From assembly GCA_016192035.1 (NCBI GenBank), contig JACPUW010000044.1, positions 1-64,000 on the forward strand: a stretch of DNA of 64,000 nt, in the 5' to 3' direction. This document shows, in pieces, positions 1 to 64,000 of the stretch; position 1 is the stretch's first letter, and the number at the start of each line of letters is the position of its first letter. Both the position numbers and the translations under genes were made by a program. The notes beneath the pieces are model-generated. The model saw only the letters and a list, made by a program, of their open reading frames with translations, searched no databases and had not been told where the DNA came from. The DNA is from Bacteroidota bacterium (GTDB lineage: Bacteria > Bacteroidota > Bacteroidia > CAILMK01 > JACPUW01).

Positions 1-1
1 A

Positions 2-202
2 TCAGAGGCCGAGGCCTACACGGTGAAGGTGTTTGACCGCTGGGGCCAGCGCATGTGGGAGACCGACGACATGGAGGCCGCCTGGGACGGCACGCACAAC
101 GGGCTGCCCTGCACGCCCGACGTGTACCTGTACGTGGTACGGGTGCGCAATGCCGAAGGCACCGAGTACGAGTTCACAGGTACCATAACCTTGTTGCGCT
201 AA
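2..202 (+). CDS. C-terminal end of a T9SS-exported protein (type B sorting domain), 5' partial
   Basis: Only the last 66 codons lie in the window, so the body of the protein is unknown. The visible part reads as the CHU_C / gliding-motility-associated C-terminal domain that directs cargo through the type IX secretion system. It has VFDRWGQRMWET, then a W-D-G-T-x-N-G turn, then D-V-Y-L-Y-V-V-R-V, and ends in a short ITLLR strand before TAA. In known type B cargo this domain is the outer-membrane targeting signal. A strong terminator follows 24 bp after the stop, so this is the end of its transcript. GC is noticeably higher than in the genes just downstream, which is usual for such long secreted proteins. 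Confidence 0.85.
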   Translation, partial: SEAEAYTVKVFDRWGQRMWETDDMEAAWDGTHNGLPCTPDVYLYVVRVRNAEGTEYEFTGTITLLR

Positions 203-226
203 TTTTTGCAAGTACATTGAAAGTAT

Positions 227-254
227 AAAAGGTGGGCTATAGCCCACCTTTTTT
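227..254 (+). terminator. Rho-independent terminator after the T9SS cargo gene
   Basis: An inverted repeat (AAAAGGTGGGC / GCCCACCTTTT with a four-base TATA loop region) runs directly into a T tract. The stem is nearly perfect and begins 24 bp after the stop codon at 200-202. From here to the next start at 496 (about 240 bp) I see no gene. Confidence 0.85.
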
Positions 255-495
255 GCATGGATGTGGACTAATTGAAAGGAAAAAGTGATTTAATTGGCTC
301 AGGTGAGAAGTAACCGCCAAGGTCATTTTAACCAATATGGATAGTACCGGAAAAAAGTAATTATAAGTAGGGTTGTCTTGATTTTACAAATCAAATACCC
401 TAACATACAGCATTATATATAACAAATAGGATTGCTTTTTTGGCAAGTGGCCACTAGGTGCCAAACATTCACCAAGGGAATCTGTTTTAGGGCAC

Positions 496-951
496 ATGAA
501 CATAGGCGAGACCTTACCAAGTTTTGAACTTGTGGATGAGAAAGGACAACTGTTTACCAGTGTGAGCTTGGTGGGGAACCCTTTGGTGATTTATTTTTAT
601 CCCAAGGATGAAACAGCCGGTTGCACCGCCCAGGCTTGCTCTTTTAGGGATAGCTATACGGCGTTTGATGAATTGAATGCCAAGGTAATAGGGATAAGTG
701 CAGACCACAGCGCGCAACACGCCCGCTTTAAGGAAAAGCACCATTTGCCGTTTACGCTACTTGCCGATACAGACAACAAAGTGAGACGGCTTTTTGGGTT
801 AAAAAATGATGTATTTGGTTTGCTGCCAGGCAGGGAAACCTTTGTTTTTGATGCAGATGGTAAGTTGATCCACAAGTTCAACTCACAATTTCAGGTAAGC
901 CGCCATGTAAAGGAATCACTGCAGGCCCTGGCGAAAAGTCTTAAGCCCTAG
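496..951 (+). CDS. bcp: Thioredoxin-dependent peroxiredoxin, Bcp/PrxQ family
   Basis: A cytoplasmic thiol peroxidase that reduces H2O2 and organic hydroperoxides using thioredoxin. At 151 aa it has the family's normal length. The active-site stretch YPKDETAGCTAQAC gives the peroxidatic Cys43 and a resolving Cys48 five residues on, the atypical 2-Cys arrangement of Bcp. The family's usual T-P-G-C is T-A-G-C here, a small departure. The ATG is the first in frame and aligns with family starts (MNIGETLPSFEL). The gene stands alone and its last 11 bp overlap the convergent DUF1801 gene. No clear TAnnTTTG box was found upstream. Confidence 0.93.
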   Translation: MNIGETLPSFELVDEKGQLFTSVSLVGNPLVIYFYPKDETAGCTAQACSFRDSYTAFDELNAKVIGISADHSAQHARFKEKHHLPFTLLADTDNKVRRLFGLKNDVFGLLPGRETFVFDADGKLIHKFNSQFQVSRHVKESLQALAKSLKP

Positions 952-1405
952 GGCCCTTTAGATTGGTTTCATAGAGATGTATCCATGCTTCAGGGGTCAA
1001 TTTGGTCATTAGTTCACCAATAAGACCCAATGGCATCGATTCCTTATTCTTGAAACGGATACAACTCTTGCCCATGTCTAATTTCTTGCTACAGGCATGG
1101 GCGTAGGCAGCCGTAAACCAATCCAAGAGTCCGGGAGAGGCATAAAGGCCCATGTGGTATAGGTTGATAGAGTTTTTCTGGACAGCAATGGAGGCAAATG
1201 GCAAGGGGAGCTTTGGGTCACAGTGATAACCAGGGGCATACAGGGTATGAGGCACCACATAACCAATCATTCCGTATGACAATACCTCTTGGAACCCGGC
1301 AGGTATGTGCTGAAGCATGGCCTGGCGCAGCGAGTTGAAATCGTCCTGGCGCCCTGGAGGAACCTTGGCCAGGTAATCCGATACAGAAAGGGCTTGCAGA
1401 TTCAT
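941..1405 (-). CDS. DUF1801 domain protein (YdhG/YjbR-CyaY-like fold)
   Basis: A 154-aa cytoplasmic protein of the DUF1801 family. The family pattern is visible: SVSDYLAKVPPGRQDDF near the N-terminus, then L-S-Y-G-M-I-G-Y, a hydrophobic strand FASIAVQKNSINLYHMG, and a basic KLDMGKSCIRFKN block before the C-terminal helix. No biochemical function is established for this family and none can be read here. It lies 7 bp downstream of the acyl-CoA dehydrogenase on the same strand and probably shares its transcript. It ends tail-to-tail over the peroxiredoxin gene. Confidence 0.85.
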   Translation of the reverse strand: MNLQALSVSDYLAKVPPGRQDDFNSLRQAMLQHIPAGFQEVLSYGMIGYVVPHTLYAPGYHCDPKLPLPFASIAVQKNSINLYHMGLYASPGLLDWFTAAYAHACSKKLDMGKSCIRFKNKESMPLGLIGELMTKLTPEAWIHLYETNLKGPRA

Positions 1406-1412
1406 TTTGGGG

Positions 1413-2570
1413 CTAGTCCCGGAGGATGTTGCGGGAAATTACCAACTTCTGGATTTCAGAAGTGCCTTCGCCTATGGTGCAGAGTTTGGAGTCGCGGTAA
1501 TGTTTTTCTACGGGAAAATCCTTGGTATATCCATATCCGCCATGCACTTGGACCGCATCGGTGCTTACTTCCACAGCGGTTTCAGAAGCAAAATACTTGG
1601 CCATGGCCGACTCTGTTGTCATAGGCTTACCCGCATCCTTGAGATACCCTGCCTGCCGGGTAAGCAGTTCGCTGGCTTCGATTTTCGTGGCCATATCGGC
1701 CAGTTTAAATGCTATGGCCTGATAACTTGAAATGGGCTTGCCAAACTGTTGTCGTTCTTTGGCATATTTTAGCGAGGCTGCATACGCTCCCTTGGCTATG
1801 CCCAAACTCAGGGCGGCTATGGAAATGCGCCCACCGTCCAGCACTTTCATGGCTTGTATAAAACCCTCTCCTTCTTTGCCAATCAACTGGTCTTTGTGTA
1901 TCCGGCAATTGTCAAAGATCAATTCTGCAGTTTCACTGGCCCTCATGCCCAGTTTGTTTTCCTTCTTTCCCGAAGTAAAACCAGGGGTGCCCTTTTCAAT
2001 GATAAAGGCACTAATTCCTCGGGAATCAAGAAGTTCTCCCGTGCGCACCAATACCACCGCCACGTGGCCTGAAATGCCGTGGGTAATCCAGCACTTGGTG
2101 CCATTGATTACATAGTAGTCGCCGTCCTTCACTGCCACGCATTTCATTCTCAGTGCATCGCTGCCCGTATTGGGCTCTGTAAGCCCCCAGGCCCCAATCC
2201 ATTCACCCGAGGCCAGTTTGGTCAAATATTTTTGTTTCTGTACCTCACTGGCAAAGTACATGATGTGGCCGGTACAGAGGGAATTGTGTGCAGCGGTGGA
2301 TAGGCCAATAGACCCACAAACTTGTGCTATTTCTTCAATTATGGTAATATATGCCTGGTAGTTGAGCCCGGCACCTCCATATTGTTCGGGTACCAGCACG
2401 CCAGTAAAACCCATTTCGCCCATTTTCTTAAACAAATGGGCGGGAAAGTGCTGTGATTCATCCCACTCCATAACGTGGGGCTTTATGTGCGTTTCGGCAA
2501 ATTCACGTGCCGAGGCACGGACCATTTCTAGGTCATCGGTATTGGAACCAAAATAATACGGATAAGTCAT
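1413..2570 (-). CDS. Acyl-CoA dehydrogenase
   Basis: An FAD-dependent acyl-CoA dehydrogenase, first step of fatty-acid beta-oxidation or of branched-chain acyl-CoA breakdown. Seen: the N-terminal helical domain (EFAETHIKPHVMEWDE), the flavin-contact stretch WGLTEPNTGSDA, the WITHG strand, and the C-terminal QVHGGYGYTKDFPVEKHYRD with GEGTSEIQ. The Glu of the last motif region is compatible with short-chain enzymes, but chain length cannot be fixed. I chose the ATG at 2570 (385 aa). The open frame extends 46 codons further, but that part has no family similarity and would cover a good promoter at 2588-2617. Divergent from gltA. Confidence 0.92.
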   Translation of the reverse strand: MTYPYYFGSNTDDLEMVRASAREFAETHIKPHVMEWDESQHFPAHLFKKMGEMGFTGVLVPEQYGGAGLNYQAYITIIEEIAQVCGSIGLSTAAHNSLCTGHIMYFASEVQKQKYLTKLASGEWIGAWGLTEPNTGSDALRMKCVAVKDGDYYVINGTKCWITHGISGHVAVVLVRTGELLDSRGISAFIIEKGTPGFTSGKKENKLGMRASETAELIFDNCRIHKDQLIGKEGEGFIQAMKVLDGGRISIAALSLGIAKGAYAASLKYAKERQQFGKPISSYQAIAFKLADMATKIEASELLTRQAGYLKDAGKPMTTESAMAKYFASETAVEVSTDAVQVHGGYGYTKDFPVEKHYRDSKLCTIGEGTSEIQKLVISRNILRD

Positions 2571-2587
2571 GCGTGTGGATGTGGTTG

Positions 2588-2617
2588 CAAAGGTAAACCA
2601 GGGGCGGAAAGGCCCAA
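2588..2617 (-). promoter_or_regulatory. Bacteroidota-type promoter for acyl-CoA dehydrogenase
   Basis: On the minus strand TTG, a 19-bp spacer, then TACCTTTG match the TTTG/TTG-N19-TAnnTTTG promoter of the Bacteroidota primary sigma factor. The -7 box ends 17 bp before the chosen ATG at 2570, implying a very short leader and supporting that start over the longer open frame. Confidence 0.7.
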
Positions 2618-2732
2618 GTGCCCAAAATTGTTCGGGGCACTGGTGGATTTTGAAGGAAGGAAAAATTGTGAATAATGGTGAACCATATGGGGTATTCATC
2701 GTTTGCATGCATGGTTTTATACCGTGTTAAGG

Positions 2733-2740
2733 TACTTTTG
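2733..2740 (+). promoter_or_regulatory. Probable -7 box (TACTTTTG) of gltA
   Basis: TACTTTTG matches TAnnTTTG exactly and lies 39 bp before the gltA ATG. No convincing TTTG is found at the -33 position. Confidence 0.5.
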
Positions 2741-2779
2741 CACAAAACCGAAGCCCAAATTCCAATAAGACATAAGTAG

Positions 2780-4102
2780 ATGAGTATCATTGAGAAATTA
2801 CAGCAGAAATTTGAAAAAAACGCCCTACCTACCAGAGAAAGGGTAAACCGGTTGCGGAAGGAGTATGGAGACTATGTGCTTGGCGAATATACCCTGGGCC
2901 AAGTGCTGGCCGGACAGAAGGGGATACAGGCACTGCTTTGCGAAACATCTGCCCTGGATGCCAACGAAGGTATTCGGTTTAGGGGCTACAGCATTCCGGA
3001 ACTTCAGGGTTTGTTGCCCAAGCTAGACCCTAATGGCGAGCCACTTCCCGAGGGCATATTTTACCTTATGCTCATGAACGAGCTGCCCACCGAGGCCGAC
3101 GTTAAGGAACTGGGCCAATACTGGGTTGACAATTGCGATTTGCCTGGCTATGTGGCCCAGGTGCTGAGTGCCGTACCGGTTGATACCCATCCCATGACCC
3201 AGTTTAGCATAGGCATTCTTGCCCTGCAAAAGGATTCAAAATTTGCCGCTGCCTATAATGATGGCGTATCCAAGCAGGAGTACTGGAGATATACCATGAT
3301 GGACGTGATGGACTTAATAGCCAAACTCCCTTCGGTGGCAGCCTACATTTATAGGCGTAAGTACAAAAACAATGACCATATAGCCCCAAACAAGTCACTT
3401 GACTGGTCGGGCAACTTGGCGCATATGATGGGTTTTGACGACGACGGCCTAAAGCGGCTCATGCGCTTGTATATGACCATCCACACCGACCATGAGGGCG
3501 GAAACGTGTCAGCCCACGCCACCAAGCTGGTGGCTTCAGCCCTATCTGACCCTTACCTAAGTTTTGCCGCCGCCATGAACGGCTTGGCAGGCCCCCTGCA
3601 CGGTTTGGCCAACCAGGAAGTCATTAGGTGGGTGTATGACATGCTCAAGGAATTGGGCACCGACACCCCGAGCAGCGAACAAATAAGGAATTACTGCGAA
3701 GAAACCCTAGAGAAAGGCAGGGTGATACCAGGCTATGGCCACGCCGTGCTGAGAAAAACCGACCCCAGGTACATGGCCCAGCGCGAGTTTGCCCTAAAGT
3801 ATCTGCCCAACGACCCATTGTTTCACACCATTTCACATCTCTATGAGGTAGTGCCCGATGTGCTGCGGGCCACCGGAAAAGTAGCCAACCCCTGGCCCAA
3901 CGTGGACGCTCATTCAGGTACGCTGCTCATTCACTATGGATTGGTGGAGTACGATTTCTACACCGTACTCTTTGGGGTATCGCGGGCATTGGGCGTATTG
4001 GCGTCTATGGTGCTGGATCGGTATCTGGGATTGCCCCTGGAAAGGCCGAAGTCATTTACATCAGAGGCCATGCTGGCCAAAATCGATGCAACAAAGAAGT
4101 AG
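2780..4102 (+). CDS. gltA: Citrate (Si)-synthase, mitochondrial-type
   Basis: Condenses oxaloacetate and acetyl-CoA to citrate, entry of the TCA cycle. The 440-aa protein is of the eukaryote-like, shorter dimeric class rather than the allosteric hexameric class. The catalytic triad is intact: His274 (PLHGLANQEV), His321 (PGYGHAVLRKTDPRY) and Asp376 (NVDAHSG), at almost the same numbers as in animal mitochondrial citrate synthase. This mitochondrial-like type is characteristic of Bacteroidota. The gene is single, divergent from the acyl-CoA dehydrogenase, with a TAnnTTTG box 39 bp upstream. Acetyl-CoA from pdhA and the thiolase/dehydrogenase genes elsewhere in this window feeds this step. Confidence 0.97.
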   Translation: MSIIEKLQQKFEKNALPTRERVNRLRKEYGDYVLGEYTLGQVLAGQKGIQALLCETSALDANEGIRFRGYSIPELQGLLPKLDPNGEPLPEGIFYLMLMNELPTEADVKELGQYWVDNCDLPGYVAQVLSAVPVDTHPMTQFSIGILALQKDSKFAAAYNDGVSKQEYWRYTMMDVMDLIAKLPSVAAYIYRRKYKNNDHIAPNKSLDWSGNLAHMMGFDDDGLKRLMRLYMTIHTDHEGGNVSAHATKLVASALSDPYLSFAAAMNGLAGPLHGLANQEVIRWVYDMLKELGTDTPSSEQIRNYCEETLEKGRVIPGYGHAVLRKTDPRYMAQREFALKYLPNDPLFHTISHLYEVVPDVLRATGKVANPWPNVDAHSGTLLIHYGLVEYDFYTVLFGVSRALGVLASMVLDRYLGLPLERPKSFTSEAMLAKIDATKK

Positions 4103-4107
4103 TAAAC

Positions 4108-4115
4108 TAATTTTG
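4108..4115 (+). promoter_or_regulatory. Probable -7 box (TAATTTTG) of the lipoprotein gene
   Basis: TAATTTTG matches TAnnTTTG, starts 5 bp after the gltA stop and 25 bp before the lipoprotein ATG, suggesting the lipoprotein is transcribed on its own. Confidence 0.5.
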
Positions 4116-4132
4116 CCAAAAACAAACACCAC

Positions 4133-4783
4133 ATGAGAAACATCACACTTTTGTTCAGCTTGGCCACACTCGTAGTATTGGGAGGTTGCCGGGTAGGAGA
4201 AGAAGACCCTGGCCTGTCATTCAAGTCAAGGGACAAACGCATAGAAGGCACCTGGGAATTGACTACAGGTAACATGGTAATAAAAAATATTACGACCAAT
4301 CAAGCCCCAGGCAGTACGGGAAAATCCGTCACGGAAACCACAAACTCTTTTAAGATCATTGCGCCAAACGCTGAATATACCTATTCGCAATTGGTGAATG
4401 GCACAAAGATGGGAGAAGATATTACCCAGGACATAGCGTTTGACATATTGATAACCGTAGAAGAAGGTGGTTCTTATACCAATACTTTTACCGGAAAGGC
4501 CATAAGTGCAGGAGGCGCATTTGATGATATGGAGAGTACCTCAACCGGAGTATGGTCTTGGATTTCAAATACCAAGAAGAAAATGGGCATCAACTTTACC
4601 AATACATCGGGCGCGGAGGGTTCAGAATACATTAATGGAGAATTCTTCCTTAAAGGGCTCAATGACAAGGAAATGATTCTTGTCAGAGAAATCAGGACCG
4701 TGAACACCACCACTTCTTCAACCGCTATACAGACTATTGAAGATGTTGTAACCATGGAGTTCAATTTTGAGAAGGCTGAGTAA
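4133..4783 (+). CDS. Lipoprotein with lipocalin-like fold, function unknown
   Basis: 216 aa. A signal peptide ends in the lipobox LGGC (Cys19), so the protein is lipidated. The residues after the Cys are acidic (RVGEEDPG), which in Bacteroidetes can mark export to the cell surface. The mature part has G-T-W-E-L near residue 42 and later strands ending ...KEMILVREI, the layout of the short lipocalin-like lipoproteins common in this phylum. It resembles, more distantly, the three small lipoproteins at 5974-7890. A terminator follows 38 bp after the stop. No substrate or role can be read from the sequence. Confidence 0.75.
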   Translation: MRNITLLFSLATLVVLGGCRVGEEDPGLSFKSRDKRIEGTWELTTGNMVIKNITTNQAPGSTGKSVTETTNSFKIIAPNAEYTYSQLVNGTKMGEDITQDIAFDILITVEEGGSYTNTFTGKAISAGGAFDDMESTSTGVWSWISNTKKKMGINFTNTSGAEGSEYINGEFFLKGLNDKEMILVREIRTVNTTTSSTAIQTIEDVVTMEFNFEKAE

Positions 4784-4820
4784 ATCTTGATGATTTACTG
4801 AGAATGAATGGCATACAAAC

Positions 4821-4851
4821 AAAGAAACCCGGCATTAGGCTGGGTTTCTTT
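4821..4851 (+). terminator. Rho-independent terminator, probably bidirectional
   Basis: AAAGAAACCCGGC and GCTGGGTTTCTTT form a 12-13 bp stem around a short ATTAG loop, with T-rich flank on both strands. It closes the lipoprotein transcript. Confidence 0.8.
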
Positions 4852-4894
4852 GTTATGGGGAATATGAGCTAATAGGCAAAAACAAAGAAAGATA

Positions 4895-5947
4895 ATGAGC
4901 GAAGGAGTGAAGGTGCACGTGAGCAGGGGATTCGCCCGGATTCTGGAAGAAGCACAGGTAACCGTGGCCTTTAGCACCTACCAGGCAGGCAAGCTTATGC
5001 TGCTATCGGCACGTGACGGGCGCTTGATGCATATTCCAAAGAATTTTATCAAACCAATGGGAATAGCCCTTGAAGGGGATAGGCTGGCCGTGGCCTGCCT
5101 CAATGAGGTGCGGGTATTCAAATCGGCGCCCAGGTTGGCGGGCAATTTTCCGGCACACCCCAATTTCTACTCCACCTTATTCATGCCCAGGGGCATATAC
5201 TTTTCAGGCACCACCGACCTGCACGACCTGTATATTAAGAATGGGACTATTTGGGGGGTGAACACTTTGTTTTCTTGCCTTTGTACCATAGACCACGAAC
5301 ATAGTTTTACGCCCGAATGGCAACCATGGTTCATTTCTGAACTTGCGCCTGAAGACCGGTGCCACCTGAACGGACTGGCCTTTGAACAAGGCAAACCCAA
5401 GTATGTGAGCTGTCTAGGGGCCGGCAATGTCAAGGAATCATGGCGGGAGGGGATTACTGAAGGTGGGGCAATCATGGATGTGCAGGAAAACCGGTTTGTA
5501 CTCACAGGCTTGGCCATGCCGCACTCGCCCCGGGTAGTTGACAACAGCTTGTATTTCTTACAGTCGGCAAATGGCATTTTGTCAAGGTATGACCGGGTAA
5601 GCCAGTCTATCACACATACGGAACTGCCGGGTTTCCCCAGGGGTATGGCCTATTCCAATGGATTGTTGTTCATAGGGATGTCAAAGATTCGGAAGAGTTC
5701 CAAGTCATTTGACCTGCTGCCCATAAGGCCAAAGGCTACTTGGGCAGGCATAGTGGTCATTGAAGCTGCTTCAGGCCTTACGGTTGGTGAGGTCAGATAT
5801 GAAAATACCATTGATGAAATTTATGACGTACAAGTAATTCCGGAGCGTTTTCCCTTTATTGTCAATAAGGAAGACCAAGTACATGAACAGTCCATAGCAG
5901 GCCCTGATTTTTTTTACTGGCGGAAACGTAAGGGAGAAGCAGATTAA
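4895..5947 (+). CDS. TIGR03032 family protein (propeller-like)
   Basis: 350 aa, recognised as the TIGR03032 family by the N-terminal stretch VAFSTYQAGKLMLL, the early M-G-I-A strand, the CHLNGLAFEQGKPKYVSCLG segment and the MPHSPRV motif. The protein consists of repeated short beta strands typical of a beta-propeller. It has no signal peptide, so it is probably cytoplasmic. In other bacteria relatives sit next to peptide- or sugar-modifying genes, but there is no such neighbour here and the function is unknown. The three lipoprotein paralogues follow 26 bp downstream on the same strand. Confidence 0.75.
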   Translation: MSEGVKVHVSRGFARILEEAQVTVAFSTYQAGKLMLLSARDGRLMHIPKNFIKPMGIALEGDRLAVACLNEVRVFKSAPRLAGNFPAHPNFYSTLFMPRGIYFSGTTDLHDLYIKNGTIWGVNTLFSCLCTIDHEHSFTPEWQPWFISELAPEDRCHLNGLAFEQGKPKYVSCLGAGNVKESWREGITEGGAIMDVQENRFVLTGLAMPHSPRVVDNSLYFLQSANGILSRYDRVSQSITHTELPGFPRGMAYSNGLLFIGMSKIRKSSKSFDLLPIRPKATWAGIVVIEAASGLTVGEVRYENTIDEIYDVQVIPERFPFIVNKEDQVHEQSIAGPDFFYWRKRKGEAD

Positions 5948-5973
5948 GCCTATCTTCGGGCAAATTTTTAACC

Positions 5974-6378
5974 ATGAAGAATTCAGAGTTTAAAGTGTTG
6001 GCGGTAGGGATGGGTGTGGCAATCTTCACTTTGCAGGGATGTGGCGGGGATGAAGACTATGATGATATTATCACAATGTCAAAAAAAGGCCGCCTGGTGG
6101 GTGAGTGGGAATATCAATCGGGTCCAATGGACTCACTTGACCTGGTTTATGAATTTGAAGATGATCATGATTTTGCAATGATCTTGACCTTTACGTATTA
6201 TGGAGAGCAGTTTTATTACAAGGAGAGTGGGGAATGGAATTGGGAGGACGGCAAGGAGTCCGTTGAAATTGAAATGGATGGCTCCGTTGGAAAAGAAGAA
6301 TACAAAATCATCAAACTCACGTCTCATGAACTGGTTTTGGAGTATGACGGCGAGGGGATAGAATTTGAAAAGCAGTAG
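5974..6378 (+). CDS. Small lipoprotein, lipocalin-like, paralogue 1 of 3
   Basis: 134 aa. Short signal peptide with lipobox LQGC (Cys23); unusually, the n-region carries an acidic residue (KNSEFK). The Cys is followed by GGDEDYDD, an acid-rich stretch like the surface-export signal of Bacteroidetes lipoproteins. The mature part has GRLVGEWEYQ, FEFEDDHDF, GEWNWEDGKESVEIEMDG and LTSHELVLEY, a compact beta pattern with the G-x-W motif of lipocalin-like domains. It is the most diverged of three tandem copies. The first 30 bp upstream (CCTATCTT..GGCAAATTTTTAACC) are shared with the other two copies, the longer spacer is not. Function unknown. Confidence 0.78.
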   Translation: MKNSEFKVLAVGMGVAIFTLQGCGGDEDYDDIITMSKKGRLVGEWEYQSGPMDSLDLVYEFEDDHDFAMILTFTYYGEQFYYKESGEWNWEDGKESVEIEMDGSVGKEEYKIIKLTSHELVLEYDGEGIEFEKQ

Positions 6379-6714
6379 GGCTGCCTTCGTACATACTTGG
6401 TATTCAATAAGTGCCAGGTACTGTGGCCTAATAGAATGTTCGTCCTGTGGGCTTTAGGCAAATGAGTATTGCCAAATGGGGGCTAGGTGATTGGTCTGGG
6501 TATCTGCCCAAATAGCACTTGTGGGCCAAGGTGCTTCCAAGCGCTGCAATGCACTGTTCGGGATTACTTAGATTGGTTCTTTGGACTCCCTTTGTGTCTC
6601 CCTATTTGGATAGGCCGTTCATGGGTTTGTTAAATTTCAGGTCAATTGGATTGTGGACGGTGGAAGCGTATTGGAAATGCCGGACACGGCCTATCTTGCG
6701 GCAAATTTTTAACA
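6379..6714 (+). repeat. Spacer repeat copy 1 (336 bp) between lipoprotein paralogues
   Basis: This whole 336-bp stretch recurs at 7135-7470. I count about 15 mismatches and no gaps, so roughly 95% identity, higher than between the coding parts it separates. Together with a gene it forms a 756-bp duplicated unit. It holds no convincing gene. Its last 30 bp, with CCTATCTT and GGCAAATTTTTAAC before the ATG, are shared by all three paralogues and probably contain the promoter and leader. Confidence 0.9.
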
Positions 6715-7134
6715 ATGAAAAATTCAGAATTTAAAGTATTCACGGTTGGAATTGGGGTGGCACTCTTCACGTTGCAGGGATGTAGCAAATATGAAGACGG
6801 CCCGGCACTAAGCCTCAAAACCAAAATGGGGCGCCTGGTAGGGGAGTGGGAATTGGTAGATGCATCAGGGTATTTTGAAACTGGATCCACGATTGTTTTT
6901 GAATTTGAAGATGACTTTGACTTTAATATGACGACGACCTATTTTGACTATGGAATTCCAGATACCGAAACGTTTAAGGGTGAATGGCAATGGACTGAGG
7001 GCAAAGATGCGGTTATTGTGGATATTGACGGTGATATTTTGCTTTTTGAGATACTTAAACTAACTTCAGATGAGCTGATCCTTGAACTTAACTATGAGGA
7101 CTACAATACAGAGTTGGAATTTGAAAAGCAGTAG
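6715..7134 (+). CDS. Small lipoprotein, lipocalin-like, paralogue 2 of 3
   Basis: 139 aa. The start at 6715 was chosen because MKNSEFKVFTVGIGV aligns with paralogues 1 and 3; an upstream in-frame ATG at 6646 lies inside the conserved spacer and would destroy the signal peptide. Lipobox LQGC (Cys23) is followed by SKYEDGP. The mature part shares GRLVGEWELVD, FEFEDDFDF, KGEWQWTEGKDAVIVDIDGD and LKLTSDELILEL with paralogue 3. The N-terminal 50 residues of copies 2 and 3 are almost the same, while the middle (residues about 50-85) has diverged. Function unknown. Confidence 0.78.
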   Translation: MKNSEFKVFTVGIGVALFTLQGCSKYEDGPALSLKTKMGRLVGEWELVDASGYFETGSTIVFEFEDDFDFNMTTTYFDYGIPDTETFKGEWQWTEGKDAVIVDIDGDILLFEILKLTSDELILELNYEDYNTELEFEKQ

Positions 7135-7470
7135 GGCTGCCTTCGTACATACTTGGTATTCAATAAGTGCCAGGAACTGTGGCCTAATAGAATGTTCGCC
7201 CTGTGGGCTTTAGGCAAATGAGTATTGCCAAGTGGGGGCTAGGTGATTGGTCTGGGTATCTGCCCAAATAGCACTTGTGGGCCAAGGTGCTTCCAAGCGC
7301 TGCAATGCACTGTTCGGGCTTACTAAGATTGGTTCTTTGGACTCCCTTTGTGTCTCACTATTTGGGTAGGCCGTTCATGGGCTTGTTAAATTTCAGGTCA
7401 ATTGGATTGTGGACAGCGGAAGCCTATTGGAAATACCGGACATGGCCTATCTTACGGCAAATTTTTAACC
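7135..7470 (+). repeat. Spacer repeat copy 2 (336 bp)
   Basis: Second copy of the spacer at 6379-6714, starting straight after the stop of paralogue 2 and ending at the start of paralogue 3. After paralogue 3 the sequence is unrelated, so the duplication is unit = lipoprotein gene plus the following spacer. Confidence 0.9.
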
Positions 7471-7890
7471 ATGCAAAATTCAGAATTTAAGGTATTCACG
7501 GTTGGAATTGGGGTGGCACTCTTCACTTTGCAGGGATGTGGCAAATATGAAGACGGCCCGGCAATAAGCCTCAAAACCAAAAAAGGGCGCCTGGTAGGGG
7601 AGTGGGAAATGGTAGGTGGGACAGGTTTTTTTGACGAAGGGTCCACCATTGTTTTTGAATTCGAGGATGATTACGATTTTTATCTATCAATGACCTATAA
7701 TGATTCTGGTATTCCTTATACCGAAACCTACAAGGGTGAATGGCAATGGACTGAAGGCAAAGAGTCGGTTATTGTGGACATTGAAGAGGACTATATGATG
7801 TTTGAGATACTCAAACTCACATCAAAAGAACTGGTAATGGAGCTTAACTACTATAGCTATGTGGCGGAGTTTGAATTTGAGAAAAACTGA
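7471..7890 (+). CDS. Small lipoprotein, lipocalin-like, paralogue 3 of 3
   Basis: 139 aa, start at 7471 by alignment with the sister genes (MQNSEFKVFTVGIGV). Lipobox LQGC with Cys23, then GKYEDGP. Mature part: GRLVGEWEMVGG, FEFEDDYDF, KGEWQWTEGKESVIVDIEED, LKLTSKELVMEL. Closest to paralogue 2. It is the last of the series; the MBL-fold hydrolase follows 58 bp later. The role is unknown; a family of short, acidic, variable surface lipoproteins is the plainest reading. Confidence 0.78.
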   Translation: MQNSEFKVFTVGIGVALFTLQGCGKYEDGPAISLKTKKGRLVGEWEMVGGTGFFDEGSTIVFEFEDDYDFYLSMTYNDSGIPYTETYKGEWQWTEGKESVIVDIEEDYMMFEILKLTSKELVMELNYYSYVAEFEFEKN

Positions 7891-7948
7891 ATACCGCTCC
7901 CAATCTAATAAACTGTGAGAAACTGGCCAAGAACGCGACCTTTGGGCC

Positions 7949-8596
7949 ATGGAATTTGCCGTTTTCACCTTTAATCCCTTTCAGGAAAATACCTATGTGG
8001 TATGGGACGACACCAAAAACTGTGTGCTCATAGACCCGGGCAGCTACTACCCAAGTGAAATAGAGGAAATCACCCGCTTTATTGATGATAATGGACTTCA
8101 TCCCCACAGTGTGCTCAATACCCACTGTCACTTAGACCATGTGTTTGGTGTACAGCATTTTAAGTCGCTGTACCAAATCCCATTTGTATGTCACCTACAG
8201 GAACGGGCCAACCTAGACAGGCTGGAATTCCAGGCAGGCATGTTTGGTATTAGGCTTAAATACCCCTGTCCGGAGCCCGATGTTCTTCTAGGTGCTGAAA
8301 GCCAATATCAGTTTGGCAATACTGTCCTTCGCCTGCTCTTTGTGCCAGGCCATTCGCCGGGCCATCTGGCCTTCTACCACCAGCCTAGCGGCGTGCTGTT
8401 GGGTGGCGATGTGCTTTTTCGAGAAGGGATAGGACGTACCGATTTGCCTGGCTCTAGCCAACCCGCCCTGGTTCAAAGCATTCAAGAAGTACTCTATGCC
8501 CTGCCCGGCGAAACACGGGTACTCCCCGGCCATATGGGTGAAACCACCATAGGCCATGAGAAAAGGCACAACCCCTATGTAAGGGCTAAAACCTAA
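7949..8596 (+). CDS. MBL-fold metallo-hydrolase, glyoxalase II-like
   Basis: 215 aa, full length for this small class. The metal site of the metallo-beta-lactamase fold is complete: THCHLDHVFG (H-x-H-x-D-H), a later His in GHSPGHLAFY, the bridging Asp in LGGDVLFREGIGRTDLPG, and a final His in LPGHMGETTIG. This is the pattern of glyoxalase II-like thioester hydrolases with two metals. The usual C-terminal substrate domain of true glyoxalase II is absent, so the substrate is open. GACCTTTG 5 bp before the ATG resembles a -7 box. The last 11 bp overlap the convergent PorG-like gene. Confidence 0.88.
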   Translation: MEFAVFTFNPFQENTYVVWDDTKNCVLIDPGSYYPSEIEEITRFIDDNGLHPHSVLNTHCHLDHVFGVQHFKSLYQIPFVCHLQERANLDRLEFQAGMFGIRLKYPCPEPDVLLGAESQYQFGNTVLRLLFVPGHSPGHLAFYHQPSGVLLGGDVLFREGIGRTDLPGSSQPALVQSIQEVLYALPGETRVLPGHMGETTIGHEKRHNPYVRAKT

Positions 8597-9458
8597 AGCA
8601 AGTAGGCGGGAAAAAGGTGTAGGTTAGCGTGATTCCGGTAAAATAGTACCAGTCATTGGTGGTGCTGTTGCCCCTGGGCACAATCAATTCCTCGGGCGGC
8701 ACATCCCTCCCCGTAAGCTCCGAACGGCGGTCCATAAGCCTCCAGCCGTAGTCACCGGTGGTTTGATAGTACACCGCCTCTGGCACATACCAGTGGCTCA
8801 CGTCGTCAAGGTAGTCAGTAAATACCTTGCGGGCCGTAAACTCAAACGTGAAATTGATGCTGCGGCCTAGCGCGTATTTTATGCCAAGCCCCATGGGTAC
8901 GCATACCTGTGTTAGGCCATAGGGCCTTTGTGGATAGCCCTGTGATTCAAGGGGCTGGTTGTATGTGGAACCCTGGCCTTCGGTGCCCATTTGCTGTAGG
9001 TTCCACACCACGCCGTCTAGCTCGGCCTGTGGGGTAAACTTGTAAATGCCCAGCCCAGCGTAGGCAAACGGGCTAAACCTATATCGTCGCGAACGGATCT
9101 TGTAGCCTGTGAAATGAAATTCAGGGGTCACGCTCAACTCACTTACTGGAGAGAAAAAACTTAGGTTGCGGGCACGGCGGCGCTCGTCGGTAGCGTATTC
9201 GTCACTGCCCGAAATGGTGCCATAATAGCCGGCAGCCCGTATGGACCATTTGTAGTTCAGGTTGTACCTAATTACCCCACCCACTGCAGGGTGCATGGTT
9301 TCGGTCATAAAAAGCCCCTCGCTTAGGTCGCCATTGTAGTGGCTGGTACCCATAAAGGTGCCAACTTCCCATTTCTGGGCCAAGGCACTCAACGTACATA
9401 AGCACATGGCTACCAAGTACATGAATTTCATGGGGAGTTTCATTAAAAGGTGTTGCAT
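8586..9458 (-). CDS. PorG-like outer-membrane barrel protein (DUF6089), third of three
   Basis: 290 aa with an N-terminal signal peptide (MKFMYLVAMCLCTLSALAQ). Three possible ATGs lie at 9458, 9443 and 9431; I keep the longest. The mature protein has family marks: GTSHYNGDLSEG at the start, RARNLSFFSPVSEL, an FAYAGLGIYKF strand, TEGQGSTYNQP, FTDYLDDVSHWYV and a C-terminal aromatic residue (FRF) typical of barrel proteins. PorG of Porphyromonas, in the same family, is a T9SS outer-membrane component. It overlaps the preceding paralogue by 16 bp and is the last gene of the long nadK/gdhA run. Confidence 0.82.
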   Translation of the reverse strand: MQHLLMKLPMKFMYLVAMCLCTLSALAQKWEVGTFMGTSHYNGDLSEGLFMTETMHPAVGGVIRYNLNYKWSIRAAGYYGTISGSDEYATDERRRARNLSFFSPVSELSVTPEFHFTGYKIRSRRYRFSPFAYAGLGIYKFTPQAELDGVVWNLQQMGTEGQGSTYNQPLESQGYPQRPYGLTQVCVPMGLGIKYALGRSINFTFEFTARKVFTDYLDDVSHWYVPEAVYYQTTGDYGWRLMDRRSELTGRDVPPEELIVPRGNSTTNDWYYFTGITLTYTFFPPTCFRF

Positions 9459-10312
9459 AAAATTCCGGTAAACTGTTTGGTAATATTCACCCCAAAGAAC
9501 ACATAGCGGTCTTTATTGGTAGGGTCTCCCCTAAATTGAAATCGGTCAAAACCTTGTCCAATAGGGTAATTCTCCTTTTCCAGCCTTCTGTCAGACAGGG
9601 CTTGGTTTAGGGAGTTTTCCCCATAGGCTATCTCCATTTCGTTTGGATCTGGGTAGTAGCCGCTCACGTCGTCCAGAAAATCCGTTAGGGTCCAGCGGTA
9701 GCAAAACTCCAAGCTTAAATAGTAGCCCCGTCCCATTTTTAGTTCTATGCCCACCCCCGCCGGTATGGCCAAGTCTATCAGGCTGTATTTGTCGCGGTGG
9801 CGCAAATAGGTGGTTCCTTGTCCCTCAGTGGCCAGTGGTTGCAGGTCTATCCATTCATTGTCATAGCGGGCCTGTGGGTTAAACATAAAGCCCGCCAGGC
9901 CGGCCAGTACGTAGGGGTGGCCCTTGTCAGTGTAAGAGGGGCCTGTAAACAAATGGATTTCAGAGACTATTTGAAATTCATAAATATTCGACCTAAAGTT
10001 TAGGTTCCTGTTCCTGCGCCAGTAAAAGGTTGACACGGCGTCGTCGGCAGTTACCCGTCCCACATAGGCACCGGCCCTCAGTTTCACCGTCCTGTCAAAG
10101 TGGTATTTGGCCAAGATGCCCCCCGCATTCTTCCAGAAATCAAAGTCGTTCAGGCCTGAGGAAAGGTCGCCTTGGTAATTGGAAAATCCCAAATTCACCC
10201 CAAACTCCATGTAGGGGTACTGCTGTGCTTGGGCATGAAATAGGCTTAGTAGGTAGGCAATGGGTAGAAATACAAGCGCTCTCAGTGGCGTATTGTTCAT
10301 TAGGTGGGTCAC
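9443..10312 (-). CDS. PorG-like outer-membrane barrel protein (DUF6089), second of three
   Basis: 289 aa. The GTG at 10312 directly abuts the stop of the upstream paralogue; an ATG four codons in (10300) is the alternative. A signal peptide ends at ...LSLFHAQAQQ. Family marks: FSNYQGDLSSG, RNRNLNFRSNIYEF, VLAGLAGFMFNPQARY, TEGQGTTYLR, LTDFLDDVSGYYPDP and a terminal aromatic (NTF). About the same length and domain layout as its two neighbours, from which it has clearly diverged in sequence, so the tandem triplication is old. Confidence 0.83.
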   Translation of the reverse strand: MTHLMNNTPLRALVFLPIAYLLSLFHAQAQQYPYMEFGVNLGFSNYQGDLSSGLNDFDFWKNAGGILAKYHFDRTVKLRAGAYVGRVTADDAVSTFYWRRNRNLNFRSNIYEFQIVSEIHLFTGPSYTDKGHPYVLAGLAGFMFNPQARYDNEWIDLQPLATEGQGTTYLRHRDKYSLIDLAIPAGVGIELKMGRGYYLSLEFCYRWTLTDFLDDVSGYYPDPNEMEIAYGENSLNQALSDRRLEKENYPIGQGFDRFQFRGDPTNKDRYVFFGVNITKQFTGILCNTF

Positions 10313-11152
10313 TTAAAAGGCGTAACAGGGTGATGCACCCAGCTTTTTGACAATCGTAAAAAAGAGGAACCCATACCAATCGCGGTTGTTGGGGTTGCCC
10401 CTCAAACTACCCGGCACGGCAGCATCAAGTCCCACCTCAGGCCTGCGGTCTGAGAGTTGTATGGCGGCAGCCCCATTTTCGGTCAGGGCAAGTTTGCTAA
10501 AATCGGGGTAATAACCGCTTATGTCATCTAGGTAATCGGTGAGGGTGGGCCGCATGCCCAGCTCTACCCCAAAGATTATATCGTCTGATACCGTTTTCTT
10601 GAAACCTATGCCAAAGGGGAATGAAATGCCAAAGGAGGAATATGGATCCAAGTTGCCGCCCGCAATGTATTGTCCCTCAGTGCCAATTTCGCGCAACTTG
10701 AGATAAGTGCGGTCTGCCAATTGGGCTTTTGGATCAAATCGAAATCCAGCCACTCCCGCAAAAATGTATGGCGCAAACGTCAGGTTGGCCGATCCGGGCA
10801 AAAAGGGAAATATGTCATATTCCACTTCCACGGCCAGTTCCATTATCGTAGTCCTAAAATTGAGGTTTGTTCGGTTATCACCCGCTATGTCCCTGTCGCG
10901 CCCAGTAATGTTTCCGTACGAAAAACCTGCACGCAATTTCCAATTGGCGTTCATGTTAGCCCGCATGAACAGACCCACGGCCGGGCTTGATTCGGAGGGC
11001 ACCGGACGGGGTGCCAAGTCGCCTATGTAGGTGGACAGCCCAAAACGCGCACCCAGTTCTACCTGGCTTATGGCAAGGCAGGGAAGTAGTACCAAGGCGG
11101 CCAATGCTAAGCCTCTCAGTTCCGTTATGCCGGTTTTCACTTTGGTCAACAT
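10313..11152 (-). CDS. PorG-like outer-membrane barrel protein (DUF6089), first of three
   Basis: 279 aa, start ATG at 11152, signal peptide ending near PCLAISQ. Marks: GLSTYIGDLAP, RTNLNFRTTIMELAVEVEYDIF, FAGVAGFRFDPKAQ, TEGQYIAGG, LTDYLDDISGYYPDF, and a final YAF. It lies 34 bp downstream of nadK. In many Bacteroidota a single DUF6089 gene sits after nadK and before uppS and bamA; here the slot holds three copies and uppS/bamA are missing from this side. A fourth copy of the domain is fused to the protein at 62096. Confidence 0.85.
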   Translation of the reverse strand: MLTKVKTGITELRGLALAALVLLPCLAISQVELGARFGLSTYIGDLAPRPVPSESSPAVGLFMRANMNANWKLRAGFSYGNITGRDRDIAGDNRTNLNFRTTIMELAVEVEYDIFPFLPGSANLTFAPYIFAGVAGFRFDPKAQLADRTYLKLREIGTEGQYIAGGNLDPYSSFGISFPFGIGFKKTVSDDIIFGVELGMRPTLTDYLDDISGYYPDFSKLALTENGAAAIQLSDRRPEVGLDAAVPGSLRGNPNNRDWYGFLFFTIVKKLGASPCYAF

Positions 11153-11186
11153 GTTTGCTAGTGGCTCACGAAAATAAAGTGCTGGT

Positions 11187-12086
11187 TTATTTTAATTGGA
11201 GGTAATCACCCAAATTTCTGTTGTCCTTGCCCCAGTTGAGTTTCTCTTGTAGGGTATTTATAAATGGTTTTTCCTTGAACCTTATTAGGTTAAGCTTGAA
11301 ATTGGCCTTCTGTATGTCTATGGTGCTTTGGTAGTCCACCAGGCGGTTGCGCGAGTCAAAAGCCATTAAAAAGTTGCTGCCCCGCCCTTCTACCCTTATG
11401 TGTATGGTAGTGCTGTCGGCCACTATCACCGGGCGCACGTTTAGGTTGTGAGGTGCTACCGGGGTTATAAGCAAGCTCTCGGTGTTGGGAAAAAGCACGG
11501 GACCTCCGCAGCTCAATGAGTAAGCAGTGCTGCCCGTGGGCGTGGAAACCAGTAGTCCATCAGCCCAGTAGGTGTTAAATGGCAGGCCGTTTAAGCCTGC
11601 GTGAATGGCCAGCATGGCCGAAGTATCGCGTTTGTGAAAACTAATGTCATTGAGTGAAATGGTGGTAAAGTGCTGTTTTCCTTTTACATCTGTTCTCAGC
11701 ACCGTGCGTTGTTCTATGTCATAAGCCCCGGTGGCTATTTGTTGGAGCGCACCCGCCAAAGCATCGGGGGTGGTGTGCGACAAAAAGCCCAACCTTCCCG
11801 TGTTGATGCCAATCACCGGTATGCCGCTGTCTTTCACATATAGTAGAGAATCCAGCATGGTGCCATCGCCCCCTATACAAATAAAAACCTGTGGTTTAAA
11901 TCTGATAAGCTCACGGGTGTTGGAAAAGAGTTGAGGTACCTCATGCCTTCCCAAGTGCTTTATATGGGGGCCTAGGTTGCTGTGAAACACCATGCCAACC
12001 CCCATCCCGCGCGAAATGTCCACGAGATGGTCAAATGTTTCTATTTCTGCCTGTTCAAGTATCCTGGCATATATGGCTGCTGTCAT
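11187..12086 (-). CDS. nadK: NAD kinase
   Basis: Phosphorylates NAD to NADP with ATP in the cytoplasm. 299 aa, family length. The two signature blocks are intact: GGDGTMLDSL (the catalytic G-G-D-G loop) and the NAD-binding STPTGSTAYSLSCGGP. An N-terminal Rossmann-like part with HSNLGPHIKHLGRH precedes them. It starts 3 bp after the CBS-domain gene and leads the PorG-like triplet. NADP supply fits the NADP-type glutamate dehydrogenase at the head of the same gene run. Confidence 0.95.
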   Translation of the reverse strand: MTAAIYARILEQAEIETFDHLVDISRGMGVGMVFHSNLGPHIKHLGRHEVPQLFSNTRELIRFKPQVFICIGGDGTMLDSLLYVKDSGIPVIGINTGRLGFLSHTTPDALAGALQQIATGAYDIEQRTVLRTDVKGKQHFTTISLNDISFHKRDTSAMLAIHAGLNGLPFNTYWADGLLVSTPTGSTAYSLSCGGPVLFPNTESLLITPVAPHNLNVRPVIVADSTTIHIRVEGRGSNFLMAFDSRNRLVDYQSTIDIQKANFKLNLIRFKEKPFINTLQEKLNWGKDNRNLGDYLQLK

Positions 12087-12089
12087 TCC

Positions 12090-12737
12090 TTATATGTTGA
12101 GGTATTTCATGAGTAGGTCGTAGCGGTCTGACATCCCATCGTCTTGTTTAACTGAAGACGAATGTGCCACACATGTATAGCCAAATCGCTCAAAGGTGGC
12201 CAGGATATGGCGCAGGTCTTTTTGGTCTATCTTAATGGTACACAGTAAGCTTTCGTCCGGTTGTATAGGTTCAAAATGCAGGGATAGGATCCGCGCGTTG
12301 TTGCTTTCCACTATCCTTGAAATTTCCTGTAGGTTGTAGTCGTTTTGGCCAAACCGTAGGCTGATAAACGCGCCCGGAAATTTGATTGACAGGGTGTTGC
12401 TTAAATATTGAAGCACATCGGAGGCGCGCAGCAGGCCCAGCAGCTTGCCCTTGGGGCTCGTTACCGGCAGTGCCGACAGACCCCCATCTATAAAAAGTTT
12501 TATTACATCAAAAACAAAGAGATTCTGCCCAATGCTCATGGACAGCAGGTCAAGTTTGCCTATTGGGGTAGGGCCTGGCGTATCCTGGCGCACATCCACA
12601 AGTCCCAGAAAATGTGATTTTTGGCACACCGCCAAATGGTAAACCCCCAAGTCTTGTGCCACCCGCCTGGCTTGTTCCATATGGCTGGCCGTATCAATTC
12701 GGGTTTGTTCCCGGTACATAAGGTCTTTCACTTGCAT
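12090..12737 (-). CDS. CBS-domain protein
   Basis: 215 aa. Two CBS motifs occupy about residues 1-125 (MQVKDLMYREQT at the start; GGLSALPVTSPKGKLLGLLR at the second). The rest (about 130-215) looks like a small alpha/beta ligand-binding unit with RIVESNNARILSLHF, resembling an ACT-type domain. CBS pairs bind adenine nucleotides, so a regulatory role is likely, but the partner is unknown. It stands directly before nadK, an arrangement common in Bacteroidota. Confidence 0.8.
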   Translation of the reverse strand: MQVKDLMYREQTRIDTASHMEQARRVAQDLGVYHLAVCQKSHFLGLVDVRQDTPGPTPIGKLDLLSMSIGQNLFVFDVIKLFIDGGLSALPVTSPKGKLLGLLRASDVLQYLSNTLSIKFPGAFISLRFGQNDYNLQEISRIVESNNARILSLHFEPIQPDESLLCTIKIDQKDLRHILATFERFGYTCVAHSSSVKQDDGMSDRYDLLMKYLNI

Positions 12738-12740
12738 ATC

Positions 12741-13355
12741 TCAGTCAATTGCGCATAGGGTTTGTGGCGTGTGTGTCGCAGCAAATGAACGCTCTAGTGT
12801 GGTATCCAACCAGTTTAATACCAGCTGTGGGCCATTGGTGGTCAAATATGCCTCAGGATGAAACTGATGCCCCAATATGGGATACGCCACATGGCTTACC
12901 GACATGATTTCACCCTGTTGGCTACAGGCCGTTTCTTCCAGGCTTTTGGGCAATTGGTCAACCACGAGTGAATGGTACCTGGTGGCGGTGAACGGGTTGG
13001 GCACCTGCCTAAACATGGCATGTCCGCCATGGCGCAGAAGGCTGGTCTTGCCATGCATGGGCCTGGTTGCCTGGCGTACACGCGCACCATAATAGTGGCA
13101 AATGGACTGATGGCCAAGGCAAATGCCCAGTATGGGTATCTTTCCCTCATAGTGCGCGATCAACTCTTTGTGTGCAGGGTACTGGCGCGGATGCCCGGGC
13201 CCAGGGCTTATGGCCAAGCCGGTAAGGGGCAATTCATACACTTGTCGAACCGCCAGCGCGTCGTAACGCACGGTAACCACCTCCTGCCCCCGCATTACCA
13301 GCAGGTTTTGCAGGTTATAGGTAAAAGAGTCAAAATTGTCAACTAGCAGTATCAA
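12741..13355 (-). CDS. pabA: Glutamine amidotransferase subunit of aminodeoxychorismate/anthranilate synthase
   Basis: A class-I glutaminase that supplies ammonia for making aminodeoxychorismate (folate) or anthranilate (tryptophan). 204 aa, family length. Seen: MILLVDNFDSFTYNL, the oxyanion strand LAISPGPGHP, the catalytic Cys in GICLGHQSI, and the His/Glu of the triad in GHQFHPEAYLT. The start is TTG at 13355, fixed by the family N-terminus; it overlaps cvpA by 17 bp. No synthase component I gene is adjacent, so assignment to pabA or trpG rests on genome context; many bacteria use one protein for both. Confidence 0.88.
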   Translation of the reverse strand: MILLVDNFDSFTYNLQNLLVMRGQEVVTVRYDALAVRQVYELPLTGLAISPGPGHPRQYPAHKELIAHYEGKIPILGICLGHQSICHYYGARVRQATRPMHGKTSLLRHGGHAMFRQVPNPFTATRYHSLVVDQLPKSLEETACSQQGEIMSVSHVAYPILGHQFHPEAYLTTNGPQLVLNWLDTTLERSFAATHTPQTLCAID

Positions 13356-13887
13356 TCCGTTTGGCTATGGTGTCAAAATAGGCTTCAATATTCGCCATTA
13401 ATTCCTTTAGCCAGGGTATTAATTCGCCAAAATGCGCGATGGTTTCATTAAAGGCCACCCGTATCACCGGGTATAACAAAGATTCTTGCAGTAGGGAGGG
13501 TGGTACAAGGTGTGATTTGTTGAGCAACCACACTACGCCTCCCAAAATGAAAGTTGCGCTGAGCAATCCAAACAGCGCGCCACACAATCGGTTTATCAGG
13601 GAGAGCGGTGTTTGTCCCAAAAGCCTGTCCATGGCCAGTCCTACCAATCTAAACACCACATACACAGCTAAAAACACGGTAAGGTAAACCAGTATAGGAA
13701 GGTAGGCCGTATCAAATTCATATGTGCGGTGGGTATAGGCCAATACGCTGTGGCCTAAGTGAAGGGAGGCAATAAATCCCAATCCAAGGGAAAGAAAACC
13801 AACTACTTGCTTGACCAAGCCTTTGCTAAACCCCACATACACCATAGCGGCCAGGGGGATCAAGAGGCCCAGGTCTAGGGAATTCAT
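13339..13887 (-). CDS. CvpA family inner-membrane protein
   Basis: 182 aa with four predicted membrane helices in the CvpA pattern: LDLGLLIPLAAMVYVGFSKG, VVGFLSLGLGFIASLHLG, LPILVYLTVFLAVYVVFRLV and LCGALFGLLSATFILGGVVW, followed by a cytoplasmic or periplasmic helix. The G-F-S-K-G turn after helix 1 is typical. CvpA proteins are linked to colicin V production and envelope stress, without a settled mechanism. Overlaps yqeY by 4 bp and pabA by 17 bp, so it is tightly coupled within the run. Confidence 0.85.
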   Translation of the reverse strand: MNSLDLGLLIPLAAMVYVGFSKGLVKQVVGFLSLGLGFIASLHLGHSVLAYTHRTYEFDTAYLPILVYLTVFLAVYVVFRLVGLAMDRLLGQTPLSLINRLCGALFGLLSATFILGGVVWLLNKSHLVPPSLLQESLLYPVIRVAFNETIAHFGELIPWLKELMANIEAYFDTIAKRIDTAS

Positions 13888-14336
13888 TGGCCCAATATGC
13901 GGGCCACCAGGGGCGAAATGGTTTTTCCATCTGCGCGGCCGCCAGCCGCTTTGATGGTTTCGCTCATTACCAATCCCATTTGGGCCTTGCCGGTGGCGCC
14001 CGTCCGGGCTATCACATCTCGCACCAGGCTTTCCAGCTCTTCAGGGCTAAGTGCTTGGGGAAGCAGTTTTTCCAGTATGGCCAACTCATCTTCCTCCTCG
14101 CGGGCCAGATCAGGCCTAGACTGTTGCTGATAAATGGCTATGGAATCCTTCCGCTGTTTCACCAGCTTCTGCACCAATTTGATCCCTTGCTCATCGGTTA
14201 TTCCATCACCGGCGCCTGCCTCCGTTTTTGCCAGTAGAATGGCCGATTTCAATGCCCTAAGTGCCCTTAGGGCGGCCTGGTCTTTTGAACGCATGGCCGC
14301 CTTAAGGGATTCTTGTATGTTCAACTCAAAATTCAT
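13884..14336 (-). CDS. yqeY: GatB/YqeY domain protein
   Basis: 150 aa stand-alone YqeY. Seen: the N-terminal helix LNIQESLKAAMRSKDQAALRAL, KQRKDSIAIYQQQSRPDLA, EEDELAILEKLLPQALS, and the C-terminal GKAQMGLVMSETIKAAGGRADGK. The same domain forms the tail of GatB, the tRNA amidotransferase subunit, and can bind tRNA; the stand-alone protein has no firm role. It lies 4 bp after gdhA and overlaps cvpA by 4 bp. Confidence 0.93.
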   Translation of the reverse strand: MNFELNIQESLKAAMRSKDQAALRALRALKSAILLAKTEAGAGDGITDEQGIKLVQKLVKQRKDSIAIYQQQSRPDLAREEEDELAILEKLLPQALSPEELESLVRDVIARTGATGKAQMGLVMSETIKAAGGRADGKTISPLVARILGQ

Positions 14337-14340
14337 GGCA

Positions 14341-15690
14341 CTAAACTACGCCCTGGGCAATCATGGCGTTGGCTACCTTTTCAAATCCGGCTATGTTGGC
14401 CCCTACCACGTAGTTGCGCTCATGGCCATACTTTTTGGAGGTGGCAAGTGCCTCGGCATGTATGTTCCTCATGATGGCCTTAAGCCTGGCTTCTACTTCT
14501 TCGCTTGTCCAGTAAAGCCGTAGGCTGTTTTGTGACATTTCCAAACCTGATGTGGCTACCCCGCCGGCGTTTGATGCCTTGCCCGGGGCGTACAGTATGT
14601 TGTTGCTCAGGAATATGTTCACCGCCTCCAAATCGCTTGGCATGTTGGCGCCCTCGCTCACTAGCTGTATCCCGTTGTTTATCAGGTTCTGGGCGTCCTT
14701 CCCATTGATTTCGTTTTGGGTAGCGCTGGGGAAAGCACAATCGGCTTTGTGGTTCCAAAGGGGGTTGTAATCCAATTTGGCATCCACCGGCACAAACACC
14801 GCCGAGGCAAAAGCATCGGCATATTCGGCTATCCGTCCGCGTCGATTGTTTTTCAAATCCATGATAAACTCCAGTTTTTTGGTGTCTATGCCTTTTTCAT
14901 CGTAGATATAACCCGATGAATCAGAAGCGGTGACAGGGGTAGCCCCCAGTTGCAGGAGTTTCTCTATGGTATATTGGGCCACATTGCCTGAGCCCGACAC
15001 CAGGCAGCGCTTGCCCTTAAAGGTCTGGCCCACGGTTTCCAACATGTTCTCCGCAAAAAATACGTTGCCATAGCCGGTAGCTTCAGGCCTAATAAGGCTA
15101 CCGCCCCATCCCAGGCCTTTACCGGTCAGTACGCCCGTCCACTCATTGCGCAGTTTCTTATACATGCCAAAGAGGTAGCCTATTTCACGCCCGCCCACGC
15201 CTATGTCGCCGGCAGGAACGTCGGTGTCAGGGCCTATGTGCCTATATAATTCGGCCATAAATGCCTGGCAAAAACGCATGACCTCAGCGTCCGATTTGCC
15301 TTTGGGGTCAAAGTCTGAACCACCCTTGCCGCCCCCCATGGGCAGGCCGGTCAGGGCGTTTTTAAATATTTGTTCAAATGCCAAAAACTTCAGTATGCCT
15401 TGGTTCACACTGGGGTGAAAACGCAAACCACCTTTATAAGGGCCTATGGCACTGTTCATTTGTATCCTATAGCCCCTGTTTACCTGCACCTTGCCTTGAT
15501 CATCTGTCCAGGTAACCCTAAAGGTTACCAGTCGCTCTGGCTCCACTATGCGGTCCAGTATATTGTGCTTGCGCAATGCGGTATTTTTGTCAAGCACGGG
15601 TATGATAGATTCATATAGCTCAGTAACAGCCTGTATGAACTCGGGTTCACCCGGATTTTTAGCCTTTAAGGCCTGTAAGAAATCAGACAT
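14341..15690 (-). CDS. gdhA: Glutamate dehydrogenase, NADP-type
   Basis: Interconverts 2-oxoglutarate plus ammonia and glutamate. 449 aa, matching the hexameric class with the motif PMGGGKGGSDFDPKGKSD that holds the catalytic Lys. RGYRIQMNSAIGPYKGGLRFHP precedes it and the Rossmann segment GSGNVAQYTIEKL follows. This is the class usually specific for NADP(H) in bacteria. First gene of the minus-strand run, with a TACTTTTG box 26 bp before the ATG. Divergent from the vWA-like gene. Confidence 0.96.
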   Translation of the reverse strand: MSDFLQALKAKNPGEPEFIQAVTELYESIIPVLDKNTALRKHNILDRIVEPERLVTFRVTWTDDQGKVQVNRGYRIQMNSAIGPYKGGLRFHPSVNQGILKFLAFEQIFKNALTGLPMGGGKGGSDFDPKGKSDAEVMRFCQAFMAELYRHIGPDTDVPAGDIGVGGREIGYLFGMYKKLRNEWTGVLTGKGLGWGGSLIRPEATGYGNVFFAENMLETVGQTFKGKRCLVSGSGNVAQYTIEKLLQLGATPVTASDSSGYIYDEKGIDTKKLEFIMDLKNNRRGRIAEYADAFASAVFVPVDAKLDYNPLWNHKADCAFPSATQNEINGKDAQNLINNGIQLVSEGANMPSDLEAVNIFLSNNILYAPGKASNAGGVATSGLEMSQNSLRLYWTSEEVEARLKAIMRNIHAEALATSKKYGHERNYVVGANIAGFEKVANAMIAQGVV

Positions 15691-15716
15691 AAAATGTGCT
15701 TAAGATTTTGAGGGTG

Positions 15717-15724
15717 CAAAAGTA
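15717..15724 (-). promoter_or_regulatory. Probable -7 box (TACTTTTG) of gdhA
   Basis: Exact TAnnTTTG match 26 bp upstream of the gdhA ATG. No TTG at the expected -33 distance. Confidence 0.5.
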
Positions 15725-15829
15725 GATAGGTGCATGGCAGTTTGTGTAGGTGCATGGCGCGCTGCCCAATTCCGTGCCCCCCCAGGTCACCTAATTCCTT
15801 AAAGTGGGTGAAACCGCGCACCTTTTAGG

Positions 15830-17950
15830 TTGTTTAGGCGGTTATTTGCGCCTAAAACCATAAAACCCTTGCAGGTTTATTTCCAATACCCTTACAGCTA
15901 CACTGCCGTGGCCATGTTGCTGGCCGCTTTGGCCACATGGTGGCTGTACCGCAAGTTTAGGATGCAGTATGACGCGGGTAATCCGGCATTCTGGGCTATG
16001 GCCACATGTAGGTTCTCTGCATTGGCCATTGTGGCGCTTTTGGTTTTGGTGCCGTTCATCCGGTTGATCCGCACCTACCTTGAGCCGCCCATCATAGCCA
16101 TTGGCCTTGATAATTCAGAGTCACTTACCCTAGTGGACGACTCGGTGCTCCAGGGCCTGGAAATGGGGCTTGAACAGATAACCCGTTCGTTAGATGACTA
16201 TGACATTGAATATTTTGTTTGGGGACAGGGGGTAGGCACCGGGGCTTGGAACCACCAAGAGACCAGGACAAACATCCAATCATGGTTGCAGTTTGCCAAT
16301 AACCGCTACCGCTACCGCAACCTGGGCGCATTGCTCACCGTATCCGATGGGGTGTACAACCAAGGCGGCAACCCCCAATACAGCACGGGCCTGCTCCGCG
16401 CCCCACACTATATCATAGCACTGGGCGACACCACGCCCCCCTGCGATGCCAGAATAGCATCGGTCAACTTTAACGATTTGGCATACAAAGGCAACCAGTT
16501 TCCCATAAAGGTGAGTGCCGTGGCCGAAAACCTGCCCAAAGGCGATATTTGGCTGGCCCTGGAGCATGAGGGTAAGGAACTGGCCCGCCAAAACTTGCGG
16601 ATAAAGGAGGGAAAGAACTTTTGGGAAGCCAATTTCCTGGCCGAAGCCAAAGAAGTAGGCGTGCAGAAATACCTGGTGAAACTGGAGCACAAGCCAGGAG
16701 AGTTGACTTATGAAAACAATGAGTATGTAGTGTTTGTGGAGGTAATGGATGCCGATAAGTCCATACTTATAGCCTACGATGCCCCCCACCCTGATGTGGC
16801 CGCTTTGAAGCGATCCCTTACCCGAAACCGAAATTTTGCCGTGGATGGTTGGTGGGTGAACGACACCGAGCGCAAACACGAACCCGCCGACCTGGGCAAG
16901 TACCACTTGGTGATAACCCACAACCTGCCCAGGGCCAACAATCCCAAAACAAACAAGATTTTCAAGGAATCACCCGCACTCTTCATGGTGTTTGACAATA
17001 CCGTGAATTTTCAGGCAATGAATACATTGCAACAACTTATTAGGGTGCAGGCCAAGGGCAATTCGGCCAACGAGGTGAGCGGCACCCTTAACCCGCAATT
17101 TTCCGCATTTGGACTTCCAGTCAAGAGCCCTATCAGCCCCAATGATTATCCGCCCTTGATGGCTCCCTTTGCCGATTTGGCAATTACAGGGCAGCACGAT
17201 GTGCTACTCTATCAGCGAATTGGACTCATTGACACAAAATACCCCTTGCTGGCCATAGGCCAAACCGAAGAAAAGAAAATGGGGTTCATGGCCGCAACGG
17301 GCATTTGGCGCTGGTATATGCATGGATTTGCCGCACAGGGAAATGCCCAGTACCTCGACGATATGATAGGCCAAACGGTGCAGTTCCTGGCTACCAAGGA
17401 AGACAAGCGGCGCATGCGCCCAAACAAGTCAAAATACCTGTTTAAGGAAACTGAAGACGTGGTGTTTGCCATTACATATTACGATAAAAACTTCAATCCC
17501 AGCCCCAACGCCAATGTGGAGATGCGGGCAATTGATGAAGAAGGCAAGGATTATGTGTTTGGTTTTGCGCCTACCGGCAATTACTATGAAATGAACGCGG
17601 GACAACTGCCGCCGGGCGAATACGCCTACACCATATCGGGCAGTTTGGAAAATGACCGACATGAACTCAAAGGCCGGTTTACCGTGTCGGAGGTGAGGCT
17701 GGAGCGTGCGCAGCCAGTGGCCAACCACGGCCTGCTCTTCCAGCTGGCCAACGACAACAACGGGAAACTGTATTACCCTCACCAACTGGATGAATTGGCC
17801 AGCGTGCTGAAAGAGGGACAGGGGATGGTACCCATACGACATGAAAAAGCCCAAATTACCGAACTCATACACAACAAATGGCTATTTGTGCTTGTAATAT
17901 TGTTGCTCACAGCCGAATGGATATTGAGAAAACACAACGGTGCATATTGA
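15830..17950 (+). CDS. Membrane-anchored vWA-like (BatA-type) protein
   Basis: 706 aa. Two N-terminal membrane helices (about residues 25-45 and 58-80), then a large extracytoplasmic part, then a C-terminal helix KWLFVLVILLLTAEWIL near residue 690. The stretch IIAIGLDNSESLTL keeps D-x-S-x-S of a vWA metal site, although the rest of that domain is diverged; LLTVSDGVYNQGG resembles the later strand with S-D-G. This matches long vWA-domain membrane proteins of Bacteroidota without known function. The start is TTG at 15830: an in-frame stop at 15809 leaves no room for an upstream start, and the next ATG is inside the first helix. Its TGA overlaps the next gene's TTG. Confidence 0.72.
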   Translation: MFRRLFAPKTIKPLQVYFQYPYSYTAVAMLLAALATWWLYRKFRMQYDAGNPAFWAMATCRFSALAIVALLVLVPFIRLIRTYLEPPIIAIGLDNSESLTLVDDSVLQGLEMGLEQITRSLDDYDIEYFVWGQGVGTGAWNHQETRTNIQSWLQFANNRYRYRNLGALLTVSDGVYNQGGNPQYSTGLLRAPHYIIALGDTTPPCDARIASVNFNDLAYKGNQFPIKVSAVAENLPKGDIWLALEHEGKELARQNLRIKEGKNFWEANFLAEAKEVGVQKYLVKLEHKPGELTYENNEYVVFVEVMDADKSILIAYDAPHPDVAALKRSLTRNRNFAVDGWWVNDTERKHEPADLGKYHLVITHNLPRANNPKTNKIFKESPALFMVFDNTVNFQAMNTLQQLIRVQAKGNSANEVSGTLNPQFSAFGLPVKSPISPNDYPPLMAPFADLAITGQHDVLLYQRIGLIDTKYPLLAIGQTEEKKMGFMAATGIWRWYMHGFAAQGNAQYLDDMIGQTVQFLATKEDKRRMRPNKSKYLFKETEDVVFAITYYDKNFNPSPNANVEMRAIDEEGKDYVFGFAPTGNYYEMNAGQLPPGEYAYTISGSLENDRHELKGRFTVSEVRLERAQPVANHGLLFQLANDNNGKLYYPHQLDELASVLKEGQGMVPIRHEKAQITELIHNKWLFVLVILLLTAEWILRKHNGAY

Positions 17951-20900
17951 AACAGGTGAAATACATAGCCTTGCTGGCCTTGTTGGCTTGCCCGGCACCT
18001 GGGGCATGGGCGCAGGGCTTTCGCACCGAGTTTGGCAAAAACCGCCTGCAAACCAAGCCATATGACTGGAAGTTCTTTAAAAATGACCAGTTTGATGTGT
18101 ACTACTATCTCACAGGCCGTGACCTGGCAGTGTTTGTGGCTCAGGAGGCGGGCTACCACATTAATGAAATAGAGTCATTCTTTGATTTTAGGCTGGACAT
18201 CAAGATTCAGTTTGTGTTGTACAACTCTAAATTGGACTATGGCCAGAGCAATATGTTTCTGGAGCGCGATGCCTATAACATAGGCGGTACTACCCGAATC
18301 ATTGGGGCTACCTGCTTCATATACTACCCGGGCAACCACTTTGATTTTGTGAGGAACATACGGCAGGGTGTGGGCCAAGTAGTGATCAATGAAATGCTCT
18401 ATGGCGGCAGCGTGCAGGAACGCATTCAGAATGCCACACTCCTCCACTTGCCTGACTGGTATGTAAATGGACTTGTGAACCACGTGTCGCTTGGATGGGA
18501 CCACGAACTGGATTCCCGTCTTAAAAATGCCATTCTCAGTGGCAAGCTTAAAAAAATGGGTGCCCTCAAAAAGGAAAACCGCGACCTGGTGAGCCAGGCT
18601 ATGTGGATGTATATAGACCGCCGATACGGCAAGGACGTCATTTCCAACATACTGTATGTGTCTAGGGTGAACAAGAACCTGGAGAGTGGGTATTTATATG
18701 TGCTGGGCAAAAACCTATGGGAGGTGTATGACGAGTGGTACCAATTTACACTGGGTTACTACCAGAACCAGGCATTGACAGGCAACGAATACTCTGAAAG
18801 GATAGCCTTAAACAAACGCTTGTTTAAAAACAAGGCAGCTACCCACATGGCGCTGAGCCATGACCAGGGCCATTTGGCCTTGGCCACCAATATGCTGGGC
18901 AAAGTGAAGCTCTATACGGTGGATATGGCCACAGGCCAAGCCCAAAAGATATTTGCCATGGGCTACAAGAGCCTGTCAAACGAACCCGATTTCAGCTATC
19001 CGGTATTCTGCTGGGATAGCCGGAAGCGGGTACTGCACTATGTGTACGAAAAGAAAGGGGTGCCCTGGTACGTGCAGTACGACCTGGCCACCAAGGGCAC
19101 CGTGCGCAAAGAACCGCTCACCCAGATTCAAAGGGTCTATTCCATGAGCATGTCGCCCGACGGCAGGAGCATTGCCATCTCGGGCCTTAAAAATGGACGA
19201 ACGGATATCATGGTGCTCGATGCCACCACGGCTTTTGTGCGCTCCATAACCAACGATGACTACGACGACCTAGACCCCATTTTTACCAAAGGCGGCGAAG
19301 AGATCGTTTTTAGCAGCAACCGTCCTTCAACGGCATTTAAGGAATTAAAGAAGTTTCAAAACAACTTTGATTTCGCCGAGAGCTTTGACCTCTATTCCTA
19401 TGACTACAAGGGGAAAGCTGAATCATTTAGCCGCATCACCCACACACCTTCATTTAACGAAACCCAGCCCAGGATGTATGGCGATAGCCTACTGGCTTTT
19501 GTGCACGATGAAAGCGGATACCTAAACCTGGGCATACTGGAGCAACACCACAGGTATGATGGATTGCAGGTTATTGTTAAGAAAAAGAACAATTTAATTA
19601 GCCCAAATGATACAGTTTACCTCCCATCGAAGGCCGATTATGAGGCTTTTATCAAGGAAATGGACGACTCGGCATATGCCAATATTTCGCGCATAGATAC
19701 CCAGGGGGTATTCTTTGACACGGCCCACCTCTACCAGGCCACCGACTACAGCGAAAATGTGATGCACTATGAGCTCACCCGTGAGGGGAAGGCCTATCAC
19801 CTGGGTATGCATGACAATCTGTATGGCGTGTTTGCCACACAACTTAAGCCTATGGGCCAACTGGTGCCACTCAAAGGTGGCCAAGCCAGAAACTACATGG
19901 GAATGATGGCCGACCCAGTCAATGATGAAGTAAATAACAGTAACGACGGGCCTAGCCCCAAAGACAGTTTCCCATACTACTTTATTACTGGGTTTGAAGA
20001 CTTGGCCACACAGGGCGACGAAAACGAAGGAAAGGAACAGGCCCCGCTGCTAGATAGCAAAAAAAACCTGGTGAACAGCGGGCGGGATGACGAAACCGGC
20101 CGCGACCAATCGAGCTATTATTTCCTGGCCTTTGCGCCTGATGAGGTAATTACCCAATTTGATATAGGGTATTTCAACACGCCATACCTGCCCTATGCAC
20201 CCGGCGACAACTCCGTGAACTTCCCCGGACTCAGGGGCTTGTCGCGCATTGCCGTGAGCGATATGTTTAAGGACTACCGTTTGGAAGGCGGGGTGCGCCC
20301 TTCTGTTAACCTCAACAGCCTAGACTACTTTGGCCGCTACCAGAATTTTAAGAAAAGAATGGACAAGGAGCTGGCCTACTATAGGATGGGCAATAGGGAA
20401 TCCAATGATACCACCAGTTTGAAAACCGTGGTACAAGAGCTCAGGTACGTGCTAAAATATCCTTTTACCGAAGTGGCAGCCTTGCGCGGACATGTGTTTG
20501 CCAGGCAAGACAACAAAGTGGCACTGGCCACCAGCCGCGATGCACTTTTGGCCGAACCCGTTCCGGTATATTGGGTGGGCGGCAAGGTGGAGTTTGTGTA
20601 TGACAATACCATGGCCGACGGCGTGAACACCCTTTACGGAACCCGATATAAGCTCTATTATGAAAACTTTACCCAGTTGGCCGACAACAAGATACTGCAT
20701 ATAGTAGGCGGTGATTTCAGAAGTTATCTTAAGATTTACCGCAACTTTATATGGGCCAATAGATTGGCCTTTGCATCATCACTGGGTAAACATAAGGTGG
20801 TGTACTTTTTGGGCGGTACCGAAAATTGGCTTGCCCCCAGGTTTAACAATGAAATCAGCGTGGATGAGGAGCGCGACTATGTGTTTAAGTCAGGGGCGGT

Positions 20901-21297
20901 AAACCTTAGGGGATTTCAGCAAAACATAAGAAACGGGGCATCCTATTGTGTGGTCAACTCCGAGTTTAGGCTGCCCTTATTCAGGTTTTTTTCCAATAAG
21001 CCCTTAAAATCCAATTTCTTGGAAAATTTCCAAGTGGTAGGTTTTGGCGACATTGGGGTTGCCTTCAATGGTTACTCGCCATTTGACGAAGAAAATGCGT
21101 TCAACAAAAAGGTGTTTTATGCCGACCCGGTGCGCGTGGAGCGTTGGAGCCTGCGCAAGCCTGTGGTAGGGGGCTATGGTTTTGGCCTGCGAAGCAATGT
21201 GTTGGGCTACTTTGTGAGGCTAGACTGGGCTTGGGGGCGTGAGGCAGGCATAGAACCCAACCGGGTGGTGTACCTCAGTTTGGGCACCGATTTTTAA
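17947..21297 (+). CDS. Large exported protein: peptidase-MA-like region, TolB-type propeller, Omp85-like barrel
   Basis: 1116 aa from the TTG at 17947, which overlaps the upstream stop as TTGA; an earlier ATG (17878) would add residues that spoil the signal peptide (KYIALLALLACPAPGAWAQ). Residues about 40-260 resemble the gluzincin-like peptidase MA region, but the zinc helix reads VGQVVINEMLYG instead of H-E-x-x-H. A propeller follows (SMSPDGRSIAISG, DPIFTKGGEEIVFSSNRPS). The last 350 residues look like a surface-antigen/Omp85 barrel: GAVNLRGFQQN, then GYGFGLRSNVLGYFVRLD and a terminal Phe. Probably an outer-membrane protein; function unknown. The coupling to the vWA-like gene suggests joint action. 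Confidence 0.75.
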   Translation: MKQVKYIALLALLACPAPGAWAQGFRTEFGKNRLQTKPYDWKFFKNDQFDVYYYLTGRDLAVFVAQEAGYHINEIESFFDFRLDIKIQFVLYNSKLDYGQSNMFLERDAYNIGGTTRIIGATCFIYYPGNHFDFVRNIRQGVGQVVINEMLYGGSVQERIQNATLLHLPDWYVNGLVNHVSLGWDHELDSRLKNAILSGKLKKMGALKKENRDLVSQAMWMYIDRRYGKDVISNILYVSRVNKNLESGYLYVLGKNLWEVYDEWYQFTLGYYQNQALTGNEYSERIALNKRLFKNKAATHMALSHDQGHLALATNMLGKVKLYTVDMATGQAQKIFAMGYKSLSNEPDFSYPVFCWDSRKRVLHYVYEKKGVPWYVQYDLATKGTVRKEPLTQIQRVYSMSMSPDGRSIAISGLKNGRTDIMVLDATTAFVRSITNDDYDDLDPIFTKGGEEIVFSSNRPSTAFKELKKFQNNFDFAESFDLYSYDYKGKAESFSRITHTPSFNETQPRMYGDSLLAFVHDESGYLNLGILEQHHRYDGLQVIVKKKNNLISPNDTVYLPSKADYEAFIKEMDDSAYANISRIDTQGVFFDTAHLYQATDYSENVMHYELTREGKAYHLGMHDNLYGVFATQLKPMGQLVPLKGGQARNYMGMMADPVNDEVNNSNDGPSPKDSFPYYFITGFEDLATQGDENEGKEQAPLLDSKKNLVNSGRDDETGRDQSSYYFLAFAPDEVITQFDIGYFNTPYLPYAPGDNSVNFPGLRGLSRIAVSDMFKDYRLEGGVRPSVNLNSLDYFGRYQNFKKRMDKELAYYRMGNRESNDTTSLKTVVQELRYVLKYPFTEVAALRGHVFARQDNKVALATSRDALLAEPVPVYWVGGKVEFVYDNTMADGVNTLYGTRYKLYYENFTQLADNKILHIVGGDFRSYLKIYRNFIWANRLAFASSLGKHKVVYFLGGTENWLAPRFNNEISVDEERDYVFKSGAVNLRGFQQNIRNGASYCVVNSEFRLPLFRFFSNKPLKSNFLENFQVVGFGDIGVAFNGYSPFDEENAFNKKVFYADPVRVERWSLRKPVVGGYGFGLRSNVLGYFVRLDWAWGREAGIEPNRVVYLSLGTDF

Positions 21298-21329
21298 GCC
21301 CGGCGCACAGGAATAATTGGCCAGTTAGC

Positions 21330-21815
21330 TTAAAGCCCCTGGCTATACTTGAGCCCCAGTAGGTTTACCACGGCTTCAGCCGCTTCTTCACCCTTATTGC
21401 CCAGCGCGCCGCCGGCGCGGGCCAGGGCCTGGTGATGGTCAAGTACCGTGAGCAGGCCATACCCCACTGGCCGCAGTGTGTTCAGGGCCAGTTCGCTTAG
21501 CCGTTGGGTTACTGAATCGGCTATAAATTCAAAATGTGGCGTTTCCCCCTTTATAAGGCACCCAATGGCTATAACCCCATCATACCTTCCGGTTTCAAGC
21601 ATGAGTGCTACGCCCAGGGGCAGTTCAAAGGCCCCGCTCACCGCTTGCCGCTGTATCTGCGAGGGGTGTATGCCTATACCGGTGAGATACTTGGCCGCAC
21701 CATCGGCCAGTAAGGTAGTTATGTCGCTGTTCCACTGCGCCCATACTATGCCAAACCTGCTCGATAGCGCCCTAGGGTGTGCCGGCAGTTTCTGGAATTC
21801 ATGGCCGGCGTTCAC
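21330..21815 (-). CDS. ribH: 6,7-dimethyl-8-ribityllumazine synthase
   Basis: Penultimate step of riboflavin synthesis. 161 aa, family length. Family stretches: FGIVWAQWNSDIT (substrate pocket), VSGAFELPLGVALML, GCLIKGETPHFEFIADSV and LLTVLDHHQALARAG with the catalytic His region. The usual P-G-A-F-E is S-G-A-F-E, and the usual T in L-T-x-x-x-x-x-Q-A is kept. The start is GTG at 21815, immediately next to the stop of the TPR gene at 21816, so translation is coupled. Other rib genes are not nearby. Confidence 0.95.
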   Translation of the reverse strand: MNAGHEFQKLPAHPRALSSRFGIVWAQWNSDITTLLADGAAKYLTGIGIHPSQIQRQAVSGAFELPLGVALMLETGRYDGVIAIGCLIKGETPHFEFIADSVTQRLSELALNTLRPVGYGLLTVLDHHQALARAGGALGNKGEEAAEAVVNLLGLKYSQGL

Positions 21816-22502
21816 TTATTTTCGGTTTTGTGCCCGGCTTATATACTTGTCTATCTGTGAGCCTATGCTGGTGCTGGCGTATTTCTCCTTTATCAGGGTG
21901 TATGCAGCCACGGCCTGGTCATACTTACCCAGGTGTTCATACACCTGCCCGGCTTTTTTCAGGTACATGGGCGTGGTAAACTCATTGTCGCTGGCATCCG
22001 CAGCCTGGCTATAGTACTTGGCGGCCTTTTCATATTCGCCCAGTTCACTGTAGGCATCGCCTGCCGCGCCCAATCCCATGGGTTGGAGCATGGTGCTTCC
22101 CGAACCAAAAGAAGATAGGTAATCGGCTGCTGCCTCATAGTGCTCCTGCGACTTGGTGCTATCGCCTTCAGCGCCCAGTTTTAGGTGGCAAATGCCGGCA
22201 TAGTACTTGGCCAATTTACCCGCTTTGGTAAGGCCGTATTTGCTGGCTACCTCCTCAAATCCCATAAATGAAGGGTTTCCGTTGAGCGCCAGTTCAAAGG
22301 AGTCCTTGCCAAAGTATGATTCGGCGTAGAACATATTTCCCAGGGCTTTTTCTTCGGCGGGCTCTAGGTATAGCCTGGTATAGCCCACGTACAGTAGGGT
22401 GATGCCCACCAGCGCTCCGCCTATGATGCTGAGGGTTTTTTGGTGTTTTTCAATGGGGTTAGCTGGGCGTACCAACTCTTCTTTTTCAGTCTGCTTGGCC
22501 AT
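21816..22502 (-). CDS. Membrane-anchored tetratricopeptide-repeat protein
   Basis: 228 aa. One membrane helix (about residues 24-45, LSIIGGALVGITLLYVGYTRL) near the N-terminus, then at least three TPR-like helix pairs, clearest in GAAGDAYSELGEYEKAAKYY and KAGQVYEHLGKYDQAVAAY. The layout (short cytoplasmic tail, one helix, periplasmic TPRs) is like YfgM/BamD-adjacent helper proteins, but I cannot assign a role. Lies between pdhA and ribH on the same strand, 33 bp after pdhA. Confidence 0.8.
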   Translation of the reverse strand: MAKQTEKEELVRPANPIEKHQKTLSIIGGALVGITLLYVGYTRLYLEPAEEKALGNMFYAESYFGKDSFELALNGNPSFMGFEEVASKYGLTKAGKLAKYYAGICHLKLGAEGDSTKSQEHYEAAADYLSSFGSGSTMLQPMGLGAAGDAYSELGEYEKAAKYYSQAADASDNEFTTPMYLKKAGQVYEHLGKYDQAVAAYTLIKEKYASTSIGSQIDKYISRAQNRK

Positions 22503-22535
22503 GTATCGGGGTCAATTGTGTTATGTACGGTGTTG

Positions 22536-23528
22536 TTAATCTTGAAGGTATGGGTAGTCGGCTTGCATATACACATCGGTGTACAATTCACTATCGGGCG
22601 GATAGGGTGAATCTTCGGCAAATTGTACTGACTCATCTACCTGTGCCAGCACCTTGGTTTCTATATCATCAAGTGTTGCCTGGTTAGCATAACCCTTATC
22701 GAGAATTGTTGCCCTTACCTGTTCTATTGGGTCAATACGGCGGTATTCTTCCACCTCTTCGCGGGTACGGTATTTGGCTGGGTCGCTCATGGAGTGGCCT
22801 TTATACCTATAGGTCTTAATTTCCAGCAGGGTGGGTATTTGTTCGGTGCGGGCGCGGTTGCAGGCATCGGCTATGGCCTGGTGCACACTTTCCACCTTCA
22901 TGCCGTCCACTGCCTGGTTTGGCATATCATAGGCCTGGCCCAGCCGGTGCAGGTCGGTCACGTTTGACGTGCGCGCTACCGAAGTGCCCATGGCGTACAT
23001 GTTATTTTCTATGATAAACACCACTGGCAGCTTCCAGGTCATGGCTATGTTAAAGGTTTCATGCAGGGCGCCCTGCCTTACCGCCCCATCGCCCATGAAA
23101 CACAGGCATACATTGTCAGTGCCCTGGTATTTTTCGGCAAAGGCGATACCGGCGCCGAGGGGTATTTGCGCCCCTACTATCCCGTGTCCACCCAAAAACC
23201 TTTTTTCCTTGTCAAACAAGTGCATGGAGCCGCCCTTTCCTTTGGTGCATCCGGTAATCTTGCCATACAGTTCGGCCATGACCGCGCCGGGCGAAATACC
23301 CATGCCCAGGGCATGTCCGTGATCGCGGTAGGCGGTGATTACCTTGTCATTGGGGCCCATGGCGCTCATCATCCCGGCCACTACGGCTTCTTGACCTATA
23401 TATAGGTGGCAAAACCCCCTAATCTTGGTCCCATACAGTTGGCCGGCCCGCTCTTCAAAGCGCCGCATAAGCAGCATGAGCTCGAACCAATACAGGTAAT
23501 CAGCTTTTGAAAAGGCCTTTTTTGCCAT
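22536..23528 (-). CDS. pdhA: Pyruvate dehydrogenase E1 component, alpha subunit
   Basis: Thiamine-diphosphate-dependent decarboxylase subunit of the pyruvate dehydrogenase complex, giving acetyl-CoA. 330 aa from the ATG at 23528; the open frame runs 42 codons further up but lacks family similarity there. The TPP motif is clear (MGDGAVRQGALHETFN ... IIENN), as are RFEERAGQLYG, HLYIGQEAV and the phosphorylation-loop-like RYKGHSMSDPAKYR. The beta subunit and E2 are not in the window. A 16-bp palindrome lies 10 bp before the start. Confidence 0.95.
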   Translation of the reverse strand: MAKKAFSKADYLYWFELMLLMRRFEERAGQLYGTKIRGFCHLYIGQEAVVAGMMSAMGPNDKVITAYRDHGHALGMGISPGAVMAELYGKITGCTKGKGGSMHLFDKEKRFLGGHGIVGAQIPLGAGIAFAEKYQGTDNVCLCFMGDGAVRQGALHETFNIAMTWKLPVVFIIENNMYAMGTSVARTSNVTDLHRLGQAYDMPNQAVDGMKVESVHQAIADACNRARTEQIPTLLEIKTYRYKGHSMSDPAKYRTREEVEEYRRIDPIEQVRATILDKGYANQATLDDIETKVLAQVDESVQFAEDSPYPPDSELYTDVYMQADYPYLQD

Positions 23529-23538
23529 CGATATGACG

Positions 23539-23554
23539 TTTTTACGCGTAAAAA
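23539..23554. promoter_or_regulatory. Perfect 16-bp palindrome before pdhA, candidate operator
   Basis: TTTTTACGCGTAAAAA reads the same on both strands. It lies between the pdhA ATG (23528) and a near-consensus -7 box (TATTTTCG, minus strand, 23565-23572), so it would fall in the first bases of the transcript. The T/A arms around a CG centre are typical of an operator for a dimeric repressor; the regulator is unknown. Confidence 0.45.
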
Positions 23555-23619
23555 AATGAGCGCACGAAAATAGGTATTCTCTTGTCACATTCTGGTAAGG
23601 CAATGATGGGCATGGCCCA

Positions 23620-24309
23620 CTACGCCAAGCTGTACAATATGGCTTCCAGGTCAATCACGGCTTGAACAGCCGTTTTGCCAATGGCGCGTATTCCTCGGTG
23701 CAGTCCCATTTCATGTGATTTGGGGTCAACAAGTATTTTGTGGCAGTTAAGTGGTGCATGGTGCATAAGCCCAGCAGCGGGATATACCTGGAGCGAGGTG
23801 CCTATAATGAGGAGTATATGGGCACTGCGCACCAGTTCAAGGGCCATAGGATAGGCTGGCACCGATTCGCCAAACCAAACGATATAGGGCCTTAACTGGC
23901 CACCCATGGGGCACCTGTCGCCCAAGTGTATGTCTTTTTCTTGGAGATGAACTACATACGAAGGGTCAAGGGTGCTGCTGGCCTTTGTGATTTCGCCGTG
24001 TAGGTGCAGCACCTTGGAGGAACCAGCCCTTTCGTGCAGGTCGTCCACGTTTTGGGTAACTATGCGCACATCAAACCTGGACTCTAGTTGGGCCAGAAAA
24101 GTATGGGCTTTATTTGGCTGGGCCTCCCGCACGTTTTTCCGGCGTTGGTTGTAGAAGTCGAGCACCAATCCAGGATTGGCACGCCATCCTTCCGGGCTGG
24201 CCACTTGGGTCACCTCATGCCCCTCCCAGAGCCCTCCCGCATCGCGAAAAGTAGAAATTCCGCTTTCGGCGCTAATACCGGCCCCGGAGAGCACTACCAG
24301 TCGTTTCAC
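23620..24309 (-). CDS. cobB: Sirtuin-family NAD-dependent protein deacylase, zinc site degenerate
   Basis: 229 aa. NAD-binding GAGISAESGISTFRDAGGLW, QNVDDLHERAG, the catalytic His104 in HLHGE, and the late GTSLQVYPAAGL are all present. Tyr53 and Arg56 in FYNQRR are the pair that in class III sirtuins (CobB, SIRT5) recognises succinyl/malonyl-lysine, so desuccinylation is a fair inference. The zinc-binding module normally has four Cys; here the region SSTLDPSYVV...LGDRCPMGG keeps one. The start is GTG at 24309, abutting the stop of the exonuclease gene. Last gene of lipB-exonuclease-sirtuin. Confidence 0.9.
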   Translation of the reverse strand: MKRLVVLSGAGISAESGISTFRDAGGLWEGHEVTQVASPEGWRANPGLVLDFYNQRRKNVREAQPNKAHTFLAQLESRFDVRIVTQNVDDLHERAGSSKVLHLHGEITKASSTLDPSYVVHLQEKDIHLGDRCPMGGQLRPYIVWFGESVPAYPMALELVRSAHILLIIGTSLQVYPAAGLMHHAPLNCHKILVDPKSHEMGLHRGIRAIGKTAVQAVIDLEAILYSLA

Positions 24310-25035
24310 TTATTTTGGCATTTGTATGTGCTCATTATCAACAAATTCCCTAGATGTGAGCCGACAGTACAGATGTGCCAGGCCCACCACATCTTTTTGG
24401 CAGTAAGTGGCAATACGGGGCAGGTCGTGGTGCTGGTGATACACCGCATATACATCAGCACCGCTTATGTCGTCTTTGGGTGATGGGATACCAAAAGCTT
24501 TGGTCAAGGTTTGAAGGGAGGTAAAATGCTTGAAATCACCAAAAGACCACATGCGCATGGTGTCCAGGAGATGGGTATTGTCCCAGGGTTTGGCCCCCAT
24601 GATTTCAAGGCCCTTGGGCAGTGGGATTTGATTAATGAGGAAACGGCGGCACAGGTAGGGAAAATCAAACTCTTGGCCATTGTGGGCGCAGAGATAGCGG
24701 TACCGCTTGCCAAAATGGGCATTCAGAAGGTCGGCAAAGGGTTTGAGCACATCGACTTCCGAATCGCTAAAGAATGAGGTGACCCGGAATTGCCTTTGGG
24801 CAGGGGATTTGGTGAAGTAGCCCACCGAAACGCAGATGACCTTGCCAAATTCGGCATATATACCCGCCCGCTGATAAAGAACATCAGGTTCATCCCCATT
24901 TCTATGTTTGGATAGAAGTTCCGCTTTTTTGGCCCATAGTATGTTCCATTCAGGGTCAAGCAGGGAGGGGTCGGCCTGTTGAGGTACCGTTTCAATATCC
25001 AGAAAAAGAATGTGTTCCAATTTGTGGTTTTCCAT
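24310..25035 (-). CDS. Predicted 3'-5' exonuclease, PolB-exonuclease-like
   Basis: 241 aa of the DEDDy superfamily, class of stand-alone domains related to DNA polymerase B proofreading domains. The acidic residues can be seen: Asp13 and Glu15 in FLDIET, Asp in HNGQEFDFPYLCRR, and Y-C-Q-K-D-V near residue 215 for the Tyr/Asp pair. It should be a cytoplasmic metal-dependent nuclease; the physiological substrate is unknown. It begins 4 bp after lipB and abuts the sirtuin gene. Confidence 0.85.
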   Translation of the reverse strand: MENHKLEHILFLDIETVPQQADPSLLDPEWNILWAKKAELLSKHRNGDEPDVLYQRAGIYAEFGKVICVSVGYFTKSPAQRQFRVTSFFSDSEVDVLKPFADLLNAHFGKRYRYLCAHNGQEFDFPYLCRRFLINQIPLPKGLEIMGAKPWDNTHLLDTMRMWSFGDFKHFTSLQTLTKAFGIPSPKDDISGADVYAVYHQHHDLPRIATYCQKDVVGLAHLYCRLTSREFVDNEHIQMPK

Positions 25036-25039
25036 GGTG

Positions 25040-25765
25040 CTACATGCTTAGGCTGTGTATGAGCTCGGGTAAGGCACTGGCATAGAACCCAACCGAAAAA
25101 CGATTGGCAAATGATTCGATAAGCACAGGATACACTTCTTGGGGGCTAAGTGTCTTACCCAATTCTGCCGACATAGAGGTAATCCCTTTATCATTGATGC
25201 CACAAGGTACTATATAGCGGTAATAACTTAAGTCGGTTGAAACGTTTAGGGCAAATCCGTGTATGGACACCCAGCGCGACAGTTTTACGCCAATGGCGCA
25301 TATCTTCTTGTCTTCTTCTTGGTTATTGCCCTTTATCCATACGCCCGTTAGCCCGTTTATGCGCTGGCTATCTATGCCAAAATACCTTAGGGTGTCCATG
25401 ATGGCATCTTCCATATTTTCTATAAACCAAGCGGCACTGGGTTTATGCCGCTCCAGGTCCAATATGGGGTAGCCAGTAATTTGGCCAGGGCCGTGGTAGG
25501 TTATGTCGCCACCCCGGTTTATATGCCAGTAATCTATCCCTTTAGCCATTAAATCATCATGGTTAAGAAGTAGGTTGGCTATATTGCCTGACTTGCCAAG
25601 GGTAAAAACTGGACAGTGTTCGCCGAGCAGGAAAGCCTGTACGGTAGGGGGCTGCTGGTCTGGCATTTGTTTTTTCAGGGCCAGGTTGTGGGCCAGCACT
25701 TGCTCCTGCAGGTCCCAAATGGGTTTGTAGCGTGACCCGGAGAAGATTATATACGGTATTTGCAT
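25040..25765 (-). CDS. lipB: Octanoyltransferase (lipoate synthesis)
   Basis: Moves octanoyl from acyl carrier protein to lipoyl domains, first step of lipoate assembly for pyruvate dehydrogenase and the glycine cleavage system, both represented in this window. 241 aa from ATG 25765; an upstream in-frame ATG gives 11 extra residues with no family similarity. Signature RGGDITYHGPGQITGYPIL and the region with the catalytic Cys/Lys (KKICAIGVKLSRWVSIHGFA ... PCGI) are intact. A CACCTTTG at 25786-25793 with TTG 17 bp further up could be its promoter. Confidence 0.95.
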   Translation of the reverse strand: MQIPYIIFSGSRYKPIWDLQEQVLAHNLALKKQMPDQQPPTVQAFLLGEHCPVFTLGKSGNIANLLLNHDDLMAKGIDYWHINRGGDITYHGPGQITGYPILDLERHKPSAAWFIENMEDAIMDTLRYFGIDSQRINGLTGVWIKGNNQEEDKKICAIGVKLSRWVSIHGFALNVSTDLSYYRYIVPCGINDKGITSMSAELGKTLSPQEVYPVLIESFANRFSVGFYASALPELIHSLSM

Positions 25766-25840
25766 GGCAGGATTAGGATATTCGGCAAAGGTGACCAAAA
25801 AAAACTGCGCAATTCTTGGCCAGGGTATGGGAATCCCGCT

Positions 25841-25848
25841 ATATTTGC
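25841..25848 (+). promoter_or_regulatory. -7 box (TATATTTG) of tRNA-Asp
   Basis: Exact TAnnTTTG match 21 bp before the tRNA 5' end. A TTG lies 21 bp further up (25817-25819), slightly beyond the usual spacing. Confidence 0.5.
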
Positions 25849-25869
25849 GCCTCCTTTTTAGAAAGGTAC

Positions 25870-25946
25870 GGTTTGGTAGTTCAGTTGGTTAGAATGCCTG
25901 CCTGTCACGCAGGAGGTCGCGGGTTCGAGTCCCGTCCAGACCGCCA
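25870..25946 (+). tRNA. tRNA-Asp (anticodon GTC)
   Basis: Cloverleaf seen directly. Acceptor GGTTTGG pairs with CCAGACC (one G-T pair), the D-arm has AGTTCAGTTGGTTAGA, and the anticodon loop in CCTGCCTGTCACGCAGG reads GTC. The T-arm is CGGGTTCGAGTCCCG, the discriminator is G and CCA is encoded. A strong terminator follows 4 bp later. Confidence 0.97.
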
Positions 25947-25950
25947 AGAT

Positions 25951-25989
25951 AAAAACCCTGTAAGTTAATTGCTTACAGGGTTTTTTTTT
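25951..25989 (+). terminator. Rho-independent terminator of tRNA-Asp
   Basis: AAAAACCCTGTAAG and CTTACAGGGTTTTT form a 14-bp stem around TTAATTG, ending in nine T. The stretch 25990-26143 after it holds nothing I can recognise. Confidence 0.9.
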
Positions 25990-26143
25990 GCATGGCACAG
26001 GGCAACCAACCTGGTGGTGCCAGCCCAGTGAATGGGTATGTAACCGGCAAACACGGGCCAAGCACAAGGGTGTTTATGGTGTGGTGGATCAAGTGGGCCC
26101 GGCCTGCCCGCCATCCGTGGTCAAACAAGCGGCCCATAAATGC

Positions 26144-26178
26144 AAAAAGCCCCAACCAATAGAATGGTAAGGGCTTTG
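26144..26178 (-). terminator. Rho-independent terminator of tRNA-Asn
   Basis: Read on the minus strand, AAAGCCCTTACC and GGTTGGGGCTTT pair over 12 positions with one mismatch and one G-T, loop ATTCTATT, then TTTTT less one. It begins just 5 bp after the tRNA CCA end. Confidence 0.8.
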
Positions 26179-26182
26179 GAAT

Positions 26183-26257
26183 TGGCTCCCCGGATAGGAT
26201 TTGAACCTATGACCAATGGATTAACAGTCCACTGCTCTACCGCTGAGCTACCGAGGA
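26183..26257 (-). tRNA. tRNA-Asn (anticodon GTT)
   Basis: On the minus strand the acceptor TCCTCGG pairs with CCGGGGA. The D-arm is AGCTCAGCGGTAGAGC, the anticodon stem-loop GTGGACTGTTAATCCAT reads GTT, and the T-arm is ATAGGTTCAAATCCTAT. Discriminator G and CCA are encoded. It converges on tRNA-Asp, each with its own terminator. Confidence 0.97.
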
Positions 26258-26284
26258 ATGGTAACGTTTTTGGAAACGAGGGCG

Positions 26285-26292
26285 CAAAAATA
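26285..26292 (-). promoter_or_regulatory. -7 box (TATTTTTG) of tRNA-Asn
   Basis: Exact TAnnTTTG match on the minus strand, 27 bp before the tRNA 5' end. Confidence 0.5.
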
Positions 26293-26400
26293 CACCTTTT
26301 CCGGTATTGGGTTATACCTGCGCACACTTTTTCTCTGCCCACCCGTCCATCCATTGGGTCAGGCGCATCTTTGCCCCTTCATATCTGATAATTATTGACC

Positions 26401-27324
26401 ATGTCCTTGCTTTGTGTAGGCTCCGTAGCTTTTGATGCCATTGAAACCCCATTTGGCCATACCGAACGTATAGTGGGTGGCGCTGGCTCATATATTTCAT
26501 TGGCGGCCAGTTATTTTACTCAAGAAGTGCAACTTGTTTCGGTGGTGGGCGATGACTTTCCAACCACCTTTATCGAACTGCTCAATTCAAAGGGGGTGGA
26601 CACCCAAGGGCTACAAGTAATACAGGGCCAGAAGAGTTTTTTTTGGAAAGGCCGGTACCACAACGACCTTAACACCCGCGACACCCTGGTTACCGAACTC
26701 AATGTGCTGGCCGATTTTGACCCACGGCTTCCGGCCAGCTACCAAAGGCCAGATTTCCTTATGCTTGGCAACCTTGCCCCCGCCGTGCAGATGAAGGTGA
26801 TTCGCCAAATACCCGTAAGGCCCAGGTTGGTGGCACTGGACACCATGAATTTCTGGATGGACACCGCCATGGAGGAGCTTAATGAGGTGATAGCCAAAGT
26901 GGATGTGCTCATGATCAACGATGAAGAAGCGCGGCAGTTTACCCGGCAGCACTCCCTGGTAAAGGCAGCCAGGACCATACTGGCCCAAGGGCTGCGCTAT
27001 CTGGTAATCAAAAAAGGGGAGCACGGTGCCCTGCTCTTCCATGGAAATGAAGTGTTTTTTGCCCCGGCACTGCCACTGGAAGACGTGTTTGACCCCACTG
27101 GCGCCGGCGACAGCTTTGCCGGTGGTTTCATGGGGTACCTGGCCAGTACCCGCGACATAGGATTTAACAACCTGAAGCGCGCCGTCATTTACGGTTCGGC
27201 CATGGCCTCCTTTTGCGTGGAGCGCTTTGGTACAGAGCGCCTGGCCCATATAGCCCGCCAGGAACTTGACCTTAGGATTAGGGCTTTTGTGGAATTGGTG
27301 TCGTTTGATATAGCCTTGGTTTGA
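26401..27324 (+). CDS. PfkB-family sugar/nucleoside kinase
   Basis: 307 aa ribokinase-fold kinase. The anion-hole and catalytic Asp motif DPTGAGDSFAGGFMGYL is complete and the N-terminal G-G-A-G-S-Y motif (IVGGAGSYISLAASY) is present. The substrate cannot be read; the family covers ribose, adenosine, fructose-phosphates and others, and relatives in Bacteroidota are often annotated as sugar kinase only. ATG 26401 was preferred over an in-frame TTG two codons before. The TGA overlaps the next gene's ATG as TGATG, so the MscS channel is coupled to it. Confidence 0.88.
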   Translation: MSLLCVGSVAFDAIETPFGHTERIVGGAGSYISLAASYFTQEVQLVSVVGDDFPTTFIELLNSKGVDTQGLQVIQGQKSFFWKGRYHNDLNTRDTLVTELNVLADFDPRLPASYQRPDFLMLGNLAPAVQMKVIRQIPVRPRLVALDTMNFWMDTAMEELNEVIAKVDVLMINDEEARQFTRQHSLVKAARTILAQGLRYLVIKKGEHGALLFHGNEVFFAPALPLEDVFDPTGAGDSFAGGFMGYLASTRDIGFNNLKRAVIYGSAMASFCVERFGTERLAHIARQELDLRIRAFVELVSFDIALV

Positions 27325-28934
27325 TGCTAAAGGCACTCATATCCTTTTTGTTATTTGGCCTAGCCATGCCGCCCCTCCTGGCGCAAACGGCTGACCTTAG
27401 CACGCCCCGCAAATCGGTGTACAACCATTTGTGGTATTTGCAGAAAGAACAGTACCTGCCCCAGTTGGCCGCTAAATCGATGGGTAAGGTGCCCATTGCC
27501 TTGCCAAAGGCCGAAAGGCTTGCCATTCAGCTCAAGCAGGTGTATGATGGTATGGGGCTCTACATTGACCTAGATCAAGTGCCCGACAGGGTCGATTTTA
27601 CTGATTCAGCCACAAGGCAGCATAAGGTGGTGCCTCATGCAGGATTGCCCCAGGTGTTCCTGGTCAAAGTAGGCCATGAATGGGTATATGCCCCAGAGTG
27701 CCTTGTGCTTATACCCTCTCTACATGAAAAGGTGTATCCCTGGGGCCTGCACGGTGCCATGAACTTGGTGCCGGCCGCCTGGCGCATGGATTTTTGGGGA
27801 CTCCATACGGGTCAGTACCTGGGCCTGCTTTTTATTGTCCTGGCTTCTCTCCTCATCCACCGATTGCTATTGGCACTGTTGCGCCGTGTTATTATTATTA
27901 TACTCAAGAGGATAGAAAAGACCTACGTAGCCAGCAACGTGCTGCGCACCGTGGCCAAGCCCCTGAGCTGGCTCATCATTACCCAATTTATCATCCTGGT
28001 GGTACCCGCGCTCATGCTCCCCATAGGCATGTCAAAATGGGTATTGCTCGTGCTGAAGTCATTGGCGCCCTTGTTTGCCACGGTGGTGTTTTACAACCTG
28101 GTGGCTGTAATGGCGGAGTTTTTTAAGCAGAGGGCCAAGCGTACCGAGGGAACGCTTGATGACCAATTGGTGCCACTGGTTTCCAAGGTGGCCAGGCTGG
28201 TGGTAATACTGGTTGGGGCGGGATATATCCTTTGGGGCATGGGGGTAGATGTGAGGCCCTATGTGCTAGGCATTTCCTTTGGTGGCATAGCCCTGGCACT
28301 GGCAGCCCAAGACACGGTGAAAAACCTTTTTGGCAGCGCGGTCATATTTCTCGATCGCCCCTTTCAGATAGGTGACTGGATAAATTACAATGGGGTGGAC
28401 GGCACCGTGGAAGAGGTGGGCCTACGCTCTACCCGCCTGCGCACCTTTTACCATTCGGTGGTTGCCATACCCAACGGAAAACTGGCCGATACCCACGTGG
28501 ACAACTATGGGCTGCGGGTATATAGGCGGTTTAAGACCAACCTGAGCATTACCTACGACACGCCCACCGAACGCATTGAGTTGTTTGTAGATGGCTTGCG
28601 CCAATTGGTTTTGTCACACCCGCACACGCGCAAGGACTACTATGAGGTACACCTAAACGATTTGGGGCCGGCATCCATTGACGTGCTATTCTACATTTTC
28701 TTCGTTTCGGCTAACTGGACCGACGAACTAAAGGCCCGGCACGAAATACTCATGGGAATACTCAACCTGGCCCGCGCGCTGGGTGTCCGTTTTGCCTTCC
28801 CTACCCAAACCCTACATATAGAAGAAATGCCTGGCCAAGCCCCCCTAACGCCGGCCAACGATCGGAATATCGATGAGTTAAAACATGCCCGGGAGGCATT
28901 TATTGCCATGTGGAAGTCCAAGCTGGCCAATTAG
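27324..28934 (+). CDS. Mechanosensitive ion channel, MscS family, with extra periplasmic N-terminus
   Basis: 536 aa. An N-terminal signal-like segment (LISFLLFGLAMPPLLAQ) precedes about 140 periplasmic residues. Membrane helices follow near residues 170-190, 215-240 and 250-275, then the MscS pore helix region with VDVRPYVLGISFGGIALALAAQDTVKNLFGS and the beta domain start FLDRPFQIGDWI. The C-terminal alpha/beta vestibule is complete. It should release solutes on osmotic downshock. The extra periplasmic domain is longer than in E. coli MscS and resembles the mid-size MscS-like class. ATG 27324 sits in the TGATG overlap with the kinase. Confidence 0.92.
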   Translation: MLKALISFLLFGLAMPPLLAQTADLSTPRKSVYNHLWYLQKEQYLPQLAAKSMGKVPIALPKAERLAIQLKQVYDGMGLYIDLDQVPDRVDFTDSATRQHKVVPHAGLPQVFLVKVGHEWVYAPECLVLIPSLHEKVYPWGLHGAMNLVPAAWRMDFWGLHTGQYLGLLFIVLASLLIHRLLLALLRRVIIIILKRIEKTYVASNVLRTVAKPLSWLIITQFIILVVPALMLPIGMSKWVLLVLKSLAPLFATVVFYNLVAVMAEFFKQRAKRTEGTLDDQLVPLVSKVARLVVILVGAGYILWGMGVDVRPYVLGISFGGIALALAAQDTVKNLFGSAVIFLDRPFQIGDWINYNGVDGTVEEVGLRSTRLRTFYHSVVAIPNGKLADTHVDNYGLRVYRRFKTNLSITYDTPTERIELFVDGLRQLVLSHPHTRKDYYEVHLNDLGPASIDVLFYIFFVSANWTDELKARHEILMGILNLARALGVRFAFPTQTLHIEEMPGQAPLTPANDRNIDELKHAREAFIAMWKSKLAN

Positions 28935-29025
28935 CCCAAAGGGAATTCAATGGCGCCATCCATTTGGGTTGAAAAGATAACCTGGTTTTTTTTGTGGCAA
29001 GCATTCCCTATGTGGGATATTATTC

Positions 29026-29033
29026 TATTTTTG
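29026..29033 (+). promoter_or_regulatory. Probable -7 box (TATTTTTG) of the NtrC-type regulator
   Basis: Exact TAnnTTTG match 32 bp before the ATG at 29066, in the 131-bp gap after the MscS gene. No good -33 element is visible. Confidence 0.45.
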
Positions 29034-29065
29034 TGCGGCCTGTCTAGGCTTAACGTTCGCTGAGC

Positions 29066-30427
29066 ATGAGTAAGAACAATGTAAGGATCTTTGTGGTGGA
29101 GGATGATCCTTCCTACCGCAGGATGATTGAGTATGTACTTCAATTGAATCCTGATTTTGAAGTGGTTACATTTGAAAACGGTCGGTCTTGCATGGATAAG
29201 CTCCACCTAAGGCCTGATATAGTAACCCTTGATTACTCCCTGCCCGACTCTACGGGCGCCGATGTGCTCAAGCGAATTGTCAATACGGACCCATCCATCA
29301 AAGTGCTCATCCTTTCTGGTCAAACCGACGTGAAAACTGCCGTAGGGCTGCTCCGCCAAGGTGCCTACGACTATATTACCAAGGATGAGGAAACAAAGGA
29401 CAAACTCATCAATACCATTCACCACATTCTACAGAACAAGGAACTGTCAAATGAGGTGAGCAGGCTAAAGGAGGAATTGGGCAAGAAATATGAGTTTCAA
29501 AACGTGATCATAGGCAAGAGTGGGCCTATGGAAAAAGTGTTTAAGCTCATGGAAAAGGCCGTGGCCACTGATATTACCGTATCGGTGTATGGCGAAACAG
29601 GAACAGGTAAGGAGATGGTAGCCAAGGCTATACACTACAATTCAAAACGGGGCAAGGGGCCATTCATTGCGGTAAACGTAGCGGCAATACCGTCTGAGTT
29701 AATTGAAAGCGAACTGTTTGGACATGAAAAGGGGGCTTTTACGGGGGCCAATACCCGGCGAATTGGCAAGTTTGAAGAAGCCAATGGCGGCACCATTTTC
29801 CTGGACGAGATAGGCGAAATGGACACCAACATGCAGGCCAAGATTCTCCGTGTGTTGCAGGAACGAGAATTGGTGAGGGTTGGGGGCAACGCCGTGGTAA
29901 AACTCAATGCCCGCATTATCTGCGCTACCCACCGCGACCTCAAAGGAGAAGTGGAAAAAGGAAAGTTTAGGGAAGACCTATACTACCGCCTTTTGGGTTT
30001 GCCCGTACACTTGCCTCCCCTTAGGGACCGATCAAACGACATCCTAATTCTGGCCAAACATTTTGTGGATGAGTTCTGTAAAGACAACGGCATGGAAAAG
30101 GCCACATTAGAGCAAGGTGCCCAAGCAAAGCTGCTGGAGTACCCCTGGCCCGGCAACGTGCGCGAACTAAAGGCCGTGGTAGAACTCGCTGCCGTTATGT
30201 GCAGCGACAATAGGATAGAGGCCGGTGATGTTTCTTTTCACAATACCGGCAAGTCCACCGATTTTCTCATGGAAGAACTCACCCTGCGCGACTATACCAA
30301 CCGCATCATTGAGCATTTCCTGCATAAGTATGACAACAATGTGGTGCATGTGGCCGAAAAGCTGGATATGGGTAAATCAACTATTTACCGCATGATAAAG
30401 AATGGCGACGTGAAAATGGAAGAATAA
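29066..30427 (+). CDS. Sigma-54-dependent response regulator, NtrC family
   Basis: 453 aa. Receiver domain about 1-120 with the phospho-acceptor Asp in DIVTLDYSLPDSTGAD and the acidic pair EDD at the start. The AAA+ domain spans about 145-380, with Walker A GETGTGKE, the sigma-54 contact loop GAFTGA, Walker B GGTIFLDEIGEMD and the arginine region EDLYYRL. The C-terminal Fis-type helix-turn-helix is VAEKLDMGKSTIYRMIKNG. Every element needed to activate RpoN promoters is intact. No histidine kinase gene is adjacent, so it is an orphan here; no sigma-54 (GG-N10-GC) promoter was recognised next to it. Confidence 0.94.
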   Translation: MSKNNVRIFVVEDDPSYRRMIEYVLQLNPDFEVVTFENGRSCMDKLHLRPDIVTLDYSLPDSTGADVLKRIVNTDPSIKVLILSGQTDVKTAVGLLRQGAYDYITKDEETKDKLINTIHHILQNKELSNEVSRLKEELGKKYEFQNVIIGKSGPMEKVFKLMEKAVATDITVSVYGETGTGKEMVAKAIHYNSKRGKGPFIAVNVAAIPSELIESELFGHEKGAFTGANTRRIGKFEEANGGTIFLDEIGEMDTNMQAKILRVLQERELVRVGGNAVVKLNARIICATHRDLKGEVEKGKFREDLYYRLLGLPVHLPPLRDRSNDILILAKHFVDEFCKDNGMEKATLEQGAQAKLLEYPWPGNVRELKAVVELAAVMCSDNRIEAGDVSFHNTGKSTDFLMEELTLRDYTNRIIEHFLHKYDNNVVHVAEKLDMGKSTIYRMIKNGDVKMEE

Positions 30428-30439
30428 GCCGCCACCCTC

Positions 30440-31003
30440 ATGCGCATAAGCTATAACGCACCGGTTACCCTCTCCTTTGGCCTTGCTGCTGCCACCATTC
30501 ATCTGTTAGATACCATTTTGGCAGGCGCCCTGACCTCTGCATTTTTTGTGGTTTATCCAGATTTTTCTTTTCTCAATCCGCTTGATTATGTGAGGATATG
30601 GGGCCATGTGCTGGGCCATGCCAACTGGGAACACCTCCTTGCCAATTTCACCTTTATCCTGCTCTTGGGCCCCATACTGGAGGAGAAATACGGTTCAAAG
30701 CTCTTGCTTTGGCTCATGGTGGCTACTGCCCTTATCACGGGCCTGCTCAACGTACTTTTTTTTACCACCGCCCTGCTCGGTGCCAGCGGTGTGGTCTATC
30801 TTTTCATCGTGCTTGCTTCCATCACCAACATCCGCCAGGGCGAAATACCCCTTACCTTGGTTTTGGTGGCCGCCCTTTTTCTTGGCAAGGAGGTCTTGGG
30901 CAGTTTTGCCGCTGACAACGTTTCTCAGTTTGCCCACATTTTGGGTGGGGCGGTGGGCGGTGCCTTTGGTTTGCTCATGGTGGGCAAAAAATCAGCATCC
31001 TAA
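30440..31003 (+). CDS. Rhomboid-family intramembrane serine protease
   Basis: 187 aa with about six membrane helices. The catalytic Ser is in LLGASGVVYL (G-x-S-G) and the His in FAHILGGAVGGAFG, the dyad of active rhomboids. HANWEHLLANFTF supplies the family's H-x-x-x-N region on helix 2. It should cleave membrane-protein substrates within the bilayer; targets are unknown. It begins 12 bp after the regulator gene and abuts the phosphoesterase, so the three probably form one transcript. Confidence 0.88.
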   Translation: MRISYNAPVTLSFGLAAATIHLLDTILAGALTSAFFVVYPDFSFLNPLDYVRIWGHVLGHANWEHLLANFTFILLLGPILEEKYGSKLLLWLMVATALITGLLNVLFFTTALLGASGVVYLFIVLASITNIRQGEIPLTLVLVAALFLGKEVLGSFAADNVSQFAHILGGAVGGAFGLLMVGKKSAS

Positions 31004-31783
31004 ATGGCCAAGTCATTTAATCTACAGTATGCCAGCGATCTACACCTGGAGTTTCCAAAAAATGCGGCTTACATTAGGGAGAAACCCATACTGCCTGTAG
31101 CCGAAACGCTCATTTTGGCCGGTGATATAGTGCCATTTGCAGAAATGGAAAAACACCGGAATTTCTTTTCTTATCTATCTGACCATTTCAAGGAGGTGTA
31201 TTGGATCCCAGGGAACCACGAATATTACCACAGTGACTTTAGCCTGAGGCAAGGCCATTTTTTTGAGAAGGTGCGGAGCAATGTGTACCTGCTGAATAAT
31301 GCCGAAGTGGAAGTGCCTGGCGCCCGTCTATTGTTTACTACCCTTTGGTCGCCAATTAGCCCTGGCTACCAGTGGCATATAGAGCGGCAAGTGGCCGATT
31401 ATACCCATATACGCTACTTTAGGCACCGGCTATCGGCAGAGGTGGTCAATGCGGCACATCAAGAAGCCATCAAGTTCCTGCATTCCCGGCTGTCAGCCCC
31501 GCATCCGCTTGCTACCGTGGTGATAAGCCATCACGTGCCTACCTTGATGCACTACCCCGAAAAATACCGCAACAGTATTATCAATGAAGCGTTTGCGGTG
31601 GAACTGGCCGATTTAATTATGGACTGGGAACCTTTTGCCTGGATCTATGGCCATCACCACATCAACACGGCACCATATACCCTGGGAAATACCTTTATGC
31701 GCACCAACCAACTGGGCTATGTGCATGTGGCTGAACATGCCGGCTTTAACAATAGCGCCACGCTCAACCAGGAAAACCCATAG
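31004..31783 (+). CDS. Calcineurin-like metallophosphoesterase
   Basis: 259 aa. The five metal-binding blocks are visible in order: YASDLHLEF, LAGDIVPF, WIPGNHEYYH, VISHHVPT and YGHHHIN, which is the complete two-metal phosphoesterase site. Substrate unknown; the small single-domain size fits cytoplasmic phosphoesterases of the YfcE/MPP type. The start codon follows the rhomboid stop directly (TAAATG). The gene ends 23 bp from a convergent DUF1573 gene. Confidence 0.88.
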   Translation: MAKSFNLQYASDLHLEFPKNAAYIREKPILPVAETLILAGDIVPFAEMEKHRNFFSYLSDHFKEVYWIPGNHEYYHSDFSLRQGHFFEKVRSNVYLLNNAEVEVPGARLLFTTLWSPISPGYQWHIERQVADYTHIRYFRHRLSAEVVNAAHQEAIKFLHSRLSAPHPLATVVISHHVPTLMHYPEKYRNSIINEAFAVELADLIMDWEPFAWIYGHHHINTAPYTLGNTFMRTNQLGYVHVAEHAGFNNSATLNQENP

Positions 31784-31806
31784 CCTGTCAATTGGCCAAG
31801 GAAGGC

Positions 31807-32226
31807 CTATTTGTTAATTTTTATTTCCGTGCCCTCCTCCTCAATCAACACCCGTGATGTTTTTTCCACCACACCTTTGAGCGTAAGGGTATAAGTAGTT
31901 GATGAGACATTGGTATAAACGGAAATGGACTTGCTAAATGCCCCATCGGAGGCAGCATTATACTCGGCCGTAATGGTGCCTTTTTGTCCAGGCATTATGG
32001 GCTGCTGTGGCCATTTAGGGGTAGTGCATCCGCATGAAGCTTTCACGTCTGTCAATATGAGCGGGGCATCCCCGTCATTGGTAAAAATAAATTCACATTG
32101 CACCGGGTCGCCCTGCGGTATAGTGCCAAAATCGTGGAGCGTTTTATCAAACCGAATGGATGGTGCTGGCGCGGCAAAGGCATAGAGCACCATGCTTACC
32201 GCTAAGATAGACAATGTTTTAATCAT
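31807..32226 (-). CDS. DUF1573 protein, second of two
   Basis: 139 aa with a signal peptide (KTLSILAVSMVLYAFAAPAP). The single DUF1573 domain shows FDKTLHDFGTIPQGDPVQCEF, FTNDGDAPLILTDVKASCGCT (the conserved Cys-Gly-Cys) and PIMPGQKGTITAEYNA, an Ig-like fold of exported Bacteroidota proteins. Function unknown. It lies 9 bp after its paralogue and ends in a short basic tail EIKINK. The pair is described under findings. Confidence 0.86.
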   Translation of the reverse strand: MIKTLSILAVSMVLYAFAAPAPSIRFDKTLHDFGTIPQGDPVQCEFIFTNDGDAPLILTDVKASCGCTTPKWPQQPIMPGQKGTITAEYNAASDGAFSKSISVYTNVSSTTYTLTLKGVVEKTSRVLIEEEGTEIKINK

Positions 32227-32235
32227 GGTTTTTGG

Positions 32236-32685
32236 TTATTTCGTGATCCGGACCGGAGATCCTGGTTTTTCGCCCCCATTGTTGAATGCATCTGCTGCCA
32301 CGTCGCCTTTTATAAACAGGATAACCTTCTTTTCTTCCCCTGTCGCTTCTTTGATATTGGTGGTCACGGTTACCGATTTATGAAAAGTGCCAGGGCTAGC
32401 GGCGTTATATACGGCCTTAATCTTATTGGTTTGGCCGGGTTGCACGGGTTCCGTGGGGTAAAATGGGGTGGTACATCCGCATGATGCCTTCACGCTGGTG
32501 AGCACCAAGGGGGCATCGCCGGTATTGGTAAATTCAAATTCATACGATACAGGTTTGCCCTGCGGAATCTTGCCAAAATCATGGGTGGTTTTGGTAAATG
32601 TGATTTGAGGCCCAAGGGCTACATAGGCTGCCATGGCCAATGTTAAACTGGTCAATATGCCCAGGGTCAATGCGGATCTTCTCAT
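32236..32685 (-). CDS. DUF1573 protein, first of two
   Basis: 149 aa from ATG 32685; a frame upstream gives 10 extra residues before the signal peptide (RRSALTLGILTSLTLAMAAY) and was not used. Domain marks: FTKTTHDFGKIPQGKPVSYEFEF, LTSVKASCGCTTPFYP, VQPGQTNKIKAVYNAASPG. The C-terminal ITK and the overall layout match the following gene, from which it arose by tandem duplication. Exported, probably periplasmic or surface; role unknown. Confidence 0.86.
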   Translation of the reverse strand: MRRSALTLGILTSLTLAMAAYVALGPQITFTKTTHDFGKIPQGKPVSYEFEFTNTGDAPLVLTSVKASCGCTTPFYPTEPVQPGQTNKIKAVYNAASPGTFHKSVTVTTNIKEATGEEKKVILFIKGDVAADAFNNGGEKPGSPVRITK

Positions 32686-32766
32686 GGTTGGGTTTATTAT
32701 GGCCCAAAAATACATTCACTTACATATTGCGTTGCTGAGCCAGAGGGGCTTAACAGTGCATTAACG

Positions 32767-33486
32767 CTATGCCCTGCCGCCCACCACCACCACGCATTCC
32801 CCACGGGGGCTTGTTTTGTTAAAATGCTCAATGAGTTGGGAGAGGTTGGCATTCAGGGTTTCCTCATATATTTTGGTCAACTCCCGGCTCACCGATGCCG
32901 GACGGTCGCCCCAGTGTAGGTGCATTTGCTCCAAGGTGCGCAGCAAGCGGTAGGGCGATTCATAGAATATCATGGTGCGGTACTCTACTGACAATCTTTC
33001 AAGTGCCGTATTTCGCCCTTTTTTTGCCGGCAAGAAACCTTCAAATACAAAATGGTGAATGGGCAATCCTGATTTGATTAGGGCCGGTACAAACGCAGTG
33101 GCACCAGGAAGCACTTCATAGCCTATACCTGCCTGGGCGCATTGACGGGCCAACATAAAGCCCGGATCTGAAATGCCAGGGGTGCCGGCATCGCTCACTA
33201 GGGCATAGCGTTGTCCATCAGACAGTTTGTCTATTATCTCTTTGCCCACTTGGTGTTCGTTGTGCATGTGGAAGGCGCGCATGGGCGTGCCTATGCCGTA
33301 ATAATCAAGCAGCCTGCGGGTATGGCGGGTATCTTCGGCTAGAATGGCATCCACCCGGCCCAGCACCTCCAGGGCGCGTAGGCTTATGTCGCCCAGGTTG
33401 CCTATAGGGGTAGGCACCAAATACAAGAACTTATCCAAACCATTTGGATAACAAGGGTATATGTTTGATATGGGTGTTGAAAGCAT
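32767..33486 (-). CDS. rsmI: 16S rRNA (cytidine1402-2'-O)-methyltransferase
   Basis: Adds the 2'-O-methyl group to C1402 in the ribosomal P site, using SAM. Family blocks: LYLVPTPIGNLGDISLRALE, AEDTRHTRRLLDYYGI, LVSDAGTPGISDPG, and VFEGFLPAKKGRN with FYESPYRL. Length 239 aa from ATG 33486. A TTG at 33438 would give the more typical N-terminus MDKFLYLVPTPIG (223 aa), and TTG starts are frequent in this genome, so the start is uncertain. A near-consensus -7 box (GACTTTTG) lies just upstream of 33486. Confidence 0.94.
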   Translation of the reverse strand: MLSTPISNIYPCYPNGLDKFLYLVPTPIGNLGDISLRALEVLGRVDAILAEDTRHTRRLLDYYGIGTPMRAFHMHNEHQVGKEIIDKLSDGQRYALVSDAGTPGISDPGFMLARQCAQAGIGYEVLPGATAFVPALIKSGLPIHHFVFEGFLPAKKGRNTALERLSVEYRTMIFYESPYRLLRTLEQMHLHWGDRPASVSRELTKIYEETLNANLSQLIEHFNKTSPRGECVVVVGGRA

Positions 33487-33542
33487 AGGGCAAAAGTCGT
33501 TCCTTGCAAATATGCATGGCCCTGTAATGCTTGACTGTGGGT

Positions 33543-35990
33543 TTATTCCTCCAGATAGATTCGGCGGACCCTTCCGCTTATGCCGGTAAATATTTCGTAG
33601 GGAATGGTGTCAAGTGCCCGGCACAGCGCATCCAGTTGGGGAAGTGTTTCAAAGATCACCACTTCATCCCCTTCTCTGGCATCCAAGCCGGTAACATCTA
33701 TCATGGTCATGTCCATGCATATTTTGCCGACAATGGGGGCTGGATTACCCCGGTGGTACAAGCAGGCGCGTCCCTGGCCCAGTGACCTGCGCAGCCCATC
33801 GGCGTATCCCACCGGGACCGTGGCAATGGTGCGCTCATCAGGTGCCTGCCATGCCCTGCCATAGCCCACGGTTTCCCCACTTGGTACTTGATGTACTTGG
33901 TTTATCTGGGTAACCCATCTAAAGGCCAATTGCAGTTGGTGGCTGAATTGCGCCGATGGATCGACCCCATAAAATCCTATGCCCAAACGCACCATTTGGT
34001 AGGGGCGTGACGGCCAACGCCCTGCTGCCGCAGTGTTGGCTACATGGGTGAGAAAGGGATAGTGCAGGTGGGCCTTGCAAATACCTACCGCTGTTTCAAA
34101 AACAACCAATTGCTGATCGGTAAACACATCCGAGCTGGGGTCGTCGCTGGCCGCTAGATGGGTAAATATACTGGCTACCTTTATTTTGGGTTCTTGGTTG
34201 ACCAACTTGATGGCCAACGCTACTTCTTGAATGGCAAAGCCGGTGCGGTGCATGCCGGTTTCTATGTTCAGGTGTATGGGAAGTATCTGGTCCATATTCC
34301 GCTCTCTTACATAGTCCATAAGGATTTTAAGGGATGATAGGCTATACACTTCCGGTTCTAGTACATGTTCCAACAATAGGTGAATTCCCTCAGGTTCTGG
34401 CCCCAGCACCATGATGGGGGTGTGGATGCCGTGTTTTCTAAGCAGGATGCCTTCATCAATATAGGCTACGGCCAGGTAGTGCGCCTGTACCGATTGCAGC
34501 ATTCGGGCCAGTTCAAAACTGCCGGCACCGTATCCCAAGGCCTTGAGCATCACCATAATCTTGGTCTCTCTGCCAAGGTGTTGATGAAACCATAGATAGT
34601 TGTGGCGAAGGGCGCTAAGATTGATTTCAAGACAGGTACGCCCAGTTTTGTCTTGGTAGTAGGCCACTACGCGCTCTAGCCCGTACCGGCGGGCCCCTTT
34701 AATAAGTACGGCCATGTGGGCCAATGAATTATGCGGGTATTCCAGTAAAAACCGATCTACTGATGGATAAAAAGCGAGGTGGCAGGAACCAAAACCTTTC
34801 CCAAGCGGCTCAATGTCAGGGCCTATCACCACCAGGCGCACCAAGTGGTGGGTATCCACCAGGGAGCGCATTTTTTCCATGAACTCACCGGGCGACACTT
34901 GTTGGTCGTGAAACTGGGACACAATGAGTGCCCTGGCCTGGTTGCCGGCAGAGCGCGAAAGGTGCTGGAGCGCCAAGTGAAGCGAAAGGAATTCGGCGGA
35001 GTAGCTGTCGTTGAGCAGGATCATACCGTTTTTTCCTTGCTTTATTTCCATGCGCATGGGCAGTGCGCTCAGTGAGTTCAGGCGCTCTAGGAGTCGTCCC
35101 GGCCTTATTCCAAGTACCAATCCCATAGCTAGGCAGTGGAAAAGGTTTTCTGCCTGAAAATGTAGCTTGCGGGGCAAGGAAAATACATAGGATACAGCTT
35201 GATAAACAAGCGAGTACCTGTCATTGCCCTGGGGAATTATGGGAATGCTGGCCAGGGCATCGTAACCCCAATCCACCAAACGGGCATTTGGGAGTAATTT
35301 TCTTAGGCTCTCTGTGATCTCTAATGGCTCAGATGAGCATACCACTTTAGGGCAATGGGTAAAAAGAATGCCCTTCTCCCGCAGTTTGTGTTCATAGCTT
35401 TCAAAATTGGCCTGGTGCGCCTCGCCCAGGTTGGTGAGCAGCCCAATATCTGGTTTCACCATTTGTTCCAGCTTCACCATTTCACCTGGTTCTGAAATGC
35501 CGGCCTCTATTATGGCCAAATCGTCGCCCAAGGATATGGATAACAGGCTTATGGCTACCCCCAATTGAGAGTTGTAACTCTTTGGGCTAATGGATACTTT
35601 TAGGTCATTCCCAATGAGTTGGTACAGCCACTCCTTTACGGTGGTCTTACCCAAACTCCCGGTTATGCCCACCACCAAGCCCTTAAATAGGTTCCTGTGG
35701 TGTGCGGCCAGGCTTTGCAGGGCGGCAAGAGGATTTTCCACAGCTATACATCCGTCTTGATCCTTGAATTGATAGGTATTGGCCACTAAAAATGCATGAC
35801 AACCCAAAGACCTGGCTTTCTCTATATAAGCATGACCGTTGGCTTGCTGGCCCTCAAGGGCAACAAACAAGGCCTGGCCCCATAGGGCCGGAAGCCGGGT
35901 GTCAAAGGCTATTTCGGTAATTCGTCCCGTTTGCGCACTGGTCAGGGCCCCCTGTACTATTTTCGCTATCTCAAGGATATTGTAATCCAA
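33543..35990 (-). CDS. Bifunctional MurF ligase / alanine racemase fusion
   Basis: 815 aa. Residues about 1-445 are MurF, which adds D-Ala-D-Ala to UDP-MurNAc-tripeptide: P-loop GITGSLGKTTVKEW, EAGISEPGEM, LNDSYSAE. Residues about 450-815 are the PLP alanine racemase that makes the D-Ala: the Schiff-base Lys483 in VMLKALGYGAGS, the C-terminal PVGYADGLRRSLG and CMDMTMIDVTG. MurF's N-terminal helix and Alr's C-terminal barrel are both full length, so both activities should be intact. This fusion is known in Bacteroidota. The start is TTG at 35990 (TTG GAT TAC), the only one that fits MurF. Divergent from recX. Confidence 0.95.
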   Translation of the reverse strand: MDYNILEIAKIVQGALTSAQTGRITEIAFDTRLPALWGQALFVALEGQQANGHAYIEKARSLGCHAFLVANTYQFKDQDGCIAVENPLAALQSLAAHHRNLFKGLVVGITGSLGKTTVKEWLYQLIGNDLKVSISPKSYNSQLGVAISLLSISLGDDLAIIEAGISEPGEMVKLEQMVKPDIGLLTNLGEAHQANFESYEHKLREKGILFTHCPKVVCSSEPLEITESLRKLLPNARLVDWGYDALASIPIIPQGNDRYSLVYQAVSYVFSLPRKLHFQAENLFHCLAMGLVLGIRPGRLLERLNSLSALPMRMEIKQGKNGMILLNDSYSAEFLSLHLALQHLSRSAGNQARALIVSQFHDQQVSPGEFMEKMRSLVDTHHLVRLVVIGPDIEPLGKGFGSCHLAFYPSVDRFLLEYPHNSLAHMAVLIKGARRYGLERVVAYYQDKTGRTCLEINLSALRHNYLWFHQHLGRETKIMVMLKALGYGAGSFELARMLQSVQAHYLAVAYIDEGILLRKHGIHTPIMVLGPEPEGIHLLLEHVLEPEVYSLSSLKILMDYVRERNMDQILPIHLNIETGMHRTGFAIQEVALAIKLVNQEPKIKVASIFTHLAASDDPSSDVFTDQQLVVFETAVGICKAHLHYPFLTHVANTAAAGRWPSRPYQMVRLGIGFYGVDPSAQFSHQLQLAFRWVTQINQVHQVPSGETVGYGRAWQAPDERTIATVPVGYADGLRRSLGQGRACLYHRGNPAPIVGKICMDMTMIDVTGLDAREGDEVVIFETLPQLDALCRALDTIPYEIFTGISGRVRRIYLEE

Positions 35991-36017
35991 AGGCTTCTTT
36001 TTCGATTATTCAAAATT

Positions 36018-36500
36018 ATGTCAGTACGTATAAGGCAAGACCAGCTACCTGAGTTTGCCGAAAAGGCACGCCGATTCTGCGCCTACCAAGAGCGCTGCCG
36101 GTTTGACCTAGAATCAAAACTGTATGGTTGGGGGCTAAGCACCAAACAAGTAGGGTCGGTTTGTAAGCTCCTGGAGGAAGAAGGATTCATTAATCAGGAG
36201 CGGTTTGTACAGGCATATGTGAAAGGCAAGTTTAACCAATTGGGTTGGGGAAAGATAAAGATTGCAAACGCGCTGCGCACCAAGAATGTAGAGCCGGCGA
36301 TAATAGAAAAGGGACTGAATGGGCTCAATATGCTGGAGTACGAGTCCAGGATACTGCAATTATTGCAGCGCAAACAAAGCACCCTTGCTAGGTTGCCACT
36401 AAATGAACAAAGGCGCAGGATGTATGCCTTTGCGCTGCAAAAGGGGTATGAAACCGACCTGGTGAGCAGGCTTCTCACAGACCTTGGTGCAATAGTCTAG
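36018..36500 (+). CDS. recX: Regulatory protein RecX
   Basis: 160 aa. Small helical inhibitor of RecA filaments. Seen: AEKARRFCAYQERCRFDLESKL, GWGLSTKQVGSVCKLLEEEGFINQERF, KGKFNQLGWGKIKIANALR, and a C-terminal third helical repeat with ALQKGYETDLVSRLL. The ATG at 36018 was chosen; the frame extends 29 codons up into the start of murF-alr but the added part is not RecX-like. recA is not in the window. Confidence 0.88.
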   Translation: MSVRIRQDQLPEFAEKARRFCAYQERCRFDLESKLYGWGLSTKQVGSVCKLLEEEGFINQERFVQAYVKGKFNQLGWGKIKIANALRTKNVEPAIIEKGLNGLNMLEYESRILQLLQRKQSTLARLPLNEQRRRMYAFALQKGYETDLVSRLLTDLGAIV

Positions 36501-36584
36501 ACCTTATTGGGCTACAGTGGCCCATACCATCGGGGGAAATTGATCTGTGTAGAAACACCTGTTTGCCAGTAGGGTGTAGGGGCA

Positions 36585-37370
36585 CTACAGCGCAAAACGG
36601 TGGGAATAACCCAGGGAAAAAAAGTAAAATGGAAGCGTGGGTATCAGTGCCATTCCACCCGAGAGGTCAAATTGCCTGTGCGGTGAAGGCTGGAATGCCA
36701 CGCCACCGTCAGCGCGATGGGTGGAGCCTGTGTATTGAGGCACAAAACCATAGATTTCGGCGTAACAAGACCACTTTTGGGAAATGGCATACCCAGTGGC
36801 CAGGGTATAAATACATGTGGGCTCCGGCGATTCCCCATCCCACTGTGCGCCCAAGTTGTAGCCAATTGATAGGCGTTGGCTTATGACATGCTGAAAGGTG
36901 AACCTGAAATTGGGCGCGATGAATGGGCTGGTAAGGTCGCGGCTTGCCCATTGGGGCAAGGCCACATGGGCTATAAACGCCGCTTCCGGCAGCCAAGCCT
37001 TGGCATTCCAAAGCGTTGCCTTAAAGCCTAACTGCATGGGCAATAGGCCTGTTTGACTGCCAGACGTGCCTATCAGGGCATTGATTTCGGCTATGGCCCT
37101 ACACTCTACCCGATCATTGATGCCATATTTCCAAAGGGAGGTGGGCATTTGCAGGCTGGCTGTACTATGGGATTCGTGGGCATAGTTGCACCCCATTTCA
37201 AACTGTAGGTGTCCCGGGGGAACCAGATAGGGGCTTTCGGTTTGGTCTGGGCGGTCAGTCTGTATGGGGCCAGACAATTGGCCATAAACCTTAGTGGTTA
37301 GGCCAAGACAGAGCAAAGCAAATGGGATAGCGCAAATAGACAGGCCTAGGCTGATTTTCCGAGTACTCAC
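36585..37370 (-). CDS. Exported beta-barrel 'transporter' family protein (PF13557-like)
   Basis: 261 aa, GTG start at 37370, signal peptide ending near TTKVYGQ. The N-terminus PIQTDRPDQTESPYLVPPGHLQFEMG is the R-P-D-x-T-E motif of the large outer-membrane family once linked to phenol degradation (MetA-pathway). The rest is alternating beta strands with aromatic ends and a terminal RFAL, as in a barrel. The substrate is unknown. Its promoter contains a perfect 16-bp AT-rich palindrome between the -7 box and the expected -33 position, which suggests tight control, possibly by a metal-responsive repressor. Confidence 0.72.
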   Translation of the reverse strand: MSTRKISLGLSICAIPFALLCLGLTTKVYGQLSGPIQTDRPDQTESPYLVPPGHLQFEMGCNYAHESHSTASLQMPTSLWKYGINDRVECRAIAEINALIGTSGSQTGLLPMQLGFKATLWNAKAWLPEAAFIAHVALPQWASRDLTSPFIAPNFRFTFQHVISQRLSIGYNLGAQWDGESPEPTCIYTLATGYAISQKWSCYAEIYGFVPQYTGSTHRADGGVAFQPSPHRQFDLSGGMALIPTLPFYFFSLGYSHRFAL

Positions 37371-37392
37371 AACATAATGATTAATGTGGTGG

Positions 37393-37400
37393 CAAAAATA
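37393..37400 (-). promoter_or_regulatory. -7 box (TATTTTTG) of the transporter-like gene
   Basis: Exact TAnnTTTG match on the minus strand, 22 bp before the GTG start at 37370. Confidence 0.55.
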
Positions 37401-37402
37401 AA

Positions 37403-37418
37403 TTTAGATTAATCTAAA
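37403..37418. promoter_or_regulatory. Perfect palindrome TTTAGATTAATCTAAA, candidate operator
   Basis: A 16-bp perfect palindrome starts 2 bp upstream of the -7 box, filling the core-promoter spacer where a bound repressor would block the polymerase. Half-site TTTAGATT resembles metal-regulator (DtxR/MntR-like) half-sites in look only; no regulator can be named. Confidence 0.6.
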
Positions 37419-37480
37419 AAAGCATGTTGAAACACTTTTTTCATTGGGCCCACAAACGTATTGGGCTATTTCATGCGCTG

Positions 37481-38680
37481 TTATTGCCTGGCTAACCTAT
37501 AGGTATGCAGCCCATTGGCCGTTTGTACCCGCACCAGGAGCAACACATGGGGAGTAGGGGGGAGGGCACATGAAAATATTTCCTGTCCACGCCCAAAGGA
37601 TTGTGTGAACAATAGATGTCCATAGCAATCAAATACTTCCACATTTTCTAAGCCTTCAAAATCCCAACCGCTTATCACTTGGCCCTGCCAATTCAGCATC
37701 CCTTTGGCCGGGCTGTGCTGGGCCATTCCGCTGGTATAATCATTGGCTATGCGCAGCTTCACCGGCAGGTGGTCTGACATTTCATGCAGGGCATTGGCCA
37801 TTTCCTTGGTCACGGCTGTATTCTCCTTAAAATTAATGGCTTGGTTAAAGTGGTTGCCGTCATTGCCTATGGCTTTGTAGCTGCCTAATACATAGGTGCT
37901 GCCATGTGTTCCTGTAAGTATGTCGGCGGTAGCAAGGATAAAATCAAAGCGATCATCGAGCCCACCGGTGCTGCCTCCGCCAAAGGCCATGGTGCGGGTA
38001 CTCTGGGTGTGGATGGGGGCGTAATAGTCATTGTTGCTCCATTCGCCCAATTCACCAATGGGGTCTTCAAAAGTGTGTTTGCCTGTGCCCGTGAGGGTGA
38101 CTATGGCCGGTTCTGCAGCACTATACACATTGAAATCACCCGCCAGAAACACGTTCTCACCACTGGTTTTTTGGTTTAGGTACCGCCTTATTTTCTTGGC
38201 TGCCTGGCCCCTTTCAGCCGCATACTCGTTTCCTGCCTTAAGGTGTACGGCTATAAATGTATGCACCAAGCTATCGCCGGTGGCTTCAAAGGCCTTGCGG
38301 TGAAGCAATCTATACACAGTGGCAAAACGTGGGCTAGTATTTATGGTGTCTTCCCCTATCAAGCTATACATTTTAGTATTGTAATACAGCATGTTGTTTA
38401 ACGACCCGTTGTCCATGAAACTGGCCCGTTGATATGAGGCACCTTTCCAGGCCAGTGCCTGGGTAAGTATGGTAACCGAACCGGTATTGGAGCTCAACTC
38501 ACATACCATGAGCACATCAGGCTTTTCTTCGGTCAAAATGGTTTTGAGATGGGATATGCGGTCGGGCTTTTCTGCCGGAAACTGTAACAGGTTGTAAAAC
38601 ATAACGCCCACGGTGTCCTGGGCCTGGACTATGCCCCTGCCCATGAAGCCGGCAAGTAGGATAAAACAAAAGGTGCGCAT
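37481..38680 (-). CDS. Secreted endonuclease/exonuclease/phosphatase-family protein with T9SS sorting domain
   Basis: 399 aa from ATG 38680; a longer frame exists but this ATG begins a proper signal peptide (RTFCFILLAGFMGRGIVQAQ). The DNase I-like fold keeps its active residues: VMFYNLLQFP, MVCELSS, VHLKAGNEYAAERG, LAGDFNVYSA, DDRFDFIL and MSDHLPV. The last 75 residues look like the type A T9SS sorting domain: VEVFDCYGHLLFTQSF, a short L-P-P turn, VLLLVRVQTANG and a basic end YRLARQ. So it is probably an extracellular nuclease or phosphatase. It lies upstream of the transporter-like gene but has its own strand position 110 bp away. Confidence 0.85.
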   Translation of the reverse strand: MRTFCFILLAGFMGRGIVQAQDTVGVMFYNLLQFPAEKPDRISHLKTILTEEKPDVLMVCELSSNTGSVTILTQALAWKGASYQRASFMDNGSLNNMLYYNTKMYSLIGEDTINTSPRFATVYRLLHRKAFEATGDSLVHTFIAVHLKAGNEYAAERGQAAKKIRRYLNQKTSGENVFLAGDFNVYSAAEPAIVTLTGTGKHTFEDPIGELGEWSNNDYYAPIHTQSTRTMAFGGGSTGGLDDRFDFILATADILTGTHGSTYVLGSYKAIGNDGNHFNQAINFKENTAVTKEMANALHEMSDHLPVKLRIANDYTSGMAQHSPAKGMLNWQGQVISGWDFEGLENVEVFDCYGHLLFTQSFGRGQEIFSCALPPTPHVLLLVRVQTANGLHTYRLARQ

Positions 38681-38841
38681 GGGACAAAGATTGGGCAATG
38701 GGGTTATATAGCCGTGAACAATACGCCACACATTGCCCAAAATGGTATTCAAACCCTATAGGCTGGATAAGGAAGGGAGGGGGATTGAGGCGGTTTGGCC
38801 CATATGAATGGTTCGTATTTCAACCCCCACGGTTCCGCACC

Positions 38842-38849
38842 TACATTTG
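38842..38849 (+). promoter_or_regulatory. -7 box (TACATTTG) of the methyltransferase gene
   Basis: Exact TAnnTTTG match 67 bp before the ATG at 38917, in the 236-bp divergent region. Nothing else is recognised there. Confidence 0.45.
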
Positions 38850-38916
38850 TCAAGACCGCGCCTGGTGCCAAGCACTTTTGCTGCCAGCGCATACATCAAA
38901 GCAGACCTACATAAGC

Positions 38917-39744
38917 ATGAGTAAAAGCCCTGAACAATACGGTCTTACTACCTTGGGAAAATCCTTTGGCAGCTATTATAAGACCATCAACGACGCCTAC
39001 AAAAAGTACTTTGACAAGTACCTTATGCTCCACTATCCGCTGTATATGGCGCCTGACGAGCCCTTGGAAAAGCGCCAGAAAAACTTGATAGACTACTGCA
39101 TGGGCAAAATAGGCCCAGTGGAAGGCCTAAACCTGCTTGATATAGGCGCTGGCAACGGCACACTGAGCGTGTATCTCTATGACCATTTTAGGCCTGCCCA
39201 GATTTTGTCCATTGACATAAACGACAGCAATATAAGGATTGCCGAGGGGCTAAAGGGGGACAGGAACATAGAACTGAGAAATGAAAATGCGGAAGAGATG
39301 CGCAGCATACCTGCCGAAAGTGTGGATGTGGCGGTGTGCATAGAGAGTGCCTTTCACTACCCCCACAAAGACGCATTCCTGGAGCAGCTACACCGGGTGC
39401 TTAAGCCCAACGGAGTCTTTGTGATAGCCGATATACTTACGCTCTCATACAAGAGAAGGCCTTTGCTGGGACGCTGGAAAGGAAAGATGAAGTTTCACCA
39501 CTGGACGGAGGAGGACTACCGGCGCGGCCTGAAAGCGGCTGGTTACCGGCAGGTGACCCTTGACGACGTGACCCCCCAAATTCGAAAAGGCTATGCTGGC
39601 TATGGCAAATGGACCAGGGAAATGCTTACCCAAAACCCTGTGAAAAAGCTCATGTTCTTGGCCATCACGTTTGTACAGGTAAACCTGAACACCTGGCTAC
39701 TGGCGCATAGGCGCAAGTATGTGATAATCTCAGGGAAGAAATAG
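38917..39744 (+). CDS. Class I SAM-dependent methyltransferase
   Basis: 275 aa. The ATG at 38917 was chosen; the frame is open 73 codons further up but that part is not protein-like and contains the -7 box. The SAM motif LNLLDIGAGNGTLS is clear, then the acidic end of strand 2 ILSIDINDSN, and the later ESAFHYPHKDAFLEQLHRVLKP and VFVIADILTL. The pattern matches small-molecule methyltransferases of the UbiE/sterol type. The C-terminus has a basic amphipathic part (FVQVNLNTWLLAHRRKYV). Substrate unknown. Confidence 0.85.
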   Translation: MSKSPEQYGLTTLGKSFGSYYKTINDAYKKYFDKYLMLHYPLYMAPDEPLEKRQKNLIDYCMGKIGPVEGLNLLDIGAGNGTLSVYLYDHFRPAQILSIDINDSNIRIAEGLKGDRNIELRNENAEEMRSIPAESVDVAVCIESAFHYPHKDAFLEQLHRVLKPNGVFVIADILTLSYKRRPLLGRWKGKMKFHHWTEEDYRRGLKAAGYRQVTLDDVTPQIRKGYAGYGKWTREMLTQNPVKKLMFLAITFVQVNLNTWLLAHRRKYVIISGKK

Positions 39745-39844
39745 CCATTGTAGCGATAAAAATTACTGACAATTGCTAAAAGGCGTTCCGTGAAACCTTC
39801 ATTACAAATCTTCCCATTAGGTATATCTCACCAATGGTCGCCAG

Positions 39845-40813
39845 TCACGCTCCCAGCTTGGCTATCAGGTCAATCCAGTCTTGGTTAGGTGCTGGTTTTG
39901 ATGTGTGTGCAGTGTCCAGGGGCACCAAGCATACCTGGCCGCGCACGTAGGCGGTCATGTGCCCCGACTTGCCGTCCATCAGGGCTTCGGCGGCCAATGC
40001 GCCCATCCTGGCGCCCAGTTCCCGGTCGGTAACAGAGGGGCTGCCGCCCCGCTGTATATGTCCAAGTACCGCAACCCTTAGTTCATACTCTGGAAAATGG
40101 CGGCCAATATGGTGGGCCAGCAAGGCCGCGCCCCCAGTTTCTTCTCCCTCAGCCACTACCACTATGTTTGAAAGCTTCTTCCGTGCTTTGGCTGCCGACA
40201 GGGCCGCAAACAGCTGGGCCATATCATAGTGGGTGCCTGGCACCAGCACGCCCAGTGCACCGGTGGCCAGGGCGCAGCGCAGGGCTATGGCCGGTGAATG
40301 GCGCCCCATGACCTCCACCAGAAACAATCTATGGTGTGAAGTGGCCGTATCCCTAATCTTGTCAATGGCATCCACGGCGGTTTGGCATGCCGTATCAAAG
40401 CCCAGGCACATTTCTGTGCCGACTATATCATTGTCTATGGTGCCCGGTATGCCTATCACGCCTATCCCTGCTTCTTTTTCCATGGCCTGCGCACCGGCAA
40501 AACTGCCATCGCCGCCTATCACCACCAAACCGGTGATGCCATGTTTGGCCAAGTTTTGATAGGCCAGCTGCCGCTTTTCAGGCAACATAAAATCGGGGCA
40601 CCGGGCGGAATAAAGCATGGTGCCTCCCCGGTGGAGTATATAGCGCACATCATCCCTTCCCAACGGATGTATATCATTGAGAATCAATCCTTGAAACCCT
40701 GACCTAATTCCGAAGCACGAAGTGCCTGGCGCCAATGCTGTTTTCACCACCGCCCGTATGCAGGCATTCATGCCCGGCGAATCACCGCCCGATGTGAGTA
40801 TCCCTATGCGCAT
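39845..40813 (-). CDS. pfkA: ATP-dependent 6-phosphofructokinase
   Basis: Committed step of glycolysis. 322 aa, bacterial short-chain length. ILTSGGDSPGMNA, the ATP-type GGDGSFAGA loop (the Gly here marks ATP rather than PPi use), the catalytic Asp in PGTIDNDI, and GHIQRGGSPS are all present. The usual M-G-R-x-x-G is M-G-R-H-S-P, a change next to the fructose-6-phosphate site worth noting. Minus strand, 21 bp downstream of the ABC exporter gene. Confidence 0.95.
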   Translation of the reverse strand: MRIGILTSGGDSPGMNACIRAVVKTALAPGTSCFGIRSGFQGLILNDIHPLGRDDVRYILHRGGTMLYSARCPDFMLPEKRQLAYQNLAKHGITGLVVIGGDGSFAGAQAMEKEAGIGVIGIPGTIDNDIVGTEMCLGFDTACQTAVDAIDKIRDTATSHHRLFLVEVMGRHSPAIALRCALATGALGVLVPGTHYDMAQLFAALSAAKARKKLSNIVVVAEGEETGGAALLAHHIGRHFPEYELRVAVLGHIQRGGSPSVTDRELGARMGALAAEALMDGKSGHMTAYVRGQVCLVPLDTAHTSKPAPNQDWIDLIAKLGA

Positions 40814-40834
40814 AATTTCCTATTGGCTTGGTTT

Positions 40835-42610
40835 TCAGTCTGCAAATTGCAATTCATACAGCTTTCGGTAAAGCCCATCTTGTGCCATCAATTGGGCATG
40901 GGTACCTGTTTCGGCTATCTGGCCTTTTTCCATCACTACTATCTTGTCAGCCCGGCGAATGGTGCTCAGCCTATGGGCTATCACTATACTGGTGCGCCCT
41001 TTGAGCAAGAAATCCGTGGCTTGTTGAAGCATTTCCTCGGTTTCTTGGTCCACCGATGAGGTGGCCTCATCTAGGATGAGCACACGTGGATTGGCTGCCA
41101 GGGCCCGCAAAAAGGAAATTAGTTGGCGCTGGCCCGTGGACAAGCTGGCTCCCCGCTCCTGTACTTCATAGCAATACCCATTGGGCAAGCTATTGATAAA
41201 ATCATGTGAACCAACCTGTTTTGATATGCGCTCTATGTCGTCTTGGCATATTTCAGGGTTGTACAGGCTTATGTTATTGGCTATGGTGTCAGAGAACAAA
41301 AACACGTCTTGCAGCACCACCGCCACATTCTTTCTCAGGAAAGAAAGTTCATATGACTGTATGGGCTCACCATCAAGATAAATGCTCCCCTCCTGTATGT
41401 CATATAATCGGTTGATAAGGTTGATTATAGTGGTTTTGCCCGCGCCCGTATGGCCCACTATGGCCAGCATTTGGCCCTCTTTAACTTCTAGGTTTATTCC
41501 TTTTAGTATCTCTTGACCAGGCACATAGCTAAAATGTACGTTTTCCATCCTGACATTTCCTTTCACATCTCCTGAGGTAATATGCCCGTCGTTGGTCAAA
41601 AAACGATGGTCGTCCAGCAGTTGGTAAATGCGTTCAGACGAAACCATGCCCATTTGTAGGGTATTGAATTTGTCGGCAATTTGCCTTATTGGTCTAAATA
41701 GCCTTTCAACCAATAAGATAACCGCAGTAATTTCTCCAAAAGTAGCCATGCCCGATACAGACTGCTTGCCCCAATACCATACCAAGGCGGCCAGCGATAT
41801 GGCTTGGAGTATCTCTATTACCGGGAAGAAAATGGAATAACTCAGTACCGCCTTGAGATTGGCTTTGAGTTCTTCCTTGCTTATTTGTTTAAACCTTTCA
41901 TATTCTTCCCTCTGCCTATTAAAAAGTTGCACTATTTGCATGCCTGTGATGTGCTCTTGCAAAAAGGCGTTGAGCCGGGCTATCTGGTTGCGCACTTCCC
42001 TAAAGCTATCCTTCACCGCTTCTTTAAAAACCCATCCGCTCACCAGAAGGAAGGGAAAGGAAACCAGCACCACCAGCGACAATTTCCAGTTGATGGCGAA
42101 AAGCATGGCCAGTATAAAAAACATCTGTAAAAAATCGCCAATGATGGCAATTAGGCCCTGAGCGAAAATATCGGCCACCTTCTCCACGTCAGAAACGGTG
42201 CGTGTGATCAAGGTGCCTATGGGAGTTCGGTCAAATACCTGTGTTTTATAGCGCATTATGTGCTTAAACACCTTCATTCGCAAGGCCATCACGGCATCCT
42301 GGCCTAGCAGGTTGGTAAGGTAGGTTTGGTAGTAGGTAGCCAGGGTTTGAATAACCATATAAGCCAGCAACCACAGGGTGAGCGATACCAGTAAGGCCTT
42401 GTTTGCCGTAACCACCGCCTCGTCAATCATGCGCATGATGGTCTTGGGTACCTGTGGGGTTACCCAAGCCACCATCAAGGTCACGCCCAGCGCCAGAAAA
42501 AAAATAAGCTTGCGTTCGGCTATGAGCATTAGAATCTTGCCCAAGAGCCGCATATCTAGCTTTCCCTTTGGTTTTGTTTGTGTTATGGGGTTCGTGTTTT
42601 CCAAAATCAC
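40835..42610 (-). CDS. ABC exporter, fused permease/ATPase (MdlB-like)
   Basis: 591 aa half-transporter. About five to six membrane helices in residues 25-330, then the nucleotide-binding domain: Walker A VGHTGAGKTTIIN, Q-loop VVLQDVFLFS, signature LSTGQRQLIS, Walker B VLILDEATSSVD and the H-loop IVIAHRLST. The signature is LSTGQ rather than LSGGQ. Drug/lipid exporter class; substrate unknown. The start is GTG at 42610, overlapping the truA stop by 4 bp (GTGA), so translation is coupled; an ATG at 42553 is the alternative. Confidence 0.9.
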   Translation of the reverse strand: MILENTNPITQTKPKGKLDMRLLGKILMLIAERKLIFFLALGVTLMVAWVTPQVPKTIMRMIDEAVVTANKALLVSLTLWLLAYMVIQTLATYYQTYLTNLLGQDAVMALRMKVFKHIMRYKTQVFDRTPIGTLITRTVSDVEKVADIFAQGLIAIIGDFLQMFFILAMLFAINWKLSLVVLVSFPFLLVSGWVFKEAVKDSFREVRNQIARLNAFLQEHITGMQIVQLFNRQREEYERFKQISKEELKANLKAVLSYSIFFPVIEILQAISLAALVWYWGKQSVSGMATFGEITAVILLVERLFRPIRQIADKFNTLQMGMVSSERIYQLLDDHRFLTNDGHITSGDVKGNVRMENVHFSYVPGQEILKGINLEVKEGQMLAIVGHTGAGKTTIINLINRLYDIQEGSIYLDGEPIQSYELSFLRKNVAVVLQDVFLFSDTIANNISLYNPEICQDDIERISKQVGSHDFINSLPNGYCYEVQERGASLSTGQRQLISFLRALAANPRVLILDEATSSVDQETEEMLQQATDFLLKGRTSIVIAHRLSTIRRADKIVVMEKGQIAETGTHAQLMAQDGLYRKLYELQFAD

Positions 42611-43380
42611 AATTTTTCAAGTGCATTATCGGGGTACTTCACCTGCACCAGGTACAAGCCATCGGGGGGGGCCACTATGCCGGTTTTACTGGGATCGGCT
42701 GATGCTAGGGCACTTTCAAACTGCGCCAAGTCCATCCTGCCGCTGCCCAGCCATACCATGGTTCCCACCAGCTTGCGCACCATGGACCTTAGAAACCGAT
42801 TGGCATTTACTTGAAACACCCAATCATCACCGCGTACTTCCCAAGTGGCCCAGTTTAGTTTTACCTCATAGCTCTTATCTGGCGATTCAAGTTTTGAAAA
42901 AGCCTTGTAATTCACATACTTGGGTAGAATTTGGGCTGCGGCCTGCATGGCCTCCAAATCCAATTCTTGCTGATAGAATATGGTTTTGGTACCTATGCCA
43001 AATGGATCCTTGCGCCTGGACAGTATGTATTCATACTGGCGTTCATAGGCATCAAAGCGTGCATGTAGCCGGTAGTGGTCTAGGTGAGCGGCCACCCGGT
43101 ATAAGTGTATGCAGGCTATGTCGCGGGGTAAAAAAGCATTCATTTCCCGGACCAATCCATGGTCCAGGGCCAGGTCTGTATCAAACTGTACAAAGAACTG
43201 ACGGGCATGTACGCCGGTATCGGTACGGCCACAACCATAGCTGCGTATTGGCTGGTGTAGTTTCTTGCTTAGGCAGTCTTCAAACACCCCTTGTACCGTA
43301 GTGGCATTGGGCTGTATTTGCCATCCGTTGTAGTTGGCTCCATTATAGGCTATTTGAAAGAAGTACCTTGTTTTCTGCAT
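42607..43380 (-). CDS. truA: tRNA pseudouridine38-40 synthase
   Basis: Makes pseudouridine at positions 38-40 of the tRNA anticodon arm. 257 aa. The catalytic Asp is in GCGRTDTGVHARQFFVQFDT, with the flanking AYNGANYNGWQIQPNATTVQG and the C-terminal RFLRSMVRKLVGTMVWLGSG. The family core is complete. Overlaps the ABC exporter by 4 bp on its downstream side. Confidence 0.96.
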   Translation of the reverse strand: MQKTRYFFQIAYNGANYNGWQIQPNATTVQGVFEDCLSKKLHQPIRSYGCGRTDTGVHARQFFVQFDTDLALDHGLVREMNAFLPRDIACIHLYRVAAHLDHYRLHARFDAYERQYEYILSRRKDPFGIGTKTIFYQQELDLEAMQAAAQILPKYVNYKAFSKLESPDKSYEVKLNWATWEVRGDDWVFQVNANRFLRSMVRKLVGTMVWLGSGRMDLAQFESALASADPSKTGIVAPPDGLYLVQVKYPDNALEKL

Positions 43381-43430
43381 ACTATCGCAGTGTTTAGCGG
43401 CTATTTGCCAGTAGGTTGTGCCGCACGGTG

Positions 43431-44630
43431 CTATAGTTTTTCAAAAATCACCGCAACCCCTTGGCCTACCCCCACGCACATGGTAGCCACGCCCATGCGG
43501 CAGTTTGAACGTTTGTTCATTTCATGTAGCAAGGTGGTGCTTATGCGTGCGCCGCTCGCTCCCAATGGGTGCCCTAGGGCTATAGCCCCTCCATTCACGT
43601 TCACCTTGTTGGGATCCAAATCCAAATCGCGCATACAGGCCAGGGATTGCGCAGCAAATGCCTCGTTCAGTTCCACCAGGTCCAAGTCAGCCATGCTGAG
43701 GCCAGCCCGCGCCAGGGCCTTGTTTACGGCAGGTACCGGGCCCACGCCCATAATGGCCGGATCTACCCCGGCCGCTGCCGCGCTAACCACACGGGCCATG
43801 GGCTTTAATCCCATGGAAACAAGCAATTTTTCAGAAACCATGAGCAGCACCGAAGCGCCATCGTTGATGCCTGAAGAATTGCCGGCGGTAACCGTGCCCC
43901 CTTTTTTAAAGGCTGGGGCAAGTTTTGCCAATTCTTCCACGCTTGAAAGGCGCGGATGTTCATCAAACTCTACCACCAAATCACCCCCTTTGCGCCGGGG
44001 AATGGCCACTGGCACCAATTCATCCAGGAATCTGCCTTGCTGATGGGCAACTTGATACTTGGCCTGTGAGCCATGTGCAAAAAGGTCTTGGTCCTCTCGG
44101 CTTATGGCCCACCTTTCGGCCACATTCTCTGCGGTTTCGCCCATGGAGTAGGGGTGGTGTATGCCTGCAAGGGCGGGATTGGTGAAACGCCATCCAATGG
44201 TGGTATCATATACCTGGACGTTCCTGCCCCAGGCTTGTTCATTCTTTGCCATTACAAATGGTGCGCGGGTCATACTCTCGGTGCCGCCCACTATATAGGC
44301 ATCGCCATGGCCAGCAGCTATGGCCCTGGCAGCATCCATGATAGACTGGAGGCCCGAACCGCATAGCCTATTCACGGTTACGCCCGCTACCTGCACGGGG
44401 AGCCCTGCCAGCAGGGCCGCCATACGCGCCACGTTCCGGTTGTCTTCACCAGCTTGGTTGGCCGCACCCAGTATTACCTCCTCGGTAATTGCAGGGTCAT
44501 AGTTGGGTTGACGCTTCAACAACTCCTTGATAACCAGCGCGGCCAAGTCATCAGGCCGGACTTGGCCCAGGGCCCCGCCAAACTTACCTATTGGCGTACG
44601 CACGGCATCAATTATATAGGCAGCATTCAT
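43431..44630 (-). CDS. Acetyl-CoA C-acyltransferase (thiolase)
   Basis: 399 aa, start ATG 44630 (MNAAYIIDAVRTPIGKFGG); a longer frame up to 44753 is not thiolase-like and covers the promoter box. The nucleophile Cys is in VNRLCGSGLQSI, then NEAFAAQ, GGAIALGHPLGASGAR, and the acid/base Cys in MCVGVGQG (the usual C-x-G-G-G-Q-G carries V for G). Degradative thiolase of beta-oxidation or ring-cleavage end products; the partner dehydrogenase at 1413 is far away. Its own -7 box is at 44657. Confidence 0.93.
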   Translation of the reverse strand: MNAAYIIDAVRTPIGKFGGALGQVRPDDLAALVIKELLKRQPNYDPAITEEVILGAANQAGEDNRNVARMAALLAGLPVQVAGVTVNRLCGSGLQSIMDAARAIAAGHGDAYIVGGTESMTRAPFVMAKNEQAWGRNVQVYDTTIGWRFTNPALAGIHHPYSMGETAENVAERWAISREDQDLFAHGSQAKYQVAHQQGRFLDELVPVAIPRRKGGDLVVEFDEHPRLSSVEELAKLAPAFKKGGTVTAGNSSGINDGASVLLMVSEKLLVSMGLKPMARVVSAAAAGVDPAIMGVGPVPAVNKALARAGLSMADLDLVELNEAFAAQSLACMRDLDLDPNKVNVNGGAIALGHPLGASGARISTTLLHEMNKRSNCRMGVATMCVGVGQGVAVIFEKL

Positions 44631-44656
44631 ATGTGATAAGTCTTGAACAATTTGGG

Positions 44657-44664
44657 CAAAGGTA
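44657..44664 (-). promoter_or_regulatory. -7 box (TACCTTTG) of the thiolase gene
   Basis: Exact TAnnTTTG match on the minus strand, 26 bp before the ATG at 44630 and just after the end of the glycosylase gene. Confidence 0.5.
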
Positions 44665-44691
44665 TCGCAATGGGGAGGGAGCGTACCCAGC

Positions 44692-45282
44692 TCATGGTAG
44701 GGAAGGCTGCTGCCAAACAAATCGGTATGGCAATAGGCGGTCTTCCTGGGCATAATCTATTCCTACACGTGGGCCTACACACACCTGGTCTGGGTTCACG
44801 CTTAGGCCCAAATCACGAATTTGCAAACTGGCTGAGTCAAGCCTAGATCCATTGTGCGATAGGTTAATACCCAGGGCCTGGCAAAGTTTGCCGGGGCCGT
44901 TGCACCATTGTGGCCTAGGTGTGCCCTTGCGGCGTAGCCCTATCAAGCCTTCTCCCTGTGTTGGGTTTATAGCCCTGATCAATATGGCATTGGGAATGCC
45001 ATGCGCATGGGCAACTACATTGAACATATGGTGCAGCCCATAGCATAGATAGACATAAGCTATGCCTCCTGCCTGAAACATGGTAGAGGTGCGCTGGGTA
45101 AACCTGCCGCCATAGGCATGTGAGGCTTTGTCGGTTATACCTGCATACGCTTCTGTTTCAGTTATCAATCCTGCCGTAGTTCCTTCTGGGCCAGCACACA
45201 CAATTTCCTTGCCCAGTAGGCCTTGGGCTATAATGAGCAGGTCTTTAGAAATATAGAACTCCCTAGGAAGCGTGAATGCCAT
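44692..45282 (-). CDS. DNA-3-methyladenine glycosylase, AAG/MPG family
   Basis: 196 aa from ATG 45282. The MPG fold is clear: LGKEIVCAG, ITETEAYAGITDKASHAYGG (with the catalytic Glu), TSTMFQAGGIAYVYLCYGLHHMFN, AILIRAINPTQG and NGPGKLCQALGI. Base-excision repair of alkylated purines. The frame also opens at 45315, 11 codons earlier; the shorter form was chosen by family N-termini. Overlaps the comB stop by 20 bp. Confidence 0.92.
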   Translation of the reverse strand: MAFTLPREFYISKDLLIIAQGLLGKEIVCAGPEGTTAGLITETEAYAGITDKASHAYGGRFTQRTSTMFQAGGIAYVYLCYGLHHMFNVVAHAHGIPNAILIRAINPTQGEGLIGLRRKGTPRPQWCNGPGKLCQALGINLSHNGSRLDSASLQIRDLGLSVNPDQVCVGPRVGIDYAQEDRLLPYRFVWQQPSLP

Positions 45283-46006
45283 GGGTTTGCTTAAGGCAAA
45301 TCTCTCCTTTGGCATTAAAAATGGGCACTACATCAAACAAATCGATTGAATTGCAATAGACAATATCTTCATGCAATTGCAAGTGTTTCAACCGGTTGGT
45401 GTGTGAGGCTTGGTGCATAAACCCTTCTATATCAACCTTTGCCATATCATACAGCCTCATGGATGCCAAGCAAGAGTCACACTCGGTATTCCAGCCGCGC
45501 TCCAAGAGCAACTGTGACATGGCGCCGGCAGCAATGGTATCCTCCAGGTTGAACCGGTCTCGCCAGCCTGCACATAAGAACATCACCGACTCGTGGCTTT
45601 CGGCCAAGTAATCGGCCACTGCGGTTTGGTTTAGAAATGCGCCCACCACTATTTCTTTGGCGGCGGTGGCTTTAAGGAGTGCCTTGGTGCCATTGCTGGT
45701 GCTCAGGACCACGGTTTTGCCTTTGTACTGGCCGTTCACAAAACTCAGCGGTGAATTGCCCAGGTCAAAACCGTCCACCACTGCGCCTTGTCGCTCGGCA
45801 GCGGTGATATAGCCTTTGTCCCGGTACTTACGGGCCTCTTCAAGGGTGGATACGGGAATAATGCGTTCCACCCCAGAACCCAGCGCCGCTACAATGGCAC
45901 TGGTGGCCCTATATACGTCTATGACTACTACTGCTTTTCGCGATAGTTCGTACAGCGGGATATGAAAGGGCGAAAAACAAACCTCTACGTTGTATTTTTT
46001 ATCCAA
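45263..46006 (-). CDS. comB: 2-phosphosulfolactate phosphatase, ComB family
   Basis: 247 aa. Family stretches: VVVIDVYRATSAIVAALG near residue 26, AAERQGAVVDGFDLGNSP, TVVLSTSNGTKALL and the late DIVYCNSIDLFDVVPIF. The enzyme removes phosphate from 2-phosphosulfolactate, a step of coenzyme M synthesis in archaea and of sulfolactate making in some bacteria. In this phylum the likely use is the sulfonate supply (cysteate or sulfolactate route), but no ComA or sulfonolipid gene is near. The start is TTG at 46006. Overlaps the glycosylase gene. Confidence 0.88.
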   Translation of the reverse strand: MDKKYNVEVCFSPFHIPLYELSRKAVVVIDVYRATSAIVAALGSGVERIIPVSTLEEARKYRDKGYITAAERQGAVVDGFDLGNSPLSFVNGQYKGKTVVLSTSNGTKALLKATAAKEIVVGAFLNQTAVADYLAESHESVMFLCAGWRDRFNLEDTIAAGAMSQLLLERGWNTECDSCLASMRLYDMAKVDIEGFMHQASHTNRLKHLQLHEDIVYCNSIDLFDVVPIFNAKGEICLKQTHGIHAS

Positions 46007-46036
46007 TGTCAGGTTTTTAATGGTGGTTACTAAGCC

Positions 46037-46393
46037 TTACGCACTCTTTTTATAGTATTTGATGAACCCAAAAAGGAGTCGTTTGGCCGTATCAAGCGAT
46101 TCCATGCTTGTGGCCAGTTCATCAGGTGATATATAATTGAGGCGTTCGGCCAGGTGATACATGGATTCTATTTCGTAAATAATTCCCTTTGCCCTAAATA
46201 GGTACTTTAGTGATTCGGTGCCGTATTTTCTGCTGGCGGCCGCAGCTATATTGGCCGGGAGGTGGGTTACCGAAGATCGGAGCAAAAACCCCAGGCCCTG
46301 TGTGGTGTTTTCAGGGAACTTCTCGGCCATATGGTAGGCCTCGGCAGCCAAATCCAAAGAGGCTTTCCACACATCCAGATCTTGAACTTTCAT
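46037..46393 (-). CDS. Four-helix bundle protein (23S rRNA intervening-sequence family)
   Basis: 118 aa, four amphipathic helices. Family marks: DLDVWKASLDLAAEAYHMAEKFP, LGFLLRSSVTHLPANIAAAASR, LKYLFRAKGIIYEIESMYHLA and the basic end FIKYYKKSA. Homologues are encoded within some 23S rRNA genes or stand alone, as here; the function is not known. Lies 14 bp downstream of gcvT and 30 bp upstream of comB on the same strand. Confidence 0.88.
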   Translation of the reverse strand: MKVQDLDVWKASLDLAAEAYHMAEKFPENTTQGLGFLLRSSVTHLPANIAAAASRKYGTESLKYLFRAKGIIYEIESMYHLAERLNYISPDELATSMESLDTAKRLLFGFIKYYKKSA

Positions 46394-46407
46394 TGCACGC
46401 CTGCCGC

Positions 46408-47502
46408 TTATTGTTGCTTAAAAAAAGGAAGTTTTACTACTACTGCCTTCGTCAATTTGTTTCGCACGCCTACAAAAACTTCATGGCCTTCAGTTGCCAT
46501 TTGGGTGGGCACATAGCCCAGCGCTATGGCTTTGTCCAGGCTGGGTGAGTGGGTACCTGAGGTAACAAAACCCACTTGATTTCCCTCTGCGTCACAAAGC
46601 GGGTAATCATGCCTGGGTATGGCCTTATCCACCATTTCCAATGCCACCAATTTTCTCTTTAACCCTTGGCCCTTTTGGTTTTTCAAATGTTCCATACCCA
46701 CAAAACCACCTACTTTGTCGAGTTTGGTAATCCAGCCAAGCCCGGCTTCAAGGGGTGATGTTGTGTCAGTTATGTCATTGCCGTACAGGCAATAACCCAT
46801 TTCAAGCCGAAGTGTGTCGCGGCAGCCAAGCCCAGTGGGCATTAGGCCAAACCCTTTACCCGCTTCCATTATGGCGTCCCATACCTCAGCTGCCACCTGT
46901 ACAGGCACGTAAATTTCAAACCCACCAGCTCCAGTATATCCTGTGTTTGAAATGGTTATATTTTGTATTCCGGCAAAAGTCCCTATGCGGAATTGGTAAA
47001 ACGGTATGTCGGCTAAGTGTACTGGGGTAAGTTTTTGGAGCGCCTGCATGGCCTTAGGCCCTTGCACGGCCATAAGGGCAATATTGTCAGATACATCCGT
47101 AAAATCGGCACCAAATTTTTTGTTGATTTCTGAGAGCCAGTTCCAATCTTTCTCCAAACAAGCACCATTCACCACCAGCATATAGTCATTTTCCCCTATC
47201 ATATACACCAGAAGGTCATCTACTATGCCTCCATCATGGTTTGGCATACAGGAATACTGCGCTTTTCCTGCCGAGAGTTTAGATGCGTCGTTGCTGGTGG
47301 CATAGTTAATAAAAGGGAGGGCACTGGGGCCCTTCACCAGGAATTCTCCCATATGGCTCACATCAAACATGCCTATTTGTTCGCGTACGGCGCGGTGTTC
47401 CTCTTTAATGCCAGAATAGGACACAGGCATTTCAAAACCAGCAAATGGAACCATTTTGGCACCCAACGCTATGTGTTTATGGTATAATGGGGTTCTTTTC
47501 AC
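46408..47502 (-). CDS. gcvT: Aminomethyltransferase, glycine cleavage T protein
   Basis: Transfers the methylene of glycine to tetrahydrofolate, releasing ammonia. 364 aa. Seen: KRTPLYHKHIALGAKMVPFA, MPVSYSGIKEEHRAVR, DVSHMGEFLVKG, the catalytic Asp region with GYTGAGGFEIYV, and TGLGCRDTLRLEMGYCLYG. The start is GTG at 47502 (V-K-R-T-P-L-Y), where family N-termini begin; the open frame begins 13 codons earlier. A TACATTTG box lies 28 bp upstream. Needs lipoylated H protein, for which lipB here is relevant. Confidence 0.95.
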   Translation of the reverse strand: MKRTPLYHKHIALGAKMVPFAGFEMPVSYSGIKEEHRAVREQIGMFDVSHMGEFLVKGPSALPFINYATSNDASKLSAGKAQYSCMPNHDGGIVDDLLVYMIGENDYMLVVNGACLEKDWNWLSEINKKFGADFTDVSDNIALMAVQGPKAMQALQKLTPVHLADIPFYQFRIGTFAGIQNITISNTGYTGAGGFEIYVPVQVAAEVWDAIMEAGKGFGLMPTGLGCRDTLRLEMGYCLYGNDITDTTSPLEAGLGWITKLDKVGGFVGMEHLKNQKGQGLKRKLVALEMVDKAIPRHDYPLCDAEGNQVGFVTSGTHSPSLDKAIALGYVPTQMATEGHEVFVGVRNKLTKAVVVKLPFFKQQ

Positions 47503-47530
47503 TTGATTTACAGTATTGAAAAATTGGGCG

Positions 47531-47538
47531 CAAATGTA
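47531..47538 (-). promoter_or_regulatory. -7 box (TACATTTG) of gcvT
   Basis: Exact TAnnTTTG match on the minus strand; it would lie inside the longer open frame of gcvT, supporting the GTG start at 47502. Confidence 0.5.
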
Positions 47539-47613
47539 CATAGCAGGCCCTTATGTGCGCTATACCATAGGGGTGGAGGTAAAGGATGGCCTTACCTGTT
47601 GATTTTGTACGCT

Positions 47614-48702
47614 TTAATCAAAACTTAACCGTGCTGCAGCCTGCACCCAGCGAAAAGGTATTTCGCCCCGTGCAGCCTCCTCATAGTCGGCATAGGAGCA
47701 AGGTATTAGGTATTTATATTCAGGCAATTGGGGGTTCTCCACCGGAAAATGAATCCACCATCGGTCAGTCCTTACGGATTTAATAAAGCGGAGTTGGTTG
47801 TCGCCTTTGTCAAGCCCCACCGTATATAAAAGATAGTCGCGGCTACCGTCAAGTGGGCTTTCAAGGCAGCGAATGGATACTCCTTCCACAAAGTACCATA
47901 TCATTTGGGCAAATTGTTCAGCACCAATATGCTTTAAGCCAAAATCATCGGCATGAAGGGAACATGCCCACAGATTGGTATTGGCACCGGCATAGCGCAG
48001 TATGGCACAGGCTTCTTCTCCCAGAAGGCCGTTAGGGTAACTATGCCCTAGGCCCATATGCGCCGTCTTGATGGCCGTAAAATCCAAATGGAGGTAGTTG
48101 GCCATGCGCACCATGGGCTCGGCCAAATGGATTCCTGTCTTGAGCATACCCAAGCGGAGAGACTCAAACCCCAATTTATCTAGGTATGCTAACTGATTCT
48201 CTGTTATGTGATTGCCTTGGTATGCGAGCAATCCGTAGTAGTGCACGTCGTTGGTAAAATTTAGCCCTAAGGGGCCAGATGGAAGCAAATCAACGCCATT
48301 GGAAGTTTCCACCATGGCATATCCCAAACCCATTTGATGATGGGCCAAGCGCATGACCTTAGCCACAAATCCATTTATGTCGCAGAATATCAATACTGTT
48401 TTTCCCATTTCATATAAATCGCCAAGTATATAGGCCAGTTCCTTGGCGCTGGCCTCCTCATCTAGTAGGGTATAGTGGCCCAAGTCGGCAAATTGATGAA
48501 AACCATAACCATTGGCATAGGCATAAAGCCTATCACGCAGGGGCCCTGACAACACTGGGCCTCCGAGCTCTATGGAGAAAAAGACTATTCCGTAGGCGTC
48601 GAGCCTAAAACCAGGATCGCCCCATTTCCCCATTTGGGCACCGGCACTATGGACACCCGCTGTGTGTACTTTCACAGGAAAAAAACTGTTGAGCCACTCC
48701 AT
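47614..48702 (-). CDS. Arginase/formimidoylglutamase-fold protein with lost metal site
   Basis: 362 aa. I read it as the Bacteroidota branch of the ureohydrolase superfamily from overall layout and the C-terminal WWIHFPVENPQLPEYKYLIP followed by CSYADYEEAARGEIPFRW. The metal-binding blocks of active members are changed: the G-G-x-H-S position reads VLIFCDINGFV, D-A-H-x-D reads GLNFTNDVHYY, and S-x-D-x-D-x-x-D-P reads HLDFTAIKTAH. It is therefore unlikely to be an active Mn-dependent hydrolase and may bind or scaffold. Its start is 72 bp from the divergent epimerase gene. Confidence 0.68.
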   Translation of the reverse strand: MEWLNSFFPVKVHTAGVHSAGAQMGKWGDPGFRLDAYGIVFFSIELGGPVLSGPLRDRLYAYANGYGFHQFADLGHYTLLDEEASAKELAYILGDLYEMGKTVLIFCDINGFVAKVMRLAHHQMGLGYAMVETSNGVDLLPSGPLGLNFTNDVHYYGLLAYQGNHITENQLAYLDKLGFESLRLGMLKTGIHLAEPMVRMANYLHLDFTAIKTAHMGLGHSYPNGLLGEEACAILRYAGANTNLWACSLHADDFGLKHIGAEQFAQMIWYFVEGVSIRCLESPLDGSRDYLLYTVGLDKGDNQLRFIKSVRTDRWWIHFPVENPQLPEYKYLIPCSYADYEEAARGEIPFRWVQAAARLSFD

Positions 48703-48773
48703 GCTTCCAAAAGTATCTTACGCTGCTCAGGGCATTTCGGTGCTTTATGCACAGTGGTTTTATGTTTGTGGCC

Positions 48774-49829
48774 ATGCAAGTCCCCAAACGCGTTTTCCTT
48801 ACCGGGGCTACCGGGTTTGTGGGCACCCACACCCTCTTTCATCTGCTGCACCAGGGATACGAGGTTACCGCTATTAGGCGAAATAGTAAGGTCTTGCCCG
48901 TACAGGAGTTGGTTTTCGAATTATTGAACCAACGCCATGGATGCAGTATTGGCTTGGGACAGGCCAATTGGGTGCTGGGCGACATACTTGACCACAATGC
49001 ACTTACTAAAATGAGCGCTGGCGCCGATGCCTTCATACATACGGCCGCCAAGGTCTCCTTCCATCATACAGACAGGGATACTATGTCGTCGGCGAATATT
49101 CATGGAACCGCCAATGTGGTCAATGCCTGTTTGGCCAACGGGATAAGCAGGTTGATCCATCTTAGCTCCGTGGCTGCACTGCCCAACCCCGATAAAAAAA
49201 AGGAATTGGACGAGCGATTTCTTAACAGCACATTCTACAGGTTTGAGTCAAGCTATGGCGAGAGCAAGTACCGTGGGGAAATGGAGGTATGGCGAGGGCA
49301 GGGTGAGGGGCTGGATGTGAGCGTGTTTAACCCGGGCATCATCATTGGCGAATGGAAGTTTAGCCTAAGTTCGGTTGAAATGTTCAAGGCAGTGGCCAAT
49401 GGTATGCCTTTTTATTCAAGTGGAATGACAGGTTTAGTAGATATAAACGATGTGGCCCAAGCCCTTACAACATCTTTACTAAAGCCCCAAAGCATTGGAA
49501 AAAGGTATATCTTGGTAGGTGATAATTTGAAATATAGAGACTTGCTGTGGCAAATAGCCGATGACTTGGGTAGGCCACGCCCGCGTATTATGGTGGGTAG
49601 GGGCGCTAGCGTGGCAGTAGCTGCCTTGGCCACGTTTTGGGCGTCATTAACTGGGGGCAAAGCATTTATATCACTTGAAATGGCCAAGGCGGCCAGCAGG
49701 GTTACCTATTTTAGCCATGAACGGGCCATAAAAGACCTTGACATGTCCTTTTCACCACTTGCGGCTGCTATACAGCGCACGGCCCGGTTTTATCTTGACC
49801 ATCCAAGCTTGGCCGTAAATGAAGTTTAA
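48774..49829 (+). CDS. NAD-dependent epimerase/dehydratase family protein
   Basis: 351 aa extended-SDR. The Rossmann loop VFLTGATGFVGTHTLFHLL is at the N-terminus, HLSSVAALPNPDKK holds the Ser, and SSYGESKYRGEMEV holds the Y-x-x-x-K catalytic pair. VSVFNPGIIIGEW is the family's substrate-domain start. Substrate unknown; NAD(P)H-type sugar or steroid-like substrates are both possible. The ATG at 48774 (MQVPKR) was chosen because the frame's upstream ATGs (48747, 48762) only add residues ahead of the Rossmann strand, and TATGTTTG at 48761-48768 resembles a -7 box. The last 11 bp overlap uvrB. Confidence 0.8.
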   Translation: MQVPKRVFLTGATGFVGTHTLFHLLHQGYEVTAIRRNSKVLPVQELVFELLNQRHGCSIGLGQANWVLGDILDHNALTKMSAGADAFIHTAAKVSFHHTDRDTMSSANIHGTANVVNACLANGISRLIHLSSVAALPNPDKKKELDERFLNSTFYRFESSYGESKYRGEMEVWRGQGEGLDVSVFNPGIIIGEWKFSLSSVEMFKAVANGMPFYSSGMTGLVDINDVAQALTTSLLKPQSIGKRYILVGDNLKYRDLLWQIADDLGRPRPRIMVGRGASVAVAALATFWASLTGGKAFISLEMAKAASRVTYFSHERAIKDLDMSFSPLAAAIQRTARFYLDHPSLAVNEV

Positions 49830-51852
49830 GCTCCAATCCAAATACACCCCTACTGGCGACCAGCCTGAGGCCATAAGACAATTGGTGCAGGGGTTGGAGG
49901 AAGGAATGCCCCACCAAACCCTCCTGGGCGTAACGGGTAGCGGCAAGACCTTTACCATGGCCAACGTGATAGAACGGGTACAGCGGCCCACTTTGGTGCT
50001 TTCACACAATAAAACACTTGTGGCACAATTGTATGGAGAATTTAAGCAGTTCTTTCCAGACAATGCGGTAGAGTACTTTGTTTCTTACTACGACTATTAC
50101 CAGCCGGAAGCCTTCAATCCGGTAACCAACTTATACATAGAGAAGGAGCTGAGCATTAACGACCAGATAGAACAACTCCGCCTCCGCGCCACTACGTCAC
50201 TGCTATCAGGCAGGCGCGATGTGTTAATAGTGGCCACCGTGTCGTGTATTTATGGTATGGGCAATCCCGAAGCCTTTGCTTCGGTAACCATTAGGCTCAA
50301 GCCCGGACAAGTACTCAGCCGCAACCGGTTGTTGTTTCAATTTGTGGATGGGCTGTACAAGCGCACCACGGCGGCATTTGACAAAGGAAGTTTTAGGGTT
50401 AATGGCGATGTGGTGGACATATGGCCGCCGTATGTGGAGTATGCATACCGGATACAGTTTTGGGGAGACGAGATTGAATCACTGGAGTTTATAGACCCAG
50501 GTAACGGAAAGGTAATTGGGGGCGCTGATGAGATGGCCATTTTTCCCGCCAACCTATTCGTTACTGCTCCAGAAGTGGTGCAAACAGCCATTCGCGAAAT
50601 ACAGGATGACATGGTGGCACAGGTGGACTATTACCATAGATTGGGCAAGCACTTTGAAGCCAATCGATTGCAAGAACGGGTGGAATTTGATCTCGAAATG
50701 ATCCGCGAATTGGGTTATTGTCAGGGAATTGAAAACTATAGCCGGTATTTTGACCGCCGACAGCCGGGAGTGCGCCCTTTCTGCTTACTTGATTATTTTC
50801 CAAGGGACTACATCACTTTTATAGATGAAAGCCACCAAACCATACCGCAAATCAACGGTATGTTTGCCGGCGACCGTTCGCGCAAGCAAAACTTGGTAGA
50901 GTACGGTTTTAGGCTGCCTGCGGCTATGGACAACAGGCCCCTGCGGTTTGAAGAATTTGAAGCCTTAACCCCACAGGCAATTTATGTTTCGGCCACCCCG
51001 GGCAACTATGAACTAATGAAGTGTGAAGGTGTGGTGGTGGACCAGGTAATACGGCCCACTGGCCTCCTGGATCCTGAAATTGAAATCCGCCCGGTAGGAA
51101 ACCAAGTGGACGACCTGCTGGACGAAATAGACAACCAAGTAAAAAGGGGCCAAAGGGTGCTGGTAACTACCCTTACCAAGCGGATGAGCGAGGAACTCAC
51201 CAAGTACCTAACTGGGTTTGGTGTTAAGTGCAGGTACATTCACTCTGAGGTAGATACCATGGAGCGGGTAGAAATACTGCGCGACCTGCGCCTGGGCAAG
51301 TTTGACGTGCTTATAGGCATAAACTTGCTCCGGGAGGGGCTTGATTTGCCCGAAGTGGGCTTGGTGGCCATACTAGATGCCGACAAGGAAGGCTTTTTGC
51401 GCTCGGAAACATCACTCACCCAAACCGCGGGCCGCGCGGCCCGAAACCTGGAAGGACGGGTAATCATGTATGCCGACAAGATTACCGAAAGTATGCGCCG
51501 CACCATAGATGAAACCGATAGGCGCCGCGAAAAACAAATGGCCTACAATCTGGCCCACGGCATAGTGCCCACTACCATAACCAAATCGCGCGACGAGATT
51601 ATGGGCCAAACCTCCATAGCTGATGGAAGCAAGAAGACGGATTTGACCACTTACTTGCAAGACCAAGACTCCGATGTGCCCATAGCTGCCGATCCCGTGG
51701 TGGCATATATGACCAAAACCGAACTGAACAAGGCAATTGAAAAGACAAGGCAAGACATGCTCAAAGCGGCCAAAGACCTAAAATTCGTGGAAGCCGCCCG
51801 GCTGCGCGATGAAATGTATGCCCTACAGCAGTTGGTAGAAAAAAGGCCATAG
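49819..51852 (+). CDS. uvrB: Excinuclease ABC subunit B
   Basis: Damage-verifying helicase of nucleotide-excision repair. 677 aa, full length. Walker A GVTGSGKTFTMA, the beta-hairpin region EYFVSYYDYYQPEAF, the helicase blocks IYVSATPGNYEL and LLREGLDLPEVGLVAILDAD with QTAGRAARN, and the C-terminal UVR motif ending KDLKFVEAARLRDEMYALQ are all intact. Its ATG lies within the end of the epimerase gene. After its stop, 27 bp lead into the 28-bp repeat array. Confidence 0.97.
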   Translation: MKFKLQSKYTPTGDQPEAIRQLVQGLEEGMPHQTLLGVTGSGKTFTMANVIERVQRPTLVLSHNKTLVAQLYGEFKQFFPDNAVEYFVSYYDYYQPEAFNPVTNLYIEKELSINDQIEQLRLRATTSLLSGRRDVLIVATVSCIYGMGNPEAFASVTIRLKPGQVLSRNRLLFQFVDGLYKRTTAAFDKGSFRVNGDVVDIWPPYVEYAYRIQFWGDEIESLEFIDPGNGKVIGGADEMAIFPANLFVTAPEVVQTAIREIQDDMVAQVDYYHRLGKHFEANRLQERVEFDLEMIRELGYCQGIENYSRYFDRRQPGVRPFCLLDYFPRDYITFIDESHQTIPQINGMFAGDRSRKQNLVEYGFRLPAAMDNRPLRFEEFEALTPQAIYVSATPGNYELMKCEGVVVDQVIRPTGLLDPEIEIRPVGNQVDDLLDEIDNQVKRGQRVLVTTLTKRMSEELTKYLTGFGVKCRYIHSEVDTMERVEILRDLRLGKFDVLIGINLLREGLDLPEVGLVAILDADKEGFLRSETSLTQTAGRAARNLEGRVIMYADKITESMRRTIDETDRRREKQMAYNLAHGIVPTTITKSRDEIMGQTSIADGSKKTDLTTYLQDQDSDVPIAADPVVAYMTKTELNKAIEKTRQDMLKAAKDLKFVEAARLRDEMYALQQLVEKRP

Positions 51853-51879
51853 GGGCGCAATTCACCACTATCCATTTAC

Positions 51880-52075
51880 ATCGTCTAAATCGACGATATT
51901 TTAGATTATCGTCTAAATCGACGATATTTTGGATTATCGTCTAAATCGACGATATTTTAGGTTATCGTTTAAATCGACGATATTTTGGATTATCGTCTAA
52001 ATCGACGATATTTTGGATTATCGTCTAAATCGACGATATTTTGGATTATCGTCTAAATCGACGATATTTTAGATT
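51880..52075 (+). repeat. Array of seven 28-bp tandem repeats, candidate operator array
   Basis: Seven directly adjacent units of exactly 28 bp start at 51880, 51908, 51936, 51964, 51992, 52020 and 52048. Consensus: ATCGTCTAAATCGACGAT, then ATTTTRGATT. Each unit carries the inverted repeat ATCGTC-N6-GACGAT; units 1 and 7 end TTAGATT, the others TTGGATT or TTAGGTT, and unit 4 has a T for C at position 6. A degenerate eighth unit (52076-52098) runs into the satD start region. There are no spacers as in CRISPR; the even spacing and palindromic core fit a multi-site operator. Confidence 0.9.
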
Positions 52076-52102
52076 ATCGTGGATATACGCGATATTTGCC
52101 CA

Positions 52103-52747
52103 ATGATAGCTGTACTCAAGGGCGACATAGTGGCTTCTCGCAAACTGAAAAATCCCGAACTATGGCTAAACCCCATAAAAGAGCTGCTAGGTAAGTGGGG
52201 CCAGAGCCCAAAGGATTGGGAATTGGTATGGGGAGACCTGTTTCAAGTAGAGATAACCCGGCCTGAAGATGCCCTGCTAAAGGCCATACAAATCAAAGTG
52301 TTGCTAAAACAGGTACAGCCGGTGGAAGACAAGAAAAGAATGGGTACTATAGACGTGAGAATGTCTATGGGAATAGGCGATAAAACCTATACGGGTGAGC
52401 GGATTTCAGAAAGCAATGGGCCTGCTTTTGTACACGCGGGGGAAAAGTTTGAAAACCTTAAGAAGGAATACACCAGGTTGGCCATAAAATCGCCGTGGCC
52501 AGAATTTGACCGAGAGATGAACCTTTACCTATCACTGATCAATAGGTTCATGGACAAGTGGTCGGTTTCTTCAGCCCAACTCATGCAAATAGTGCTTAAC
52601 CAGCCTAGCTACACACAAGAGAAGATAGGCGCAGAGTTAGAAATTAAGCAAAACTCGGTGAGTGGTAGATGGCGCCGGGCCTGCGTGGACGAAATACTGG
52701 CCGTAGAAAGCCGGTATCGGGAAAAAATTGTTAAGTTGCTCACATGA
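52103..52747 (+). CDS. SatD-family protein, possible cyclase-like domain plus C-terminal HTH
   Basis: 214 aa, from ATG 52103 (MIAVLKGDIVASRKL); a GTG at 52079 inside the last repeat is less likely. Residues about 1-130 can be laid over class III nucleotide-cyclase motifs: KGDIVASRKL for the metal Asp strand, WGDLFQVEITRPEDAL for the second G-D strand, and VRMSMGIGDKTYTGER with a later FVHAGEKF where cyclases have the Asn/Arg pair. Those last residues are changed, so activity is doubtful. Residues about 160-205 (PSYTQEKIGAELEIKQNSVSG) look like a helix-turn-helix. It fits a DNA-binding regulator, perhaps autoregulating through the repeats. ATGA overlap with the next gene. Confidence 0.75.
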   Translation: MIAVLKGDIVASRKLKNPELWLNPIKELLGKWGQSPKDWELVWGDLFQVEITRPEDALLKAIQIKVLLKQVQPVEDKKRMGTIDVRMSMGIGDKTYTGERISESNGPAFVHAGEKFENLKKEYTRLAIKSPWPEFDREMNLYLSLINRFMDKWSVSSAQLMQIVLNQPSYTQEKIGAELEIKQNSVSGRWRRACVDEILAVESRYREKIVKLLT

Positions 52748-53454
52748 TTATACTGGCCAAATTGCTCTTGGCCCACCTGGCTGGGGATTTTACCTTCCAA
52801 CCCAGGGCTTGGGTACACGACAAAGAAAAAAGAAAAGCAAAATCAGCCAAACTTTACCTGCACATACTCATTCATGGGGCATTGGTGCAGCTATTCCTTT
52901 GGCAAGCAAAGTATTGGTGGGTTACACTCGCCATTATGCTCACACATGGGACTATAGACACAGTGAAACTGTATGCCCAGGGCGAAAAGACCAAAAACCG
53001 GTGGTTTGCCATAGATCAATTGCTTCATTTGATTGTAATTGTAGCGCTTTGGCTCATATTGGCCAGGCCAAATATTCCATACATGGCCTATGTCCATGAT
53101 CCGGCCATCTGGACGTATGTAGCGGCTATCTTATTTATTACCAGCGTATCCGGGATATTGATTCAGGTTGTTTTATCGTATTGGGCCCACGCACTTAAAG
53201 TGGGCGACGGGGAATCGCTGCAGCACGCAGGGAAGTACATAGGGGTTATGGAGCGTCTGTTGATTTTTGTTTTTATCGTATCGGGCAACTGGGAAGCCAT
53301 AGGGTTTCTGTTGGCTGCCAAGTCCATTTTTCGGTTTGGTGATTTGAAAGAGGCCAAAGACCGTAAGCTAACCGAATACATCTTAATGGGCACCTTGCTG
53401 AGCTTTGGCATAGCCATAGTTACGGCTATGGGGGTGTTGAAATTGACCGATTGA
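52744..53454 (+). CDS. DUF3307 membrane protein
   Basis: 236 aa with about seven membrane helices. The family's polar residues sit inside helices: LLLAHLAGDFTFQP (H, D), LHILIHG (two H), MLTHGTIDTVKLY (H, D, K) and IDQLLHLIV (D, H). Such a set could form an intramembrane metal site, as in the YdjM/DUF457 hydrolase class; this is inference. Its ATG overlaps the satD stop (ATGA), so the two are co-translated, a pairing seen in other Bacteroidota. Function unknown. Confidence 0.85.
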   Translation: MIILAKLLLAHLAGDFTFQPRAWVHDKEKRKAKSAKLYLHILIHGALVQLFLWQAKYWWVTLAIMLTHGTIDTVKLYAQGEKTKNRWFAIDQLLHLIVIVALWLILARPNIPYMAYVHDPAIWTYVAAILFITSVSGILIQVVLSYWAHALKVGDGESLQHAGKYIGVMERLLIFVFIVSGNWEAIGFLLAAKSIFRFGDLKEAKDRKLTEYILMGTLLSFGIAIVTAMGVLKLTD

Positions 53455-53489
53455 TCTTTGAAAACCAATATTTTGGCGCAGGAAAATGC

Positions 53490-54722
53490 CTATCTCATGT
53501 GTAGGTCGGTGGGCTGAAACTGGTTTGCCGCCCTCATGCTTGGCAACCAAGACGACAACAACCCAATGGCAAGCACGGTAAAAAATACCAAGGCCACATC
53601 GCCAAAACGCAAATCAACAGGATAGCTGTTAGTTACAAATGAAGTACCCCCAAGTCCCACTACGCCAAAACGTTCCTGCACCCAGCATAGTAGGGTGCCC
53701 AGTGCCAAACCCACCAAGGCCCCCCCTACCGAGAGCAATAGGCCATTGAAAAGAAATACCCGGCCAATGGCGGGCGGCGACATGCCCAAGGCGTTGAGTA
53801 TGGCTATGTCTTTTTTCTTTTCAACCGACAACATGCTCAGCGAAGCCACCAGGTTGAATGCCGCTATGATAAGTACAAAAGTGAGGATAAGAAAAACCAC
53901 GGTCTTTTCTGAGCGCAAGATCTTATATAAGAAAGCATGTTGTTGATACCGGTCAAGAACTTGAGTGCCAGTGGGTGCCAATCGAGCAATTTGGTCCACA
54001 ACCGTGGGTAGGTGGGCGCTGTTGTCAAGGTTTACCTCTATGGCTGTGGCCTGCCCGGGCCTTCCGGTTAGCTGCTGGGCAAAATCCAAGGGCACTAGCA
54101 GGAATTTGTCGTCGAATTCGCGCTGGATAGAAAAGATACCTGATGGCCTGATAGATTCTTGGTTAAAAGCCCTTCGGGGATTGATAATGACCTTTTTGTC
54201 TGCCTTTGGCACGTACAATTGAAGTTGTGAAAAATCATCGTAGATATTAACGCCTAGTTTGCCAGCTACCCCCATGCCTATCAGAGCATATGGGTTATTG
54301 CCCTGGTTCACTTTCATTTCGCCGACAAATACAGCCGAATCCATGCCTATGGAGTGAAGAAAATGCGGATGCAGCCCTTTTATCCTAGCAAAGGTTTGCT
54401 TGTTGGCGTATTTGGCCAGGATGTTCTCTTCCAAAACTGGGCTCACCCCGCTTACTCCTTGAACCTTGCCTATTTCTACAACCAATTGGCTATCAACTGG
54501 TAGGTACTTGTTGCCCACCGGGATTATTTTCACATCAGGGTCAAAAGAGTTGTAGAGCGATACCACCAATTGTTCAAAACCATTGAACACTGACAGAATG
54601 ATAACCAGGGCTGCCGTGCTCACCATGATGCCCAAGGCAGTAACCCCTGAAATGACATGTACCACCCCTTTGACACGGGAAGAGAAAAAGTACTTGCGGG
54701 CTATGGTTAGGGTAGCGGTCAC
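53490..54722 (-). CDS. FtsX-like ABC permease, LolC/LolE type
   Basis: 410 aa. One helix near residue 25 (VTALGIMVSTAALVIILSVFNGFEQLV), a periplasmic domain of about 200 residues, then three helices around 275, 325 and 375. This is the layout of LolC/E subunits, which hand lipoproteins to the outer-membrane pathway. The lipoprotein genes in this window would be clients. The ATPase (LolD) is not adjacent. The start is GTG at 54722, whose bases overlap the stop of the methyltransferase gene. Confidence 0.87.
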   Translation of the reverse strand: MTATLTIARKYFFSSRVKGVVHVISGVTALGIMVSTAALVIILSVFNGFEQLVVSLYNSFDPDVKIIPVGNKYLPVDSQLVVEIGKVQGVSGVSPVLEENILAKYANKQTFARIKGLHPHFLHSIGMDSAVFVGEMKVNQGNNPYALIGMGVAGKLGVNIYDDFSQLQLYVPKADKKVIINPRRAFNQESIRPSGIFSIQREFDDKFLLVPLDFAQQLTGRPGQATAIEVNLDNSAHLPTVVDQIARLAPTGTQVLDRYQQHAFLYKILRSEKTVVFLILTFVLIIAAFNLVASLSMLSVEKKKDIAILNALGMSPPAIGRVFLFNGLLLSVGGALVGLALGTLLCWVQERFGVVGLGGTSFVTNSYPVDLRFGDVALVFFTVLAIGLLSSWLPSMRAANQFQPTDLHMR

Positions 54723-55531
54723 TAGTCTTTATATGCCTTGGTTAGCATGGCTGTACCTGTAAGGTGGCCGGTATGCGATTCCAAATAATTGAGCAAAACG
54801 ATAACGGGCAGCAACAAGGCATAATAAACGGGCAATAGGGCCACAAAGGCAAAATTGACATTGAGCAAGTGCATGGGTATGATGATGGACAACCGCCAAG
54901 ACAGATTGCCCAATACCCCGAAAACCACCCTTGCTTTAACCCTTTTGAATCCGATTGACTTGAGCATTTCCTTAATGCTTTCTGCCGAGTAGCCAAGCCT
55001 TACCTGTTCATCTACCAATGGCTGGCTCTTAGGCCCTTTTGTGTTTTGGTTGCCTATTAAATGTGTATAGAGAAAAAGTGCGCCGCCAGGCCTAATGCTT
55101 TGATAGATATTCGTTAACAGTGCCTTGTCGTCACGCACAAATTCGGCAATATCAATGGCCAGTGCCAAGTCAAATGAACTGGCAGCCAGCATTTCCTTGG
55201 TCAGGTCGCCGCTGCGGAATACCACATTGTCCAATCGAAGCTTTCTAAATACCTTGTTGCCATGCGCCACTAGACGTTTATTGATATCAAACCCCTTGAC
55301 ACTCCATCTGTTGTTAATGCGTGAGATTAAGTAGGCATTTTGGCCCAGTGCCGAGCCGGCATCCAGCACGCATTGGTGGCCTATATGAGTTTTCTTCCAG
55401 ATGTTCAGTTCCCGCCGTATGTGCCATGACCTGGGCAGTACCAAGTTGAGCAATTTATACAAGAACAGGTGGCCAAAGGCCGAACTGCCAAACAAATTGT
55501 CAATCTTCTGGATGATGGGGTCGTACTTCAT
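54722..55531 (-). CDS. SAM-dependent methyltransferase with C-terminal membrane anchor
   Basis: 269 aa. The SAM motif is HQCVLDAGSALGQNAYLIS, with the strand-2 acid in VKGFDINKRLV, then FDLALAIDIAEFVRDDKALL and a later GGALFLYTHLIG. The last 60 residues form one or two membrane helices (FAFVALLPVYYALLLPVIVLL). So it acts at the membrane, perhaps on a lipid or a lipid-linked sugar; the substrate cannot be read. It is between rbfA and the permease on the same strand. Confidence 0.8.
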   Translation of the reverse strand: MKYDPIIQKIDNLFGSSAFGHLFLYKLLNLVLPRSWHIRRELNIWKKTHIGHQCVLDAGSALGQNAYLISRINNRWSVKGFDINKRLVAHGNKVFRKLRLDNVVFRSGDLTKEMLAASSFDLALAIDIAEFVRDDKALLTNIYQSIRPGGALFLYTHLIGNQNTKGPKSQPLVDEQVRLGYSAESIKEMLKSIGFKRVKARVVFGVLGNLSWRLSIIIPMHLLNVNFAFVALLPVYYALLLPVIVLLNYLESHTGHLTGTAMLTKAYKD

Positions 55532-55536
55532 CCTGC

Positions 55537-55908
55537 CTACCCCTGGTCCGTTTCCCTGTGTTCCCTATTGAGCTTGTCAAACAGTTTGCCCATATGTTCC
55601 ACATAATCCAAGGTATCGTCATAAAAAAACACCAAGTCGGGCATTTTTCTCAATTCGTGCCGAAGGCTTGAGGCCAAGTTCTTTTTGATATCCGAGGTCT
55701 TGGCACGCACGGTTTCGAGTTTGGCCAAGGGCTCGCTCTCATTAATAAACGTGAGATATACCTTGGCAATGGATACGTCTGGGCTTACCATTACCTTGCT
55801 CACGCTTATAAAAGGGATAGAGAACCACAACCGTGCATTCCGTTGAAGCAATGAAGCCAATTCTCGTTGGAGCAGGCTTGACACCTTGGCTTGGCGGCGT
55901 GATTCCAT
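55537..55908 (-). CDS. rbfA: Ribosome-binding factor A
   Basis: Assists late 30S maturation. 123 aa from ATG 55908 (MESRRQAKVSSLLQRELASLL), the family N-terminus; a longer frame upstream is not RbfA-like. The KH-type core has ISVSKVMVSPDVSIAKVYLTFI and LASSLRHELRKMPDLVFFYDDTLDY. Lies 5 bp upstream of the methyltransferase gene. Divergent from the MsbA-like exporter, with 72 bp between the starts. Confidence 0.92.
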   Translation of the reverse strand: MESRRQAKVSSLLQRELASLLQRNARLWFSIPFISVSKVMVSPDVSIAKVYLTFINESEPLAKLETVRAKTSDIKKNLASSLRHELRKMPDLVFFYDDTLDYVEHMGKLFDKLNREHRETDQG

Positions 55909-55980
55909 GGTGCAAATATCCAATAGGTTTGCCCAAATGGGAGGGCTTACGGACGCAGCAAACAAGGGTGCTCCCCATCT

Positions 55981-57834
55981 TTGCCAAATAGTAAGCACTT
56001 GAAGGTTTATCTGCGCATATTGGGCTACGTGAAAAAATACCCGGGCTATATAGCTGGTTTTTCTATTTCGGTGGTGCTAATGGCACTTTTTGGCAGTATT
56101 AGCTTAGCGTTGCTCGATCCAGTAATGAAGCTCCTTTTCAGCGCTGAAGAGGTGGGTGCCACTGAGGGTCTGGATGGGTTTTCATTAAATATACACAGCA
56201 TAAAGAATGCAGCGTATTACTTTGTTTCCCAAGTAATAAGGGCCGATGGCAAGCAGCAGGCACTACTGGTTTTTATTTTAATTATCGTTTCGGTCAATAC
56301 GGCAGCAAACCTGTTCAGGTATGTGTCAAATGCCTGTACATCCATACTGCGCACATCAGCCATGTACAATTTGCGCAATGATTTGCTTAAAAGTTTGATA
56401 AACAAGAACATTGCATTTATTGACAAACAGCGAAAGGGAGACCTACTGGCCCGGATGACCATAGATATTGATGAAATTGACCGCTCCATAGTGGGTTCAC
56501 TCAATGCGGTAATAAAAAACCCGGTGCAAATAGCGCTTTATTTAACCCTGCTTTTGCAGTATTCCAAGCCGCTTACCGGCATTATTCTTTTGGTATTGCC
56601 TGTATCGGCACTGTTTATTGGCACGGTGGGCCGATCGCTGAAAAAAAACGCCCATACCGGACAGCGGGCATTGGCCAGTATGATAGGCGTACTCGAAGAG
56701 TCACTTGGCGGATTGCGTGTCATTAAAGCCTTTGGGGCAGAGAGATATATAGTCGGGGTTTTTGATACTTTTCACCGCACCTTCAGGCGCATGGAGAGGA
56801 CCCAATTATTGAAAATGTTTTTGGCTTCCCCTTTTTCTGAAACATCTGGGGTAATTGCCGTGGGCATCATTCTTTGGTACGGTGGTAGTTTGGTTTTTAG
56901 TGGCCAATTAGAGGCATCGGGGTTTATGACCTACGTATTCATTTTTACGCAAACACTGCAGCCTGCCAAGGAACTGTCCGCGTCTATTAGTAGGATTTAC
57001 AAGGGTATAGCATCTGGCGAGCGGGTATTTGGACTCATGGACCAACCCGTGCTGGTAAAAGACAAACCCAATGCCCAGTCAATAGTTGACCTTAAAGAGG
57101 GTATTGAATTTAGGAATGTACATTTTCAATACGGGCAAAATCCTGTGATACAGGGCCTTGAAATGACTTTGGCCAAAGGGGGTTTTTATGCTTTGGTTGG
57201 GCCTTCGGGGTGCGGAAAATCAACCCTTACCGAGTTGCTATTGCGTTTCTATGACCCTCAGCAGGGGGGTATTTATTTGGATGGCGTGGATATTTCCAAC
57301 ATTCAGTCACATTCACTCAGGGCGCAGATTGCCATTGTGAACCAAGATCCTATCTTGTTTAACGACACGGTGTTTAACAACATTTCCTTTGGTTTGCCCC
57401 ATGCTAACCAAGGTTTGGTAGAGGCAGCGGCCATGGCGGCCAATGCACATGGTTTTATATCTCAACTTTCCCAGGGTTATCAAACAATCATTGGCGATAG
57501 GGGTGTATTGCTTTCGGGCGGGCAGCGTCAGCGCATAAGCATAGCCAGGGCCATATTAAAACAATCGCCCATCTTACTCCTTGATGAAGCCACATCGGCT
57601 CTGGATGCAGAAAGTGAGCGCGAGGTGCAGCAGGCACTGGATACATTAATGAAAGACAAGACAAGCCTGGTAGTGGCGCACCGCCTGAGCACCATACACC
57701 ATGCCGACTGTATCTATGTAATGGACAAGGGCAGAATAGTAGAAATGGGCAGGCACCATGAACTGATAGCACAGAAGGGCTTATACTGGAAACTATATGA
57801 AATTCAGCAATTAAGTGCCAATCAGTACCTGTAA
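55981..57834 (+). CDS. ABC exporter, fused permease/ATPase, MsbA-like
   Basis: 617 aa. Six helices in residues about 15-330, then the ATPase: Walker A VGPSGCGKSTLTE, Q-loop IVNQDPILFND, signature LSGGQRQRIS, Walker B ILLLDEATSALD, H-loop VVAHRLST. The best general match is the lipid-flippase (MsbA) class of Bacteroidota. The start is TTG at 55981; TTG at 55999 is equally possible and the first ATG lies within the first helix. CATCTTTG just at the start may be a -7 box, which would favour 55999. The C-terminal 24 bp overlap the convergent nnr gene. Confidence 0.9.
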   Translation: MPNSKHLKVYLRILGYVKKYPGYIAGFSISVVLMALFGSISLALLDPVMKLLFSAEEVGATEGLDGFSLNIHSIKNAAYYFVSQVIRADGKQQALLVFILIIVSVNTAANLFRYVSNACTSILRTSAMYNLRNDLLKSLINKNIAFIDKQRKGDLLARMTIDIDEIDRSIVGSLNAVIKNPVQIALYLTLLLQYSKPLTGIILLVLPVSALFIGTVGRSLKKNAHTGQRALASMIGVLEESLGGLRVIKAFGAERYIVGVFDTFHRTFRRMERTQLLKMFLASPFSETSGVIAVGIILWYGGSLVFSGQLEASGFMTYVFIFTQTLQPAKELSASISRIYKGIASGERVFGLMDQPVLVKDKPNAQSIVDLKEGIEFRNVHFQYGQNPVIQGLEMTLAKGGFYALVGPSGCGKSTLTELLLRFYDPQQGGIYLDGVDISNIQSHSLRAQIAIVNQDPILFNDTVFNNISFGLPHANQGLVEAAAMAANAHGFISQLSQGYQTIIGDRGVLLSGGQRQRISIARAILKQSPILLLDEATSALDAESEREVQQALDTLMKDKTSLVVAHRLSTIHHADCIYVMDKGRIVEMGRHHELIAQKGLYWKLYEIQQLSANQYL

Positions 57835-59289
57835 AGCCTTGCCCAGGGTTTGGCTGAGCGATACGGGGGTCATGGCTTGGGCCGCCCCGGTGTCCATATA
57901 GCAATCGGCGGCGAGGCCGTGGAGGTACACGCCCACCTTCGATGCATCTGCGGGGTCAAGCCCCTGTGCCATTAACCCCGCAATCACGCCTGATAGTACG
58001 TCGCCGCTACCGGCCTTTGCCAATCCTGGATTGCCGGTTGTATTAAAATGTATGTGGCCATTGGGCTCAACCACTGCGGTATGCGCCCCTTTTAGCACCA
58101 ATATCAAGGTGTGCGCCCGTGCAAAGTTTCTGGCCTTTTGGTGTAGCTCTAGGGTGTTTTCCCAATGGCCCAAAAGCCTTTTCGCTTCACCCATATGCGG
58201 GGTGAGCACACTAAAGGGATGCAGGGTTTCAATAATATTGTTGTTGTCCGACAATACGTTAATGGCGTCGGCATCAACGACCATAGGTAGCTGGGCTTTT
58301 TTGATTATGTCTCTCATGCCGCTCAGGGCCAATTTGCTGGTTCCCATGCCTGGCCCTATGCAATGCACCATTGAGCCCAAATCATCCTCAGGCGCGGCCA
58401 GCATCATGCCCGGCCAACTAATGTTTATATCAATGGGTTCAGGGCTAATGACATACACTTTTCCTGCGCCCATGTGTTGTGCTGAAATGGCCGCCAGGAC
58501 CGCTGCGCCATGGGTCTTCCAGTGGCCAAGTAGTACGCCAACCTTTCCGTACTGTCCCTTATGTGAAAACTTGGGCCTGGAAGGCATAAGTGCCGCCAAT
58601 TCTTCCTTTTCCAGCATGTGTTCGCCTGCGGGCGCCGTATGAATGTACTCCTTGTCAAGGCCTATGTCTATAACGCGAAAATTGCCGATTAAACCCTCAT
58701 GCTCAGGATAAAAAAAGGCCAATTTGGGTGATTGAAAAGTGAGTGCCCAGTCTGCCGGTATCACGGGGGCTCCCGGTGTTATTGGCCTATGGGCCAACAT
58801 CCCCGAAGGGATATCGATGGCCAGGGTATAGGGCCTAATTTTTTTGACCATCTGCACAAGTCCTGCAAAGGGCTCTGTCAAAGATCCGCGTAAACCAGAG
58901 CCAAATAGGCCATCAATTAGAGAGGCCGAGGCAAGGAAGGGAACATGGCCTTCCATGTCGCCCATTTCAGAAATCCAAATGATTGGAATAGCACTTGGCA
59001 ACCGTTCCAGGTTGGTTTTGCAGTCGGGTGAAAGGTGCCTGCCAAAGCAAGCCATAAATACCTTTGTTTCCACCCCATGTAGGTGTAGTAACCTGGCAAT
59101 TGCCAAGGCATCGCCTCCATTATTGCCAAACCCGGACAAGACGGCTACCGGGCCTGAGGGCAAGTATGGCCATGCGGCCTCTAACCAGCGATGGGCTGCC
59201 CGTTCCATTAAGTCCAAAGAAGAGATGGGCTCACGACTTATGGTATGCATATCGGCTTGACGCTGTTGTTCTTGACTTAATATTTTCAC
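57811..59289 (-). CDS. nnr: Bifunctional NAD(P)H-hydrate epimerase / ADP-dependent dehydratase
   Basis: Repairs hydrated NADH/NADPH. 492 aa. N-terminal epimerase domain about 1-210 (DLMERAAHRWLEAA, VLSGFGNNGGDALAIARLL, IDIPSGML). C-terminal dehydratase, ribokinase-like, about 225-490 (PRFSHK-type PKFSHKGQYG, VDADAINVLS, LTPHMGEAKRLLG, GNPGLAKAGSGDVLSGVIAGLMAQG). Both halves appear intact. The start is GTG at 59289. It overlaps the exporter gene tail-to-tail by 24 bp. Confidence 0.93.
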   Translation of the reverse strand: MKILSQEQQRQADMHTISREPISSLDLMERAAHRWLEAAWPYLPSGPVAVLSGFGNNGGDALAIARLLHLHGVETKVFMACFGRHLSPDCKTNLERLPSAIPIIWISEMGDMEGHVPFLASASLIDGLFGSGLRGSLTEPFAGLVQMVKKIRPYTLAIDIPSGMLAHRPITPGAPVIPADWALTFQSPKLAFFYPEHEGLIGNFRVIDIGLDKEYIHTAPAGEHMLEKEELAALMPSRPKFSHKGQYGKVGVLLGHWKTHGAAVLAAISAQHMGAGKVYVISPEPIDINISWPGMMLAAPEDDLGSMVHCIGPGMGTSKLALSGMRDIIKKAQLPMVVDADAINVLSDNNNIIETLHPFSVLTPHMGEAKRLLGHWENTLELHQKARNFARAHTLILVLKGAHTAVVEPNGHIHFNTTGNPGLAKAGSGDVLSGVIAGLMAQGLDPADASKVGVYLHGLAADCYMDTGAAQAMTPVSLSQTLGKALQVLIGT

Positions 59290-59298
59290 TTTTCTGCC

Positions 59299-59778
59299 TT
59301 AATTAGAGTGTGCTTCTATAAAGTGTACTAGTGCTGCGGGGAATGCCTTTTTGGTGAGGACTACCAAAAGGTAATAGCTGAGGACAAAAAATGCCAAACC
59401 CAAGAGGGCTGCCAGCTTTGGGACTACCAAGTAGAAAAGTATGGACATGACAACAGCCCTTGACGCTGCAATGGCAACGCCCCGGTTCAAATTACCAGAT
59501 AATGTTACGGTTAGCTGGTCGCCGGTCAATTCACAATACACATCGCCCGCACCAAATGCCCGCACAAAATTTTGCCCCCTATGGACCTTTGTCCTTATCA
59601 ATCTATTCCTGAATTTCGCGCCAGTATTTATCCTTTCACAGGATGAAGGGTATTGTTTTTCTATGAATTGATATGCCAATTTGCTGAATTGATCTAAATC
59701 ATTGGATACATAGGGCCTCTTGTGAAACACTATGCGGCCTTTGAATCGGGGTAAGTAGGTGGTCAGATACTGCTTCAT
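59299..59778 (-). CDS. Hypothetical membrane protein
   Basis: 159 aa, not recognised. About 100 soluble residues rich in Arg/Lys and Phe/Tyr (QYLTTYLPRFKGRIVFHKRP) and a strand pair VYCELTGDQLTVTLSGN are followed by two hydrophobic helices (AVVMSILFYLVVPKLAALL and FFVLSYYLLVVL). No Cys and no signal peptide. It is 9 bp upstream of nnr on the same strand and starts 194 bp from gldL on the other. Whether it belongs with either is unknown. Confidence 0.6.
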   Translation of the reverse strand: MKQYLTTYLPRFKGRIVFHKRPYVSNDLDQFSKLAYQFIEKQYPSSCERINTGAKFRNRLIRTKVHRGQNFVRAFGAGDVYCELTGDQLTVTLSGNLNRGVAIAASRAVVMSILFYLVVPKLAALLGLAFFVLSYYLLVVLTKKAFPAALVHFIEAHSN

Positions 59779-59971
59779 TATTCCAAATTAGGGAAAGTGA
59801 GGTATGGGACGAAATGTGTGGCAGTGAATGTGGTAAATGTCATAAATAGCTGACAATAAATAGAAAGCGGGGCTAATAACATGAAAGCCTACATCCATTG
59901 GGGCACTAAGGTAACCACGGGCTGGGCAGGGCATAGTTGTTGACCGACCACCCCGCCTAACTAGCGATTAT

Positions 59972-60508
59972 ATGCCAAAAAATAGAAAGGGTAGTTTCGA
60001 TTACCTCAACTTTGCTTATGGACTCGGTGCCGCTATTGTGATAGTGGGTGCCATGTTCAAGTTCTTAGGCTGGGAATATGCCAACGAAATGTTTTTGATA
60101 GGGTTAACTACCGAAGCTGTCATTTTTTTAATAAGCGGGGTTGAATTCAAGACCCCCGACAACACGCTTCATTGGGAGAGGGTTTTTCCACAATTAGACC
60201 CAAAGTACCGGGGAGAGATGGCCAAGATGGACTTGGCAGAGATACAGAACGTGTATTTTAAAAACACTGAACAACTGGCGGGAAATATCAATGCCTTTAG
60301 CGACTCTTTGGAGCGGCTGAACGAAAGTATTACTAGATTGGGGCTGGATGTACAGCGCATTGGAACAAGTATTGACAAAATAGAGCATGCCTCGGTGAGG
60401 TATGAGCAAGAATTGAATACGTTAAGTGATAAAATGAATAAGCTCAACGCTTTCTATAACTCCGTGCAATTGGTGCGCGGGGGAAATGATGGCGTTGTGC
60501 ACATGTAA
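59972..60508 (+). CDS. gldL: GldL homologue, proton-channel subunit of a GldLM motor
   Basis: 178 aa, a little shorter than canonical GldL. Two membrane helices: FAYGLGAAIVIVGAMFKFLG and EMFLIGLTTEAVIFLISG. The residues I recall as key in Flavobacterium GldL (Tyr13, Lys27, Glu49) have counterparts Tyr16, Lys30 and Glu48, so proton use is likely intact. The cytoplasmic tail keeps HWERVFPQL and a coiled coil ending LSDKMNKLNAFYNSV but is truncated in the middle. The family's H-W-P-G turn between the helices reads L-G-W-E-Y-A-N. It starts a three-gene set with gldM 10 bp on. gldK is not upstream; the neighbour runs the other way. Confidence 0.88.
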   Translation: MPKNRKGSFDYLNFAYGLGAAIVIVGAMFKFLGWEYANEMFLIGLTTEAVIFLISGVEFKTPDNTLHWERVFPQLDPKYRGEMAKMDLAEIQNVYFKNTEQLAGNINAFSDSLERLNESITRLGLDVQRIGTSIDKIEHASVRYEQELNTLSDKMNKLNAFYNSVQLVRGGNDGVVHM

Positions 60509-60518
60509 ACCGCCGTGA

Positions 60519-62096
60519 ATGAGTGTAGGAAATTCAAATAGCCAAAAACTGCGTCAAAAGGCCATTGGCCTTCTGTACCTGCTGTTTATAGCCTTGGTTT
60601 TCATCTATGTGCCTTCTGATTTTCTCGACTCAATCAATGAGACCAACCGTTCACTCGAAAAAACATCCCTGGAACTTTCTGGGCTCAAATCAGGCAAGTT
60701 TATCATGTTTGAAAAGGAGGGGTTTGATTTAAGTATCAACAACCTAACGGATAGCTTTAAGTATCGGTTTATTTCTCAAGTGAGCGACACGGCCTATAAC
60801 CGGATAGCACGCATAAAGCAATTCTTGATAAATGAAACCGGAGGGTACAATGAGTTTGGCTACCCTAAAAAGAGCAAGGAATTTGACATTACCGACCACC
60901 TAATGCTCAACTCTAACAGGGCTACCAACTTAAAAAAGTCCATCTTGGAGTTTAAAAATAACATCAGGCCCTATTTGAGTGATGGGCAGGAATCCATACT
61001 CGATTCTATCTTGGTGATCAAAGAAAATGTGGTGGCATCAAATGGCAAAGCCATAGCCTGGGAAAAATTCTATTTCAAGAAAGCGCCACTCAGTGTCACC
61101 CAAATGATGCTTTCCAAATTTCAATCTGAGGTCCGATTGATTGAATATCTGATTCTTGATAAATACGAGCGCGACTTTCTGCACGATATTTTCATTCGCT
61201 CAGGACTTGCCCAAGCCAAGAAACTCGATGGTGATGCAAGTGAAGAATCAAACCTGGTGTTAAAAAAAGCCAAACCCTACTTTATGGTTGGCGAGGAAGT
61301 GGTATTGGAACCTGAAATAGAAGGGGTGGAGCGTGATGCCATTACATCAGCCAACCTCACGGCCGAATACCGGGTTGGCGATGTGGTAGAGCAAGCCCAA
61401 ATAAGCACAGATGGCCTTATCCGCTTTGTGCCGAAAGTGAGCGGAGATTACGAGGTGATGGCAACTTTTGAAGGCAAGGAAAGCGTAAATGTCGCTATTT
61501 CAGTATTTAACCCTAAACCAATCATCAACCGGGAAGAATTGGAAGCCCTATTCCTGGATGTGCGCAACCCCCTGCGTATAGAAGCCGACAACCTAGACCC
61601 CGCAAGCCTGGAAGTAAGCAGCACCATGGGCCAAATAAGAAAGATCAATGACCTGTACTATATCAAGTTTGACAAACCAGGCGAGGTAACCATACATGTA
61701 GATGCCACCATTGATGGCAAGAAAGTGCATATCAACAGCCGAAAATTCCTGGTAAAGGAACTGCCAATACCTTATGCATCACTCAACTCAATGAGGAGCG
61801 GAGAAATTCTCGAAGCCCATATGCGGCTCCAACGCAAGCTCATGGTGAAATCTGAAGTATATGAAACCGATAACTTTTACAATGTCAAGGAATTCAGGAT
61901 TACCAGGATTTCTGGCGATGGATATGAGGTAAACCAACTCCCTGCCATGAACAAAACGGCCAATTTTGGCCCTCACGCCATAGAAATGGTGAGAAAGGCA
62001 AGCAAAGGCGACCTCTTTGTTTTTGATGAAATAGTGGTGGTGGGTGCCAATGGTAAAGAACACGAACTACAGGCCCTGGCCTTTAAGATAATTTAA
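60519..62096 (+). CDS. gldM: GldM homologue, rotor subunit with periplasmic domains
   Basis: 525 aa. One N-terminal helix with the basic start KLRQKAIGLLYLLFIALVFIYV followed by P-S-D-F-L-D-S-I-N-E-T-N, which matches the GldM helix that sits inside the GldL pentamer (Arg12 corresponds to the conserved Arg). The periplasmic part is a row of four domains; the last has LPIPYASLNSMRSGEILEAH, FYNVKEFRITRI and GDLFVFDEIVVVGANGKEHEL, the D4 pattern. In T9SS this arm contacts the GldK/N ring. Its TAA overlaps the ATG of the next gene (TAATG). gldN does not follow. Confidence 0.88.
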   Translation: MSVGNSNSQKLRQKAIGLLYLLFIALVFIYVPSDFLDSINETNRSLEKTSLELSGLKSGKFIMFEKEGFDLSINNLTDSFKYRFISQVSDTAYNRIARIKQFLINETGGYNEFGYPKKSKEFDITDHLMLNSNRATNLKKSILEFKNNIRPYLSDGQESILDSILVIKENVVASNGKAIAWEKFYFKKAPLSVTQMMLSKFQSEVRLIEYLILDKYERDFLHDIFIRSGLAQAKKLDGDASEESNLVLKKAKPYFMVGEEVVLEPEIEGVERDAITSANLTAEYRVGDVVEQAQISTDGLIRFVPKVSGDYEVMATFEGKESVNVAISVFNPKPIINREELEALFLDVRNPLRIEADNLDPASLEVSSTMGQIRKINDLYYIKFDKPGEVTIHVDATIDGKKVHINSRKFLVKELPIPYASLNSMRSGEILEAHMRLQRKLMVKSEVYETDNFYNVKEFRITRISGDGYEVNQLPAMNKTANFGPHAIEMVRKASKGDLFVFDEIVVVGANGKEHELQALAFKII

Positions 62097-64000
62097 TGAA
62101 TAGGACAACAACAATATGGATTATAGCCGCGCTGGCTTCCGTCTGGTGGTTGCCGGCCCAAGGCCAGCAACTCCTGCCCGTGGTGGTGAACAACGACCTA
62201 AACCTGGCCAAGGGCACCTACTTGGCCGACCGCAATATCCTGATAGGCCCTGAAGCCGTGCTGCGCTTGGCACCAGGCAGTAAAGTTCTCTTGGCCCCCG
62301 GTGTAATTATCCGGGTGGAAGGAGGCATGGTCATAGAGGGAACCGAAAGCGAATTTGCCGAGATTACCAGCCAGGATCCGGCCCGGCTTGGTAAGGGCAT
62401 CATGGTTACCGGCATATCGGCCAAAGAAATTGTTTTTCACAAAGTGCGCATTCACCAAATAGAAATGCCGCTGGAATTTGGGCATGACTGGCACCGCCCA
62501 CTGGTATCCATTACCGGCAGTGAATTTAAGGACAACGTATCCTACACAACGGGCATTTTCGTTCGGGTCCCTGAAAACATTGAGGTTACCGGCAATTGCC
62601 ATTTCCGTATGGTGGGCAATTCGTACATCAACAACATAGGCGGCATATACATAGAAAACATAGACCAGGCCAACTTTCAGGTGACCGTGGGCCGAAATTT
62701 CGTATATGGAAACCGGGCTTATGGCGCAGGCTTGGAGGGCATGCTTACCTCCCCGTTTTTCTTTAGGAGCGATTTTGAAGATGCCAATAAAAATTTCGTG
62801 CTCAAGGACAATGTGTTTGATGAAAACTTTATCCTAGATTCTGAGTTTGATACGGTAATTCACGAAGTTAACGTGGGCGTGGCAGGCAATGCTTCAAAGG
62901 TTTCCATTCCCTTCAACTACTTTGGTCAAGAAAGCCTGGAACAAAAAACAAAGAAGATGGACCACTTTAGCAACAATGGAAGTGCGCCTTTTCTAAACAT
63001 TGTGCCTGAGCTTTCATCCCCTCCACAAGATATGCCACCCACGGTAACCTCGGTCATGCTCAATGGTCAGCCAATTATGCCCAGCCCCGATTTCATATTT
63101 GAGCCACAACCCGAAATAGAACTGGCATTGGTGTTTGCCGATGAGGTGGAAATAGCCAATTCATCCCCGCAGGTACGGTTTACTGCCTATGATGAAGAAA
63201 CCGAAACGGAAGTAAGCGGCGTGTTGAGTACCAGTGTTACCTGGACCGATGCCAGGACAGCCGTGTTCCGGAGCAAAGACATTCTCCTTTCCAAAGTGAA
63301 GCGTGTGTTTTTCACCTTTACCGGCATAGTAAGCAAATCGCAGTTCAGCGTTCCTGCTTTCTATCTGGGTGAAAATGGCTACAAACGCTTTATTGCCAAG
63401 AATAAAGCCGCAATCCTTGAAAATAAGGCCCGTTTTGCAGCTAGGGGAGGGGGGCCAGGGGGCACCGAAGGAAATTCACCAATAGACCCAGCGTTGATTA
63501 AGCAACTAATTGAACGACAGGACTCACTGGAAAAACTCTTGGAAGACCTCAAATCAAACGAAAGCAAGAACTACAAGGACATAATGGATGAAGCCGAAAA
63601 GCAAATCACTTTTGGCAGGTATTTCAAGGGGTCTTATGAGTTTGGGGCATTTGTTGGTACGGCATCATACTTTGGCGACCTAACCGGCAACGTGAATTTT
63701 GTGGATCCAGAAGACGTGGACTGGGCCTTTGGCCTCATAGCCAAATATAATTTTACCGAAAGGGTGACCCTAAGTGCCGGTTTGATTCAAGGGAAGCTCT
63801 CTGGCAATGAAAGCGACAACTTTAGGGGATCTCCATACCAAGACAGGGGGTTTGAATTCTACTCACCACTTACCGAAATCAACCTAAACCTAGAGTTTAA
63901 CCTCAATAAACTGGGCTTTGGCAACCAAGGAAGGTTTACCCCTGCGCTTTCCCTGGGTGTGTGCGGGTTTAGGTACCACCCCAAAACCCTATATACTTTT
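62096..64000 (+). CDS. Exported beta-helix/Ig-like/coiled-coil protein fused to a PorG-like barrel, 3' partial
   Basis: 635 codons seen, open to the window end; no stop in frame. Signal peptide about residues 1-24 (ASVWWLPAQGQ). Residues about 25-290 are short repeated strands with right-handed beta-helix rhythm (VLRLAPGSKVLLAPGVIIRV, EGGMVIEGT, SYINNIGGIYIENI). Residues about 305-425 look Ig-like (SVMLNGQPIMPSPDFIFEPQP). About 445-500 is Gly-rich then a coiled coil (LIERQDSLEKLLEDLK). From 505 the protein reads as the DUF6089/PorG-like barrel (GAFVGTASYFGDLTG, KYNFTERVTLSAGLIQG, LSLGVCGFRYHPKTLYT), like the genes at 8586-11152, and is cut by the window end. It would link the motor to the outer membrane. 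Confidence 0.85.
   Translation, partial: MNRTTTIWIIAALASVWWLPAQGQQLLPVVVNNDLNLAKGTYLADRNILIGPEAVLRLAPGSKVLLAPGVIIRVEGGMVIEGTESEFAEITSQDPARLGKGIMVTGISAKEIVFHKVRIHQIEMPLEFGHDWHRPLVSITGSEFKDNVSYTTGIFVRVPENIEVTGNCHFRMVGNSYINNIGGIYIENIDQANFQVTVGRNFVYGNRAYGAGLEGMLTSPFFFRSDFEDANKNFVLKDNVFDENFILDSEFDTVIHEVNVGVAGNASKVSIPFNYFGQESLEQKTKKMDHFSNNGSAPFLNIVPELSSPPQDMPPTVTSVMLNGQPIMPSPDFIFEPQPEIELALVFADEVEIANSSPQVRFTAYDEETETEVSGVLSTSVTWTDARTAVFRSKDILLSKVKRVFFTFTGIVSKSQFSVPAFYLGENGYKRFIAKNKAAILENKARFAARGGGPGGTEGNSPIDPALIKQLIERQDSLEKLLEDLKSNESKNYKDIMDEAEKQITFGRYFKGSYEFGAFVGTASYFGDLTGNVNFVDPEDVDWAFGLIAKYNFTERVTLSAGLIQGKLSGNESDNFRGSPYQDRGFEFYSPLTEINLNLEFNLNKLGFGNQGRFTPALSLGVCGFRYHPKTLYTF

Follow-up and report, generated by a model that had tools for sequence, protein, structure and literature searches.

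The intergenic region upstream of a satD gene in a Bacteroidota genome contains a tandem array of 28-bp dyad-symmetric units. This array belongs to a general feature that recurs upstream of satD-DUF3307 gene pairs with a period of 28 or 29 bp, and its half-site covaries with three residues in the predicted recognition helix of SatD. Based on these sequence comparisons, the array very probably serves as the satD-DUF3307 operator, with SatD as its binding protein, and SatD would likely repress its own expression.

Tandem array upstream of satD

Seven 28-bp units and a degenerate eighth unit span positions 51879-52098 of the window, that is, the whole 64,000-nucleotide stretch of DNA analysed here. 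The array lies in the gap between the uvrB stop codon (51852) and the satD ATG (52103). Tandem Repeats Finder detected it at 51880-52080 with a period of 28, 7.2 copies, 95% matches, 0% indels and a score of 367, and with the exact cores this shows that the seven units reported before the SatD/DUF3307 operon in the initial annotation are real. The core of the units is an 18-bp dyad, ATCGTC-TAAATC-GACGAT, and four of the seven units are identical across the full 28 bp. The initial annotation assigned ATCGTC-N6-GACGAT to every unit; the exact motif is present in six of the seven, and the fourth has ATCGTT. The degraded eighth unit carrying a GATATTTG box just 5' of the satD ATG was found as described. 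The sole other tandem repeat in the window (6149-6187) is weak, with 2.2 copies of 17 bp. The features of the region are listed in Table 1.

Table 1. Features of the satD-DUF3307 region in the window
Feature	Position	Strand	Basis
Operator unit 1 core, ATCGTCTAAATCGACGAT	51880..51897		Exact motif; Tandem Repeats Finder
Operator unit 2 core	51908..51925		Exact motif; Tandem Repeats Finder
Operator unit 3 core	51936..51953		Exact motif; Tandem Repeats Finder
Operator unit 4 core, ATCGTTTAAATCGACGAT, left arm with one change	51964..51981		Motif; Tandem Repeats Finder
Operator unit 5 core	51992..52009		Exact motif; Tandem Repeats Finder
Operator unit 6 core	52020..52037		Exact motif; Tandem Repeats Finder
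Operator unit 7 core	52048..52065		Exact motif; Tandem Repeats Finder
Operator unit 8, degenerate, promoter-proximal, ATCGTGGATATACGCGAT	52076..52093		28-bp register; 1 mismatch to TATCGT-N8-ACGATATTT
Putative -7 promoter box, GATATTTG	52091..52098	+	7/8 versus TAnnTTTG; overlaps right arm of unit 8; inferred
satD, nucleotide-cyclase/GGDEF-fold domain and C-terminal HTH	52103..52747	+	Pfam, AF2, fold search
DUF3307 gene, predicted multi-helix membrane protein	52744..53454	+	Pfam PF11750, AF2 pLDDT 91.6

A search of the 2.98-Mb genome for TATCGT-N8-ACGATATTT with 0-1 mismatch retrieved eight sites, all inside the array, so that only the satD promoter bears the site in this genome. At up to three mismatches, the genome-wide matches are not above those of the reversed pattern (28+44 versus 49+51). 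A dispersed genomic repeat, which the initial annotation had named as an outcome that would speak against an operator, is ruled out by this confinement of the sites. The array is non-coding and its head-to-tail units have no variable spacers; both a coding repeat and a CRISPR are ruled out, in agreement with that annotation.

Arrays upstream of satD in Bacteroidota

In Algoriphagus, Mongoliibacter, Indibacter and Arthrospiribacter, six satD loci (57-61% identity) were inspected, and every one carries 28-bp-spaced dyads of a like kind. Surveys at the level of the phylum, the class and two families yielded 207 distinct satD genes, and DUF3307 follows 198 of them. An unbiased scan for dyad-symmetric repeats with periods of 18-40 bp in the 150 nt upstream of satD gave 28 or 29 bp as the best period at 171 of 206 loci (28 bp, 114; 29 bp, 57), compared to 16/206 in shuffled and 10/207 in in-gene controls. 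An array caller fixed at 28/29 bp and three units was then applied, with the 99th percentile of shuffles as the threshold, and 170 of the 206 loci exceed it. Three units were counted in 130 of these arrays, partly by construction since the caller demands three, four in 34 and five to eight in six, and the window array has the highest number. The weakest of the three units fits the consensus at ≥10 of 14 positions in 145/170 arrays. The window array is thus one member of a general feature. The expectation that the motif would precede other satD-DUF3307 pairs, rather than being absent from them, was borne out at most of the 206 Bacteroidota loci and at several plasmid loci from other phyla.

Most half-sites follow TATnnn-N8-nnnATA with a variable triplet, and 144 of the 170 start with TAT. 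The half-site varies by lineage (TATCGT, TATCGG, TATAAG, TATTAC and others), while dyad symmetry and period are retained. About 36 of the 206 loci are below the array threshold. Among them is a group from a single family (six loci and their relatives) that has SatD-DUF3307 pairs, with no 28/29-bp array detected.

Arrays were called at 168 of 197 satD genes with a DUF3307 neighbour versus 2 of 9 without. Six short forms of DUF3307 without SatD were also scanned and all are below the array threshold. The short DUF3307 subfamily (nine loci, mostly 125-150 aa) lacks SatD. Full-length DUF3307 genes without SatD occur at three loci in one genus, with no upstream array recognisable by eye; in the three genomes of this genus, DUF3307 adjoins a 3-hydroxyacyl-CoA dehydrogenase-like gene. 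Some genomes (three pairs of loci and others) encode two SatD paralogues with differing recognition helices, and the second paralogue is often without DUF3307 and without an array.

The window array has eight units where three to four are usual, and its median unit identity is 0.89 versus 0.64 in other arrays. This suggests that it was probably enlarged recently, which makes the copy-number change proposed in the initial annotation plausible, with slippage or unequal exchange as the probable source of the added copies. The high copy number and the four identical units could also be taken as marks of a functionless tandem repeat that arose neutrally through replication slippage. That process by itself leaves unexplained why the arrangement is kept before satD phylum-wide despite diverged units (median 0.64), and the period scan, the shuffle threshold and the covariation with the helix described below contradict a neutral repeat, which we regard as extremely improbable. 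A seven-unit array of TATAAGT type precedes satD in an unrelated Bacteroidota genome, indicating that long arrays arose independently. No SatD match was found in the same-genus and same-family genomes, both of which are incomplete assemblies.

Predicted proteins encoded by satD and DUF3307

The DUF3307 gene start overlaps the satD end by 4 bp (ATGA). SatD (214 aa) matches the Pfam family SatD (PF16264) over profile positions 4-197 of 211, scoring 28.8 bits (E 1.1e-6) where the cut-off is 29. The DUF3307 protein passes the PF11750 cut-off (100.6 bits versus 23; E 8.3e-29). In the AF2 model of SatD (pLDDT 95.5), helices 172-179 and 183-192 form a predicted C-terminal HTH, with residues 183-192 as the predicted recognition helix, and a PDB profile search also gave HTH-type matches to the C-terminus.

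The best structural matches of the N-terminal domain are GGDEF domains, class III nucleotide cyclases and GTP cyclohydrolase III. The top Foldseek matches are GGDEF domains and class III cyclases (probability 1.00, E about 1e-3, TM about 0.4), VIA-align gave Z scores of 10.9 with the DosC GGDEF domain and 11.0 with GTP cyclohydrolase III, and weak profile matches were obtained to the cyclase Ma1120 (E 0.002). Foldseek E values of about 1e-3 and Z scores of 10-11 point to a shared fold and not to close kinship. SatD is thus predicted to join a nucleotide-cyclase/GGDEF-fold domain to an HTH. Two aspartates, D8 (97%) and D45 (98%), are kept among the 207 SatD proteins. They occupy the usual metal-site positions as placed by secondary structure alone, and D45 lies within a GGDEF-like RGDSFQ/RGDEFQ hairpin. 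The retained aspartate pair suggests that the ligand of SatD is a nucleotide with metal. The DUF3307 protein is predicted to be all-helical, with H11, D15, H40, D72, H95 and other residues invariant, and a structure search gave no usable PDB match for its fold.

Half-site triplets covary with the predicted recognition helix of SatD

Each SatD alignment column was tested against the variable triplet of the half-site (d7, d6 and d5, counted from the dyad). G188 shows the highest mutual information with the triplet (0.47) and N184 is joint second (0.32), while S185 ranks first for base d6. SatD residues 184, 185 and 188 occupy the second, third and sixth positions of the predicted recognition helix. 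The residues at these positions correspond to the triplet in a regular manner: NSG is found with CGT in 19/20 cases, SSE with CGG in 18/18, AAR with TAC in 11/11 and SSQ with AAG in 8/8. For single positions, G, E and K/R at 188 go with T, G and C at d5, respectively, and S/T and A at 185 with G and A at d6. Pairing of Arg or Lys with C at d5 (G on the opposite strand) and of Glu with G at d5 (C on the opposite strand) is chemically sensible.

After stratification of pairs by N-terminal identity, residues 184/185/188 jointly give log odds of 3.5, and the maximum among 500 random triples of non-HTH columns is 2.1. In disjoint pairs of closest relatives taken from the N-terminal tree, residue identity and triplet identity are linked (33/5 versus 9/29; Fisher p = 3.8e-8), and S185 is the best of 196 columns in this test. 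When the median of all HTH columns was compared with that of N-terminal columns, most positions were not significant; the signal sits in the three residues. From the covariation of the half-site with residues 184/185/188, the array is most likely bound by SatD itself, which would thereby autoregulate satD-DUF3307, and the SatD recognition helix most likely sets the site specificity. The initial annotation had proposed the operon's own HTH protein as the binder, and SatD is the best candidate.

Several columns outside the HTH also correlate strongly (E197, P24 and W39; R206 and F135 in the pair test), which means that shared ancestry is reduced, not removed. It could be argued from these columns that another regulator binds the array and that SatD covaries through shared ancestry alone. 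The strongest columns, however, are those of the recognition helix in both the identity-stratified and the pair tests, and the pattern reaches other phyla that share satD and DUF3307 alone. Moreover, within 10 kb on each side of 20 loci, only SatD (20 loci) and DUF3307 (19 loci) recur, and every other neighbour family is limited to at most four loci. Binding by another regulator is therefore improbable in our estimation.

The units could likewise act as RNA hairpins, either as tandem intrinsic terminators after uvrB or as a leader RNA element, with the changes in the arms reflecting RNA compensation. As a transcript, the array shows strong folding (z -8.5), and terminator-like hairpins were scored for six units versus 0.3 in shuffles, but palindromes fold by construction and these stems hold only three G-C pairs. 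The arrays also precede satD regardless of the upstream gene, the flanks being unconserved, and the promoter box at the 3' end of the array would leave most of it upstream of transcription. Since RNA structure does not predict that the arms covary with an HTH recognition helix, an RNA element is very improbable, and SatD binding to DNA remains the preferred reading.

Promoter architecture and proposed regulation

The sigma-A -7 box of Flavobacterium psychrophilum, TAnnTTTG, extends from -12 to -5, and leaderless mRNAs account for only 5.5% in this species (PMC9723704). A perfect -7 box is located ≤60 nt from the ATG in 47 of 149 arrays versus 9.5 expected from shuffling. With 0-1 mismatch, the box overlaps the proximal unit in 36/149 arrays, and in 18 of those 36 it ends exactly 4 nt before the ATG. 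The window box also ends 4 nt 5' of the satD ATG, suggesting that transcription would start at or beside the ATG. TTG occurs at the right distance from the -7 box in only 14 of the 36. The idea that the 28-bp period mirrors promoter-element spacing in Bacteroidota is weakened by this low count and by the 28/29-bp arrays found upstream of satD in Gammaproteobacteria and in an archaeon.

In about 40% of arrays, 17-19 bp separate the nearest dyad from the ATG, and SatD placed there would cover the core promoter. In the window, where the putative -7 box shares bases with unit 8, SatD on this unit would do the same, making autorepression the likelier sign of regulation. Tandem upstream sites are also compatible with SatD acting as an activator or as a setter of graded levels, and the -7 box falls outside the proximal unit in most arrays, so that promoter occlusion is not the whole story everywhere. 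Given the position of the nearest dyads, we consider activation or graded control unlikely and autorepression by SatD the better reading.

We infer a model that covers SatD binding, cooperativity, repression and ligand control as well as the role of DUF3307. Each 28-bp unit contains a single dyad site, TATnnn-N8-nnnATA, whose arms would both be contacted by a SatD dimer by way of its HTH recognition helix. Adjacent dimers, 28 bp apart, would build a regular oligomer across the promoter, where the -7 box overlaps the last unit. As 28 bp corresponds to 2.7 helical turns, successive dimers would be rotated by about 120 degrees, and the constant period points to contact between neighbouring dimers. 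Autorepression may be lifted once the nucleotide-cyclase/GGDEF-like domain binds or converts a nucleotide ligand, and SatD and the coupled membrane protein would then be produced together.

Distribution in other phyla and on plasmids

In all plasmid DUF3307 loci from Vibrio, Pseudoalteromonas, Sphingomonas, Klebsiella, Segatella and Fusobacterium, a SatD gene is located directly upstream. Vibrio lentus has three TTAGCC-N6-GGCTAA dyads upstream of satD at a 28-bp period, and a 28-bp period with two clear units was found in Pseudoalteromonas and Segatella. Spacing of 29 bp was found before satD in Enterobacter, Klebsiella, E. coli pEC34A and the archaeon Halorientalis. The scan gave no array before satD in Sphingomonas and Pseudomonas fragi. 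These dozen non-Bacteroidota sequences were scanned without a shuffle control, and they are support for the spread of the array, not proof.

Several of these loci lie outside the set from which the residue-base code was derived. In Vibrio and Salinivibrio (A, T and K at 184/185/188), the triplet is AGC, as expected at d6 and d5. In Halorientalis (S, T and E), it is CG[G/C] versus an expected CGG, fitting at d7 and d6 and, in half of the arms, at d5. In the Pseudoalteromonas operator, the code fits at d5 and fails at d6.

With unconserved flanks and with copies on plasmids of other phyla and in an archaeon, satD-DUF3307 behaves as a two-gene cassette. On two tiny plasmids, E. coli pEC34A (3770 bp) and a 4.4-kb Klebsiella plasmid, the pair is the near-only cargo. 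On a Sphingomonas insulae plasmid, it adjoins a Pycsar-like locus, with genes labelled Pycsar effector, E2-associated protein and nucleotide cyclase. PADLOC contains no family matching SatD or DUF3307 up to E 0.1, and PADLOC matches within 5 kb of the 20 loci are no commoner than in control regions; an association with defence islands was rejected. No match to either protein was found in the phage collection. Viral contigs yielded a single full-length DUF3307 relative accompanied by SatD, plus two partial relatives lacking it.

Comparison with known systems

One-component HTH regulators with autoregulatory tandem operators have several dyads in their own promoter, and the regulator gene comes first. 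The satD operon shares both traits. It differs in that the site sequence is replaced under a spacing that stays at 28/29 bp phylum-wide and in some other phyla, in that three or four sites are usual (eight here), and in that the sensor has a predicted nucleotide-cyclase/GGDEF fold. The N-terminal domain of SatD is predicted to share the fold of class III cyclases, GGDEF diguanylate cyclases and GTP cyclohydrolase III, with two Asp at the metal-site positions, but it is only about 13-16% identical to them and is fused directly to an HTH. Within its GxAFxxSG stretch, no counterpart of the class III cyclase Asn can be recognised.

The organization further resembles toxin-antitoxin operons with an autorepressing antitoxin in its two overlapping genes, regulator-first order, putative autoregulatory sites and presence on small plasmids such as pEC34A, although SatD resembles a one-component regulator. 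Streptococcal SatD (secretion and acid tolerance D) has the Pfam name PF16264 in common. In Streptococcus pyogenes, satD is an accessory gene (178/249 genomes) that is essential where present, the single such gene (PMC11323703). This might be the pattern expected of a repressor or antitoxin restraining a harmful partner. In the open-access papers searched, SatD and DUF3307 are almost absent: DUF3307 or the SatD family is named in two, PF11750 and PF16264 in none, and no description of a satD operator array was found.

A broader reading is put forward tentatively, as possible and rather less than probable. Here, satD-DUF3307 would be a mobile two-gene module for addiction or phage defence, in which a cyclase-fold sensor-HTH silences a potentially harmful membrane effector via a fixed-period operator filament until a nucleotide signal frees the effector. 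The geometry would be kept across bacteria and archaea while the code shifts with the helix.

The data yield a testable role for SatD as a self-regulating DNA-binding protein with a nucleotide-cyclase-like sensor, with one target per genome in the case examined and with an empirical recognition code derived from natural variation. A constant period of 28/29 bp combined with a fully replaced site sequence is a clear comparative hallmark of orderly protein assembly along the DNA. With the pair found on plasmids and across phyla, the question arises of how the module benefits its carrier.

Follow-up and report, generated by a model that had tools for sequence, protein, structure and literature searches.

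A separate clade of GldLM-type motor genes encoded with a beta-helix/PorG-like barrel protein in uncultured Bacteroidota

At the end of the 64,000-nucleotide stretch of Bacteroidota DNA analysed here (the window, part of contig C44 of its genome), we identified a three-gene operon, gldL2-gldM2-orf3, whose first two products fall in a clade of GldL and GldM proteins separate from those of the type IX secretion system (T9SS), and whose third product joins a beta-helix to a PorG-like barrel. The operon was found in dozens of uncultured Bacteroidota and looks like an undescribed envelope-spanning machine. The reading that we hold to be probable, though well short of settled, is that of a separate and ancient proton-driven 5:2 motor of the GldLM type, dedicated to ORF3 and driving it directly without a GldKN ring. 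To our knowledge, GldLM has been described only as powering the T9SS and gliding, in partnership with the GldKN ring or track; the existence of a separate clade that comes with an outer-membrane partner of its own suggests recruitment of this engine for a different task in the envelope. We found no literature describing a second GldLM clade, although our coverage of the literature was incomplete and novelty is meant relative to it. The genes of the locus and its borders are as follows:

59299 to 59778, reverse strand: divergent ORF of 159 aa without a family match, the upstream border of the operon and not part of it
59972-60508, forward strand: gldL2, 178 aa, two-TM motor ring subunit with a short cytoplasmic tail
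60519-62096, forward strand: gldM2, 525 aa, one-TM periplasmic axle/shaft subunit
62096 to contig position 64420, past the window end (64000), forward strand: orf3, 774 aa
64514-66841 of contig C44, beyond the window: hybrid histidine kinase, 94 bp downstream of orf3

This gene content and order were observed directly, and the coordinates agree with those of an earlier note on this DNA, as do the gap of 10 bp between gldL2 and gldM2 and the TAATG junction at which the ATG of orf3 overlaps the gldM2 stop. The same note had placed a DUF6089/PorG-like domain at the C-terminus of the third protein, where PF19573 indeed matches residues 515-696. It did not describe the N-terminal two-thirds of this protein, with its beta-helix, nor the absent C-tail cysteine, nor how widely the operon is conserved, with tandem GldM genes in most relatives. 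Inspection of the sequence past position 64000, which had been proposed, brought up the hybrid histidine kinase (HisKA, HATPase and receiver domains, plus a weak TPR match) and no gldK or gldN, both of which are absent from the locus as far as the contig end. The kinase was left out of the operon because relatives do not conserve it.

Two readings of the locus had been offered, one being that a T9SS locus has been rearranged and the other that a second GldLM-type motor exists separately and has an outer-membrane protein of its own; also proposed was a search of the genome (2.98 Mb, 100% complete, 0.11% contamination) for another gldKLMN. That search retrieved a complete porP-gldK-gldL-gldM-gldN set on contig C23, the GldL of which is 33% identical to GldL2, and the genome's other GldM scores 288 against TIGR03517 (cut-off 180). 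Base composition is similar in the two loci, with a G+C content of 46% in the operon and 47% in the canonical gldKLMN. The intact canonical set elsewhere, together with the separate clade described below, leads us to reject the rearranged locus and supports the second reading; each outcome that was to refute it, namely gldN or gldK after orf3, a sole gldLM in the genome or a placement within the canonical clades, failed to appear. A relative of the same family (G002) was seen to carry two canonical-type gldM-gldN pairs on its contigs C31 and C399 (L008 and L007), a duplicated T9SS core that is unrelated to the window's operon.

At the level of family models, GldL2 matches GldL_N (PF22827, 86.6 bits) and passes TIGR03513 (103.6 vs. 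a cut-off of 68.3). The motor residues Y16, K30 and E48, which had been reported as kept in the window, are invariant in 56/56 family members. E48 takes the position of F. johnsoniae E49, which is essential there (PMC8986121), and the position of F. johnsoniae E59, needed there for adhesin movement and not for adhesin export, is E58 in GldL2 and glutamate in 47/56 of these proteins, the window's included. Two peculiarities pointed out in the window alone proved to be clade-wide: a shortened tail (median 165 aa vs. 263) and an altered turn, where the His of K-x-x-H-W (27/28 canonical proteins) gives way to G or D in all GldL2 (56/56), the window's protein having KFLGW in place of the canonical K[IL]xHW. 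The trees that had been called for place the window's GldL2 and GldM2 outside canonical GldLM. Among the 54 proteins of the GldL tree, 26 GldL2 and 28 canonical sequences are separated by a branch with 100/100 support, with the genome's own canonical GldL on the canonical side, and a GldL2 profile run over 395 genomes of the class gave a bimodal distribution, 12 scoring 185-235 bits and the rest no more than 112.

GldM2 matches PF12081 (58.5) and PF21602 (36.2), both above cut-off and corresponding to domains 1 and 3, while D2 has diverged and has no Pfam match, D4 scores 23.0, just under the Pfam cut-off of 24.6, and the protein lies below the TIGR03517 equivalog cut-off (110.3 vs. 180). Its model consists of a TM helix (7-30), a helical D1 up to ~237 and then three beta domains, and matches PorM/GldM structures (PDB 7cmg, E 4.6e-20). 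Arg12 is kept, as had been remarked, and the motor arginine is found in 14/14 M2-type (single-type) GldM2; from published GldLM structures we take this residue to be part of the motor core (F. johnsoniae GldM Arg9). A tree of the N-terminal halves resolved four groups, canonical (100/94), M2 (98/93), M2a (100/100) and M2b (100/99), with the window's protein in the M2 clade, apart from canonical GldM. Because the program warned of long branches meeting between M2a and M2b, we relied on this tree for one point alone, namely that the window's clade and the canonical one are separate, and claim no position for the M2a/M2b duplication from it. GldL2M2 thus shares with canonical GldLM the GldL_N and GldM domains, the essential Glu/Lys/Tyr and Arg, and a TM segment with a multi-domain periplasmic arm, whereas it differs in its separate clade, the absence of gldK/gldN from the operon, the HW His changed to G/D, the short GldL tail, an outer-membrane partner of its own and, in most relatives, a tandem GldM.

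A survey of DUF6089 genes beside gldM had likewise been suggested beforehand; profile searches and a signature scan revealed that the GldL2-GldM2-ORF3 operon recurs in relatives. Within the class, GldL2 occurs in 12/395 genomes, spanning five families, and ORF3 lies beside GldL2/GldM2 in 12/12; two further genomes have ORF3 only, near a contig end, where the contig of G002 stops 182 bp upstream of ORF3 (those bases encode an apparent GldM2 C-terminus) and that of G310 stops inside M2b. We also scanned 84,980 named genomes for a DNA signature that encodes [AS]MFKFx[GDE]W, a motif specific to GldL2, retrieving 59 contigs, 50 of which encode GldL2 and one more of which is cut at the contig edge, while the remaining eight look like chance matches. 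Such a scan finds exact matches to one motif only, and its counts describe layouts, not frequency. The named carriers of GldL2 are all metagenome-assembled genomes by their titles (50/50), and ORF3 was present in every named contig with at least 3.2 kb of downstream sequence (24/24). No gldK, gldN or porP was found near any GldL2 locus, in either the signature-scan contigs or related loci. An opposite-strand gene often lies within 20 bp after ORF3, and the operon therefore looks self-contained. An ORF3 profile search of the phylum returned mostly ordinary PorG and unrelated beta-helix proteins, and a search of viral contigs gave no match. Weak beta-helix matches in family f57 and genome G309 (L215, L216, L059) were followed up and turned out to be unrelated. 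Type-B cargo genes (SprB repeat, CHU_C) were seen after orf3 in a few relatives only and, not being general, were not used as evidence.

The observed conservation bears on whether the operon might merely be a relic, that is, a duplicated and rearranged gldLM with a chance neighbour, on its way to degradation. A GldM score below cut-off would fit this, as would the split orf3 of some relatives (L050, L114), but the gene order is common to many families, the motor residues are invariant in all 56 proteins and the window's genes are free of stops, so that the relic is largely refuted by conservation and we regard it as very improbable. The distribution also weighs on an envelope-maintenance role similar to that of Tol-Pal or Ton, in which ORF3, energised by GldL2M2, would serve to hold the outer membrane or to constrict or open it, and neither secretion nor gliding would be involved. 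The layout is the same as in ExbBD-TonB and TolQRA-Pal, with an inner-membrane motor fed by the proton-motive force, a periplasmic arm reaching an outer-membrane partner and no T9SS ring, and OmpA-type peptidoglycan-binding genes directly follow orf3 in two relatives (L046, L048). However, these neighbours are not general, a patchy presence in ~3% of the class is unlike a housekeeping system, and the operon has no recognisable TonB, TolA or Pal and belongs by sequence to the GldLM family; we consider such a role quite improbable.

The third protein, ORF3, is composed of the following regions, in this order:

signal peptide
residues ~30-300: right-handed beta-helix
residues ~315-410: Ig-like region
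residues ~428-506: predicted helical linker
residues 513 to end: PorG/DUF6089-like barrel

Its PF19573/DUF6089 match reaches 69.7 bits (cut-off 23.2), and the protein stays under the PorG equivalog cut-off of NF052316 (96.8 vs. 130). A structural model of the part inside the window (634/774 aa; 17 sequences; mean pLDDT 71.6) contains a signal helix, a well-predicted beta-helix (pLDDT ~90), the Ig-like region, a poorly predicted helical linker and barrel strands; beyond residue 634 the barrel rests on profile and alignment only. The nearest PDB folds are PL6 lyases (E 3e-4, with a low TM-score over the full fragment), and no Pfam lyase match was found in ORF3; as far as the model allows, weak global scores of this kind would be expected for a generic beta-helix. 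W132 and R134 are invariant in the beta-helix of the family and are a candidate contact site. The Ig-like stretch is present in ORF3 of the window's type and absent from that of the tandem type, which accompanies two GldM genes. In one relative (G041; L046 9003-15351), orf3 lacks the barrel, and two PorE-like genes (PD40, OmpA) come after it, the first of which overlaps orf3 by a few bases; in view of this case, the barrel is not indispensable.

Compared with PorG, the T9SS barrel (DUF6089, NF052316) to which its C-terminal domain is homologous, ORF3 differs in its N-terminal beta-helix and Ig-like fusion, in being encoded with a motor and in its C-terminal tail. PorG is disulfide-linked through C-tail cysteines to GldK, and hence to the moving track (Liu et al. 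2025, PMC12635249). Such a cysteine was observed in 4/4 of the genome's other DUF6089/PorG proteins (TCFRF, LCNTF, PCYAF, NCFNFK), whereas no Cys occurs within the last 60 aa of ORF3 in 25/25 complete barrel ends, and the known mode of attachment to the track is therefore closed to ORF3. Three of the genome's PorG proteins are tandem paralogues of 290, 289 and 279 aa, each with its C-tail Cys, encoded in the window at 8586-11152 on the reverse strand and adjoining a gene that reads as an NAD kinase; the fourth lies on contig C23 by uppS- and bamA-like genes.

It is mainly because ORF3 lacks the PorG tail cysteine that we prefer direct drive over an auxiliary T9SS motor, in which a spare or condition-specific GldL2M2 would drive the normal GldKN ring or track and ORF3 would be an extra PorG or a cargo carrier. 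Homology to GldLM and PorG speaks for an auxiliary motor, and canonical GldN is present elsewhere in 14/14 genomes examined, so that a GldKN ring is very likely present in them and GldM2 could use this shared ring; non-covalent use of the ring remains compatible with the missing cysteine. Against this stand the loss of the cysteine in every complete ORF3 end, a GldM2 below the TIGR03517 cut-off with a D4 below that of Pfam, and ring genes that are never found in the operon, and we judge the auxiliary motor to be unlikely. Direct drive, for its part, has no experiment behind it, a GldM2-ORF3 complex is only inferred, and the ORF3 without a barrel in G041 counts against this reading.

Under direct drive, a GldL2 ring would surround a GldM2 dimer in the inner membrane, and the ORF3 barrel would sit in the outer membrane with its beta-helix (plus the Ig-like region in the window's type) hanging into the periplasm, in the place that the GldK/GldN ring occupies in the T9SS. 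Proton flow through GldL2 (E48 with K30/Y16, and R12 of GldM2) would turn or swing GldM2, whose C-terminal tip may reach the outer-membrane side and there push against the periplasmic part of ORF3 directly, so that the barrel would be moved or worked in the outer membrane without a GldKN track. We infer the assembly, the 5:2 stoichiometry, proton-driven rotation, the direct GldM2-ORF3 contact and a working motor from the genes and their products, and that the output is a moving envelope or surface component is a guess. With only three genes, a system of this kind offers a much smaller setting for studying how force passes from GldM to the outer membrane.

Layouts differ between relatives. The window's type is gldL2-gldM2-orf3 with a single GldM, while most relatives have two tandem GldM genes, the commoner arrangement among named contigs being a ~170-aa coiled-coil gene, gldL2, M2a, M2b and orf3; two Bacteroidales contigs have two M2-type genes in tandem. 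M2b keeps the motor arginine in 37/38 cases, the exception being a contig-edge fragment. In M2a (L052-L057, L108-L164) it is absent from 48/48 and replaced by S, N, T, I or L, with a Lys/Arg three residues past the lost arginine in 46/48. Loss in M2a beside a co-encoded M2b that keeps its arginine makes an asymmetric axle possible. A wider reading is that of a distinct motor class, a GldLM-type 5:2 engine that works directly, without a GldKN ring or track, on a protein made of a beta-helix and a PorG barrel and that has, in most lineages, a heterodimeric M2a-M2b axle, the two chains being co-translated and M2a having lost the arginine (0/48) and gained the Lys/Arg (46/48); we put forward this joint reading only tentatively, as plausible rather than probable. 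A parallel is found in the AglRQS gliding motor of Myxococcus, which has two MotB-like subunits, AglQ and AglS, and shares with the tandem-GldM relatives the combination of a single ring protein and two distinct axle-type proteins (PMC9389320), although it belongs to a different family and the window itself has a single GldM. Relatives with tandem GldM genes provide a natural test of whether the motor charge has to sit at the same place in both axle chains of a 5:2 motor, and of whether the axle can be a heterodimer. The ~170-aa coiled-coil gene that starts most tandem-type operons (L052:12632-13159 and relatives) is weakly similar to Bacteroidota FtsL.

Follow-up and report, generated by a model that had tools for sequence, protein, structure and literature searches.

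A PorG-like outer-membrane barrel fused to a β-helix arm is encoded next to a divergent GldLM pair in uncultured Bacteroidia

Introduction

What does a GldLM motor act on when the genes of its usual partners do not accompany it? Type IX secretion and gliding are the known tasks of GldLM motors, which act by way of a large GldKN ring/track. In the window, which is the whole 64,000-nucleotide stretch of DNA analysed here, a divergent GldL/GldM pair (GldL′ and GldM′) is followed by one gene that joins a long exported arm to a PorG-like barrel. Both the motor and the barrel of this gldL′-gldM′-fusion operon are members of known families. The operon itself is apparently undescribed: the system was not found in the literature on paralogous or duplicated GldLM, PorG fusions and β-helix parts of the type IX secretion system (T9SS), of which subscription papers and preprints were mostly outside reach. 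With it, a reduced second form of the type IX secretion/gliding motor seems to be present in these uncultured bacteria. The fusion protein is probably a one-piece force acceptor, anchored in the outer membrane (OM), of this dedicated second GldLM motor, replacing GldN, GldK and PorG.

Results

A divergent GldLM pair followed by a fusion gene

The features of the locus are listed in Table 1. GldL′ scores 103.6 bits with TIGR03513, above the cut-off of 68.3, and matches GldL_N with an E-value of 1.3e-24. GldM′ matches TIGR03517 across its whole length with 110.3 bits, below the equivalog cut-off of 180, and its residues 2-520 match the PorM/GldM entry 7cmg of the PDB (E 1.4e-13). As the full-length homology is clear though the score lies below the equivalog cut-off, GldM′ is assigned as a divergent paralogue. 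The fusion gene is the last gene of the operon. Its ATG and the stop codon of gldM′ overlap, and its reading frame is still open where the window stops, the contig carrying on beyond. Another contig carries an intact canonical gldK-gldL-gldM-gldN set (gldM on C23), and the only gldN of the genome is located on C23 with this set.

Table 1 Features of the gldL′-gldM′-fusion operon and stand-alone PorG-like genes of the window
Feature	Position	Strand	Evidence or remark
gldL′, ring subunit of the motor; divergent paralogue of GldL with 178 aa	59972-60508	+	TIGR03513, GldL_N, TM2 Glu
gldM′, axle and periplasmic arm of the motor; divergent paralogue of GldM with 525 aa	60519-62096	+	TIGR03517, 7cmg
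Fusion gene, 774 aa	62096-64420 on the contig	+	Window ends at 64000, residue 635
Signal peptide, residues 1-24	62096-62167	+	Hydrophobic N-terminus up to AQG (sequence); helix 3-18 (AlphaFold model)
Right-handed parallel β-helix, residues ~24-308	62165-63019	+	AlphaFold model; VIA-align Z 19.8
Ig-like β-sandwich, residues ~316-425	63041-63370	+	Strand order in AlphaFold models (window part and L109)
Linker with helices 426-449 and 465-485 (coiled coil of the sequence-only reading)	63371-63625	+	Low pLDDT
PorG-like (DUF6089) 8-stranded OM barrel, residues 513-774	First part 63632-64000 in the window	+	DUF6089, T9SS_PorG, L109 model
Stand-alone PorG-like genes	8586-9458; 9443-10312; 10313-11152	-	C-tail cysteine in each

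A GldL′ profile scan of a species-genome collection gave 69 loci that separated cleanly: 38 belong to the GldL′ type, and the majority of the others read GldK-L-M-N. Thirty GldL′-type loci extend far enough downstream to be assessed, and 29 of them carry the fusion gene immediately after GldM′, with gaps between operon genes mostly of -4 to +15 bp. The fusion gene is thus locked to the divergent pair, in agreement with the link to GldM proposed in an earlier, sequence-only reading of the window. Neither GldK nor GldN was matched in any GldL′-type locus, and the locus does not have the composition of a T9SS core operon. The one exception (L094:9995-12156) contains GldL′-GldM′ without a fusion gene; its genome (2.0 Mb, incomplete) gave no β-helix match and only one stand-alone PorG-like protein. 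In the GldL tree, which is short with long branches and fixes neither rooting nor timing, GldL′ is split from canonical GldL by a branch with an SH-aLRT value of 97. Duplications also occur in canonical T9SS operons: L132:13460-15967 has a second GldM-GldN pair after GldKLMN, and L126 and L127 have two GldN-like genes in a row.

Motor residues and the tandem GldM clade

Glu49 of GldL is essential to the Flavobacterium johnsoniae motor (PMC8986121). The equivalent Glu in TM2 is present in all 38 GldL′ and in all 10 canonical GldL proteins examined. An N-terminal Arg of GldM, which precedes the TM Tyr by eight residues, is found in 28/28 canonical GldM and 12/13 single-type GldM′ proteins, and presumably acts in the GldL-GldM interface. 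GldM′ of the window possesses both the Arg and the Tyr.

In one large clade, GldL′ is followed by two tandem GldM paralogues, GldMa and then GldMb, neither of which matched any Pfam family. The Arg is absent from GldMa (27/27) and present in GldMb (23/23), while the Tyr is present in all but one of these proteins. A separate tandem GldM pair, in L087, consists of sisters on the GldM tree, and its first copy has again lost the Arg, here to Gln. Since the first tandem copy always lacks the Arg, the sequences suggest that GldMa and GldMb may form an asymmetric heterodimer with one arginine per motor, and the tandem pairs represent a natural experiment on asymmetry in a 5:2 motor. The tandem clade (L088-L124; for example L078:9632-10159 and L115:9330-9863) also carries a gene for a small exported protein of ~160-200 aa, probably a coiled coil, just upstream of GldL′.

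Domain organization of the fusion protein

The AlphaFold model of the window protein covers the window part only and includes the barrel only in its first strands. The full-length homologue L109 was therefore informative for the complete chain: its model (mean pLDDT 82.2) contains the β-helix, the Ig-like domain and a disordered linker, followed by a barrel of exactly eight strands, the number found in PorG; this barrel matches OmpA/OmpW in structure comparison. No lipobox Cys is seen in the signal peptide when it is read from the sequence. As the sequence-only reading had stated, about 500 exported residues lie ahead of the barrel, which starts at ~513. In the fusion proteins of the tandem-GldM clade, the Ig-like domain is reduced in the alignment.

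The layout proposed earlier, β-helix, Ig-like domain, coiled coil and PorG-like barrel, agrees with the AlphaFold models and with the DUF6089 and T9SS_PorG matches for helix, Ig and barrel; its coiled coil is weak and unconserved. In the model of the window part, linker helix 465-485 has low confidence (block means ~41-49). The linker varies in length and sequence among homologues; in most of them it is short and no coiled coil is evident. The suggestion that the coiled coil threads or multimerises the barrel is unsupported, because the segment is unconserved and an eight-stranded barrel has no room for a chain; a conserved element of this kind was rejected. In L108:4385-7015, a second barrel-like stretch follows the first in the same ORF, which encodes at least 876 aa and is cut by the contig end.

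The fused barrel belongs to the PorG family

Pfam DUF6089 (PF19573) matches residues 515-696 with an E-value of 3e-19 and 69.7 bits, above the gathering cut-off of 23.2, which settles the C-terminal identity that had been read from the translation. NCBIfam T9SS_PorG (NF052316) matches residues 513-701 (E 1.5e-27) with 96.8 bits, below the equivalog cut-off of 130 that two of the three stand-alone paralogues in the window exceed (147.1 and 164.1 bits). The other DUF6089 proteins of the window are single-domain barrels of 279-290 aa, close to the ~280 aa given for them before. Three such genes stand in a row at 8586-11152 on the reverse strand, each with a C-tail cysteine. The genome has four stand-alone PorG-like proteins, all with this cysteine, three encoded in the window and a fourth on contig C23. 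In several relatives of the same order (L017-L023, L025, L027), two or three genes for PorG-like proteins likewise stand next to each other.

In the barrel-domain tree, a branch with an SH-aLRT value of 97 separates the 30 fused barrels from those of 53 stand-alone PorG-like proteins, which fits a single fusion event with one apparent origin. The two groups differ at the C-terminus. PorG is disulfide-bonded to GldK through its C-tail cysteine, and the moving track can drag PorG (PMC12635249). A cysteine within the last 30 residues is present in 48/53 stand-alone proteins. Among the fused barrels only 1/30 has one in this region, located inside the last strand, and none has it in the tail; the fusion protein of the window has no cysteine in its last 30 residues. 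As the fused barrels form one group, the missing cysteine counts as one evolutionary difference and not as thirty. Its absence fits the composition of the locus, in which there is no adjacent GldK to bind and a covalent N-terminal arm may take the place of this bond.

With eight strands, a barrel should have its N- and C-terminus both on the periplasmic side, which would turn the arm towards GldM′. The fusion protein is thus viewed as an OM barrel joined to a long, presumably periplasmic arm.

Could GldL′M′ and the fusion protein instead be an alternative motor on the ordinary SprA translocon, with the fusion protein replacing PorG for some substrates or conditions? The barrel is a PorG family member, and GldK and SprA are both found above the cut-off in 18/18 operon-bearing genomes tested, as would suit such a role. 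Against it, the fused barrel lacks the cysteine of the C-tail through which PorG is attached to GldK, and no Pfam family matches GldMa/GldMb. Moreover, PorM contacts PorN through D4 in the T9SS, and GldM_4th, the domain that makes this contact in PorM (PMC12421860), is below the cut-off in GldM′ of the window. Taken together, we consider this alternative unlikely. Because all 18 genomes have GldK and SprA, the dedicated second motor may nevertheless depend on the T9SS; regarding INDEPENDENCE from T9SS, it could share parts with the T9SS.

The arm contains a β-helix without conserved catalytic residues

Residues 25-510 of the fusion protein match no Pfam family, and a PDB sequence search with the full protein gave nothing useful and no convincing match. 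Foldseek with the model of the window part found no match at E ≤ 0.001. The β-helix emerged clearly with VIA-align, in which residues 23-308 align on parallel β-helices (Z 19.8, rmsd 3.6, 240 aligned). The fold neighbours of the arm in structure comparison include alginate lyases, epimerases and phage depolymerases.

These neighbours point to another reading, in which the β-helix is a surface-displayed adhesin or an enzyme acting on polysaccharides, the barrel does no more than hold it in the membrane and the motor genes serve its export. PL6-type polysaccharide lyases have a conserved Lys/Arg dyad and an acidic Ca2+ site. The PL6 catalytic and metal-binding residues are not found in the β-helix across the 31 homologues: its columns conserved at ≥87% are Gly, Leu, Phe, Trp132, Arg134 and Asn180/206/244, with no Asp, Glu, His or Lys among them. 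Because of this absence of conserved Asp/Glu/His/Lys, a structural or binding role is favoured over catalysis, and the conservation pattern makes the β-helix a disfavoured candidate for an enzyme. In addition, surface exposure is at odds with the eight-stranded barrel of the L109 model, which by general knowledge should leave both termini periplasmic. A surface adhesin or enzyme is accordingly quite improbable.

In genome G041, GldL′-GldM′ is followed by an arm that forms a protein of its own, with 449 aa and no barrel. The next gene overlaps the arm gene by 4 bp and encodes a PD40/OmpA-domain protein with a PorE-like layout. As the arm stands alone here and is followed by a PD40/OmpA-domain gene, the arrangement points to the arm as the constant part, which stays with the motor, and to an exchangeable outer anchor. 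Three PD40-type genes lie directly after the arm in this genome (L041:7349-14103); two have OmpA domains, and one has a SPOR domain as well.

The fusion family is rare and spread over several families

In total, 30 fused homologues (that of the window included) and one barrel-less member were collected, so the architecture, whose count in other genomes had been called for, is a conserved family and not a one-off. Nearly all of the fused homologues come from uncultured Bacteroidia, and those carriers that have a name are MAGs from uncultured Bacteroidota. A full-length orthologue of 775 aa with 30% identity is present in another genus of the same family, and a profile of the N-terminal module found further members in other families of the class. 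A phylum-wide sample of 395 genomes contained no family member except in the genome of the window itself, which indicates that the family is rare. An assembly error or chance joining of two genes is practically impossible: the same gene is carried by independent genomes, which excludes the artefact that had been feared, and the thirty fused homologues have one apparent origin, open frames and tight operon spacing. In genome G198, a frameshift inside the Ig domain splits the fusion gene (L077:5991-8196, the same place as L121), which is either an assembly error or a pseudogene.

Discussion

Proposed force transmission by a single polypeptide

In the mechanism that we favour, GldL′ and GldM′ would assemble in the inner membrane as a 5:2 motor driven by protons, and the PorG-like C-terminal barrel of the fusion protein would sit in the outer membrane. 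The periplasmic arm of GldM′, composed of Ig-like domains, would engage the β-helix/Ig arm of the fusion protein. It is reasonable to suppose that the β-helix may reach the GldM arm, as the sequence-only reading had suggested; the contact with the GldM′ arm and the transmission of force through it are likewise inferred. One polypeptide would thereby replace the T9SS force chain from GldM over GldN and GldK to PorG with its C-tail disulfide, and movement of the motor would directly drag or twist the barrel in the outer membrane.

More tentatively, the operon may encode a third type of GldLM machine beside type IX secretion and gliding. Such a machine would be a minimal trans-envelope motor of three or four proteins without the GldKN ring/track, with a single polypeptide as the connection between the motor arm and an OM barrel that moves, and in one clade it would have an obligate GldM heterodimer that keeps one of the two motor arginines. 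An operon that keeps the motor and seemingly replaces the whole transmission by one protein would be the simplest test object for the transfer of force from GldLM to the outer membrane. Moreover, it predicts a motor-driven process in uncultured Bacteroidia beyond those known.

Comparison with known systems

The barrel domain is common to PorG (NF052316)/DUF6089 (PF19573) proteins and the C-terminus of the fusion protein. The latter differs in having ~500 extra exported residues, in lacking the GldK-bonding cysteine and in occupying a separate branch of the barrel tree. The arm, through residues 24-308, shares its fold (Z up to 19.8) with parallel β-helices such as the C-terminal domain of PL6 alginate lyase, AlgG and NosD, but has no conserved acidic, His or Lys residue.

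In the Tol-Pal and ExbBD-TonB systems, an inner-membrane 5:2 motor acts on an OM partner with few components. The likeness of GldL′M′ and the fusion protein to these systems lies in the way of working, whereas the OM partner here is an integral barrel. GldLM and TolQR/ExbBD have no known sequence homology (PMC9389320). The AglRQS gliding motor of Myxococcus xanthus has one ring protein and two axle paralogues (PMC9389320), as in the GldMa/GldMb clade, but AglRQS consists of MotAB-type proteins and has no PorG barrel.

The closest relatives are the T9SS/gliding machines, GldKLMN with PorG in F. johnsoniae and PorKLMN in Porphyromonas gingivalis. Common to these and the present system are homologues of GldL and GldM with the Glu, Arg and Tyr of the motor, as well as an OM barrel of the PorG family. 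In contrast to the T9SS/gliding machines, the GldL′ locus has neither GldK nor GldN, the barrel is fused to a β-helix/Ig arm and lacks the C-tail cysteine, and GldM is doubled in one clade.
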